A program made the translations under genes and the position numbers. Below the pieces are notes generated by a model. That model was not told where the DNA came from and did not search any database. It was given only the letters and a program-made list of their open reading frames with translations. This document shows positions 1 to 35,951 of a DNA stretch of 35,951 nt, in pieces. This DNA is from Solirubrobacterales bacterium (lineage in GTDB: Bacteria > Actinomycetota > Thermoleophilia > Solirubrobacterales > Solirubrobacteraceae), in NCBI GenBank assembly GCA_019244395.1, contig JAFASQ010000526.1:1-35951 (forward strand), given 5' to 3'. Every line of letters starts with the position of its first letter. The first letter of the stretch is position 1.

Positions 1-1
1 G

Positions 2-109
2 ACGTGCATGGCGCACGTGGCGATCTCACTGGGCGGTCCCGAGTGGCTCGAACCCGTGACGGACGAGGAGTACCGCGGAAGCGGTGCCGATGGAACGATC
101 CGAGACTGA
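2..109 (+). CDS. C-terminal end of an unidentified protein (partial)
   Basis: A frame open from the window edge runs 35 codons to a TGA at 107-109. It reads as ordinary protein, with the segment GGPEWLEPVTDEEYRGSGAD near its end, and its acidic, Glu/Asp-rich tail is typical of a real C-terminus. The start lies outside the window, and I do not recognise the family. It is convergent with the nitroreductase gene on the minus strand, and a strong hairpin lies between them. It could be a chance frame, but codon use (GC-rich third positions) and the terminator just downstream favour a genuine gene end. Confidence 0.5.
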   Translation, partial: TCMAHVAISLGGPEWLEPVTDEEYRGSGADGTIRD

Positions 110-287
110 CCCGGCCATCTGTCAGCAGGTCGCTCGGCGACGCCATCACTTCGCGCGAGACCTTAGTGGTCGCCTCCGCAAATACGCTCGCATTCGAGGC
201 GCCCCTGGCGGCGCTGCCGCGGGCTTGCGGCCCGCTCGGCATCCGGCCTCGCTTAGTTGGGCCGCGCCCGCGTCGTCCGGCGTCCTC

Positions 288-321
288 GGACCCTCGTGTA
301 GCGCTGCTACACGTCGGGTCC
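288..321. terminator. Strong hairpin between convergent genes, likely bidirectional terminator
   Basis: GGACCC (288-293) pairs with GGGTCC (316-321) and CGTGTAGC (295-302) pairs perfectly with GCTACACG (306-313). The loop is GCT, with a small 1/2-nt bulge between the two stem segments. The stem has 14 base pairs in total. It lies between a plus-strand gene ending at 109 and a minus-strand gene ending at 387. There is no T-tract on either side, so the terminator role is inferred from stem strength and position. Confidence 0.6.
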
Positions 322-386
322 TGCGTCCTCGCGCAGCATCCACCAGTGGCACCTCTCGGTACGACCGTACTTACGGAGGAGACCAC

Positions 387-800
387 TCAGTGAGGGCTGA
401 GGACCACGACCGGAATCACCCGGTCTGTCTTCTGCTGGTACTCCGCGAACTGCGGTATGCGCTTCGCCTGGGCGTCGAACAGCCGGTCTCGCTCTTCGCC
501 CCTGGCCTCGCGCGCGGTAACCGCGACGGTGTCTCCGCCGACCTCGATCGTCGTCTCTGGATGGGCCTTGAGGTTGTGATACCAGCCCGGGTTGCTCGGC
601 GCTCCTGCCTTGGACGCGAAGATCACGTACCGGCCGTTGTCTTTGAGGTAGGCGACCGGGTTGACGCGCTCCTGCCCCGATTTGGCGCCGCGGTGGTGGA
701 GCAGCAGCAGCGGCGAGCTCCCGCCCCAGCTCGGCACCTTCCCGCCGTTGGCGCGGAACTCGTCGATGATCCGCTGGTTGTAGTCGCCCGTGGAGGACAT
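387..800 (-). CDS. Deazaflavin (F420)-dependent nitroreductase family protein (Ddn-like)
   Basis: The product is 137 aa from ATG 800; a GTG six codons upstream (818) would give 143 aa. The family is a small split-barrel fold that binds F420H2 or FMN and reduces quinones or nitro compounds (known of the Ddn family). Visible hallmarks are the N-terminal YNQRIIDEFRANGGKV helix, the strand LLLLHHRGAKSG, then VNPVAYL, YVIFASKAGAPSNPGWYHNL and the beta segment after HPETTIEV. The length matches the family's usual 130-150 aa. Neither start has a good ribosome-binding site. ATG 800 is preferred because homologues begin shortly before the YN..II helix. The divergent neighbour is an alpha/beta hydrolase with 124 bp between them. 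Family confidence is high; the substrate is unknown. Confidence 0.88.
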   Translation of the reverse strand: MSSTGDYNQRIIDEFRANGGKVPSWGGSSPLLLLHHRGAKSGQERVNPVAYLKDNGRYVIFASKAGAPSNPGWYHNLKAHPETTIEVGGDTVAVTAREARGEERDRLFDAQAKRIPQFAEYQQKTDRVIPVVVLSPH

Positions 801-924
801 GGCGCCGGAACCTACCACGCGCGAGTGGTTTGAGGCGCCAGGCCTCGGGGGTTGCCACGCCGGCTAATGGCGGCGATGATCTCGTGGCGGTGAGGCGCGT
901 CCTAGCAGCCAGGAGGAGGCGAGC

Positions 925-1731
925 ATGCCGCAGGTCGAGGTAGACGGGTTGACGATCAACTACGACGTGCAGGGTGAGGGTGCCCCACTGTTGCTGATCC
1001 CTTACACATCTGCGGACCATGCCTGCTATGCGTTTCAGCTCCCGTCTTACACCGAGCACTTCAGCTGCATCGCGCTTGACCTTCCGGGCTCGGGCGAGAG
1101 CGACAAGCCGGCGGGGCCGTACTCGACCGAGACCTACGCCGACCAGGTTGCCGCGTTCCTCGGCGCTGTCGGGATCGAAAGGGCTCACGTGGCGGGCATA
1201 TCGCTCGGCGCTGCCGTGGGCATCCACCTGGCTGCCCGCCATCCCGGCCGGGTGCGCTCGCTCTCCTTGCACAGCGGCTGGCATGCCAGCGACGACTATC
1301 TGAACATTGTCGTCGAGCAATGGCGCACGCTCGCGTCCACGCTGCCGACGGTCGCGGACGTGGTGATCCAGGGCATCTTCCCCTGGTGCTTCACGCCGGA
1401 GATGTACCTCGAGCGGCCCGAGTTCGTCGACGCGCTGGTGGACTTCGTACGGGGCCGCCCCGCGCAGCCCCTGGACGCGTTCCTCGCGCAAACCGACGCT
1501 GTCCTCGCTCACGAAGCGAGCGCGGCGCTCGGCGAGATCGACGCCCCGACCCTGATCACCTTCGGAGCGCGCGACCTTGTCTGCTCCACGCGCTTCGCAC
1601 AGCCGCTCAAGAACGGGATCGCCGGGAGCGAGCTGGTGGTCTTCGACCACCTGTCGCACCCCGGGCTGCACGAGGATCCCGAGACATTCAACCGGGCAAC
1701 GCTCGACTTCCTGCTGCGCCAGCGCCCGTAA
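925..1731 (+). CDS. Alpha/beta hydrolase
   Basis: This 268-aa cytoplasmic alpha/beta-hydrolase fold protein starts at ATG 925, eight bases after a near-perfect ribosome-binding site (AGGAGG, 911-916), which fixes the start. The nucleophile elbow is GISLGA with Ser93. The likely acid is Asp217 in FGARDLV and the likely base His245 in DHLSHPG. The oxyanion region follows the first strand (LLLIPYTSAD), and the typical LDLPGSGESDKP loop is present at residues 51-62. A cap domain occupies roughly residues 120-200. Family members include esterases, 3-oxoadipate enol-lactonase-like enzymes and haloalkane-dehalogenase relatives. Nothing here identifies the substrate. The HisPro after the last strand resembles the lactonase/MhpC-type subfamily. 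It is divergent from the F420-type reductase. Confidence 0.9.
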   Translation: MPQVEVDGLTINYDVQGEGAPLLLIPYTSADHACYAFQLPSYTEHFSCIALDLPGSGESDKPAGPYSTETYADQVAAFLGAVGIERAHVAGISLGAAVGIHLAARHPGRVRSLSLHSGWHASDDYLNIVVEQWRTLASTLPTVADVVIQGIFPWCFTPEMYLERPEFVDALVDFVRGRPAQPLDAFLAQTDAVLAHEASAALGEIDAPTLITFGARDLVCSTRFAQPLKNGIAGSELVVFDHLSHPGLHEDPETFNRATLDFLLRQRP

Positions 1732-2128
1732 ACGCCGCCCGCCACCCGCTCACGCCGGCGCCACACCAGGTGTGCCATCCCCACCCTAGGGTCGGCTGAC
1801 ATGCGGCGTCGGCGGCCGTACTTTTCACCCATGACGAAGCGCCAGTCGAGGACGCGACCGGGGGTCGAGGCGAACGGGCACGCAAGCGACCTGGGGGCAC
1901 CCGCGTTCGACCGAATGGCGATCGTGGCTGGGGGCCAGGAACAGCGCGCGTGCACGACGTACGCGGGCACTACAAAAGCGGCGGATGCCCTTCCGGATCG
2001 GGGAGACAGGATCCACCTCAGGTCTTCCCGAGAGCTTCGGGGGTTGCTCTAACCGGAAGGGCAGCGCCGACGGGCACACAGATGCTCGTTGCCGCACCAG
2101 CCGATCATGTGTGCTGTGATGCAGCGGC
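1732..2128. other. 397-bp non-coding leader region with inverted repeats
   Basis: No convincing gene is visible. CACACC-A-GGTGTG at 1762-1774 is a tiny perfect dyad just after the hydrolase and could aid termination. A 10-bp inverted repeat (1987-1996 with 2053-2062) encloses an internal hairpin. A second 10-bp inverted repeat (2100-2109 with 2128-2137) runs over the start codon of the next gene. An open frame at 1801-2052 exists but has no family features. On the minus strand, 1729-1800 reads like a short basic membrane-protein N-terminus (including HLVWRRRERVAGGVYG) that then runs into the hydrolase gene and may be a relic. Confidence 0.5.
1987..2062 (+). repeat. 10-bp perfect inverted repeat enclosing a hairpin (candidate structured leader RNA)
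   Basis: GCCCTTCCGG (1987-1996) is perfectly complementary to CCGGAAGGGC (2053-2062), separated by 56 nt. Inside, CCCGA (2027-2031) pairs with TCGGG (2037-2041). GGATC (1995-1999) can pair with GATCC (2010-2014) as an alternative that competes with the outer stem. It lies 66 bp upstream of the 2-hydroxyacid oxidase start. It matches no riboswitch consensus that I recognise. Confidence 0.45.
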
Positions 2129-2137
2129 ATGATCGGC
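2100..2137 (+). promoter_or_regulatory. Perfect 10-bp dyad covering the start codon of the 2-hydroxyacid oxidase
   Basis: GCCGATCATG (2100-2109) and CATGATCGGC (2128-2137) are perfect inverted copies with an 18-bp spacer. The ATG of the following gene (2129-2131) is inside the right arm. As DNA it could be an operator. As RNA it would form a stem-loop that hides the start codon. Which of these applies is inference. Confidence 0.5.
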
Positions 2138-3433
2138 GTGCGGCGGCAAACCCAGATTTACGTCAGCGGCGTGAGCGGCCGCCGGCCGCTCATCCCGTTC
2201 GACGCCGACCGCCTGGAGGCGGCGGCGGAGCGGCGGATGCGTCCGGCCGCGTTCGCCTACGTGGCCGCCGGCGCCGGCAACGAGCGCACGATGGCCGCCA
2301 ACCGGGCGGCCTTCGACCGCTGGCGGATCGTCCCGCGGATGCTGCGTGACGTCGAGCACCGCGACACCAGCATCGAGCTGTTCGGGCAGCGCCTGCCTAG
2401 CCCGTTCCTGCTCGCGCCGGTCGGAGTGCTGGAGCTGGCCCACCCAGACGCGGACTGCGCCGTGGCCCGCGCTGCACGCGACACCGGCACCGGGATGGTG
2501 TTCTCGACCCAGGCCTCGCGGCCGATGGAGGGCGTGTCGCGTATCCTCGCCGACACCCCGCACTGGTTCCAGCTGTACTGGAGCCGGTTCGATGCGCTCG
2601 TGGAGAGCCTGGCCAGCCGGGCCGAACGCTGCGGCTGCACGGCCATCGTGATCACCGTCGACACCACAATGCTCGGGTGGCGTTCACGTGACCTGGAGGG
2701 CGCGTTCCTGCCCTTCTTGCACGGCAAGGGGCTGGCCCAATACACGAGCGACCCGGTGTTCAAGGCGCTGATCGCCGAGGCACCCTTGGCGCCGCCGGCG
2801 CAGCAGCCGCGACCGACCCTGGCTACCCTGCGCACGCTGATCGAGTTGACCCGGGCCTACCCGGACGGCTTCTGGCGGACGCTCGTGTCCGGCCGCGGCC
2901 GCGCCGCCGCGCAGCGCTTTAGCGAGATCTACTCGCGCCCGTCCCTGACCTGGGAGACGCTTGCCTTCCTGCGCGAGCGGACCGATCTACCGATCGTGCT
3001 CAAAGGCATTCTGCACCCCGATGACGCCGCCCGCGCGGTGGCCGAGGGGATCGACGCGGTGATCGTCTCCAACCACGGCGGCCGCCAGGTGGATGGTTCG
3101 ATCGCCACGCTCGAGGCGCTTCCGGCCGTGGTCGAGGCGGTGGACGGGCGCATCCCGGTCCTGCTCGACTCGGGCGTGCGTGGCGGCGCCGACATCTTCA
3201 AGGCGCTGGCGCTCGGCGCGCGTGCCGTGCTGATCGGCCGTCCGTACGTGTACGCGCTCGCGGTCGCCGGCCGCGCCGGGGTGCGCGAGCTCCTGCTGAA
3301 CCTGGCCGCCGACTTCGAGCTGACCATGGGACTCGCCGGCTGCCGCTCGGTGGCGGAGATCGGCTCCGAGGCGCTGGTGCCGGCACCGGCCCTTCCTGAG
3401 ATGCCGTCGATCAGCGCACCGAGAAGTCTTTGA
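2129..3433 (+). CDS. FMN-dependent 2-hydroxyacid oxidase/dehydrogenase (lactate 2-monooxygenase-like)
   Basis: This is a 434-aa TIM-barrel flavoenzyme of the LldD, glycolate oxidase and lactate monooxygenase family, which oxidises L-2-hydroxy acids to 2-oxo acids. Hallmarks are AFAYVAAGAGNERTM (about 41-55), the FMN-contacting FLLAPVG (93-99), HWFQLYW (145-151), the FMN-N1 lysine region VLKGIL (Lys292), and the catalytic SNHGGRQVDG with His316 and Arg319. DSGVRGG (347-353) and LIGRPYVYAL (368-377) bind the phosphate. The N-terminus and the AGAGNERT block are closest to lactate 2-monooxygenases. The 20-odd residues before the barrel fit the ATG at 2129, which has no ribosome-binding site and sits inside a perfect dyad. 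Its end overlaps the convergent glycosidase gene by 23 bp. The exact substrate (lactate, glycolate, mandelate or other) cannot be read from the sequence. Confidence 0.9.
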   Translation: MIGVRRQTQIYVSGVSGRRPLIPFDADRLEAAAERRMRPAAFAYVAAGAGNERTMAANRAAFDRWRIVPRMLRDVEHRDTSIELFGQRLPSPFLLAPVGVLELAHPDADCAVARAARDTGTGMVFSTQASRPMEGVSRILADTPHWFQLYWSRFDALVESLASRAERCGCTAIVITVDTTMLGWRSRDLEGAFLPFLHGKGLAQYTSDPVFKALIAEAPLAPPAQQPRPTLATLRTLIELTRAYPDGFWRTLVSGRGRAAAQRFSEIYSRPSLTWETLAFLRERTDLPIVLKGILHPDDAARAVAEGIDAVIVSNHGGRQVDGSIATLEALPAVVEAVDGRIPVLLDSGVRGGADIFKALALGARAVLIGRPYVYALAVAGRAGVRELLLNLAADFELTMGLAGCRSVAEIGSEALVPAPALPEMPSISAPRSL

Positions 3434-5564
3434 ACGTCGCCGTCGTCGTCCAGGTGAACAGGCCCGAGGCATGGAACACGCCCACGTCCTGATCGCCCGC
3501 CGATGCGCCCGGCGCCACCGTGACCGTGTCGACCGGCGACCAGGTGACGCCTGCATCGGTCGAGTAGTAGCCGGTGTAGGTGCTCCCGCCGCGCACGAGC
3601 CGGAGCGTCACGGGCTCGTGCACGACGGCGTTCTGAACCGCGTAGCGCGAGTCCACGTTGCGCGCGCCGGTCGCGTTCCAGGACATCACGACGGTCCCGG
3701 CGTCGTTCACGAACAGCACCACTCCGGCGGGTGACGCTGCTGGCGCCGTCATCGCGTCGCGTTCGATCAGGCCGGCGCCGCCCGCCGTCCCACCGGCCTG
3801 GTCGTAAGTTACGGTGACCTGCGCCGTCGACGAAACTCCGGCCCGCTGGGGTTCGTAGATCGCCGCGTAGGAGCCGGTGGGCGGCGCGTTCCACGGCTGG
3901 AGCACGCCGGTTCCCCTGGCGCTGATCGCGAAGGCGCCGTCCCGCGCCCCGAACGCCGCCGGTTGGCTGGTGAGATCGGCGGTCCGGTATGGCGGCGGCA
4001 CGGGCGCGAACACCCGCTCACCGAGGATCGCCGCGGTGGCGCGCCAGCCGTTGACCGGGTCCCAGGAGGCGCCCCCGGACAGCGCGGCGAGCGCGAACGG
4101 CGGCCCGGCCACAGGCGCGGTGACCCGGAACGCCACCGTATAACGGTGCCCGGGGGCAAGGCGCTCCACGCGCGCTCGACCCAGGCGCTTGATTCGCCAG
4201 CCCCGCCCCGCTCGGAAGGTGAGCTTCACCCGCTTGACCGGCGCAGGACCGTCGTCGGTGAGTGTCTCGCGCACGATCGTGGAGCGCCCGGTGAACAGCT
4301 GCGCGGCGGCCGGCGCGAGCGACAGCATGGTGTGGGGCGGCAGCGCCCGCGCTTGCCGGCGATCAATCGTGCTGACGCGGTACATGACCACGCCGTGAGC
4401 CGGCACGAACGCGCTGATCGCGCCGCGTGACGCGGTGACCGAATTGCTCCACAAATCCTGCAGGCGGTAGGCTCCCGCCGCCGGCAACCCGACCGCGGTG
4501 GCGCTCGTCGCGATGGTGGCCGCGGTGACCGTCGAGTTGAACAGCACCACGGAGCGGTCGCCACCGCTCAGCTCCTTGCTCAGGACCCATAGCCCGCCTG
4601 TGCTCGAGATCGGGATGCCCGGTTTGCCCCACGGATCCTGATCGACCGCAATCACGGCCGTGTTCTCGTACATAGCCAGTGCGCCGGGTGACAGTGCGGC
4701 GAGGTTCGTGCTGGCGATCAGGGGCGCGGCCATCTCCGCCCACAGGCTGAACTCGGTCCTGTACTCGAGGCGGGTGCTGCCGCGGTTTCCGATCTGGAGC
4801 ATGTCAGGGTCGTTCCAGGCCCCAGGGCCGGCATCGGCGAACAGGTTCACCGTGCCCTCGAAATTCACCAGCATCGAGCCGAAGTTGTCCTGGATGTCGG
4901 TCGTGGTGCGCCACAGGTTCGCGATCGGGGCGCTCCACCGCCACGGATCGTCGCCGCGATCGGGCGTGCAGATCGAGAACACGATCGGGCGCCCGGTCGC
5001 CTTCAGGGCGTCGCTCATCCGCGTGGCCAGCGTTTGCTGAACCTGCTGCTCGGGCTGGCCCGGGAACTGATCGAACGGGATGTTGCAGCGGTCGTACTTC
5101 AGGTAGTCGACGCCCCACGCGGCAAAACTCGCCGCGTCCTGGGCCTCGTGGCCGTAGCTGCCGGGTAAGTGCGCGCAGGTGGTGGTGCCGGCGTCCTCGT
5201 AGATGCCGAGCTTGAGGCCCAGGCTGTGGACGTAGTCCGCCACCGGCTTGATCCCGCCGGGAAACCGCGTGGGGTCTGCCACCAGGTTGCCGGCGCTGTC
5301 ACGGCTGGGCGCCATCCAGCAGTCGTCGATGTTCACGTACTGATAGCCGGCCGCCTTCATGCCGTCGTTGACCATGGCCTGCGCGGACTGCTCGACCAGC
5401 TGCGCGTTGACGCCGCAGTAGGCCGTGTACCAGTCGTTCCATCCCATTGGCGGCGTAGCCGACAGGCCGTTCTCTTCGCCTGCGGCGCTCGGCGCAAGTC
5501 CGCCGAGGCCTGCCGCCCACAGGCACAGCACGACCAACCAGACGCGGCGGCGTGGCGTGCGCAC
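3411..5564 (-). CDS. Secreted glycoside hydrolase family 27 (alpha-galactosidase-like) with C-terminal accessory domains
   Basis: From GTG 5564 the product is 717 aa and begins with a clear signal peptide (basic RTPRRR, hydrophobic WLVVLCLWAAGLGGLA, then SAAG), so it should be exported. The GH27 barrel follows with TPPMGWNDWYTAYC and the YQYVNIDDCW block. The nucleophile is Asp158 in GVDYLKYDRCN, the probable acid/base is Asp223 in LWRTTTDIQDNF, and GPGAWNDPDMLQIGN is also present. A beta-sandwich follows (about 320-400), then a NEW3-like Ig domain (about 420-530). The C-terminal jelly-roll-like segment (about 550-717) has a YYSTDAGVTWSPV strand typical of laminin-G/DUF1349 modules. A TTG at 5660 also leaves the frame open, but it would bury the signal peptide and run into an old gene relic. 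GH27 also contains N-acetylgalactosaminidases and isomaltodextranases, so the sugar specificity is inferred. Confidence 0.88.
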   Translation of the reverse strand: MRTPRRRVWLVVLCLWAAGLGGLAPSAAGEENGLSATPPMGWNDWYTAYCGVNAQLVEQSAQAMVNDGMKAAGYQYVNIDDCWMAPSRDSAGNLVADPTRFPGGIKPVADYVHSLGLKLGIYEDAGTTTCAHLPGSYGHEAQDAASFAAWGVDYLKYDRCNIPFDQFPGQPEQQVQQTLATRMSDALKATGRPIVFSICTPDRGDDPWRWSAPIANLWRTTTDIQDNFGSMLVNFEGTVNLFADAGPGAWNDPDMLQIGNRGSTRLEYRTEFSLWAEMAAPLIASTNLAALSPGALAMYENTAVIAVDQDPWGKPGIPISSTGGLWVLSKELSGGDRSVVLFNSTVTAATIATSATAVGLPAAGAYRLQDLWSNSVTASRGAISAFVPAHGVVMYRVSTIDRRQARALPPHTMLSLAPAAAQLFTGRSTIVRETLTDDGPAPVKRVKLTFRAGRGWRIKRLGRARVERLAPGHRYTVAFRVTAPVAGPPFALAALSGGASWDPVNGWRATAAILGERVFAPVPPPYRTADLTSQPAAFGARDGAFAISARGTGVLQPWNAPPTGSYAAIYEPQRAGVSSTAQVTVTYDQAGGTAGGAGLIERDAMTAPAASPAGVVLFVNDAGTVVMSWNATGARNVDSRYAVQNAVVHEPVTLRLVRGGSTYTGYYSTDAGVTWSPVDTVTVAPGASAGDQDVGVFHASGLFTWTTTATFKDFSVR

Positions 5565-5637
5565 ACGATGCCGGAGTCGCCGCCCGTGCGCTGGATCGGC
5601 GGCACCCGGCTGAACGCGCCGGTCGGCGTCCGCGTGG

Positions 5638-5804
5638 GAGGGCTGTCGCTGGAGAAGCAACTTCGAAGGTGGCGCGCGAGAACGTGTCGTGGGTCGCCGA
5701 TCAGGCCCGCGCTCAGGGCGCGAGCATCATGATCGAGGCCCGTCAACTCGTACGAGAACGGACCCTACCTGCTCGACACGACGGCTAAGGCGGTAGGTGA
5801 CTGA
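5638..5804 (+). pseudogene. Relic of a hydroxypyruvate isomerase-like (Hyi/TIM-barrel) gene, frameshifted
   Basis: On the plus strand a short stretch reads ARENVSWVADQARAQGASI followed by MIEA. After one extra base near 5737 it continues in the next frame as NSYENGPYLLDTTAKAVGD, then TGA at 5802-5804. This is the characteristic middle of hydroxypyruvate isomerase-like sugar isomerases: the N/AADRA..GA helix, the metal-ligand IEA strand and the ENGPYLL..T..A loop. Only about 50 codons remain, both ends are missing and the frame is broken, so this is a decayed fragment. Its neighbours, a 2-hydroxyacid dehydrogenase and an HpcH aldolase, belong to the same hydroxypyruvate/tartronate-semialdehyde chemistry. 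That suggests a once larger pathway cluster. Confidence 0.65.
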
Positions 5805-5826
5805 AGGGCGGATCAGGGCAGCGGAT

Positions 5827-6837
5827 CTAGCGGAGCGAGTCCCACGCCGGCGGGTTCAGGCAGCTCGCCGGGAGCCTTCCGGCGAGCAGTTCGCGCAGGT
5901 TGGCCAGCACCGCCTCGGCGGTGCGGCGTAGGCCCAGGTCGGTGAAGGACGAGATGTGCCCGCTCACGATCGTGTTCGGTGCCGTGAGGATCGGATCGTC
6001 GGGCGGTACCGGCTCGCGCTCGAACACGTCAAGCCCGGCCGCGGCGATCTGGCCGCTCTCGAGCGCCGCGACGAGCGCGGGCTGATCGATCAGCTCGCCC
6101 CGCGCAGTGTTGACGACGACGGCGTGGCGCGGAAGGAGTTGGAATTCTCGTGCCCCGATGAGATGCCGCGAGGTGGCACTCAACGGAGCGTGGAGGGTGA
6201 GGACGTCCGCACGCGGGAGCATCGCGTCAAGGGCGGTCAGCTCGACGTCGTACTGCGCGCAGAACTCGCGGTCCGGGCGGGGTTCGAGCGCCAGCACCGG
6301 GCAGCCGAAGGCGCGAACTCGCCGGGTCACCGCCCGGCCGACCGCCCCCAGGCCGACCACTCCGACCGTGGCGCCCGCCAGGTCCCGCGTCGGCACCGCC
6401 GCGCGCCATTCACCGGTCCGCACCGCATCGTCCAGTCGTGGCAGCCGGCGGATGCACGCGAGCATCAGCGCAAGCGCCATGTCCGCCACTGCCTCGGCAT
6501 TGACGGCGGGCGTGGTCACCACCGCCACCCCGGCCTCGGTCGCTGCGGCGATGTCGATCGCGTCCGACCCCGTTCCCCAGCGCAGGATCGCCCTCAGCGA
6601 CGGGGCGCCCGCGAACACCGCCCGCGAATATGGCTCGCTGCCCGCGACGGTCGCCCAGGCACCATCCAGGCCGCCGGCCAGAACCTCGTCGCTCGGCGCG
6701 TGCGCCAGCTCGTAGCACGCGGTTACCGTGATGCCCGGCACCTGCTCGAGCTCCGGGCGAGCCAGCTCGGCACTCTCGGTCGTGAGGACCAGCCGGCGGG
6801 CCGCGCTCAGAGCCAGTCCTCGACGGTGATCGACCAA
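5827..6837 (-). CDS. D-isomer-specific 2-hydroxyacid dehydrogenase (phosphoglycerate dehydrogenase-like)
   Basis: This 336-aa NAD(P)-dependent oxidoreductase interconverts 2-oxo acids and D-2-hydroxy acids. The catalytic domain spans about 15-115 and 300-336, and the nucleotide-binding domain about 120-295. The Rossmann loop is GLGAVG (162-167). The family triad is present: Arg246 (NTARGEL), Glu275 (FEREPVPP) and His294 (SGHISS). There is no ACT domain, so it is more like a hydroxypyruvate/glyoxylate reductase than the serine-pathway SerA. The start is a TTG at 6837, inside the last codons of the upstream kinase gene (31-bp overlap), which implies translational coupling. No ATG or GTG lies closer to the conserved core. 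It is the last gene of the six-gene minus-strand run, and the substrate is unknown. Confidence 0.88.
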   Translation of the reverse strand: MVDHRRGLALSAARRLVLTTESAELARPELEQVPGITVTACYELAHAPSDEVLAGGLDGAWATVAGSEPYSRAVFAGAPSLRAILRWGTGSDAIDIAAATEAGVAVVTTPAVNAEAVADMALALMLACIRRLPRLDDAVRTGEWRAAVPTRDLAGATVGVVGLGAVGRAVTRRVRAFGCPVLALEPRPDREFCAQYDVELTALDAMLPRADVLTLHAPLSATSRHLIGAREFQLLPRHAVVVNTARGELIDQPALVAALESGQIAAAGLDVFEREPVPPDDPILTAPNTIVSGHISSFTDLGLRRTAEAVLANLRELLAGRLPASCLNPPAWDSLR

Positions 6838-8534
6838 TGAGCGTTATCCAACCCCGGCTGGATCTGGATCTGGTAAACGCCGGGCCCGCTCTTGAACACG
6901 TGAGTCTGGCCGCTGCCGTCGTTCAGGCTGAACGACGCGTTGCTCAGCCCCGTCACCTGGGCGCTGGGCCCGTTGCAGAAGAGGACGAAGTTACACGTCC
7001 CGTCGTAGGACATCTGGTAGACGATCCGCCACTGCGTCCCGCGGATCTGGAACGGCGCGGACTGCCCGCCCCCGTCTCCGGAGACCGACGTGATGGTCTG
7101 CCAGCTCGGAGTCTCCGCGGCGAGCAGGGTGACGGTGGAGTGCGGCTTGAGGTGGTGTCCTGCGCCTGGTGTCTGACCGGTGACCGTGCCGGCGGCCTTG
7201 CCGGGGGCCTGAACGTACTGGACCGTGACGCCTAGCTGGAGGTGGTGCAGACGGGCCACGGCCGCGCTCGAGCTCTCGCCGCTGAGCTGCGGCACCTCGA
7301 CCGGGCGTGGGCCCTTGCTCATCGCTACGTCGATCGTCGTCCCCTCCTTGACGCGCGCGCCGGCGACCGGCGTCTGGTCCACCGCGGTGCCCGGCTTTGC
7401 CCGATCGTCATAGCGCTGGCTAAACGCGACGTCGAGGTGCAGGTGGTGGAGCTTCGCGGTGACCATTCTCGAGCTCAGGCCGTGGAGCGGTGGCAGGGGC
7501 ACCGTCGGGCGCGCGGTCAGCGTGGCCGCGGCGAGGCCAAGCGCCCCGAGCACGACCAGCGCGAATGCGAACACGGCGATCGTTCGCCGGCGGGCCGCCG
7601 GGTTGACGTCGCGCCGTGGTGAGTAGGCCGGGGAGACCCAGGTCGGGTCGGCGCCGGCATCCGTCTCTCGCCGGGTGGCGTTCGCTCCATCCGTTCGCCG
7701 CGTCGCTGCTCCTGCCTGGGCGCGCGCGAGATCATCGGCCATCGCGGCTGAGCTCTGGTAGCGGTCGCCCGGCTCTTTGGCCAGGGCGTGGTGCACGATC
7801 CGCTCGAGCGAGCGCGGCGTGCCCGGCGGCAGCGGCGGGGGCGACTCCTGCACGTGCCGGAGCGCGATCTCGACCGCGGTGTCGCCGTTGAACGGCGGAT
7901 ACCCGGCGAGCATCTCGTAGAGCACGATGCCGGCGCTGTAGACGTCGGTGGCCGGGGTTACGGGAAGGCCGCTGGCCTGCTCTGGCGCCATGTAACGTGG
8001 CGTGCCGACGATCGTGGCCGTCCCACCCTCGGTGGTGCCCTCGGCCAGCCGCGCGATCCCCAGGTCGCCCACCTTGACTCTGCCCCGCGTGGAGATGAGC
8101 ACGTTGGCGGGCTTGATGTCTCGATGCACGATCTGCTCGCTGTGGGCGCGCTCCAGCGCCCGGCACAGCTGCTCGGCGATGTCACACGCATCCCACGGGG
8201 CAAGCCGGCCGCCCCGGCTCAGCCGCTTGGCCAGGCTCTCGCCGTCGACCAGCTCGGTGACGTAATAGAGCCCCTCAGCGGCCTGGCCGATGTCGTAGAT
8301 CTGCACGATCCCGGGATCGCTGACTCGCGCCAGGAGCTGAGCCTCGCGCCCGAAGCTCTCGGCCCAGTCCGGGTCCTCGGCCCACCATGGCTTGATCACC
8401 TTGATCGCCACCTCGCGCGCCAGGCGCCGGTCGTAGCTGCGATACACGCGCCCGAACGTCCCCTCGCCGATCAGCTCGTGCAGCTCGTAGCGCCCGTCGA
8501 GCGCGCAGCCGGCCAAGTCGGGTGCGTGCGGCAT
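6807..8534 (-). CDS. Transmembrane Ser/Thr protein kinase with two PASTA repeats and an extra C-terminal domain
   Basis: The product is 575 aa. The Hanks-type kinase domain (about 16-275) has the glycine loop IGEGTFGRV, Lys45 in VAIKVIK, HRDIKPAN (catalytic Asp139), DLG in place of DFG (Asp157), GTPRYMAPEQA and DVYSAGIVLYEML. A charged linker leads to one membrane helix (about 318-340). Two PASTA repeats follow (about 345-407 and 411-473) and should lie outside the membrane, where PASTA domains of PknB-type kinases sense muropeptides or lipid II (known of the family). The last 100 residues form a beta-rich domain with a Cys pair (TCNFVLFC), not a third PASTA. ATG 8534 has a GGAGG overlapping the end of the upstream aldolase gene (5 bp between genes). 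It is odd to find such a kinase inside a metabolic operon rather than near fts or pbp genes. Confidence 0.92.
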   Translation of the reverse strand: MPHAPDLAGCALDGRYELHELIGEGTFGRVYRSYDRRLAREVAIKVIKPWWAEDPDWAESFGREAQLLARVSDPGIVQIYDIGQAAEGLYYVTELVDGESLAKRLSRGGRLAPWDACDIAEQLCRALERAHSEQIVHRDIKPANVLISTRGRVKVGDLGIARLAEGTTEGGTATIVGTPRYMAPEQASGLPVTPATDVYSAGIVLYEMLAGYPPFNGDTAVEIALRHVQESPPPLPPGTPRSLERIVHHALAKEPGDRYQSSAAMADDLARAQAGAATRRTDGANATRRETDAGADPTWVSPAYSPRRDVNPAARRRTIAVFAFALVVLGALGLAAATLTARPTVPLPPLHGLSSRMVTAKLHHLHLDVAFSQRYDDRAKPGTAVDQTPVAGARVKEGTTIDVAMSKGPRPVEVPQLSGESSSAAVARLHHLQLGVTVQYVQAPGKAAGTVTGQTPGAGHHLKPHSTVTLLAAETPSWQTITSVSGDGGGQSAPFQIRGTQWRIVYQMSYDGTCNFVLFCNGPSAQVTGLSNASFSLNDGSGQTHVFKSGPGVYQIQIQPGLDNAHWSITVEDWL

Positions 8535-8539
8535 CGCCC

Positions 8540-9331
8540 TCAGCCTCCGCGAGCCGCGGCGAGTTCGCGGTTGACGGTGGACCTGAACATGCTGCTGTCG
8601 ACGCCGACCGTGATCAGCCGGAACCCTTCGTCGGCGTAATGCTTGGCCACAGCACCGCCGGCGCAGTGCATCCCGGAGATGAGGGAGTGGGCCTCGCAGG
8701 CGATCCGCACGCGCTCGATCGCGTCCGCGAGCGGCTTTCGATCCTCGGCGGGATCTGTCTGGACGGCCCGCGGGGGTAGGCCGAGCGCGATCGACAGATC
8801 GGAAGGTCCGACGTAGAGCCCGTCGAGACCGGGGGTGGCTGCGATCTCCTCCAGGTTGTCCAGCCCGTCACGCGTCTCGATCATGGCGAAGCACAGCGCG
8901 TCGTGCTCGAGATCTTCGGGCGTGGCCGAGCCCACGACGAGTTCGGCGCGGATCGGTCCGTATGAACGCCGACCGCGTGGCGGATAGCGACACGCCTCGA
9001 CCGCGCGCGCGGCCTCGCCGGCGTTGTCGATGAGCGGCAGGATTACCCCGGCGGCGCCCAGGTCGAGCGCTCGCATGATCAGCCAGGGCTCGTTCCAGGC
9101 CAGCCGCGCCAGCGGCACGGCGCCACCGACCTCAGCGGCCTCGAACATCGAGACCATCGTCGCCTCGGTGCCGAGCCCGTGCTGGAGGTCGACGCACACG
9201 TAGTCGTAGCCGGCACGCGCGGCGAGCTCGGCCGTGATTGAGGTTGGGATCCCCGCCCAGAGCCCGAAGGCGGGCTCGCCCGCCTCCCACTTCCCGCGCA
9301 GCCGCTGGCCCGCCGAGGTCGTCGTCCCCAT
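8540..9331 (-). CDS. HpcH/HpaI family aldolase (class II, pyruvate-type)
   Basis: This 263-aa enzyme belongs to the divalent-metal aldolases that cleave or form 4-hydroxy-2-oxo acids (HpaI, GarL, RhmA). Visible features are the catalytic-base motif VDLQHG with His51, the strand DLGAAGVILPLI, the metal-ligand glutamate in MIETRDG (Glu152) and aspartate in GLYVGPSDLS (Asp178), and the conserved GVDSSMF near the end. The length is normal for the family. It starts at ATG 9331 without an obvious ribosome-binding site, 30 bp after the asparaginase gene. GarL-type members make tartronate semialdehyde plus pyruvate, which would feed a 2-hydroxyacid dehydrogenase such as the one two genes downstream; that link is inference. 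Confidence 0.9.
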   Translation of the reverse strand: MGTTTSAGQRLRGKWEAGEPAFGLWAGIPTSITAELAARAGYDYVCVDLQHGLGTEATMVSMFEAAEVGGAVPLARLAWNEPWLIMRALDLGAAGVILPLIDNAGEAARAVEACRYPPRGRRSYGPIRAELVVGSATPEDLEHDALCFAMIETRDGLDNLEEIAATPGLDGLYVGPSDLSIALGLPPRAVQTDPAEDRKPLADAIERVRIACEAHSLISGMHCAGGAVAKHYADEGFRLITVGVDSSMFRSTVNRELAAARGG

Positions 9332-9361
9332 GGCGGCAATGGTATGCGAACTGCCCGCGAA

Positions 9362-10243
9362 TTACGGCATCTCGACCGCCGGCGGTCGCCCAGGCCGCCA
9401 CTCCCCCCTCGGCATCGCCTCGGTCGAGAACATCGTGATGGCCTCACCAGCCGCGTCCACGGCGATCAATCCGCCGACGCCGTCGCAGGCAGCGACCTCG
9501 TCCATCGCGGCGGTTGCCGCGGCATCGAGGGCGACACCCTGAGCGACCAGCGCGCCGAGCAGCCGGCCCGCGCCGGCCCGGATGAATGCCTCGCCGGCCC
9601 CGGTGCACGAAACCGCCACGTACCGGTCGGCCCAGGTCCCGGCGCCGATCAGCGGCGAATCGCCCACCCGCCCGGGGCGCTGCCCCAGCCGGCCGCCCGT
9701 CGAGGTGGCTGCGGCGAGCCGCCCGCTCCTGTCGAGGCACACCGCGCCGACCGTGCCGCGGTCTGGCTGTTCCCGGTGGCTCAGCCATCGCTCGAGGCGC
9801 CGGCGCTGGCGCTCGGTCACGAACTCGGACGGATCGTGCTGCTCGAGCCCGTGGGTGGCGGCGTGGGCGTCGGCGCGCTCGCCGGCGAGCAGGACCGGCG
9901 GCGCGTCGAGCAGCGTGCGGGCGGCCGCGATCGGATGCCGGGTGCGGCGCATCATCGCCATCGCCCCCGCCGCGCGGTCACTGCCCCGCATGACCGCCGC
10001 GCTCATCTCCACCGACCCGTCCGAGCAGAGCACCGAGCCGTAGCCGGCGTTGAACAGGCTGAAGCCCTCCATGACCATGACCGCGGCGCACGCGGCCTCG
10101 ACGGCGTCGCCGCCGTGCTCGAGCGCGTCGGCTCCCGCGGTCAGCGCCGCTTCGAGCGTCGAGCGGCACTCGGGCTCCCGGTCGCGCAGATCATCGCTCA
10201 GGCCGCCGGCGCCGGCGTGCACCACGATCACCGGCGAGTTCAT
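9362..10243 (-). CDS. Isoaspartyl peptidase / L-asparaginase (Ntn hydrolase, type 2)
   Basis: This 293-aa precursor starts at ATG 10243. Its ATG overlaps the TGA of the upstream DUF3037 gene (ATGA), so translation is coupled. Members self-cleave before a threonine that becomes the N-terminal nucleophile of the beta chain, and hydrolyse isoaspartyl dipeptides or asparagine. The expected cleavage is Gly163/Thr164 in DRGTVGAVCLD. Other family blocks are VVHAGAGG (7-14), the NAGYGSVL(C) segment (65-73), STGG (181-184) and GRVGDSPLIGAGTWAD (191-206), which holds the substrate-binding Arg192. The alpha chain is about 163 residues and the beta chain about 130, as usual. A role in repairing or degrading isoaspartyl peptides is likely. 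Why it sits with a HipA-like kinase and an aldolase is not known. Confidence 0.9.
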   Translation of the reverse strand: MNSPVIVVHAGAGGLSDDLRDREPECRSTLEAALTAGADALEHGGDAVEAACAAVMVMEGFSLFNAGYGSVLCSDGSVEMSAAVMRGSDRAAGAMAMMRRTRHPIAAARTLLDAPPVLLAGERADAHAATHGLEQHDPSEFVTERQRRRLERWLSHREQPDRGTVGAVCLDRSGRLAAATSTGGRLGQRPGRVGDSPLIGAGTWADRYVAVSCTGAGEAFIRAGAGRLLGALVAQGVALDAAATAAMDEVAACDGVGGLIAVDAAGEAITMFSTEAMPRGEWRPGRPPAVEMP

Positions 10244-10656
10244 CGGGTGGCTCCGTCGTTCCGAATCGGCTCCACCAGTTCCGCGAACAGTGCAGCGAGA
10301 GTTGCCTCCGGGTCGTCCGAGAGGCCGGTGTGGACCTCCGAGGGCTGGATGATCGTGCTCGAGGGGGCCACCAGCCAGCCGAACCGCTCGGACTGGGGCA
10401 TCCTGGCGATGGGCCCGCATTCGGGATCACCCTCGGCCACGCGCACGAGCGCGTCCAGTTGAGCCCGGACCTCGTCGACCGGGCTGTCGGGCGCGAGCGC
10501 GTTCAGGCGACGCTCGTCGAGATCGACCTTGGCGCCGAGAAAGGCGCGCTGGCGGCAGTAGAGCACCACCCCGGCATTGAACCGTTCGCCGCGCTCGACG
10601 CGCGGCACCACGCGCAGGATCGCGTAGGAGAACGGGCTAGGAATTGATTCGGACAC
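10240..10656 (-). CDS. DUF3037 family protein
   Basis: This 138-aa protein starts at GTG 10656 and overlaps the 3' end of the upstream HipA-like gene by 20 bp. The N-terminal block FSYAILRVVPRVERGERFNA followed by GVVLYC is diagnostic of DUF3037, a family of unknown function commonly encoded next to HipA-like kinase-domain proteins. A second conserved region is the FLGAKVDLDERRLNAL strand-helix, and the C-terminal half carries FGWLVAPSSTIIQPS. No membrane segment or signal peptide is visible, so it should be cytoplasmic. The gene pairing suggests that it works with, or is a substrate or regulator of, the kinase-fold protein. The function remains unknown. Confidence 0.85.
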   Translation of the reverse strand: MSESIPSPFSYAILRVVPRVERGERFNAGVVLYCRQRAFLGAKVDLDERRLNALAPDSPVDEVRAQLDALVRVAEGDPECGPIARMPQSERFGWLVAPSSTIIQPSEVHTGLSDDPEATLAALFAELVEPIRNDGATR

Positions 10657-11404
10657 GCTCGGCTTCGCCGGCGAACGCCCCGCTGCGCGCCCGCCGGTTC
10701 AGGTAATCGACGTATACGTCCGGATCCTGGCCGGCAAACCAGTCGGCCGGCACCAGGTTCGCAACTTCCTCGAGGACCGACTGATCGACCGTCGGTGCCA
10801 GCCGCGCGTGAGCGTCGAGGATCGAGCCGGCGCGGCCGAGCAGCACGTGGTGGCCGATCAGCGGGAACGGCCGGTCCGCGTCCTCGGCCGGGTTGAGCCC
10901 CGCGTGGTGGAGATAGAGGGCTGCACCGTGATCGATCAGCCACATCCGGTCGTGCCAGATCAGCAGGTTGGGATTGCGCGGCGTGCGGTCGACGTTGGTG
11001 GTGAGCGCGTCGAGCCATACGATGTCGGCGGCCAAGCGCTCGTCGGGCGCGAACGGACCGCCGGGCGTGTAAGGGAGCGAGCCCGGGAGGAAGTCGACGC
11101 CCAGGTTCGAGCCGGCGCTGCCGGTGATCAGGTCCTGGATCTCTGGATCGGGCTCGGCGGCACCAAGAACCGGATCGAGTCCGAGTTCAACCAACTCCGG
11201 AACCAGCAGGCCGAGACGCCGCGCCAATTCGCCAACGATCACCTCGGCCACCAGCGCTCGCAGCCCCTGGCCCGCGCCGCGGAACTTGAGCACGTACAGC
11301 CCGTCGTCGTCGGCCTCGACGAGGCCGGGCAGCGAACCTCCCTCGCGCAGGGGGGTGACGTAGCGAATCGCCGCGACGGACCGCAGGGCGGTGGAGATCG
11401 ACAT
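10637..11404 (-). CDS. HipA-like kinase-fold protein (DUF3037-associated)
   Basis: The 255-aa product resembles the catalytic half of HipA/PI4K-like kinases. An ATP-contacting lysine is suggested by LYVLKFRGAG (Lys40), followed by a helix with Glu54. The catalytic loop is DALTTNVDRTPRNPNLL, where Asp139 and Asn144 fit the HipA NxDxHxxN pattern with Arg replacing His. The metal-binding Asp158 lies in WLIDHGAALYLHH. At 255 aa it is much shorter than HipA (about 440) and lacks the N-terminal subdomain, and there is no HipB-like DNA-binding antitoxin gene nearby. It overlaps the DUF3037 gene by 20 bp. It starts at ATG 11404 without a ribosome-binding site, 23 bp after a tandem repeat that ends the previous gene. 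Whether it phosphorylates a protein, tRNA-related factor or small molecule is unknown. Confidence 0.78.
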   Translation of the reverse strand: MSISTALRSVAAIRYVTPLREGGSLPGLVEADDDGLYVLKFRGAGQGLRALVAEVIVGELARRLGLLVPELVELGLDPVLGAAEPDPEIQDLITGSAGSNLGVDFLPGSLPYTPGGPFAPDERLAADIVWLDALTTNVDRTPRNPNLLIWHDRMWLIDHGAALYLHHAGLNPAEDADRPFPLIGHHVLLGRAGSILDAHARLAPTVDQSVLEEVANLVPADWFAGQDPDVYVDYLNRRARSGAFAGEAERVRINS

Positions 11405-11427
11405 CCCGCGGAAGGTACGGGTTTTGG

Positions 11428-11505
11428 GGCGTCAGGCGGTGGCGGCGCGCTCGGGCGTCAGGCGGTCGCGGCGCTCTCGGGCGTCAGGCGGTCGCGGCGT
11501 AGGCG
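11428..11505. repeat. Three tandem copies of a 26-bp repeat that includes a stop codon
   Basis: Copies lie at 11428-11453, 11454-11479 and 11480-11505. All share GGCGTCAGGCGGT, and the second and third are identical over their first 20 bases, GGCGTCAGGCGGTCGCGGCG. The third copy carries the TGA stop of the serine hydrolase gene (11484-11486, minus strand), so the end of that gene has been copied twice downstream. The repeats lie in the 79-bp gap before the HipA-like gene. Confidence 0.85.
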
Positions 11506-12626
11506 GCGGCCTGGATGTCGCGGTGCACCAGGGGCAGCTCGGGACTCTCCCAGAGCCGCTGCGTGAGCACGATCACGGTGAGGTCGCGAATGGGATCGAC
11601 CCGCCACGAGCTGCCGAAACCGCCGTCCCAGCCGAAGGCGCCGGTGTCGTACACCGCCTGGCAGAAGCCCCAGGACATCGTGGCGAAGAAGTTCGGTCCG
11701 AGCCCGCCGCGCTCCTTCTGGGCCTCGGTGAGCTGATCGGTGGTCATGGCGCGGACGGAGCCCGGCGACAGCACGGGGCGGCCACCGCGGAGCAGCATCC
11801 GCGCGAACGCCAGCAGATCGTCGACGGTCGAAACCAACCCGCCCGCGCCGTCGCCGAACGCCGGCGCTCGGCTCCAGCGCCCGTCCGGCTCGTCCCACAC
11901 CTTCAGACCGTTTCCGGTCGGGACGTACGCCGTGGCGAGCCGGTCGGTGTGTGAGGTCCAGAAGGCCGTGTCGCGCATGCCGAGCGGGTCGAAGATCCGA
12001 GTGCGAAGCACCTCGGCAAACGGCTTGTTCGCGGCACGCGCCACCAGCACCCCGAGCACTGACGCGCCGGTGTTGTAGAGCCAGCGCTCGCCGGGCTGCG
12101 CGATCAGCGGGAGGGTCCCTAGTCTGGCGATCCACGTATCGGGATCGGGTTGCACGGCCGGATCCGGCTCCCCCAGCGTGGCCAGGCCGAACTCGCGTGT
12201 CGCCTCCCGCACCGGCCACGGCGTGGGCGACATGAACATTTCGGTCGCCATCCCGAAGCCGAACGTGAACGTGAGCAGGTCGCGGATGGTTATCGCTCGA
12301 TTCGCCGGAACAGTCTCGGTCAGAGCTCCGTCCGGACGGACGAGCACCCGCCGTCCGCCCATCTCCGGGAGCAGCCGGTCGATCGGGTCGTCAAGCCCGA
12401 TCAGGCCCTCGTCGACGAGCGCCATCGTCGCCGCGGCGGTGATCGGCTTGGTGGTGGAGGCGATCCGGAACAGCGAATCGCGCTTCACCGGGGGGCGAGC
12501 GACGCCGAGCTTGCCGAGGGTCTCAACGTGCACGTCATCGCCATGTGCCACCAGCGCCACCACGCCCGGCACGCGCTCGTCGCCGACGTGGGGCTCGACC
12601 GCCGCACGGAGCTGATCGAGGCTCAC
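11484..12626 (-). CDS. Serine hydrolase of the class C beta-lactamase / penicillin-binding-protein-like family
   Basis: From GTG 12626 the protein is 380 aa. The GTG overlaps the TGA of the upstream aldo-keto reductase gene (GTGA), which decides the start; longer upstream frames are shadows of that gene. Motif 1 is STTK with Ser57 and Lys60, motif 2 is YNT (Tyr184-Asn-Thr), and the third motif (KTG or HxG in relatives) is WDGGFGSSW near residue 349. Blocks [24 protein letters not shown] and [16 protein letters not shown] are typical of EstB-like esterases and D-aminopeptidase relatives. No signal peptide is visible, so a cytoplasmic esterase is more likely than a resistance enzyme. Three copies of a 26-bp repeat begin at its stop. 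Confidence 0.88.
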
Positions 12627-13615
12627 AGGTTGACGGCAGCCATTCCTGCCTCGTCGTACCGGTCTCCTGCCACCGGCGGCAGCTCGGCCTCGATCCGCCG
12701 CAGGTCTTCGTCGGTTAGGTGGACGTCGGCTGCGGCGGCGTTCTGCTCGAGGTACGTGCGCCGCTTGGTGCCGGGGATCGGAACGATGTCCTGTCCCTGG
12801 GCCAGAACCCAGGCCAGCGCCAGCTGCGCGGGGGTGACGCCCTTCTCCCCGGCGATCTCCGCGACCTTGGCTGCCAGCTTCAGGTTGGCATTCAGGTTCT
12901 CCCCGGTGAAGCGGGGCCCGTGACGGCGAAAGTCGTTCTCGTCGAGCTCGCCGGGCGACGTGAAGCGGCCGGACAGGAAGCCGCGACCGAGGGGCGAGTA
13001 GGCCACGAAGGCGATGCCCAACTCCCGGCACGTGTTGAGTACCCCGTTTTGTTCGGGATCGCGCGTCCAAAGCGAGTACTCGGTCTGCACCGCGGTGATC
13101 GGGTGAACCGCAGAGGCTCGGCGAATCGTCTCGGGTGCCGCCTCGCTCAGCCCGATATGGTGCACCTTGCCCTGCTCGACGAGCTCCGCCATGGCTCCCA
13201 CGGTCTCCTCGATCGGGACCTTTGGGTCAACTCGGTGCTGGTAGTAGAGGTCGACGTAATCGGTGCCCAGGCGCTCGAGCGAGCCGTTGATCGAGCTTCG
13301 GACGTGCTCGGCAGAGCCGTCGAGCGGACCGACCGTCGGCATCTCGCCCGGCGTCGCGTTGTCCATGCGCCGGGCGAACTTGGTCGCGATCACGTACTCC
13401 TCGCGCCGGCCCTTGACCGCGCGGCCAACCAGCTCCTCGTTGGTCAGCGGCCCGTACAGCTGAGCGGTGTCGAGGAAGTTGATCCCCAACTCGAGCGCGC
13501 GGTGGATGGTGGCGATCGCCTCCTGCTCGTCGGCCGAGCCATAGAAGGCCGACATTCCCATGCACCCGAGCCCGAGCGCGGAGACCTCGAGCGAACCGAG
13601 CCTGCGCTTCTCCAT
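12623..13615 (-). CDS. Aldo-keto reductase (AKR13/YajO-like)
   Basis: This 330-aa NADPH-dependent TIM-barrel oxidoreductase reduces aldehydes or ketones. It begins [20 protein letters not shown] at ATG 13615, five bases after GGAG. The catalytic tetrad is Asp49 and Tyr54 (FLDTAQLYG), Lys79 (VIATKF) and His127 (YYQHRVDP). Cofactor-binding segments include [18 protein letters not shown] and the late [13 protein letters not shown] loop. All are in the expected order and the length is standard. An upstream ATG-containing extension to 13717 exists but reads through a near-perfect dyad and lacks homology. It is probably the promoter-proximal gene of the run that continues into the serine hydrolase through a GTGA overlap. 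The 31-bp dyad upstream suggests control by a regulator encoded elsewhere. Confidence 0.92.
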
Positions 13616-13639
13616 GTCTGCTCCAATCTGTTCGTGCGG

Positions 13640-13670
13640 GGCCATCACTTCACCATAGAAGGTGATGGCC
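13640..13670 (-). promoter_or_regulatory. 31-bp near-perfect dyad upstream of the aldo-keto reductase (operator candidate)
   Basis: GGCCATCAC (13640-13648) and GTGATGGCC (13662-13670) are perfect inverted copies. Inside them TTC (13649-13651) faces GAA (13658-13660), with one extra G. The element ends 24 bp before the ATG of the aldo-keto reductase. It is more symmetrical than expected by chance and well placed for a repressor site or a 5'-UTR hairpin. Confidence 0.5.
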
Positions 13671-13764
13671 GGCGCGCCGTCGGCCGCCATGGGCGCCCGC
13701 GACGCGCCGGCTGGCAAGGTGCTTAACGCACAAAAGCTCCCCCACCCCTACCCACCTCGGGGAG

Positions 13765-13787
13765 ATAAGCATCGGGTAGGCGCTTAT
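13765..13787. promoter_or_regulatory. Small dyad ATAAGC-N11-GCTTAT
   Basis: ATAAGC (13765-13770) and GCTTAT (13782-13787) form a perfect 6-bp inverted repeat with an 11-bp spacer in an AT-richer patch, 150 bp upstream of the aldo-keto reductase gene. It is a possible protein-binding site, but could be chance. Confidence 0.25.
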
Positions 13788-13837
13788 GTGCCGGAAGTCC
13801 GCTGCACCCAGGGGGCTTTTCGACGTTTTGCACCATG

Positions 13838-13912
13838 ACCCCCGGGCGTAAGCGAGGCGGAAGAATGGATGGGGACCCCCGGGGCGTAAGCGAGGCGGGA
13901 CAATGGATGGGG
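13838..13912. repeat. Direct duplication of a 37/38-bp unit
   Basis: Copy 1 (13838-13874) and copy 2 (13875-13912) abut directly. Both contain GCGTAAGCGAGGCGG and AATGGATGGGG and differ by a few substitutions and one extra G. The unit is non-coding and close to the 26-bp array. Confidence 0.8.
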
Positions 13913-14109
13913 TTGCCCCGATCGTGGTCGTGCGGGCAGCGGCACGGTCGACCGGTCCTGTGGAGATGGGGAAGCTCGCGCCGTGGTGGCCAACGACTCA
14001 CTCGAGCCGCCGCTGAACGCGAATGTTGACTTGAGCCACCATACGGTGACCTTCTCGACACTGGGCGTCTGCGGCGCGCCGAGTGCCGGGTTGGCCACCT
14101 CGCCGGACG

Positions 14110-14330
14110 GGATCGTGCCCGGCATCGCGGGGCCGGATGGTGCGGCCTCGCGGGACCGGATCGTGCCCGGCATCGCGGGACCGGATCGTGCCCCGGCCGC
14201 GCGGGACCGGATCGCGCCCCGGCCGCGCGGGACCGGATCGTGCCCCGGCCGCGCAGGACCGGATCGTGCCCCGGCCGCGCAGGACCGGATCGTGCCCCGG
14301 CCGCGCAGGACCGGATCGCGCCCCGGCCGT
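14110..14330. repeat. Minisatellite array, about nine units of 23-26 bp
   Basis: Units begin with GGATCG or a variant at 14110, 14135, 14158, 14183, 14209, 14235, 14261, 14287 and 14313 (the last partial). The five units from 14183 to 14312 are exactly 26 bp, of the type GGATCGTGCCCCGGCCGCGC followed by AGGACC or GGGACC. The first three are 25, 23 and 25 bp and more diverged. There are no unique spacers, so this is not CRISPR. The 26-bp period is not a multiple of three and shifts reading frame at each unit, so it is not a coding repeat. Confidence 0.9.
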
Positions 14331-14607
14331 TCGCATACCGACGCTCGGCTCCTTGACCACCTGAATCCCGCCCGGGGACCGACGACTAAGCGATTACGAG
14401 TTTCGTCGTTTCAGAAGGTGATCCGCAGGCGCAAGCGACCCTAACTCCGGGCACGCGGGACCCTGACCCGGGCCCGCCCCACCCTGACGACCGGACGCCA
14501 GGACCGTGACCCGCGACCCTGACCCGCGGGGAACGCCGGCGACGCGCCCGCGCCCAGCGCATCCCCCGCGCCCAGCGCCCGAGCTTCACCTCTCCCCACC
14601 ACGCCGC

Positions 14608-14635
14608 CGGCCCGCGGGTGGCTGCCCGCGGGCCG
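14608..14635 (-). terminator. Perfect 11-bp hairpin after the GDSL hydrolase gene
   Basis: CGGCCCGCGGG (14608-14618) and CCCGCGGGCCG (14625-14635) form a perfect stem with a 6-nt loop. The hairpin starts 23 nt after the TAA of the minus-strand GDSL gene. It has no T-tract, as is common in high-GC Actinobacteria. Confidence 0.65.
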
Positions 14636-14658
14636 ACTGAAGTGACGTGGTGTGGGGG

Positions 14659-15978
14659 TTATCGCTCCCCGTCGAGGAGCAGCCTCAGCGGAATCGCGTT
14701 GGCCATCGCCTGATAGCCCGCATCGTTGGGGTGCAGGTGGTCGCCGCTGTCGTACAGCGGCGCCATCATCAACGGGTCGCTCGGATTCCGTACCACCGCG
14801 TCGAAGTCGATCACGCCGTCGAACGCGCCGCTGGTCCGGATCCAGGTGTTGACCGCCTCGCGCTTCGCCTCGCCGGCGTCCGAGTAGTAGCCGGCGCCCT
14901 TGAACGGAGTGAGCGTGCCGCCAAAGATCTTCAACCCCGCCTCGTGGGTCTGGGCGATGATCTGCTGGTATCCCGCGATGATCTGTGCCGCCGACACGTC
15001 GGGGAGCGGATTGGTCACGGGATTGGACGGCGTGACGCTGAAGCCGATGTCGTTGATGCCCATCAGCAGGATGACCTCCTTGGCGCCGGCCCGCGTAAGC
15101 ACGTCGCGATCGAGGCGGGCGAGGGCGTTGACCCCGCAGCACAGGTCGGAGGTCAGGACTCGGTCGCCGCTGATCCCCTCGTCGGCCACGGCCAGAGTGT
15201 CGCGACGCGAATCGAGCCGCCGCGCTAGGTCATTCGGCCACCGCCGGTTGGCGTCGACAGTTGAGTTGAACCCGTCGGTGATCGAGTCTCCGAACGCCAC
15301 CAGCGTGCCCTGAACCTGAGGCTGGGAGATCACATCGACTGAGTCGATGAAGTACCACGACTGGTCGAGCGTGCTATAGGCGCTGCCGCTGCTGTCGCCC
15401 GTGTGGTCTCCGGAGGAGACGTAGGTGGTCTGCCGCCCGAGCGAGTGCAGCGTGGCCGAACCGGTCGCCGCCGGCAGGTACACGCTCACGGCCATGTCCT
15501 GGAGCGCCGGCACATGCAGACGGACCGGGTCGCTCAGCGCCTCCGCGCCGACGGGGATCTGGACCGACGGCTGGCCGCCGAACGTGAGCTGAACGTTCCC
15601 TCCCGTGGTGGCGGCGCCTGTGGCGGCCACGGCGATCGAGGCACCGCCGATCTGGAGCGGCTGATCCCCGAACGTGTTGGTGAAGCGGACGCGAACCAGA
15701 TCCCCGCTCACGCTGGTGAAGACGATGTTGCGGATCGTCTGGTTGTTGAAGCCAGTCGCGTCAGAGGTTCCCGGAATGGCGGTCTGCGGGCTGGCCGCCC
15801 AGGTGGAGACCCACCGCGCATGATGCCCGAAGCTGAACTCATCGCCCCTGTGGCGTGCGGACTGGCGCGACCCGGGCGCTGCCGATGCCAATCCGATGGG
15901 AACGATGCTGGCCAAGACGACAGCCCCCGCGACCGCGGTCCAACGCGATCGCCAGATACGGTTGCACAAAGCGCGCAC
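14659..15978 (-). CDS. Secreted GDSL/SGNH-family hydrolase
   Basis: The start is GTG 15978, preceded by a clear GGGAGG ribosome-binding site about 7 nt upstream; a GTG nine codons further up lacks one. The 439-aa product opens with a signal peptide (basic CNRIWRSRW, hydrophobic TAVAGAVVLASIVPIGL, ASAAPG), so it is exported. An N-terminal beta-sandwich-like region (about 55-215) precedes the SGNH esterase domain. The SGNH blocks are GDSITDG with nucleophile Ser232, Gly271 in GISGDRV, Asn309 in GIND, and DHLHPND with Asp413 and His416. This two-domain layout is typical of actinobacterial secreted lipases/esterases and rhamnogalacturonan-acetylesterase relatives. A role in deacetylating plant polymers, together with the nearby GH27 enzyme, is plausible but inferred. 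Confidence 0.92.
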   Translation of the reverse strand: MRALCNRIWRSRWTAVAGAVVLASIVPIGLASAAPGSRQSARHRGDEFSFGHHARWVSTWAASPQTAIPGTSDATGFNNQTIRNIVFTSVSGDLVRVRFTNTFGDQPLQIGGASIAVAATGAATTGGNVQLTFGGQPSVQIPVGAEALSDPVRLHVPALQDMAVSVYLPAATGSATLHSLGRQTTYVSSGDHTGDSSGSAYSTLDQSWYFIDSVDVISQPQVQGTLVAFGDSITDGFNSTVDANRRWPNDLARRLDSRRDTLAVADEGISGDRVLTSDLCCGVNALARLDRDVLTRAGAKEVILLMGINDIGFSVTPSNPVTNPLPDVSAAQIIAGYQQIIAQTHEAGLKIFGGTLTPFKGAGYYSDAGEAKREAVNTWIRTSGAFDGVIDFDAVVRNPSDPLMMAPLYDSGDHLHPNDAGYQAMANAIPLRLLLDGER

Positions 15979-16136
15979 TTCTGTCCTCCCTCTGTCGTTG
16001 AACACAACCCTGCGCGTACGGACGGCGCGGAACTCTAAACCTCGAAGGCGTCAAGTGCATCGACGGTCGGCCCTGATCAGCGCGACGAGCAGTGGGACCG
16101 GCGCAGCGCGGCGCGGGCGGGCGACCCCGCCGCGCG

Positions 16137-17588
16137 CTACCGGCCATGAATCGTGAACCGCAGTCCGTCCCTCGGTCCCAGCGTGGGCGTGGTCACGATC
16201 TGGGGCGCCTCGGCCGAGCGGAGCGCGAAGCGCACCCGCGTGAGCAGGACCGCCGCCAGCGCCCGCAGCTCGTATTCGCCGAAGCGCTTGCCGAGGCACA
16301 TGCGCGAGCCGCCGCCGAATGGGATGTAGGCGCCCCGCGGCAGGGCCGCCTCGCGCTCGGGCAGGAACCGATCGGGGTCGAACCGGAACGGGTCGGGAAA
16401 CAGCGAGTCGAGGTGATGAGTGGCCCAGGAGGAGTACTGCACGCCGATGTCTGCCGGCACGTTCACGCCGCCCAGCGTGACGTCGCGGACCGAGCGCCGC
16501 GGGCCCACCCAGGCGGCTGGGTAGCAGCGGAGCGTCTCCTTGAGCGAGCGCTCGAGCACGGGCAGCGCGTGGCCATCGAGCTCGCCGGCGGTCGGTACGC
16601 GCGGCCCGATCACCCGGTCGAGTTCCTGCTCGACCGCCTCCCGCGCCGGCCGTCCCCGACCGAGCTCGTAGAGCAGGAACGTGAACGTGGTGGTGGTCGT
16701 GTCGTGGCCGGCAAACAGCAGCGTGACCGCCTGGTCGCGGACGACGCCCGTCGGCAGCGGCGATCCGGAGTCGTCGGTGGCGGCCAGGAGCAGGCCGAGC
16801 ACCCCCCGGCCCGGGTCTCCCCGGCGCCGGCGCTTCTCGATCTCGGCCCGCACCAGCGCGTCGAGCGCTCGGCGAGCGGCGATCGCTCGCGCCAGTGGCA
16901 ATCGTGGCAGCGGCAGCATCTGCATGAGGATGGGCTCGCCGTGGATGGCCAATGAGGCTTCGAACGCCTTGGCCAGCGGCTGCTCGCGCCCGCCGGTCAC
17001 ATCCAATCCGAGCAGGCCGCGCAGGGCGATCCGCAGCGCCAACTCGCGCACCCAGTGGTAGATCTCCACTTCCTGCCCCTCCTCGAGCCTATCGACGGCG
17101 GCCAGCGCTTCCTCGATCATCGTCGCGGCCACGCCATCGATGTATTCGCGGTGGAAGGCGGGCAGCATCAGCATGCGGAAGTCGCGGTGATAGGCGCCGT
17201 CGATGTTCAGCAGCCCGTCGCCGAGCAGCGGCCAGAGATCGGCGAAGCGCCCCTCCCGCCAGTGGAAGGCGTCGAACTCACTGACCAGGATCTGGTGGTT
17301 GACCTCCGCCCCGATGGCCCACACGATCGGCTCGTGCAGGAGTCGGATGGTGAACACGGGGCCGTACCGCCGCTCATGCTCGAGCAGCAGCGTGAGCGGG
17401 TCCGAGATGATCCTGCGTGTGTGTGACCAGCTCGGGGCGAGGCTCCCGGGCGGCAGCACAGCCCGCCGGCGCACCCGCCGCTCGCGACGCACGTCATCCG
17501 CGATCCGCCTGAGGAGCCCAAGCTGCATGGGGGGCGGCGGCGGCGCGGTGATCATACGGCTGGGTGTGAGAGCCGGAGCGCTCGCCAT
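16137..17588 (-). CDS. Cytochrome P450
   Basis: This 483-aa haem monooxygenase starts at ATG 17588. Motifs in order are the I-helix oxygen-activation sequence LLFAGHDTTTTT (about residue 290), the K-helix ETLR salt bridge (SLKETLRCYPAAW), the PERF-like segment FRFDPDRFLPER, and the haem-ligand loop FGGGSRMCLGKRFGEYE with Cys431. There is no N-terminal membrane anchor, so the enzyme is soluble. The family resembles bacterial CYP102/CYP110-like fatty-acid or terpene hydroxylases more than short CYP105-type enzymes. No ferredoxin or reductase gene is adjacent, so redox partners must come from elsewhere. No strong ribosome-binding site precedes the ATG. A small open frame ends 12 bp upstream on the same strand and may be co-transcribed. 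Confidence 0.93.
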   Translation of the reverse strand: MASAPALTPSRMITAPPPPPMQLGLLRRIADDVRRERRVRRRAVLPPGSLAPSWSHTRRIISDPLTLLLEHERRYGPVFTIRLLHEPIVWAIGAEVNHQILVSEFDAFHWREGRFADLWPLLGDGLLNIDGAYHRDFRMLMLPAFHREYIDGVAATMIEEALAAVDRLEEGQEVEIYHWVRELALRIALRGLLGLDVTGGREQPLAKAFEASLAIHGEPILMQMLPLPRLPLARAIAARRALDALVRAEIEKRRRRGDPGRGVLGLLLAATDDSGSPLPTGVVRDQAVTLLFAGHDTTTTTFTFLLYELGRGRPAREAVEQELDRVIGPRVPTAGELDGHALPVLERSLKETLRCYPAAWVGPRRSVRDVTLGGVNVPADIGVQYSSWATHHLDSLFPDPFRFDPDRFLPEREAALPRGAYIPFGGGSRMCLGKRFGEYELRALAAVLLTRVRFALRSAEAPQIVTTPTLGPRDGLRFTIHGR

Positions 17589-17600
17589 GGCAGCAGCTTC

Positions 17601-17783
17601 TCAGGCCCGGACCAGCCGGCACCAAGTTCGCGGAACATTGCGCGACGGCCCAGTGCTCTCGTCGCACATGTCAGCCCGCGCCGACATGAGCTGCCAGCCG
17701 GCGGGCGGGCCGAGGATCTCGCTCTCCTCGGCGTCGCATGGCGTAAGGCCCACGCGATAGATGATCCGGTAAGCCAGTGACAC
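17601..17783 (-). pseudogene. Short 60-codon frame, possible relic of a SAM-dependent methyltransferase N-terminus
   Basis: A GTG-initiated frame begins SLAYRIIYRVGLTPCDAEE, which resembles the first residues of actinobacterial class I SAM-dependent methyltransferases (S-L-A-Y-R-x-x-Y-R-x-G-x-T-P-W-D). After about 20 residues the resemblance stops, and the frame ends at 17601 without any SAM-binding motif. It lies 12 bp before the P450 start. It could be a truncated gene, a genuine small protein or chance. Recognition rests on a short motif only. Confidence 0.3.
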
Positions 17784-17840
17784 CCCGCCGAGCGTACCGG
17801 GCGGCCAGGAGCTGGTTGGCCGATCTGCAGCCTCAGGGAA

Positions 17841-17901
17841 CCCGGCCCTCGGGCTCAGGGAACCCAGCCCCCGAGAGGATCAGTCCATCTCGAGGGCCGG
17901 G
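17841..17901. terminator. 11-bp inverted repeat downstream of a small minus-strand gene
   Basis: CCCGGCCCTCG (17841-17851) and CGAGGGCCGGG (17891-17901) are perfect inverted copies 39 bp apart. A direct repeat of CTCAGGGAACCC lies in and beside the loop (17832-17843 and 17854-17865). The element follows the minus-strand small gene ending at 17951 and may terminate it. The long loop and lack of a T-tract make this tentative. Confidence 0.4.
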
Positions 17902-17950
17902 CCATGTGACCCCCAGCTCTCACCAAATCAGGGCGGAGCCCGCGAGAGGC

Positions 17951-18154
17951 TCACCACAGGCGGCGGAGGTCGGGGGCGTACTCGCCGGTTCGCCGACTGT
18001 GCCGCTGCTCGGCCTCAAGCCGCTGGATCGTCTCGAGCCGCTCCTCGCGCGCGCGACGGCGTTTCTCGCTGGTCTGTTCGAGCCAGGTCGACCAGCGCCG
18101 GCGGGGCAGAGCTGCGGGCAGGCGTGCGCTGGCAGCCTGCGGTTGTCCTCGCAT
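17951..18154 (-). CDS. Small basic protein, predicted coiled coil, unknown function
   Basis: This 67-aa frame starts at ATG 18154. A perfect AGGAGG lies 6 nt upstream (18161-18166), so it is very likely translated. The N-terminal third is Ala/Pro/Arg-rich. From about residue 22 it becomes a charged helix (STWLEQTSEKRRRAREERLE, then TIQRLEAEQRHSRRTGEY) with heptad-like spacing, ending in DLRRLW. It has no Cys, no signal peptide and no membrane segment, with a strongly positive net charge. The ribosome-binding site is part of a 10-bp palindrome, GGAGGCCTCC (18156-18165). A 7-bp dyad lies 43-68 bp upstream. I do not recognise the family; nucleic-acid binding would fit the composition but is a guess. 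Confidence 0.6.
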   Translation of the reverse strand: MRGQPQAASARLPAALPRRRWSTWLEQTSEKRRRAREERLETIQRLEAEQRHSRRTGEYAPDLRRLW

Positions 18155-18196
18155 GGGAGGCCTCCTCGTAGGTTGTATATGGTGGGTGAATTCAGT

Positions 18197-18222
18197 TCAC
18201 GTGCGTGTCACCACACACGTGA
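18197..18222 (-). promoter_or_regulatory. TCACGTG-N12-CACGTGA dyad upstream of the 67-aa gene (operator candidate)
   Basis: TCACGTG (18197-18203) and CACGTGA (18216-18222) are perfect inverted copies, each also containing the palindrome CACGTG. The spacer itself carries GTGTCACCACA. The site lies between the terminator at 18254-18279 and the ATG at 18154, where the promoter of the small gene must be. Confidence 0.5.
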
Positions 18223-18253
18223 TGTGACAGTTACTCGCCGCGGCACACGGGCA

Positions 18254-18279
18254 ACAAAAAAGGCGACCATCTGGTCGCC
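18254..18279 (-). terminator. Intrinsic (rho-independent) terminator
   Basis: On the minus strand GGCGACC-AGAT-GGTCGCC is a perfect 7-bp stem with a 4-nt loop (18279-18262), followed directly by TTTTTTGTTG (18261 downwards). This is a textbook intrinsic terminator, the only one with a T-tract seen in the window. It closes the 42-codon gene just upstream. Confidence 0.85.
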
Positions 18280-18308
18280 CTCGCGTTCGGATCGATATGC
18301 GCTAGGAG

Positions 18309-18437
18309 CTAGCGCTTCGACCTCCCGGCGAGGGTGCTGTCCGCGTGGAGCCAACCCTGATCGCAGGGGCGCGCAACCGCGAGCATGACTCGCATATTGA
18401 TGCCGGCGGCGGAATATGTAGGGATGGACGTAAACAT
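18309..18437 (-). CDS. 42-aa small protein gene with its own promoter and terminator, unknown function
   Basis: ATG 18437 opens 42 codons to a TAG at 18309-18311. The protein begins MFTSIPTYSAAGINMRVM, continues with a short hydrophobic stretch (LAVARP), one Cys and one Trp, and ends in the basic GRSKR. AAGGAG lies 9 nt upstream. A -35/-10 pair (TTGCAA, 17 bp, TACTCT) lies upstream and implies a leader of about 20 nt. A perfect intrinsic terminator lies about 30 nt after the stop. The stop codon sits in a 7-bp hairpin (18299-18315). The four signals together make chance unlikely. I know no family for it. It could be a small functional protein, a toxin-like or leader peptide, or a dual-function small RNA. 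Confidence 0.6.
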   Translation of the reverse strand: MFTSIPTYSAAGINMRVMLAVARPCDQGWLHADSTLAGRSKR

Positions 18438-18462
18438 ATGGCTCTTCTCCTTGCTGCCGAGC

Positions 18463-18491
18463 AGAGTAACTCACAGTGTCGGCAATTGCAA
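18463..18491 (-). promoter_or_regulatory. Sigma-70-type promoter candidate for the 42-aa gene
   Basis: On the minus strand, TTGCAA (18491-18486) and TACTCT (18468-18463) are separated by exactly 17 bp. The predicted transcription start is near 18456, just before the AAGGAG ribosome-binding site. The -35 box matches the consensus at 4 of 6 positions and the -10 at 3 of 6 (T, A and final T). Confidence 0.5.
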
Positions 18492-18532
18492 GGGGTACGC
18501 GGGAAGTTAATGTGTGCGGTAGGGTCTCGCTC

Positions 18533-19687
18533 GTGTCCAGCAACCCGACCGGTCGGGCTAAGCGGGTCGTGATCATGGTCCAGGAGAACCACACGACCGA
18601 CAACTACTTCCGCGGCCTCGCCCCTTACGGCGGCGCCGTCGCCAGCGACTGGCCGATCGCGCCTAATCCACCGGCCCGGGACGCGCCCCACGATCGCCAC
18701 GCCTACTTCGAATGGCTCACCGGCGCCTCCACCGGCGTCCATGTCCAGTTCGACACCCGCACCGTGCTCCCGTACTACCTCTACCTGGCCCTCACGGGAG
18801 CCTTTCTCGAGAACCACTGCGCCGGCTTCGGAACCAACTCCACGGCCAACCACCTCCTGATCGTCGGCGGGCAGTCGCCCACCCTCAAGAACCCATCAAC
18901 CGCCCGGCCGCCGCTGTGGGACATGCCCTCCCTCCCCGGCCTGGCCGAAGCGAACGGCGTCGCATGGCGGGCATACGCTGCTTCGAAGGACTACCCGGTG
19001 GCTTTCTATACGCAGCTGAAGGGATCGCCCAACGTCGTCACCTCCTCACAGTTCGTGGCCGACGCCAAGGCGGGCAATCTCCCGGCGCTCAGCTTCCTCT
19101 GGCACAACAGCCCTTTCGATGAGCACCCGCCCGCGGACGTCACCGAGGGAATGCACCTGATCTGGCAATCGGTCGACGCTGTGGTCCAAGGCGGTGGCTG
19201 GCAGGAGACGGTGTTTATGTTGACCTGGGACGACTGGGGCGGATACGACGACCACGTCAAGACGCCCGCCCTCGAGTACACGCCCGACAACGTGCAACTC
19301 GCGCTAGGCCCGCGGGTTCCGCTGCTGGTGTTCGGCGGCCCGGTGAAGCCCGGGATCGACAGCCGCTGGTGCTCCCACGTGAGCATCCCCAAGACCGCGA
19401 TCCAGCTGCTGGGATTGCCGGCCCTCGGCGTGCCCCGGCTCGACGATGACCCAGGGCTGGCTGACCTGGTCGATCCCGCCCGCCAGCCGAACTCCGCGCC
19501 ACCGGCATTCGGGACCGCGCTGGAGCTCCCTCCGATTCCGAAGGCGCCGGTCGCCCCGCACCCACCTCCGCCCCACCCCCCGGGAAACCCGGTGCCGGTT
19601 GGCCCGGTCATTCTTCGTGACGGCTCGACCCTTCCGCCGCCGAACGACGCGCCACTCCCTGAGCAGCCGAGTCCGCCCGTACCGTAG
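18533..19687 (+). CDS. Phosphoesterase of the phospholipase C / acid phosphatase AcpA-type (alkaline phosphatase superfamily)
   Basis: The product is 384 aa from GTG 18533; in-frame GTGs at 18512 and 18476 would add 7 or 19 residues, but the latter lies in the divergent promoter. The N-terminal metal-binding motif is RVVIMVQENHTTDNYF, typical of bacterial phospholipase C and AcpA-like phosphatases. Later blocks are HNSPFDEHPP, TWDDWGGYDDHV with metal-ligand Asp residues, and PLLVFGG. Such enzymes hydrolyse phosphodiesters or phosphomonoesters and are usually exported, yet no signal peptide is visible. The last 55 residues are a Pro-rich tail (PKAPVAPHPPPPHPPGNP) that overlaps the 3' end of the convergent methyltransferase gene by 80 bp. 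Fold confidence is high and substrate confidence low. Confidence 0.85.
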   Translation: MSSNPTGRAKRVVIMVQENHTTDNYFRGLAPYGGAVASDWPIAPNPPARDAPHDRHAYFEWLTGASTGVHVQFDTRTVLPYYLYLALTGAFLENHCAGFGTNSTANHLLIVGGQSPTLKNPSTARPPLWDMPSLPGLAEANGVAWRAYAASKDYPVAFYTQLKGSPNVVTSSQFVADAKAGNLPALSFLWHNSPFDEHPPADVTEGMHLIWQSVDAVVQGGGWQETVFMLTWDDWGGYDDHVKTPALEYTPDNVQLALGPRVPLLVFGGPVKPGIDSRWCSHVSIPKTAIQLLGLPALGVPRLDDDPGLADLVDPARQPNSAPPAFGTALELPPIPKAPVAPHPPPPHPPGNPVPVGPVILRDGSTLPPPNDAPLPEQPSPPVP

Positions 19688-20495
19688 CCGCGCCGGCGCC
19701 TTCCCCCAACCCGCGGGCCCCCCGCCGCTCCCAGGGGCGTCGTTCCTGAGGGCCGGCGAGCGGCGCGGCCGCCGATGAGGCCATCTCGGCCAGGGCCACC
19801 GCCGTGGCGACGGCCGCGTTCAGGCTCTCGACGCCCTCCCGTCCCCCCGGAATGCGGACTAGGGCGTCGCACTTCGTGCGGGTGCGCTGGCGCAGACCCT
19901 GACCCTCCGCGCCGACGACCAGCACGGCCTGGGGATCGAACTCGGTTTCCCGCAAGGTCCGCTCGCCGCGCTCGTCGAGCCCGTAGACCCAGTAACCGAA
20001 TTCCCGCAACCTGTCCAGGCTGCGCGCCAGGTTGATGACCCGGAACACGTCGACGAATTCGGCGCCACCCACGGCGATCCGCGCCACCTTGGGTGTGAGC
20101 TCGGCCGACCGATTCTTGAGCAGCAGGACGGCGTCGGCGCCGAAGAAGGCGGCGCTGCGCAGCACCGCGCCGAGGTTCTGGGGGTCGGAGATCTGGTCGA
20201 GCGCGATCACGAGGCGCCCGTCGGCCACGCGATCGAGCTCATGCTCCGCGAACACGCGCCGAGGCGCCGCGAACACGCAAACGCCCTGGTGCTTGTCGTC
20301 GTCGGTGAGCCCCGTCAGGCGGCGAAACGCCGGCCACTCCGCGAACTCCGGCTCCACCCCGGCCCGCCGCGCGGCAGCCACCAAGTCCTGGTGATAGGCG
20401 GGCTTGCCGCCCAGGATCAGACGCCTGACGTCCGCGGGACGCCGCAGGAAGACGGCCCGGACGGAGTGCTTGCCGTAGACGAGCTCGCCGGCTAT
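19608..20495 (-). CDS. rlmB: TrmH/SpoU-family 23S rRNA (guanosine-2'-O-)-methyltransferase, RlmB-like, with no canonical start codon
   Basis: The SPOUT methyltransferase core has motif 1 LDQISDPQNLGAVLRSA, motif 2 VLVVGAEGQGL and motif 3 SLNAAVATAVAL, in the RlmB order. The substrate-binding N-domain is also present, reading GELVYGKHSVRAVFLRRP. No ATG, GTG or TTG precedes this domain in frame. The first standard codon, TTG 20384, would remove it. The only reasonable start is ATA at 20495-20493, which overlaps the TAG of the EF-P gene (ATAG) in the manner of the ATGA/GTGA junctions elsewhere here. A GAGGGGAG lies about 12 nt upstream. From ATA the protein is 295 aa, close to the family length. 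A low-complexity Arg/Ala tail of about 55 residues extends past the fold and overlaps the convergent phosphoesterase gene. The family methylates G2251 of 23S rRNA in E. coli. Confidence 0.82.
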   Translation of the reverse strand: MAGELVYGKHSVRAVFLRRPADVRRLILGGKPAYHQDLVAAARRAGVEPEFAEWPAFRRLTGLTDDDKHQGVCVFAAPRRVFAEHELDRVADGRLVIALDQISDPQNLGAVLRSAAFFGADAVLLLKNRSAELTPKVARIAVGGAEFVDVFRVINLARSLDRLREFGYWVYGLDERGERTLRETEFDPQAVLVVGAEGQGLRQRTRTKCDALVRIPGGREGVESLNAAVATAVALAEMASSAAAPLAGPQERRPWERRGARGLGEGAGAATVRADSAAQGVARRSAAEGSSRHEE

Positions 20496-21055
20496 GCGCG
20501 CGACAGGTATCTCCCCTCGCGCGTGTCGACGCGGATCGCCTCGCCCTCGGAGATGAACAGGGGAACCTGAACCACGACGCCGGTTTCGAGCGTGGCGGGC
20601 TTGGTGCCCCCGCCCGAGGCGGTGTCGCCGCGCAGCCCGGGCTCGGTCGCCGTCACCTCGAGGTCCACCGAACCGGGTACCTGGACGTCGCTCGGCTTTT
20701 CGTCGATGAACAGGATGTCGACTTGGTCGCCGGCCTTGATCCAGTTGAGCGCGTCCTTCAGCGCGTCGGTGGGAAGGGCGATCTGATCGTAGGTCTCGGT
20801 GTTCATGAAGTGGGCGCCGTCACCGTCGGCGTAGAGGAACTGCATCTTGTGGGCTTCGCTGCGGACCGCGCGCAGCTTCTCCCCGGCGCGGAAGGTCTTA
20901 TCGATGACCGCGCCGTCGCTGGCCCGGCGCAGCTTGGTCCGGACGAAGGCAGCTCCCTTGCCCGGGTTCACGTGCTGGAACCCGACGACCTTGTAGACGG
21001 TGCCGTCCACCTCGACGTGGTTGCCACTCTTGAGTTGGTTGGTGCTGATCGACAT
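20492..21055 (-). CDS. efp: Translation elongation factor P
   Basis: This 187-aa protein begins MSISTNQLKSGNHVEVDGTV at ATG 21055. The N-terminal KOW-like domain carries the VNPGKGAAFVRTKLR loop whose Lys33 is the residue modified in many bacteria. The OB domains contain the usual YADGDGAHFMNTETYDQ, and the C-terminal signature VQVPLFISEGEAIRVDTREG is intact. EF-P binds ribosomes stalled at polyproline and promotes peptide-bond formation, which suits the Pro-rich proteins encoded here. A lysine rather than arginine tip means the EarP rhamnosylation route is not expected; no modification gene is in the window. No clear ribosome-binding site precedes the ATG, so it may be leaderless. The rRNA methyltransferase gene follows with a 4-nt overlap. 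Confidence 0.96.
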   Translation of the reverse strand: MSISTNQLKSGNHVEVDGTVYKVVGFQHVNPGKGAAFVRTKLRRASDGAVIDKTFRAGEKLRAVRSEAHKMQFLYADGDGAHFMNTETYDQIALPTDALKDALNWIKAGDQVDILFIDEKPSDVQVPGSVDLEVTATEPGLRGDTASGGGTKPATLETGVVVQVPLFISEGEAIRVDTREGRYLSRA

Positions 21056-21184
21056 TCGGTTTGGCGAGGATAGCGGCGGTCGACCAGCCGGAGTACTCGA
21101 GCGCGGCGGCAACAACATCGTGCCCTAGGCGCGTTCACGAGCCAGGTCCAGCGCAACCCGAACTGCGAGGAGAGACGCTGACGC

Positions 21185-21983
21185 TCAGTCCCAGCACTCC
21201 TCACGCCTGAGCTCGGCCAACACGTCGGCGTCGTGGCCGAACCCGAGCCGCGCCCGGTGCGGTCGGCCAGCGTCGTGACCTTTCGGTAGCTGCGCCACCA
21301 CGCAGCGTAGTCGCGCAGCAACCAACCGAGCGGCTGCGGCCCCGCGTAGTTGTCGGCGAGGTGGAACTGATCGCTGGTCAGGAAGAACGTCCCCGAGTTG
21401 GCCAGGTTCATCCGAAGACCCTGGAGTGCCGGCGTATGACCGGGCAGGCGGTACAGGTGAAAGCCTTCGAACAGCTCGATCTCGTCGCCGTCCAGGGGCT
21501 GCCAGTTGAATGAGAAGTCAAGGTAGTGGGGGATGTACGCCCCCAGGTCCTCGCCGGTGGCCACGCCGTAGAACGCATTGCGCAGCTCGTCGCCTTGGAC
21601 GTAGATCGGGATGTCCCGGCCCCGGAAGAACTCGAGGCCGCCGGCGTGGTCGAGGTGCAGGTGGGAGAGGACGATCGCCTTGATGTCCTCGAGCCGTAGC
21701 CGGCCGCTTCGAGCGCGGCGTCGAGGTGGTGCTCGGGCTCATAACTGGTGATCGCAAATAGCTCCTGGACGATCGGCGGCCAGAGTTCCTTGAAGTTGGG
21801 CGGGGCGCCGGCATCGAACAGGACCGGGCCGATCTTGGGATGCTCGATCAGCGCGCCGATGATCGCCACCGTGCGCCGCGCCGCCAGCGGGCTCGGCTCC
21901 GACGCCGTGCTGACGCCGCCGCCGGCAAGCGGGAAGCCCTCGTCGTACTCGATCCGACCCAGGTCAAGCAAGCGAAACTTCAT
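21185..21983 (-). pseudogene. Metallo-beta-lactamase-fold hydrolase (N-acyl homoserine lactonase-like), two frameshifts
   Basis: The gene begins MKFRLLDLGRIEYDEGFPLA at ATG 21983 and keeps one frame through FDAGAPPNF and AALEAAGYG. A base is missing near 21691-21696. The next frame continues with the metal-binding SHLHLDHAGG, then GEDLGAYIPHYLDFSFNWQP, LYRLPGHTPALQG and LTSDQFHLADNY. A second base is missing near 21248-21256, after which the true ending reads RLGFGHDADVLAELRREECW and a stop at 21185-21187. Restoring the two bases gives a 266-aa protein with all HxHxDH-type ligands, normal for AHL-lactonase-like quorum-quenching or related lactone hydrolases. Both lesions are single-base losses, so either recent decay or sequencing/assembly error is possible. 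It is divergent from an AraC regulator, which may control it. Confidence 0.8.
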
Positions 21984-22043
21984 CTCTCCCTCCTCAGGGC
22001 GTGCGCGGGCGCATCCTAGTCTCGGCTGGGGTTAAGCTCGGCC

Positions 22044-22055
22044 GACGTCGACGTC
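22044..22055. promoter_or_regulatory. 12-bp perfect palindrome between divergent lactonase and AraC genes
   Basis: GACGTCGACGTC (22044-22055) is its own reverse complement and consists of two GACGTC units. It lies in the 139-bp region between the lactonase-like gene start (21983) and the AraC start (22123). It could be a regulator site. Since the AraC family's conserved N-terminal homology extends upstream over most of this region, it may instead be coding. Confidence 0.3.
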
Positions 22056-22122
22056 GAGCGAATACTCCACCTATTTCCGCCCCCGGGGCCTGAGCGGGAT
22101 CGAGGCCCTGCACGCGCGGTTC

Positions 22123-22860
22123 GTGGAGCATGCCTATCGCCCCCACTCCCATCCCACCTGGACGGTGGCGATGATCGAGCGCGGGGCGGCCCGCTTCACG
22201 CTGGACGCGACCCAGCAACGGGCTGCCCAGGGTGAGCTGTTCGTGCTCGAGCCCGAGTCGGTCCACACCGGCATGGCCGCCGTGCCGGAGGGCTGGGCCT
22301 ACAAGGTCCTCTACATCGAGCCCGACGTCCTCCACCACTGGGACGAGCGCGACGCCGCCGCCCCGCGCGCAGCCCGCTGGGTGGTGTTCCGCGACGTCTC
22401 GCTCCGCGGCGCCCTAGAGCGGGCACACGCCGCGCTCGCCTGCGAGCTCCCCGCGGGACTGGCCGTCGAAGAAGCGGTGCTCGACGCGGTGGCCGCGCTC
22501 CGTCCTCATCTGAGGCCCGGACCGCCCTCGCGCCGGCGCGACCGGACCGAGCACGCCGCCGTGCGTCGGGCCCGAGCTCACTTACGCGAGCGCTGGGACC
22601 AGCGGGTCACGCTGGCTGAGCTTGCGGCGGTGGCGGGTCTCAGCCGGTTCGAGCTGGTTCGCCGCTTCCGCGAGCAGGACGGGATCACCCCGCATGCCTT
22701 CCAGACCAACCTGCGCGTCGATGAGGCCCGCCGGCTGCTGGCCGCTGGAGGTGCCCCCGCCGCCGTGGCGGCGAGCTGCGGCTTCGCCGACCAACCGCAC
22801 CTGACCCGAGTGTTCAAGCGGGCGGTGGGCGTGACCCCGGGCCGCTACGCCCGAGCGTGA
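22123..22860 (+). CDS. AraC-family transcriptional regulator with N-terminal cupin domain
   Basis: From GTG 22123 the protein is 245 aa. The N-terminal cupin has HAYRPHSHPTWTVAMIERG with the metal-type HSH, and the ELFVLEPESVHTG strand. The C-terminal two helix-turn-helix motifs read VTLAELAAVAGLSRFELVRR and AAVAASCGFADQPHLTRVFK, followed by VGVTPGRYARA, the standard AraC signature. Sequence upstream of the GTG stays open and reads FRPRGLSGIEALHARF, which closely fits the usual first strand of this cupin. The real protein probably begins about 25 codons earlier, yet no ATG, GTG or TTG is available there. It likely responds to a small ligand and controls the divergent lactonase, the downstream DUF2000 gene, or both. 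Confidence 0.85.
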   Translation: MEHAYRPHSHPTWTVAMIERGAARFTLDATQQRAAQGELFVLEPESVHTGMAAVPEGWAYKVLYIEPDVLHHWDERDAAAPRAARWVVFRDVSLRGALERAHAALACELPAGLAVEEAVLDAVAALRPHLRPGPPSRRRDRTEHAAVRRARAHLRERWDQRVTLAELAAVAGLSRFELVRRFREQDGITPHAFQTNLRVDEARRLLAAGGAPAAVAASCGFADQPHLTRVFKRAVGVTPGRYARA

Positions 22861-22912
22861 GTACCGCAACAACGTTCAAGACCTCCCCCCTCGCCGCCGC
22901 CACCATGCCCAC

Positions 22913-23335
22913 ATGGGCGTCGGGCAATTCGACACCAAGGTCGCGGTCGTGGTGCGCGACGACCTGGCGACGTGGCAGCGTCTGAACGTCACCGCCTTCC
23001 TCATGAGCGGCCTCACCGCGCGAGCCGGGCCGACCGCCATCGGCCAGGACTATGAAGACGGCGACGGTCGGCGTTACCTGCCGCTGCTCGTGCAGCCGGT
23101 GCTGGTGTTCGAGGCCGGCCCGGCGAAGCTCACCACGCTGCGCGATCGCGCCGCGCGCCGAGGCATAGAGATCGCCATATACACGCGCGAGATGTTCGCC
23201 ACCGGTAACGACGAGGACAACCGCGCCGCCGTGCGAGCGGTGCCGACCGAGCAGCTGGATCTCGTGGGGATCGGGCTGCGCGCTCCCCACCGCGACGCCG
23301 ACGCGATCTTGCGCGGGCTGGCGCGTCACCCGTAG
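22913..23335 (+). CDS. DUF2000 family protein
   Basis: This 140-aa protein matches DUF2000, a small alpha/beta family of unknown function. The beginning FDTKVAVVVRDDLATWQRLN is diagnostic. VTAFLMSGL, a central YLPLLVQPVLVF strand, and the late EIAIYTREMFATGNDEDNR block complete the pattern. The length is normal. No catalytic residues are known for the family. It follows the AraC gene by 52 bp in the same direction, and AraC-DUF2000 neighbours are common, suggesting a functional or regulatory link. There is no ribosome-binding site at ATG 22913, so the message may be leaderless or coupled. Confidence 0.85.
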   Translation: MGVGQFDTKVAVVVRDDLATWQRLNVTAFLMSGLTARAGPTAIGQDYEDGDGRRYLPLLVQPVLVFEAGPAKLTTLRDRAARRGIEIAIYTREMFATGNDEDNRAAVRAVPTEQLDLVGIGLRAPHRDADAILRGLARHP

Positions 23336-23357
23336 GGCGGGTCCTTAGCATCGGCGC

Positions 23358-24533
23358 ATGCCCTCGCCCTGGCCAGAGTCTCCGCCCACCCCCACGCACC
23401 GGGCGGCCTACGCCGACGCGACACCGCGCTCCTTTTGGCTTGACACGCTGCCCCCGCGCGCGGACCACCCCCCGCTGGGCGAGGTGCTCGAGGCCGACCT
23501 CTGCATCATCGGCGGCGGCTACACCGGGCTGTGGGCCGCTCCATGCCAAGGAGCTCGAGCCGACCCGCGAAGTCGTACTACTCGAGGCGACCCGCTGTGG
23601 GGACGGCGCCAGCAGGCGCAACGGCGGCTTTCTCCAGTCCTCGCTCACCCACGGCACGCGAAACGGGCTGGCGCGGTTCCCGGACGAGCTCGAGCGGCTA
23701 GAGCGCCTCGGCTTCGAGAACTTCGAGTGTCTCATCCGCGACCTGCGCGCCCTCGACATCGACGCCGAGCTCGAGCAAAACGGGGACCTGGTGGTGGCGC
23801 TCGAGCCGCGCGAGCTGGCCGATCTGGACGACGAGGCCGAGCTGCTCTCCCGCTACGGCTATCAGGTCGAGCGGCTCGATGGCGAGCACGTCCGCGCCCA
23901 GATCACCTCGAAAAAATTCATAGGAGCAATATGGACCCGGACCGGTTCGGCGCTGGTGAACCCGGGACGGTTGGCCGACGGTCTGCGCGTCGGCGCCGCG
24001 CGCGGCGCGCTGCTGGCCACAAGCGCCTACCCGCCGCTGGTGCGCGCGATCCGGCGCTACATCGCCCCCGTGTACGACTACGTGCTGGTCACCGAGCCGC
24101 TGGATCCGAGCCTGATCGGGCGGCAGAACCGGCAGGGCCTCAGCGACATGGGCAACCAGTTCCACTACTCGCGCCTGACCGCGGACGGACGGATCCTGTG
24201 GGCGGCGCGATCGATACCTGCAGTCGCTTCTCGGCGTTCTTCGGCCGCACGCACGGCGGCCGGGTCGCGTACGCCCTCGGTTACACCGGTCTGGGCGTCG
24301 GCGCGAGCCGGTTTGCCGGGCGCGTGGCCCTCGATCTGCTGGATGGGCGCTCGAGCGTGGCCAGCGCGCTGAGCATGGTGCGCCGTCGGCCGCTCCCGTT
24401 CCCGCCCGAGCCGCTGCGCACCGCGGTCATCCAGCTCACCCGCAACCGGCTGGCCGCGGCAGATCGCCACGAGGGCCGCCGCGGGCTGTGGCTGACCGCC
24501 CTCGACCGGCTGGGACTGGGGTTCGACAGCTAG
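23358..24533 (+). pseudogene. FAD-dependent amine/amino-acid oxidoreductase (DAO family), frameshifted with two internal deletions
   Basis: The gene starts at ATG 23358, with LEADLCIIGGGYTGLWAA giving the FAD-binding GxGxxG-type site. Near 23537-23543 two bases appear lost, and the protein continues in another frame as LHAKELEPTREVVLLEATRC, then RNGGFLQSSLTHG and DFERL-like helices. At about 23988-24006 LADGLR joins directly to ALLATSAYPPLV; relatives have some 30-40 residues between these. At about 24198-24205 RILW joins GGAIDTCSRFSAFFGRTHGG with a frame change, and another roughly 45 residues are missing. Both sides carry WGG, so short-homology deletion is likely. The end LDLLDGRSSVASAL is normal. 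The parent family includes gamma-glutamylputrescine oxidoreductase (PuuB). It is non-functional as written. Confidence 0.85.
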
Positions 24534-24542
24534 GCTGCCGCC

Positions 24543-25298
24543 ATGGCGGTCGCGTTCGTCACCGGGGCAAGCTCCGGGCTGGGAGAGGCGATCGCCCGCC
24601 GCTTCGCCGGCGCCGGCATGCGCGTGGTGGCCGCCGCGCGCCGAGGCGACCGACTCCGGGGATTGGTTGACGAATTCGGCGAAGATTTGATTTTGATTTC
24701 AGTGCTCGATGTGCGGGACCGTGACGCCATCGAGCAGCTCGCCGCGTCGCTCCCGCCCGAGTTCGCCGACGTCGACGTGCTCGTCAATAACGCGGGGCTG
24801 GCGCTCGGGCTCGAGCCCGCGCAGGAGGCCAGCGTCGAGGACTGGGAGCAGATGATCGACACCAACTGCACCGGTCTGGTCTACGCGACCCGCGCGCTGC
24901 TGCCCGGGATGGTCGCGCGCCGCCGCGGCCACGTGGTCAATCTGGGCTCGGTCGCCGCGACCTATCCGTATCCCGGTGGGAACGTGTACGGCGCCACCAA
25001 GGCCTTCGTGCGCCAGTTCAGCCTCGGGCTGCGGGCGGATCTGCACGGGACCGGCGTCCGGGTGACGTGCATCGAGCCGGGGATGATCGGCGGCACCGAG
25101 TTCTCCGCGGTGCGTTTCGCCGGCGACGCCGAACGCGCCGAGGCGGTCTACGCCGGCACGCAGCCGCTCACCCCCGAGGACATCGCGGCCGCGGTCGAAT
25201 GGGCCACGAGCCAGCCCGAGCACGTCAACGTCAACCTGATCGAGCTGATGCCCGTCGCCCAGAGCTTCGGCCCGCTCCCAGTCGACCGCGCCGGCTAG
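24543..25298 (+). CDS. Short-chain dehydrogenase/reductase, YdfG-like
   Basis: This 251-aa classical SDR has the Rossmann motif TGASSGLG (7-14), NNAG (82-85), and the catalytic Ser136, Tyr149 and Lys153 (YGATK). The segment IEPGMIGGTEFSAVRF and the C-terminal NVNLIELMPVAQSFGP, with PLTPEDIAAAVEWATSQPEH before it, resemble YdfG/serine 3-dehydrogenase relatives. These oxidise 3-hydroxy acids with NADP or reduce malonate semialdehyde (known of YdfG). It starts 9 bp after the FAD-oxidoreductase relic and 73 bp before a class III aminotransferase, so a shared amine or beta-alanine pathway is plausible. AT-richer codons around 24685-24700 are a local oddity only. Confidence 0.9.
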   Translation: MAVAFVTGASSGLGEAIARRFAGAGMRVVAAARRGDRLRGLVDEFGEDLILISVLDVRDRDAIEQLAASLPPEFADVDVLVNNAGLALGLEPAQEASVEDWEQMIDTNCTGLVYATRALLPGMVARRRGHVVNLGSVAATYPYPGGNVYGATKAFVRQFSLGLRADLHGTGVRVTCIEPGMIGGTEFSAVRFAGDAERAEAVYAGTQPLTPEDIAAAVEWATSQPEHVNVNLIELMPVAQSFGPLPVDRAG

Positions 25299-25304
25299 CC
25301 GACT

Positions 25305-25353
25305 GGACTTTGGCGCTGAAGGTACGTATGTGTTACCTGGATCGCCAAAGTCC
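25305..25353 (+). promoter_or_regulatory. 49-bp nested dyad with embedded promoter-like boxes upstream of the aminotransferase
   Basis: GGACTTTGGCG (25305-25315) and CGCCAAAGTCC (25343-25353) are perfect 11-bp inverted copies. Within them AGGTA (25320-25324) and TACCT (25334-25338) form a second perfect pair, with symmetric 4-nt internal loops and a 9-nt centre. TTGGCG (25310-25315) and TTACCT (25333-25338) are 17 bp apart and could be -35/-10 boxes buried in the dyad. The ATG follows 18 bp later. It could be an operator, an RNA hairpin or a terminator for the SDR gene. Confidence 0.6.
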
Positions 25354-25371
25354 GATAATGGGCCAGCCAAT

Positions 25372-26760
25372 ATGAACCACGACGAGCTACAGCAAGCGGC
25401 GCGCGAGCACCTGATCCTGCACTTCACGCGCCACCAGGCGGCGTTCGCGGGCGAACTTCTCGTGCTCGACCGCGGCGAGGGGCCGTACGTGTTCGACACT
25501 GCCGGCCGCCGCTACATCGATGCACTGTCGAGCCTGTTCTGCGCGCAGATCGGCTACTCCTACGGCGAGGAGATGGTCTCGGCCATCGCCGACCAGCTGC
25601 CGCGGCTGGCCTTCAACACCAACTGGGCTACGGCGCACCCGCCAGCCATCGAGCTCGCCGAGCGGCTGGCCCAGCTGATGCCGGGCGACCTCAACCACGT
25701 GTTCTTCACCTCGGGCGGATCGGAGTCGGTGGAGGCGGCCTGGAAGATCGTGCGCGAGCACTTCGAGGCGATCGGCCAGCCACAGCGGCGCAAGGCGATC
25801 GCGCGCAATATCGCCTACCACGGGGTCACGCTCGGCGCCCTGGCCTTCACCGGCGTTGCCCCGATGAAGGAGCCGTTCGGCCCCCCGCCGATCGACGTCA
25901 CGCACGTCTCGAACACCAACGCGTTTCGGGCGCCGGACGGAGACGATCCGGACGCCTTCTGTGCGCGCCTGATCCACGAGATGCGCGATGCGATCGGCGC
26001 GGCCGGCGCCGACGAGGTCGCCCTGATCATCGCCGAGCCGGTCCAGAACTCCGGCGGCTGCCTGGTGGCGCCGCCCGGTTACTGGCAGGGGCTGCGCGAG
26101 CTGGCCGACGAGTGCGGGGCGCTCCTCCTGGCCGACGAGGTGATCTGCGCGTTCGGGCGCCTCGGCGAGTGGCTGGGCGTGGAGCGCGAGGGCGTGGTTC
26201 CCGACCTTGCCACCGTGGCCAAAGGACTGACCTCCGCCTACGCTCCGATGGGCGCGGTGCTCGTGTCTGACCGGGTAGCCGAGCCGCTCTACCGGGAGGG
26301 CGTGCTGCTCCGCCACGGCATCACGTTCGGCGGCCATCCGCTCGCCGCGGTGGTGGCGCTGCGCAGCCTCGAGATCTTCGAGCGCGACGGCGTGCTCGAG
26401 AACGTCCGCGCCCACGAACCCCGTCTCGAGGCGCGCATGCAAGAGCTGCGCTCGCTGCCGATCGTCGGCGACGTCCGGGGGCGGGGGTTCTTCTGGGCCG
26501 TCGAGCTGGTCCGCGACGGCGCGAACCACACCTTCGACCGCTCCGAGCGCGACCGCCTCCTGCGCGGATTCCTGCCCCGGCGCCTGCTCGAGGCGGGGCT
26601 GATCGCCCGGCCCGATGACCGCGGCGACAGCGTGCTCCAGATCGCGCCGCCGCTCGTCTGCGATGGCGCGGTGCTCGACGAGATCGTCGACCGGCTGCGC
26701 GACGTGCTGATCGACGCGGGTCAGTACATGGACGTCGCCGATACCGCCGGCGTGGCGTAG
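25372..26760 (+). CDS. Class III (omega) aminotransferase, PLP-dependent
   Basis: The product is 462 aa from ATG 25372; an upstream start at 25330 would run through the regulatory dyad. The fold-type I features are the phosphate-binding SGGSESVEAAWKI (114-126), the Tyr149-His150 ring-stacking region, ADEVICAFGRLGEW with Asp255, and the Schiff-base Lys284 in ATVAKGLTSAYAPMGA. ITFGGHPLAAVVAL is the usual late signature. The family includes putrescine, beta-alanine, taurine and 4-aminobutyrate aminotransferases with pyruvate or 2-oxoglutarate as acceptor, and this sequence is closest in style to the putrescine/beta-alanine:pyruvate group. The aldehyde product could be handled by the upstream SDR or the aldehyde dehydrogenase at 34406. 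It is convergent with an MFS exporter gene. Confidence 0.92.
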   Translation: MNHDELQQAAREHLILHFTRHQAAFAGELLVLDRGEGPYVFDTAGRRYIDALSSLFCAQIGYSYGEEMVSAIADQLPRLAFNTNWATAHPPAIELAERLAQLMPGDLNHVFFTSGGSESVEAAWKIVREHFEAIGQPQRRKAIARNIAYHGVTLGALAFTGVAPMKEPFGPPPIDVTHVSNTNAFRAPDGDDPDAFCARLIHEMRDAIGAAGADEVALIIAEPVQNSGGCLVAPPGYWQGLRELADECGALLLADEVICAFGRLGEWLGVEREGVVPDLATVAKGLTSAYAPMGAVLVSDRVAEPLYREGVLLRHGITFGGHPLAAVVALRSLEIFERDGVLENVRAHEPRLEARMQELRSLPIVGDVRGRGFFWAVELVRDGANHTFDRSERDRLLRGFLPRRLLEAGLIARPDDRGDSVLQIAPPLVCDGAVLDEIVDRLRDVLIDAGQYMDVADTAGVA

Positions 26761-26778
26761 CTCGCGCGGGCGAGCTGA

Positions 26779-26803
26779 GGAGCGAGGGCTGCGCCCCCGC
26801 TCC
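26779..26803. terminator. Hairpin between convergent aminotransferase and MFS genes
   Basis: GGAGCG (26779-26784) pairs with CGCTCC (26798-26803) and GGGC (26786-26789) with GCCC (26793-26796), with one A/C mismatch and a TGC loop. It sits in the 51-bp gap between two convergent stops and can act in both directions. No T-tract is present. Confidence 0.6.
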
Positions 26804-26811
26804 CATCCCGG

Positions 26812-28236
26812 CTACCGGCCGTGCGGCAGCAGCCGACTCAGCGCGGCGACCCCGACCAGGAGGACGGCAAGCTCGGCCAGGGCCAGCTCGAACGCCCGCG
26901 CATAGCCGGAATGCAGCGCGCCGAAGAAGATCACGCCGGTGACGGCCACGCCGAGTGCGTTGCCGACGTTCTGCATCGTGGTCAGCATCCCGGAGGCGGC
27001 GCCGGCCCGCTCGGGCTCGAGCGACTGAAGGATCGTCGAGGCCAGCGGCGCGAGCACCAACCCCATGCCGGCGCCCACCAGCACAAGGCCGGGCACGAGG
27101 GCAGCGATCCAGCCGCCCACGCCCGTGTGGGACACCGCGGCGAGCAGCAGGCCGTGCCCGCCGGCCAGCACCAGCGCGCCCACTCCGATGACTGCTCGGC
27201 CGTGACGCGCGGCCAGCGCCGGCGCGCGCATCGAAGCCGCCACGTATGCCGCGGCGAGGATCGTGAAGACCAGGCCCGCGGGCAGCGGATGCAGACCGCG
27301 CCCGTTCTGGAGATAGAGCGCGAGCACGACGAAGAACGACGCCTGACCGGCCCAGAAGCACAGCTGGGTCAGCAGGCCGGCGCTGAACGAGCGGTGCGCG
27401 AACAATCCCACGTCCAGCAGGGGCTCTCCCCCGCGGCGGGCCAGCCGGCGCTGCCAGACCATCAACCACCCCAGCAGCGCCGGCGCGGCCGCGAACGAGA
27501 GCCACGTCCATAGCGGCCAGCCACGCTGGCGCCCCTCCAGAAGCGGCAGCACCACGGCGGTCACCCCACCCGTGGCGAGGACGGTCCCGATCTTGTCGAG
27601 ACGTGGTGAGGATGGCTCGCGTGACTCCGGGATAACCCGGGGCGCCAGGGCCAGCGCGGCCACACCCACGGGTACGTTGATCAGAAAGCAGCTGCGCCAG
27701 CCGAGGCCGGCGGGGTCCACGGCGATCAGCACGCCGCCGATCAGCTGACCACCCACGGCCGCAAGGCCCATCACCGTTCCGTACGCGCTGAGCGCGCGCA
27801 GGCGATCGGCGCCCGCGTACAGCACGCCGATTATCGACAGCACGTTAGGGGTGAGCAGCGCCGCGGCCGCACCCTGGATCAGGCGCGCGACCACGAGCTG
27901 GAACGGGGTCGCCGCCGCACCGCACGCCGCCGAGGCGAGCGTGAACAGCGCCAGGCCCAGCGAGAAGATGCGCCGGCGGCCGAAGCGGTCGCCGAGCCGA
28001 CCGGCGGTGATCACGAACACAGCCGAGGTCAACGCGTATCCGGCCACCACCCACTCGATGGCGGTGTCGCTGGCGCCCATCTCCGACTGCATCGATGGCA
28101 ACGCCACGTTGACGATGAAGAAATCCAGTACGACCATGAACGTGCCCGCGAGCACGATCGGCAGTGCAAGCCAGCGGTTCGCCGCCCAGCCCGAGCGCCG
28201 CCCCACGTCCGTATATGTAAGTTCGTGCGTAGTCAT
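26812..28236 (-). CDS. MFS drug/solute exporter, DHA2 (14-helix, EmrB/QacA-type)
   Basis: This 474-aa integral membrane protein is rich in hydrophobic helices, consistent with 14 spans. Signatures are the first-helix VLDFFIVNVALPSM (DHA2 motif), motif A GRLGDRFGRRR (about 79-89) after helix 2, RLIQGAAAALLTPNVLSII in helix 4, and motif C-like AVGGQLIGGVL with the WRSCFLINVPVG loop typical of this subfamily. It pumps organic compounds out using the proton gradient (known of the family); the substrate cannot be told. The ATG at 28236 has no ribosome-binding site but directly follows a 7-bp inverted repeat. No regulator gene is adjacent, although DHA2 genes often have a TetR or MarR neighbour. 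Confidence 0.92.
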   Translation of the reverse strand: MTTHELTYTDVGRRSGWAANRWLALPIVLAGTFMVVLDFFIVNVALPSMQSEMGASDTAIEWVVAGYALTSAVFVITAGRLGDRFGRRRIFSLGLALFTLASAACGAAATPFQLVVARLIQGAAAALLTPNVLSIIGVLYAGADRLRALSAYGTVMGLAAVGGQLIGGVLIAVDPAGLGWRSCFLINVPVGVAALALAPRVIPESREPSSPRLDKIGTVLATGGVTAVVLPLLEGRQRGWPLWTWLSFAAAPALLGWLMVWQRRLARRGGEPLLDVGLFAHRSFSAGLLTQLCFWAGQASFFVVLALYLQNGRGLHPLPAGLVFTILAAAYVAASMRAPALAARHGRAVIGVGALVLAGGHGLLLAAVSHTGVGGWIAALVPGLVLVGAGMGLVLAPLASTILQSLEPERAGAASGMLTTMQNVGNALGVAVTGVIFFGALHSGYARAFELALAELAVLLVGVAALSRLLPHGR

Positions 28237-28260
28237 GCGGCGGACGATCCCAGCCGCCGC
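28237..28260 (-). promoter_or_regulatory. GC-rich 7-bp dyad abutting the MFS start codon
   Basis: GCGGCGG (28237-28243) and CCGCCGC (28254-28260) are perfect inverted copies with a 10-bp spacer, ending exactly at the base before the ATG. In mRNA this would be a stem immediately 5' of the start. Low complexity makes chance possible. Confidence 0.35.
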
Positions 28261-28564
28261 CGGTGACGTCGATTACCTCAGGGGTAACGCGCTTGGGGGA
28301 TCCGGACTGGGTCGCGGCGCCGGCGATCGAGCCACGGCATCCACGTCTGACCCTGGATGAGTTCGAACCCGACTTCATCCGGCTCCCGCACCTGCCGCTG
28401 GCCGAGGCGCCGCCCGGCGCCGGCCGACCATGTGGCCCCGCTCCCCCTGCGGATCGTTAGCCCTGCCGGGGTATCTTCCCCCGTTTACGAGCCCCGCGCG
28501 GCGCGTTATGAGCGGTCTCGGGGCATCTCCGACGTTGACGTTTGGTTAGGAGAAAGCGCCGAGT

Positions 28565-28584
28565 TGACCGTGAGTGCACGGTCA
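28565..28584 (+). promoter_or_regulatory. Perfect 8-4-8 dyad upstream of the ABC-importer operon (operator candidate)
   Basis: TGACCGTG (28565-28572) and CACGGTCA (28577-28584) are perfect inverted copies around a 4-bp centre. Total length is 20 bp, the size expected for a dimeric helix-turn-helix repressor site. It lies 144 bp before the lipoprotein ATG. Confidence 0.5.
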
Positions 28585-28626
28585 CGATTCCACCGGTGTA
28601 GGACGCGCCGAAAGCACCACGGGATC

Positions 28627-28644
28627 GTTGACAATCGTGTTAAC
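28627..28644 (+). promoter_or_regulatory. 18-bp dyad with TTGACA box upstream of the ABC-importer operon
   Basis: GTTGACA (28627-28633) and TGTTAAC (28638-28644) match as inverted copies at 6 of 7 positions around a 4-bp centre. The left arm contains a perfect -35 hexamer, so a bound protein could block a promoter here. No good -10 is seen 16-18 bp downstream. Confidence 0.4.
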
Positions 28645-28727
28645 ATCCGCCCGCGCTGCCCCCGTCAGACCTTGCGTTCTGGCCGACGGTAGCCCGGGAG
28701 AAGCGGCACGAGCGAGGAGAGCCCAGG

Positions 28728-30368
28728 ATGAGCGATGCCATCCGTTTGAGCAGGCTTGCAGCCATTGCGGCCTGTCTATTTCTGATCGCCGCGGTCGTGA
28801 GTGCGTGCGGCAGTTCGAAGTCCAGTTCCACGTCCGCATCGTCGGCCTCGTCGTCGTCCGGCACGACGTCGTCGTCGTCTTCGGGGGCCACGGGAACGCC
28901 TAAGCCAGGCGGCTCCCTGACCGTGCTCGAGCTGGGCGGGTACGCCGGGGCATGGCCTACGGGGCTCGACCCCGCGACCAACGTCAACGGGGCCGCCGAC
29001 CAGGATCAGATGAACTCGATCTTCGGACAGCTCTTCCAGCTCGCCGAGGGCAGCAAGCTGGTCCCCGATCTGGCCAACTCCGCCACGCCGTCAGCCGGCG
29101 GCAAGACGTGGACGATCGCGCTGCATCCGGGGTTGAAGTTCTCCGACGGCACGCCGCTGGACGCCGCCGCCGTCGTCTCCAATTGGAAGCGCGACCTGGC
29201 CTCGCCGTGCACGTGCAAGCCGATCCTCCCGCCGGTCAAGTCGATCACCGCGCCGAATCCCACGACGGTCCAGATCAGCATGGCGGCGCCCGACGGCGCG
29301 TTCCAGAACCAGTTGCTGGTCGCCAACCTGAACTGGATCGCGTCGCCCACCGCGCTGAAGAAGATGGGCGAGCAGGCCTTCAAGCTCATGCCCGTGGGGG
29401 CCGGCCCATTCATGGTGGTCAGCGACACGCTCTCGAACACGCTGGTCCTCAAGAAGAACCCGAGCTACTGGCAGAGCGGGCGTCCCTACCTGGACAACCT
29501 CACGTTCAAGGCTACGGCGGACGACGAGGCCGCGCTCGAGGCGCTCCAGTCCGGCGGGGCGCAAGCCTACGACGGAATGGCGACCCCGTCGCTCGTGAGC
29601 ACGTACAAGTCGCATTTCACGACGACCGAGCAGCCGGCGACCTCCCCTTACGACATCCAGCTGAACACCGCAGCCCCGCCGTTCAACAACATAAAGGCAC
29701 GCCAGGCGATCTACTACGCCACCGACGGGGCGCTCATCGACCAGAAGCTGTTCGGCAACCAATTCCAGGTGGTCCAGGGCTTCACCGCGCCGGGCGGGTT
29801 GTTCTATTACCCGAACGTGCCGGGATATCTGACCTACGACCTGAACAAGGCGAAGTCCCTGGTGAAGGAGATCGGCGGGCTCAACGTGAACTTCTTCACG
29901 CTCGGATCGCCGGTCAATCAGAACTTCATGGTGGCCTTGCAGCAGCTGTGGAAGCAGGCGGGCATCAACACCTCGATCCACCTCTACAGCCTGGCCGGGC
30001 TGATCCAGCAGTTCGACACCAAGACGTGGCAGGCGGCGCTGCAGACGGCCGGGGCCTGGGACCCCGCAGCTGGCGTCGGCCTCGGGTTCCGCTTCCTGTC
30101 CCAGTCGCCGTTCAGCGGCGTGCACGACCCGAAGCTCGACGCGCTCATCCTGGGCGGCCAGGGAGTCGTCGATCCGTCCGGTCGTGACAAGGTCTACCAG
30201 CAGGCTGCGCAATACATCGCCAAGAACGCCTACGGGCCGTTCCTATTCCCGCTCGCTTCCTGGAACGTCGCCCAGCACGGCGTGGTGGGGCCGGGCCTGA
30301 CCACGGTGATCCCGTCGGTGGTGGTCAACACTCCGCCGCTCTGGCAGTCCGTCGGTTACACCAAGTGA
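28728..30368 (+). CDS. ABC importer substrate-binding lipoprotein, family 5 (peptide/nickel/opine type)
   Basis: This 546-aa secreted lipoprotein starts at ATG 28728, eight bases after AGGAG. The signal peptide ends in the lipobox VVSAC, so Cys27 should be lipidated and anchor the protein outside the membrane. A Ser/Thr-rich linker (about 28-55) precedes the SBP_bac_5 fold: PKPGGSLTVLELGG, WTIALHPGLKFSDGTPLDAA and GAGPFMVVSDT. ARQAIYYATDGALI and YDLNKAKSLVKE follow. The family binds oligopeptides, nickel complexes, opines or polyamine-like solutes; specificity is not readable. It is the first gene of a five-protein transporter-type operon, and its stop region is partly duplicated (30362-30394). 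Confidence 0.93.
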   Translation: MSDAIRLSRLAAIAACLFLIAAVVSACGSSKSSSTSASSASSSSGTTSSSSSGATGTPKPGGSLTVLELGGYAGAWPTGLDPATNVNGAADQDQMNSIFGQLFQLAEGSKLVPDLANSATPSAGGKTWTIALHPGLKFSDGTPLDAAAVVSNWKRDLASPCTCKPILPPVKSITAPNPTTVQISMAAPDGAFQNQLLVANLNWIASPTALKKMGEQAFKLMPVGAGPFMVVSDTLSNTLVLKKNPSYWQSGRPYLDNLTFKATADDEAALEALQSGGAQAYDGMATPSLVSTYKSHFTTTEQPATSPYDIQLNTAAPPFNNIKARQAIYYATDGALIDQKLFGNQFQVVQGFTAPGGLFYYPNVPGYLTYDLNKAKSLVKEIGGLNVNFFTLGSPVNQNFMVALQQLWKQAGINTSIHLYSLAGLIQQFDTKTWQAALQTAGAWDPAAGVGLGFRFLSQSPFSGVHDPKLDALILGGQGVVDPSGRDKVYQQAAQYIAKNAYGPFLFPLASWNVAQHGVVGPGLTTVIPSVVVNTPPLWQSVGYTK

Positions 30369-30394
30369 GCGGTCGGGTAGATCAAGTGAGCGGT
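30362..30394 (+). repeat. 12-bp direct repeat (21-bp period) duplicating the lipoprotein stop region
   Basis: CAAGTGAGCGGT occurs at 30362-30373 and again at 30383-30394. The first copy contains the TGA of the binding-protein gene (30366-30368). The second repeats it, in frame, 7 codons later. This looks like a small tandem duplication of the gene end. Confidence 0.6.
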
Positions 30395-30415
30395 GACCCA
30401 GGGGATTAGCGACTG

Positions 30416-31453
30416 ATGAGTAGTACGTCCGCGCCGCTCAGCACACCGCTGGCGGCGCGGGCCGGCTGGGGCGCCCGGCTCGCGGGCTCCCCCACGCTCA
30501 GATTCATCGTCCGGCGCCTGCTGGCGGCGATCCCCGTGCTGTTGGGGGTGACCTTCCTCAGCTTCGTCGTGATGAACTCGCTGCCGGGTGACGCGGCACA
30601 GGAGCTGCTGGGCGCCCAGGCGACGCCGTCCGAGATCCACCAGCTGCAGGTCAAGCTTGGCCTCGACCAGCCGTTCCTGACCCGCTACTGGGACTGGCTG
30701 CACAACGCGGTCATCGGCCATTTGGGTCATTCACTGTCCAGCGGCCAGAGCGTGGGCTCGATCCTGGTCTCGGACCTGCCGGTGACCTTCGAGCTCGTGG
30801 CGCTAGCGTTCCTGTTCTCGCTGGTGCTGGCCGTGCCGATCGCGTTGCTGTGCGCGCGCAAGCCGAACGGCGTGACAGACCGGCTGAGCATGATGTTCAG
30901 CATGGCCGGCCTGTCGATCGCGCCGTACGTCCTGGCGCTCCTTCTGGTCTTCGTGTTCGCGGTGAAGCTGAACGTGCTCCCGGCGATCGGGTGGGTCCCG
31001 CCGGGACAGAGCCTGTCGCAGAACATCGAGCACCTGATCCTGCCGGCGGTGTCGATCGGGCTGGGCCTGCTGTGCTTCTACACGCGTCTGCTCCGTGCCG
31101 ACCTGCTCGAGCAGATGCAGGGGGAGGACTACGTGGTGACGGCGCGGGCCAAGGGGGTGCGTCCGTGGCGCGTGCTCACGCGCCACGCGCTGCGCAACTC
31201 GCTGTTCGGGCTGATTACCGTCGTGGCCCTGAACCTGGGCACCTTGCTCGGCTTCACGGTCGTGATCGAGGACATCTTCGGGATTCCGGGCATCGGCCAC
31301 GAACTGCTCCAGGCGATCGACAACCGCGATGTTCCGGTGATCGAGGGCATCGTGTTCGTGTTCGCGGTGATCGTGGTGCTGTCCAACCTTGCGGCCGACG
31401 TGCTGTACTCGGTGCTCGACCCCAGGATCCGTTATGGCCGACCTACCGAGTGA
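30416..31453 (+). CDS. ABC importer permease, DppB/OppB-type
   Basis: This 345-aa membrane protein has about six hydrophobic helices. After a variable cytoplasmic N-terminus, the conserved first helix reads FIVRRLLAAIPVLLGVTFLS, followed by the periplasmic LLGAQATPSEIHQLQVKLGL stretch typical of DppB. The EAA-type coupling loop for contact with the ATPases is around YVVTARAKGVRPWRVL. A VVIEDIFGIPGIGHELLQAI segment near the C-terminus is a DppB hallmark. It pairs with the following permease to form the translocation channel for the solute delivered by the lipoprotein. Its 3' end overlaps the next gene by 20 bp. The ribosome-binding site is weak. Confidence 0.94.
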   Translation: MSSTSAPLSTPLAARAGWGARLAGSPTLRFIVRRLLAAIPVLLGVTFLSFVVMNSLPGDAAQELLGAQATPSEIHQLQVKLGLDQPFLTRYWDWLHNAVIGHLGHSLSSGQSVGSILVSDLPVTFELVALAFLFSLVLAVPIALLCARKPNGVTDRLSMMFSMAGLSIAPYVLALLLVFVFAVKLNVLPAIGWVPPGQSLSQNIEHLILPAVSIGLGLLCFYTRLLRADLLEQMQGEDYVVTARAKGVRPWRVLTRHALRNSLFGLITVVALNLGTLLGFTVVIEDIFGIPGIGHELLQAIDNRDVPVIEGIVFVFAVIVVLSNLAADVLYSVLDPRIRYGRPTE

Positions 31454-32324
31454 TCTCGTCGTAGCCGGCGTAGCGCCTCGCGCCGACGAGGCCGCGGCCG
31501 CGAAGTTGGGCGGCCGGTGGCGCGGCTCGCTGGGGGTGATCGTGCCCGCCGTGATGGTCGCCTTCATCTTCGGCCTCTGCTTCATATGGCCCTTGATCGG
31601 ACCGGTCCCCAGCCCGACCGGCGGCACCATCCTCGACTCGAACCTCGCCGCGTTCTCGTCCGGCCACTTCCTCGGAACGGATGCAGTGGGCAACGACGAG
31701 TGGGCCCGCCTGCTCTACGGCGGTCGCGCATCGCTCGAGATCGCGCTCGCAGTGCAGGCGATCGGCCTCGTGCTCGGCGGCCTGATCGGCGCCGTGGCCG
31801 CCTATCTGGGCGGCTTGCGCGATGCAACGATCATGCGGCTTCTCGATGTGGTGATCGCCTTCCCCGGGTTGGTGCTGGCGGTGGCGATCGCACAGGGTCT
31901 CGGCCCGAGCAAGCTGCACACGATCTGGGCGCTGTGCTTCTTCAGCGTCCCGGCGACCGCGCGGATCGCCCGGGCGGCCACCCTGCGGGTGCGCGAGCAG
32001 ACATTCATGGTCGCCGCACGCCTGTCGGGGACCAGCTTTCCGCGCATGCTGCTGGGTCACATCGCGCCGAACGTCGTGCCCCAGCTGCTGACCTATGCGC
32101 TGCTCGGCATGGGGATCATCATGATCCTGGAGGGCGCGCTCAGCTTCGTCGGTTTGGGCGTCCCGCCGCCGGCGCCGAGCTGGGGGAACATGATCGCGCA
32201 GGGGCAGAGCACGCTGTCGGCGCAGCCGCGCTACGTGTTCCTGCCCAGCGCCGCCCTGTTCATCACGGTCGTGTCGCTCAACCTGCTGGGCGAGGGACTG
32301 CGATCCCGCTGGGGTGCTCAGTGA
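31434..32324 (+). CDS. ABC importer permease, DppC/OppC-type
   Basis: The 296-aa product starts at ATG 31434, 20 bp inside the end of the DppB-type gene, so the two are translationally coupled. It carries one N-terminal helix (LGVIVPAVMVAFIFGLCFIW), a periplasmic loop with the family motif HFLGTDAVGNDEWARLLYGG, and then five more helices. The coupling helix lies around TFMVAARLSGTSFPRMLL and is followed by GHIAPNVVPQLL. EGALSFVGLGVPPPAPSWGN is a strong DppC signature. It forms the heterodimeric channel with the DppB partner. The stop overlaps the GTG of the ATPase gene (GTGA). Confidence 0.94.
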   Translation: MADLPSDLVVAGVAPRADEAAAAKLGGRWRGSLGVIVPAVMVAFIFGLCFIWPLIGPVPSPTGGTILDSNLAAFSSGHFLGTDAVGNDEWARLLYGGRASLEIALAVQAIGLVLGGLIGAVAAYLGGLRDATIMRLLDVVIAFPGLVLAVAIAQGLGPSKLHTIWALCFFSVPATARIARAATLRVREQTFMVAARLSGTSFPRMLLGHIAPNVVPQLLTYALLGMGIIMILEGALSFVGLGVPPPAPSWGNMIAQGQSTLSAQPRYVFLPSAALFITVVSLNLLGEGLRSRWGAQ

Positions 32325-33304
32325 GCGAAGCGGTCTTGGAGGTCGAGAACCTGCGGGTCGACTTCCGCCAGCCCGGGCAGCTGGTGCGAGCGGTTGACGG
32401 ATTGACTTATTCCGTCGACCGCGCGCAGACGGTGGCGGTGATCGGCGAGTCTGGCTCGGGCAAGACGGTCAGCTCCCGAGCGATCATGGGCCTCCTCCCC
32501 CCGACGGCGAGGGTCACCGGATCGATTCGGTTCGACGACGTCGAGATGGTCGGGCTGCCGGAGAAGGTCATGCGGGAACATCGCGGGCGTGGCGTCGCGA
32601 TGGTCTTTCAGGATCCCACGCGCTCGCTGAACCCGACCATGCGGATCGGGGCGCAGATCCGCGAGGCGATCCAGACCCACGGGGAGGTCTCGCGGGCGGC
32701 CGCGCGCGACCGCGCGATCGAGCTGCTCGAGCTGGTGCGCCTGCCGGCGGCACGCGAGCGACTCGAGCAGTACCCGCATCAGCTTTCCGGTGGTATGCGC
32801 CAGCGCGTGATGATCGCGATCGCGCTCGCCGCCGAGCCGAAGCTGCTGATCGCCGACGAGGCGACCACCGCGCTCGACGTGACCACGCAGGCGCAGATCA
32901 TGGAGCTCCTGCGTGATCTTCAGCAGCGGTTGGGTATGGCACTCATCATGATCAGCCACGATCTCGGGCTGGCCGCAAGCTTCGCCGACGAGGTGGTGGT
33001 GATGTACGCGGGGCGGGCGGTCGAGCGCGCTCCGACACGCAAACTGTTCGCGCACGTCCGGATGCCCTACACGCGCGCGCTGCTCGACGCCATTCCACGC
33101 CTGGAGAACGCGTCCCATACGCGGCTTGCCGCCGTGCCCGGCCAGCCACCGAACCTCGCTCTCCGCGAGCTCGGGTGCCCGTTCACGCCCCGGTGCCCCA
33201 ACGCTACCGATCACTGCGCCGAGCACGAGCCCGCGTTCGAGGAGCATGAGCCGGATCACTTGTGGGCGTGCTGGCATCCATGTTCCGACGAGGCGCGTCT
33301 GTGA
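32321..33304 (+). CDS. ABC importer ATP-binding protein, DppD/OppD-type
   Basis: The 327-aa ATPase starts at GTG 32321, overlapping the permease stop as GTGA. Walker A is GESGSGKT, the Q-loop [11 protein letters not shown], the ABC signature LSGGMRQRV, Walker [14 protein letters not shown], and the switch His lies in ISHDLGLAA. The C-terminal extension carries the Cys-rich oligopeptide-transporter motif ([20 protein letters not shown]) that in relatives binds an Fe-S cluster. Together with the next gene it powers the importer at the inner face of the membrane. Its stop again overlaps the next GTG by GTGA. Confidence 0.95.
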
Positions 33305-34386
33305 GCACGGACGGCCCGCTGCTCGATGTGCACCACCTCGTGCAGGAGTTCGAGGTCCGAGCTCAAGGGGGAGTTCGCAGCGGCGTGGTACAGGCGGTCT
33401 CAGATATCTCGTTCGCGCTCGAGAAGGGAGAGACGCTGGGGCTCGTGGGCGAGACCGGCTCAGGCAAATCGACCCTGGCTCGGGCGATCTTGCAGGCGCC
33501 ACGTCCGAAAGCCGGCGAGGTGCTGTTCGAGGGCGTCGATCTGGTCAAGCTCAAGGGACGAGATTTGCTGCGCGCGCGCCGCCAGATGCAGATGGTCTTT
33601 CAGGACCCGTTCGGCTCGCTCGATCCGAAGTGGTCGGTGGCCCGGATCGTCGAGGAGCCGCTGATCGCCTTCCGGACCGGGGCGCGACCCGAGCGCCGGC
33701 GTCGGGTCACCGAGGTGCTCGACCGGGTTGGTCTCGATCCTGAACGGTACGGCGACCGCCGCCCGCGGTCGCTGTCCGGCGGTCAGGCGCAACGCGTGGC
33801 GATCGCGCGGGCGCTGGCGCTCGATCCGGCGCTGATCATCTACGACGAGGCCGTCTCATCGCTGGACGTGCTGATCCGGGCGCAGGTCCTGAACCTCCTC
33901 GAGCGCCTGCGTTCCGAGCTCTCGCTCACGTATCTGTTCATCGCCCACGATCTGGCCCTGGTCAAACAGGTCTCTGACCGGGTCGCGGTCATGTATCTCG
34001 GGAAGCTGGTCGAGATCGGTCCGGCCGAGTCGTTGTACCGAGAGCCGCTTCATCCCTACACGGTCGCGCTCCTGGCTTCGATTCCGAACCCGGATCCCGC
34101 GGCGCCGCGGGCGCCCGTGGCGAAGACGATCCGGGGGGAGCCGCCTTCGCCGATCGATCCCCCAAGCGGCTGCCGGTTCCGCACCCGCTGTCCACGCGCC
34201 CAGGATGTGTGCGCCGCCGTAGAGCCGCCGTTGCGACGGCTTGCCGACCGCCACTACGCGGCTTGTCACTTCCCGGTCGCCGTCGATGCGCCGGCGCCGG
34301 AGGCGAGCGCGCAGGAGGTTGCCCGCGCCCAGTCGGGCGTCGTCGCGCCCGCGGCCGGCAGGACCCCACACCAGCTTGGCAACTGA
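33301..34386 (+). CDS. ABC importer ATP-binding protein, DppF/OppF-type
   Basis: This 361-aa ATPase starts at GTG 33301 (GTGA overlap). It has Walker A GETGSGKST, Q-loop VFQDPFGSLDPKWSV, signature LSGGQAQRVAIARAL, Walker B LIIYDEAVSSLDV and switch His in IAHDLALV. Most DppF proteins have DEPVSALD at Walker B; here Ala replaces Pro, which is unusual but not in a catalytic position. The C-terminal Cys motif GCRFRTRCPRAQDVCAAVEP is present, followed by a longer Ala/Pro-rich tail than usual (about 40 residues). It is the heterodimer partner of the DppD-type ATPase. The aldehyde dehydrogenase gene follows after 19 bp. Confidence 0.95.
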   Translation: MSTDGPLLDVHHLVQEFEVRAQGGVRSGVVQAVSDISFALEKGETLGLVGETGSGKSTLARAILQAPRPKAGEVLFEGVDLVKLKGRDLLRARRQMQMVFQDPFGSLDPKWSVARIVEEPLIAFRTGARPERRRRVTEVLDRVGLDPERYGDRRPRSLSGGQAQRVAIARALALDPALIIYDEAVSSLDVLIRAQVLNLLERLRSELSLTYLFIAHDLALVKQVSDRVAVMYLGKLVEIGPAESLYREPLHPYTVALLASIPNPDPAAPRAPVAKTIRGEPPSPIDPPSGCRFRTRCPRAQDVCAAVEPPLRRLADRHYAACHFPVAVDAPAPEASAQEVARAQSGVVAPAAGRTPHQLGN

Positions 34387-34405
34387 GAGGCAGGAGGAAC
34401 GCTTT

Positions 34406-35878
34406 ATGGCCATCCAGGAAGCCCCAGAAACCCTCGATGTTCAGTCGCTGTTCGCCGACGGCACCCAGCTCATAGGTGGCGATTGGGTGCCGGCGCGTGG
34501 TGGCTCCACTCTTCCCGTCGAGAACCCCGCGACCGGCGAGGTCCTGGCCCACGTGCCACGGAGCGGTGCCGACGACGTCGCGGACGCGGTGGCAGCGGCC
34601 TCGGATGCCTTCCCGGCGTGGCGGGACACGAGCCCCAGTCGCCGCGGGCAGCTGCTGCTCGACTGGGCCGCGGTGTGCCGCGAGCACGCCGCGGAGATCG
34701 ACCTGCTCGAGCGGCTCGAGGTTGGCCGGCCAAAGTGGGGCCCGGGGCCGATGCCCGGCATCCTCACCTTCACCGCCGGGCTGGCTGACAAGGCCACCGG
34801 CCAGACGCTGCCGAGTCACTTCCCGGACGTGATCGGGATGACGCTCCGCGAGCCCTACGGGGTATGCGGGAGCATCATCCCCTGGAACGCCCCGGGTCCG
34901 AACACAGTGAACGACGCGGGACCGGCGATCGCGATGGGCAACACGATCGTGATCAAGCCGGCTGAGGACGCACCGTTGACCTGCCTGCTGCTGGTGAAGC
35001 TGGCCCACGAGGCCGGCATCCCGCCCGGCGTGATCAACGTGGTGACCGGGTACGGGGCGGCGGCGGGCTCGCCATTGGCCGCTCATCCCCTGGTCAGCCA
35101 TATGAGTTTTACGGGCTCGCCGGAAACGGGACGCCGGGTGATGGAGGCGTGCGCTTCGCACCTGATTCCGCTGCACCTGGAGTTGGGCGGCAAGTCGCCG
35201 CAGGTCGTCCTGCGGGACGCTCCGCTGGATAAGGCCATCCCTACGATCGCGCGGAGCATCACCCTGAACACGGGCCAGATCTGCGCGGCTGGGTCGCGGG
35301 TGGTGGTCGACTCGGCGATCCGCGACGAGGTGGTTTCGGGGCTCGCCGACGCGTTCAAGCAGGTGCGGGTGGGACCGTGGTACGAGGACGTCGACATGGG
35401 ACCGCTGATCAGCGCCAAGCAGGAAGAGCGCGTCCTGGGCTATTTGGACAGCGGCCGCTCCGAGGGGGCCCGCGTGGTCGTCGGGGGCGGCAAGCCTTCC
35501 GGGTTTGATCGCGGGTATTTCGTCGAGCCCACGATCTTTGATTCGGTGACGCCGGAGATGCGGGTCGCCCAGGAGGAGATCTTCGGCCCGGTCCTTTCGG
35601 TGCTCTCGTCCGACGACGAGGAGGAGGCGCTGTCGATCGCAAACGGAACCCGATATGGGCTCGTGGCGTCCGTGTGGACTCGCGACGTCGGTCGCGCCGT
35701 GCGCCTGGCGCGGCGGATTCAAGCCGGGCAGGTCTCGATCAACACGCTGTGGTCGGGCGGGGTGATCGGCGCGCCCTTCGGCGGCTATAAGTCGAGCGGG
35801 TTCGGACGAACCGTGAGCGCCGAGTCGATCCTCGACTACACGCAGGTCAAGAGCGTGATCATCGACGGGCGGGCCTAG
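34406..35878 (+). CDS. NAD(P)-dependent aldehyde dehydrogenase
   Basis: This 490-aa enzyme starts at ATG 34406, eight bases after AGGAGG (34392-34397), which rules out the longer upstream frame. Catalytic residues are Asn161 (IIPWNAPGPN), Lys184 (VIKPAED), Glu259 (LELGGKSPQ) and Cys293 (NTGQICAAGSR). The cofactor loop is FTGSPETGR and the late signature EEIFGPVLSV. APFGGYKSSGFGRTVSAESI is the usual C-terminal block. It oxidises an aldehyde to the acid. The placement directly after the importer operon suggests that the imported solute, or a product of it, is degraded through an aldehyde. The aminotransferase at 25372 is a possible upstream partner. The stretch LERLEVGRPKWGPGPMPGIL is slightly atypical of the family. 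Confidence 0.95.
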   Translation: MAIQEAPETLDVQSLFADGTQLIGGDWVPARGGSTLPVENPATGEVLAHVPRSGADDVADAVAAASDAFPAWRDTSPSRRGQLLLDWAAVCREHAAEIDLLERLEVGRPKWGPGPMPGILTFTAGLADKATGQTLPSHFPDVIGMTLREPYGVCGSIIPWNAPGPNTVNDAGPAIAMGNTIVIKPAEDAPLTCLLLVKLAHEAGIPPGVINVVTGYGAAAGSPLAAHPLVSHMSFTGSPETGRRVMEACASHLIPLHLELGGKSPQVVLRDAPLDKAIPTIARSITLNTGQICAAGSRVVVDSAIRDEVVSGLADAFKQVRVGPWYEDVDMGPLISAKQEERVLGYLDSGRSEGARVVVGGGKPSGFDRGYFVEPTIFDSVTPEMRVAQEEIFGPVLSVLSSDDEEEALSIANGTRYGLVASVWTRDVGRAVRLARRIQAGQVSINTLWSGGVIGAPFGGYKSSGFGRTVSAESILDYTQVKSVIIDGRA

Positions 35879-35891
35879 AGCGTCGAACGAT

Positions 35892-35951
35892 ATGAGCGCG
35901 AGACTGGGATGGTCGGGGATCAAGCGGGACGGTCACGGCGATCGGCGTGGC
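35892..35951 (+). CDS. Possible start of a further gene (partial)
   Basis: ATG 35892 opens a frame that runs 20 codons to the window end in the same direction as the aldehyde dehydrogenase, 13 bp after its stop. There is no ribosome-binding site and too little sequence for recognition. The spacing alone fits an operon partner. It may be chance. Confidence 0.2.
   Translation, partial: MSARLGWSGIKRDGHGDRRG

What the first reader, a model, noticed from the sequence alone, without database searches (positions are those of the whole stretch)
5827..11404. Six-gene operon combining a HipA-like kinase, DUF3037, isoaspartyl peptidase, aldolase, PASTA kinase and hydroxyacid dehydrogenase
Seen: six minus-strand genes with junctions of 20-bp overlap, ATGA overlap, 30-bp gap, 5-bp gap and 31-bp overlap. 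Known: HipA-like kinase domains and DUF3037 often neighbour each other, but their role is undescribed to my knowledge; PASTA kinases normally sit with cell-wall genes. Inference: a signalling or metabolite-control module in which a short HipA-like protein (no N-subdomain, no HipB) and DUF3037 act with amino-acid and 2-oxo-acid enzymes, perhaps linked to isoaspartate repair or cell-wall status. This is the best candidate here for an undescribed system.
Basis: partly seen in the sequence, partly recalled or inferred. Interest (0 to 1): 0.72.

Follow-up and report, generated by a model that had tools for sequence, protein, structure and literature searches.

The report
Resident HipA-like kinase and DUF3037 pair
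The six neighbouring genes are real, but only the first two, a small kinase and its partner, belong together in other bacteria; they look like a chromosome-resident relative of a recently described phage-defence toxin-antitoxin pair, and the other four genes joined them in one small group of related bacteria.

Summary
The six minus-strand genes exist at the stated coordinates with the stated junctions. They are not a conserved six-gene system. The HipA_2 kinase and DUF3037 genes lie together in 80 of 80 named loci kept from a capped search over several phyla. The other four accompany them in 4 of the 16 same-genus genomes with a DUF3037 hit. The pair is not undescribed: PADLOC lists it as candidate PDC-M66, and relatives (DS-6/HipAD, Retron-Sda1) defend E. 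coli against phage in print, the kinase behaving as toxin, DUF3037 as antitoxin. Less known is the kind of pair. The window's DUF3037 is short (138 aa, no C-terminal extension), unlike the long form that also occurs in the same family. In my searches the short form had no phage or viral-contig relative, was rare on plasmids, followed phylum in a kinase tree, and occurred once each in 116 of 121 genomes of one actinobacterial genus (probably Streptomyces), syntenic in 12 of 12 loci read. A leaderless-type promoter box precedes the kinase in 40 of 79 loci, the window included. I read it as a resident, kinase-active, toxin-antitoxin-like unit that one Solirubrobacterales lineage has coupled to metabolic genes and a PASTA kinase. 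Untested at the bench.

The parts
10637..11404 (-). HipA_2-type kinase, 255 aa; K40, D139, N144, N146, D158 invariant in 66 of 66 aligned sequences
   Evidence: Pfam HipA_2 and PADLOC PDC-M66A; alignment A4; AlphaFold2 model pLDDT 95.3, best PDB matches are kinases
10240..10656 (-). short DUF3037 protein, 138 aa (GTG start), presumed partner/antitoxin; overlaps the kinase gene by 20 nt
   Evidence: Pfam DUF3037; PADLOC PDC-M66B at model positions 4-131 of 281; model pLDDT 93.6; no PDB fold match at E<=0.001
11412..11417 (-). candidate leaderless-type -10 box TACCTT, 7 nt before the kinase ATG
   Evidence: same in L054 and L060; TANNNT consensus in PMC3160421 (passages)
9362..10243 (-). isoaspartyl peptidase/asparaginase type 2, 293 aa; ATGA overlap with DUF3037; lineage-specific companion
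8540..9331 (-). HpcH/HpaI-family aldolase, 263 aa; lineage-specific companion
6807..8534 (-). Ser/Thr kinase with two PASTA domains, 575 aa; lineage-specific companion
5827..6837 (-). D-2-hydroxyacid dehydrogenase, up to 336 aa (start uncertain); lineage-specific companion
11484..12626 (-). beta-lactamase-fold serine hydrolase upstream of the pair, also beside it in L054 and L060
12623..13690 (-). aldo/keto reductase, overlaps the serine hydrolase gene by 4 nt (starts as called); also in L054

Best explanation
The functional unit is the two-gene pair at 10240-11404. The first gene makes a small, active HipA-like (HipA_2) protein kinase without the HipA N-subdomain; the second, translated from an overlapping frame, makes a short DUF3037 protein that binds the kinase and holds it in check. 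When the partner is lost or titrated (phage infection or another stress) the kinase phosphorylates a cellular target, most likely in translation, and stops growth. Shown here: gene anatomy, invariant kinase-motif residues, purifying selection, constant pairing in the loci examined, usually with overlapping frames. Shown in print for relatives only: the kinase is needed for phage defence, loss of DUF3037 is toxic. Inferred: that the short form works the same way, its target, its trigger. The window's pair belongs to a short, chromosome-resident group and not to the long form found in the same family, so a standing house role (growth or translation control) beside or instead of phage defence is likely. 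In one Solirubrobacterales lineage the pair reads into a peptidase, an aldolase, a PASTA kinase and a dehydrogenase, which are companions, not parts of the system.
For: Pairing: 80 of 80 named loci; 59 of 60 family loci, the sixtieth being a long-type pair; 4 of 4 fetched later; 27 of 27 phylum loci L205-L231. Called frames overlap in 47 of 50 family loci. Motif residues 66 of 66. Fold: CtkA E 5.6e-6, Fam20, PI3K-like kinases. PADLOC: kinase matches PDC-M66A over residues 6-236, E 6e-22. Print: kinase deletion abolishes defence of the Retron-Sda1 operon against Bas51 and DUF3037 deletion is toxic (PMC12548924, passages); a catalytic mutation in DS-6A abolishes defence, and DS-6A/DS-6B are predicted to bind (PMC13092281, passages). 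Residence: 116 of 121 genomes of genus g78, one copy each; synteny in 12 of 12 loci read; kinase tree follows phylum, 12 changes, least possible 8, shuffled mean 39.4; kinase in 0 of 50,697 phage records and 5 of 72,556 plasmid records; no confirmed relative in three viral-contig scans with short-form alignments, two paired loci in one scan with the long form.
Against: No short-form pair has been tested at the bench; toxicity, neutralisation and defence are carried over from relatives whose DUF3037 proteins are reported with a C-terminal part that is absent here, and whose sequences I could not compare directly. The short-form kinases tested match PADLOC's PDC-M66A, while the three long-form family kinases tested do not: on the kinase side the window is nearer to the catalogued defence candidate than the long form is, which blurs a simple split into resident short and defensive long pairs. 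A viral-contig kinase (L260) scores 50 bits with the short-form and 46 with the long-form profile, in between. One long-form DUF3037 protein found nothing in phage or plasmid records either, so only viral contigs show a contrast, 2 against 0. DUF3037 is in 72 of 146 genomes of the window's family, patchy for a house role. DUF3037 matched no solved fold, and no canonical HipA is among the 50 fold matches shown for the kinase. The steady block junctions leave room for a real link to the four companions in this lineage.
Confidence: 0.6

Rival explanations
1. A six- or eight-gene signalling and metabolite-control module, in which the kinase/DUF3037 pair and the PASTA kinase act with the peptidase, aldolase and dehydrogenase.
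For: Same order with the -20 and -4 overlaps in 4 of 4 block genomes although the peptidases have diverged to 68% identity, and dN/dS 0.12-0.35 for the genes compared. A PASTA kinase also lies next to the pair, on the other strand, in G063.
Against: None of the four near the pair in 56 of 59 short-type family loci, and almost none in 80 named loci. Peptidase and aldolase stand apart from the pair in L112 (G059) and in L113 (G072, which has no DUF3037 hit). The PASTA kinase is one of three contigs with PASTA matches in this genome.
Confidence: 0.12
2. An ordinary anti-phage toxin-antitoxin system (HipAD/PDC-M66 proper) that sits in this operon by chance.
For: PADLOC matches both proteins and the kinase better than it matches the family's long-form kinases; relatives defend against phage; patchy in the family.
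Against: The short DUF3037 matches only positions 4-131 of 281 of PDC-M66B. Synteny, single copy, a tree by phylum and near absence from phage and plasmid records do not look mobile.
Confidence: 0.18
3. A resident regulatory kinase with an adaptor rather than a toxin with an antitoxin: DUF3037 directs or activates the kinase in normal growth.
For: One copy in 116 of 121 g78 genomes; R15, R22, E24, N27, R91 and H109 invariant in 69 of 69 DUF3037 sequences, perhaps more than a mere clamp needs.
Against: In the one relative tested by deletion, removing DUF3037 was toxic (PMC12548924), which fits an inhibitor.
Confidence: 0.1

Closest known systems
PDC-M66 (PADLOC phage defence candidate)
   Same: HipA-like kinase plus DUF3037 side by side; both window proteins match its models
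   Different: the M66B model has 281 positions and the window protein matches 4-131; the window pair is of a chromosome-resident kind
DS-6 / HipAD (PMC13092281, passages; Brenes and Laub 2025 seen only as a reference)
   Same: HipA-related kinase with a DUF3037 partner, no HipB
   Different: DS-6B also carries DUF1829 and is predicted to bind DNA; the window partner is 138 aa with DUF3037 only
HipA-DUF3037 pair of Retron-Sda1, Sphingobacterium daejeonense (PMC12548924, passages)
   Same: same two domains; kinase needed for defence, DUF3037 neutralises it
   Different: its DUF3037 has a C-terminal region like a retron DNA-binding protein and sits with a retron
HipBST (HipT/HipS/HipB; PMC8262856, passages)
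   Same: kinase core without N-subdomain-1 and a separate small neutraliser
   Different: partner is DUF3037, for which no similarity to HipS was detected, and there is no HipB gene beside it

Membership tests
HipA-DUF3037 pairs (PDC-M66 / DS-6 / HipAD) | HipA-like kinase gene | tested here: met
   Pfam HipA_2 44.5 bits, cut-off 27; PDC-M66A 6e-22
HipA-DUF3037 pairs (PDC-M66 / DS-6 / HipAD) | DUF3037 partner gene directly beside it | tested here: met
   20-nt overlap in the window; 80 of 80 named loci
HipA-DUF3037 pairs (PDC-M66 / DS-6 / HipAD) | kinase motifs intact | tested here: met
   K40, D139, N144, N146, D158 in 66 of 66; the roles of these residues are recalled from HipA
HipA-DUF3037 pairs (PDC-M66 / DS-6 / HipAD) | DUF3037 protein with a C-terminal second part (DUF1829 or DNA-binding) | tested here: not met
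   138 aa, Pfam DUF3037 only, residues 11-128; PDC-M66B matched at 4-131 of 281
HipA-DUF3037 pairs (PDC-M66 / DS-6 / HipAD) | carriage on phage or other mobile elements | tested here: not met
   kinase: 0 of 50,697 phage records, 5 of 72,556 plasmid records; no confirmed viral contig; syntenic in g78. Whether carriage defines the family is my reading
HipA-DUF3037 pairs (PDC-M66 / DS-6 / HipAD) | kinase toxic alone, partner neutralises, phage defence | not testable with these tools
   needs bench work; reported for relatives
HipBA | HipB (HTH) antitoxin and a HipA kinase with N-subdomain-1 | tested here: not met
   partner is DUF3037; the HipA_2 match begins at residue 18 of a 255-aa protein; the model's first strand begins at residue 9
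HipBST | HipS-type antitoxin (N-subdomain-1 fold) | tested here: inconclusive
   DUF3037 model has no PDB match at E<=0.001; Foldseek can miss distant folds
PASTA kinase of the PknB type (gene 6807-8534) | Pkinase plus PASTA domains | tested here: met
   (PknB_PASTA_kin 413 bits, below its cut-off of 450)

The most novel reading that the evidence does not exclude
The short HipA_2-DUF3037 pair is an old, mostly vertically inherited chromosomal kinase-inhibitor module, found from Actinomycetota and Chloroflexota to Bacteroidota, Pseudomonadota, Myxococcota and Cyanobacteriota and nearly universal in Streptomyces, that controls growth or translation in normal life; the phage-defence pairs (HipAD, DS-6, Sda1) are its mobile offshoot or sister, made mobile and self-regulating by a longer DUF3037 protein. 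In one Solirubrobacterales lineage its leaderless promoter now also drives an amino-acid/2-oxo-acid gene set and a PASTA kinase. (Lowered from 0.40 on rechecking: the short kinases match PDC-M66A while the family's long-form kinases do not.)
Probability: 0.35. Interest if true: 0.6.

Novelty: new variant of a known kind. Interest (0 to 1): 0.42.

Why it matters
HipA-DUF3037 is catalogued as an anti-phage candidate. If many chromosomal copies belong to a short, resident group, annotating them all as defence would mislead, and a kinase found in 116 of 121 genomes of a large actinobacterial genus would lack a known role. Because the pair is single-copy and syntenic there, its function is directly testable in laboratory strains.

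Tried and rejected
Six-gene system: rejected as a general unit; the companions are beside the pair in 4 of 16 same-genus genomes with a DUF3037 hit. Isoaspartate repair: no support seen; no repair methyltransferase was searched for. Cell-wall signalling: PASTA matches lie on three contigs of this genome (C435 four, C21 two, C188 one), so nothing singles this kinase out; it also matches many generic kinase models of PADLOC. A sigma-70 consensus scan of 5600-13800 found no promoter; the TANNNT test was used instead. Its control is weak: many control genes lie inside operons and related loci are not independent, so 40 of 79 against 151 of 697 (Fisher p 1.3e-7) overstates the contrast. 82 loci were given and 79 had the kinase motif; one of the 79 (L114) is cut before the start. 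My first gene caller was poor on high-GC DNA and was replaced; in the genus comparison a simple longest-ORF caller read Stenotrophomonas and Luteimonas badly, and I drew nothing from those. PDB sequence searches gave nothing useful. Long-form DUF3037 (one protein) found nothing in plasmids or phages. Two plasmid records were looked at: the pair lies among sugar-degrading or polyketide-type genes, no defence island seen. Print: DUF3037 (3 papers; passages of two read, the third seen in the listing), PDC-M66 (1), HipA_2 (15, 10 listed), HipAD (13; by listing only the DefensePredictor paper fits), HipA with defence terms (30, 15 listed), HipA-like kinase with Streptomyces (0), HipA with CtkA or atypical kinase (4, 3 listed), HipA family kinase (1): no description of a short resident group seen. 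Only open-licence papers are held; most listed papers were not opened.
Full report
Observation. The kinase is HipA_2, the next gene DUF3037, then an isoaspartyl-peptidase-type Asparaginase_2, an HpcH/HpaI aldolase, a kinase with two PASTA domains and a 2-hydroxyacid dehydrogenase. The dehydrogenase start is unsure (TTG at 6837 or GTG at 6741). The block does not stop at six: a serine hydrolase and an aldo/keto reductase lie directly upstream on the same strand and accompany the block in L054, the hydrolase also in L060.

Where the genome belongs. Two same-family contigs match records titled Solirubrobacteraceae in the same way (L124 like G140:C56, L125 like G120:C86).

Is the six-gene block conserved? 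DUF3037 is found in 72 of 146 genomes of the family, at 76 places. I fetched 60 of these with flanks of up to 8 kb. In 59 of 60 the short kinase and DUF3037 are adjacent; the sixtieth (L091) is a long-type pair. Of these 59, L054 has all four companions, L060 has three up to its contig end, L047 has only the PASTA kinase, on the other strand, and 56 have none in the flanks, which were short on some contigs. Four more short-type places were fetched later: L114 (G068) carries the block up to its contig ends, L115, L120 and L121 carry the pair alone. Three further places are long-type (L202-L204). Besides the window's own place, 8 of the 76 were not fetched, 5 of them fragments. With the window, the block is in 4 of 28 genomes of the genus, or 4 of 16 with a DUF3037 hit. 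In the genus the peptidase has hits in 11 of 28 genomes and the aldolase in 12 of 28, several of them weak; 7 and 8 of these are away from the pair. In L112 and L113 each stands without the other and without the pair. Within the block the -20 and -4 overlaps are the same in 4 of 4 and dN/dS is 0.12-0.35, so the genes are probably co-expressed in this lineage.

Is the pair conserved? In 80 of 80 the kinase is followed at once by DUF3037, most with overlapping frames. L197 has a peptidase of the same family upstream, L181 and L200 a distant dehydrogenase hit, seven loci a distant aldo/keto reductase; none has the block. In a draw of 396 genomes over the phylum, 62 have DUF3037; 63 of 64 matches score 108-157 bits, the other 60. 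The 27 loci newly given (L205-L231) all carry the kinase too. Of 48 family loci with a called gene after DUF3037, 17 have it on the other strand, so there the pair ends its own transcript.

Two kinds of pair. Four family loci (L091, L202, L203, L204) hold a long DUF3037 protein (about 280-310 aa). Their proteins score 16-28 bits, or nothing, against short-form profiles, where short forms score about 271-432 (kinase) and 121-202 (DUF3037). Profile alignment shows that they are still related (E 2.9e-14 and 2.8e-11). Read by eye, the genes around L202-L204 include transposase-like and plasmid-like proteins; I did not scan them against families. One viral-contig scan with the long form returned two loci, each with a kinase beside a long DUF3037; the kinase of one (L260) scores 50 bits with the short-form and 46 with the long-form profile, so it lies in between. 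Three scans with short-form alignments confirmed none of 45, 18 and 33 pattern matches. The short kinase has no match in 50,697 phage records and matches in 5 of 72,556 plasmid records; short DUF3037 matches 6 of 72,556; one long DUF3037 matched neither collection. PADLOC's PDC-M66A recognises the short kinases tested (window 6e-22, L122 4e-23, L155 6e-25) but none of three long-form family kinases. The division into a resident short and a mobile long form is therefore supported within the family, but where DS-6 and Sda1 fall was not tested.

Residence. In 12 of 12 g78 loci read, the same genes follow the pair, among them one under a stretch that matches an annotated uracil-DNA glycosylase. 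Smaller sets show the same within genera: Flavobacterium 4 of 5, Pedobacter 3 of 5, Mucilaginibacter 3 of 5, Hymenobacter 2 of 3. On a tree of 83 kinases the phylum labels of 64 rows need 12 changes, least possible 8, shuffled mean 39.4 (19 rows without label not counted); it is a quick tree from best-scoring hits with two long branches. Against residence: two same-genus kinases (L129, L133) group away from the window's, and the pair is patchy in the family.

Promoter. A TANNNT box 4-9 nt before an in-frame start precedes the kinase in 40 of 79 loci, against 151 of 697 other genes. In the window it is TACCTT, 7 nt before the ATG, the same as in L054 and L060; in g78 it is present in 10 of 12. 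PMC3160421 (passages) gives TANNNT at about 12 bp before the start as the mark of leaderless genes; here the first T is 13 bp before it. Control and independence are weak.

Structure. The DUF3037 model (pLDDT 93.6) matched no solved structure at E<=0.001, so it gives no sign of HipB or HipS. The kinase model (95.3) matched CtkA, Fam20 and PI3K-like kinases; no canonical HipA is among the 50 matches shown. K40, D139, N144, N146 and D158 are invariant in 66 of 66, and R15, R22, E24, N27, R91 and H109 of DUF3037 in 69 of 69. The roles of the kinase residues are recalled from HipA.

Known work. PADLOC matches the pair as PDC-M66A/B. PMC12548924 (passages) reports that in the Retron-Sda1 operon of Sphingobacterium daejeonense the kinase is needed for defence against Bas51, the retron parts are not, and deletion of DUF3037 is toxic. 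PMC13092281 (passages and part of the reference list) reports DS-6, renamed HipAD, with a catalytic mutant that loses defence; the HipAD paper itself (Brenes and Laub 2025) I saw only as a reference. PMC8262856 (passages) describes small HipA-family kinases without the N-subdomain; DUF3037 does not occur in its main text.

Reading. The pair is a kinase with its checking partner, known in kind. The short, resident group to which it belongs I did not find described in the searches listed under Tried and rejected. The companions in this window are a lineage-specific addition.

Noticed in passing
L070 7977-8993: In family genome G019 DUF3037 is read in one frame with a pyridoxamine-phosphate-oxidase-like protein (Pfam PNPOx_N and PNP_phzG_C); a fusion, or two genes run together in the assembly.
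   Followed up: no
window about 11426-11495: Near-tandem repeat of about 26 bp spanning the end of the serine hydrolase gene and the gap before the kinase (read by eye).
   Followed up: no
L197 5052-5924: A peptidase 43% identical to the window's isoaspartyl peptidase lies directly upstream of the kinase in a Lysobacterales genome, the only such case among 80 named loci.
   Followed up: partly
L127 6720-7583: A DUF3037 with a high short-form score in a Chloroflexi genome carries a tail of about 159 aa without a Pfam match; perhaps a bridge to the long form.
   Followed up: partly
L047 4478-7993: In G063 the PASTA kinase lies beside the pair but on the opposite strand, so that neighbourhood may predate the block.
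   Followed up: partly
L260 2756-4819: A viral-contig kinase beside a long DUF3037 that scores about equally with the short-form and long-form kinase profiles, an intermediate.
   Followed up: no
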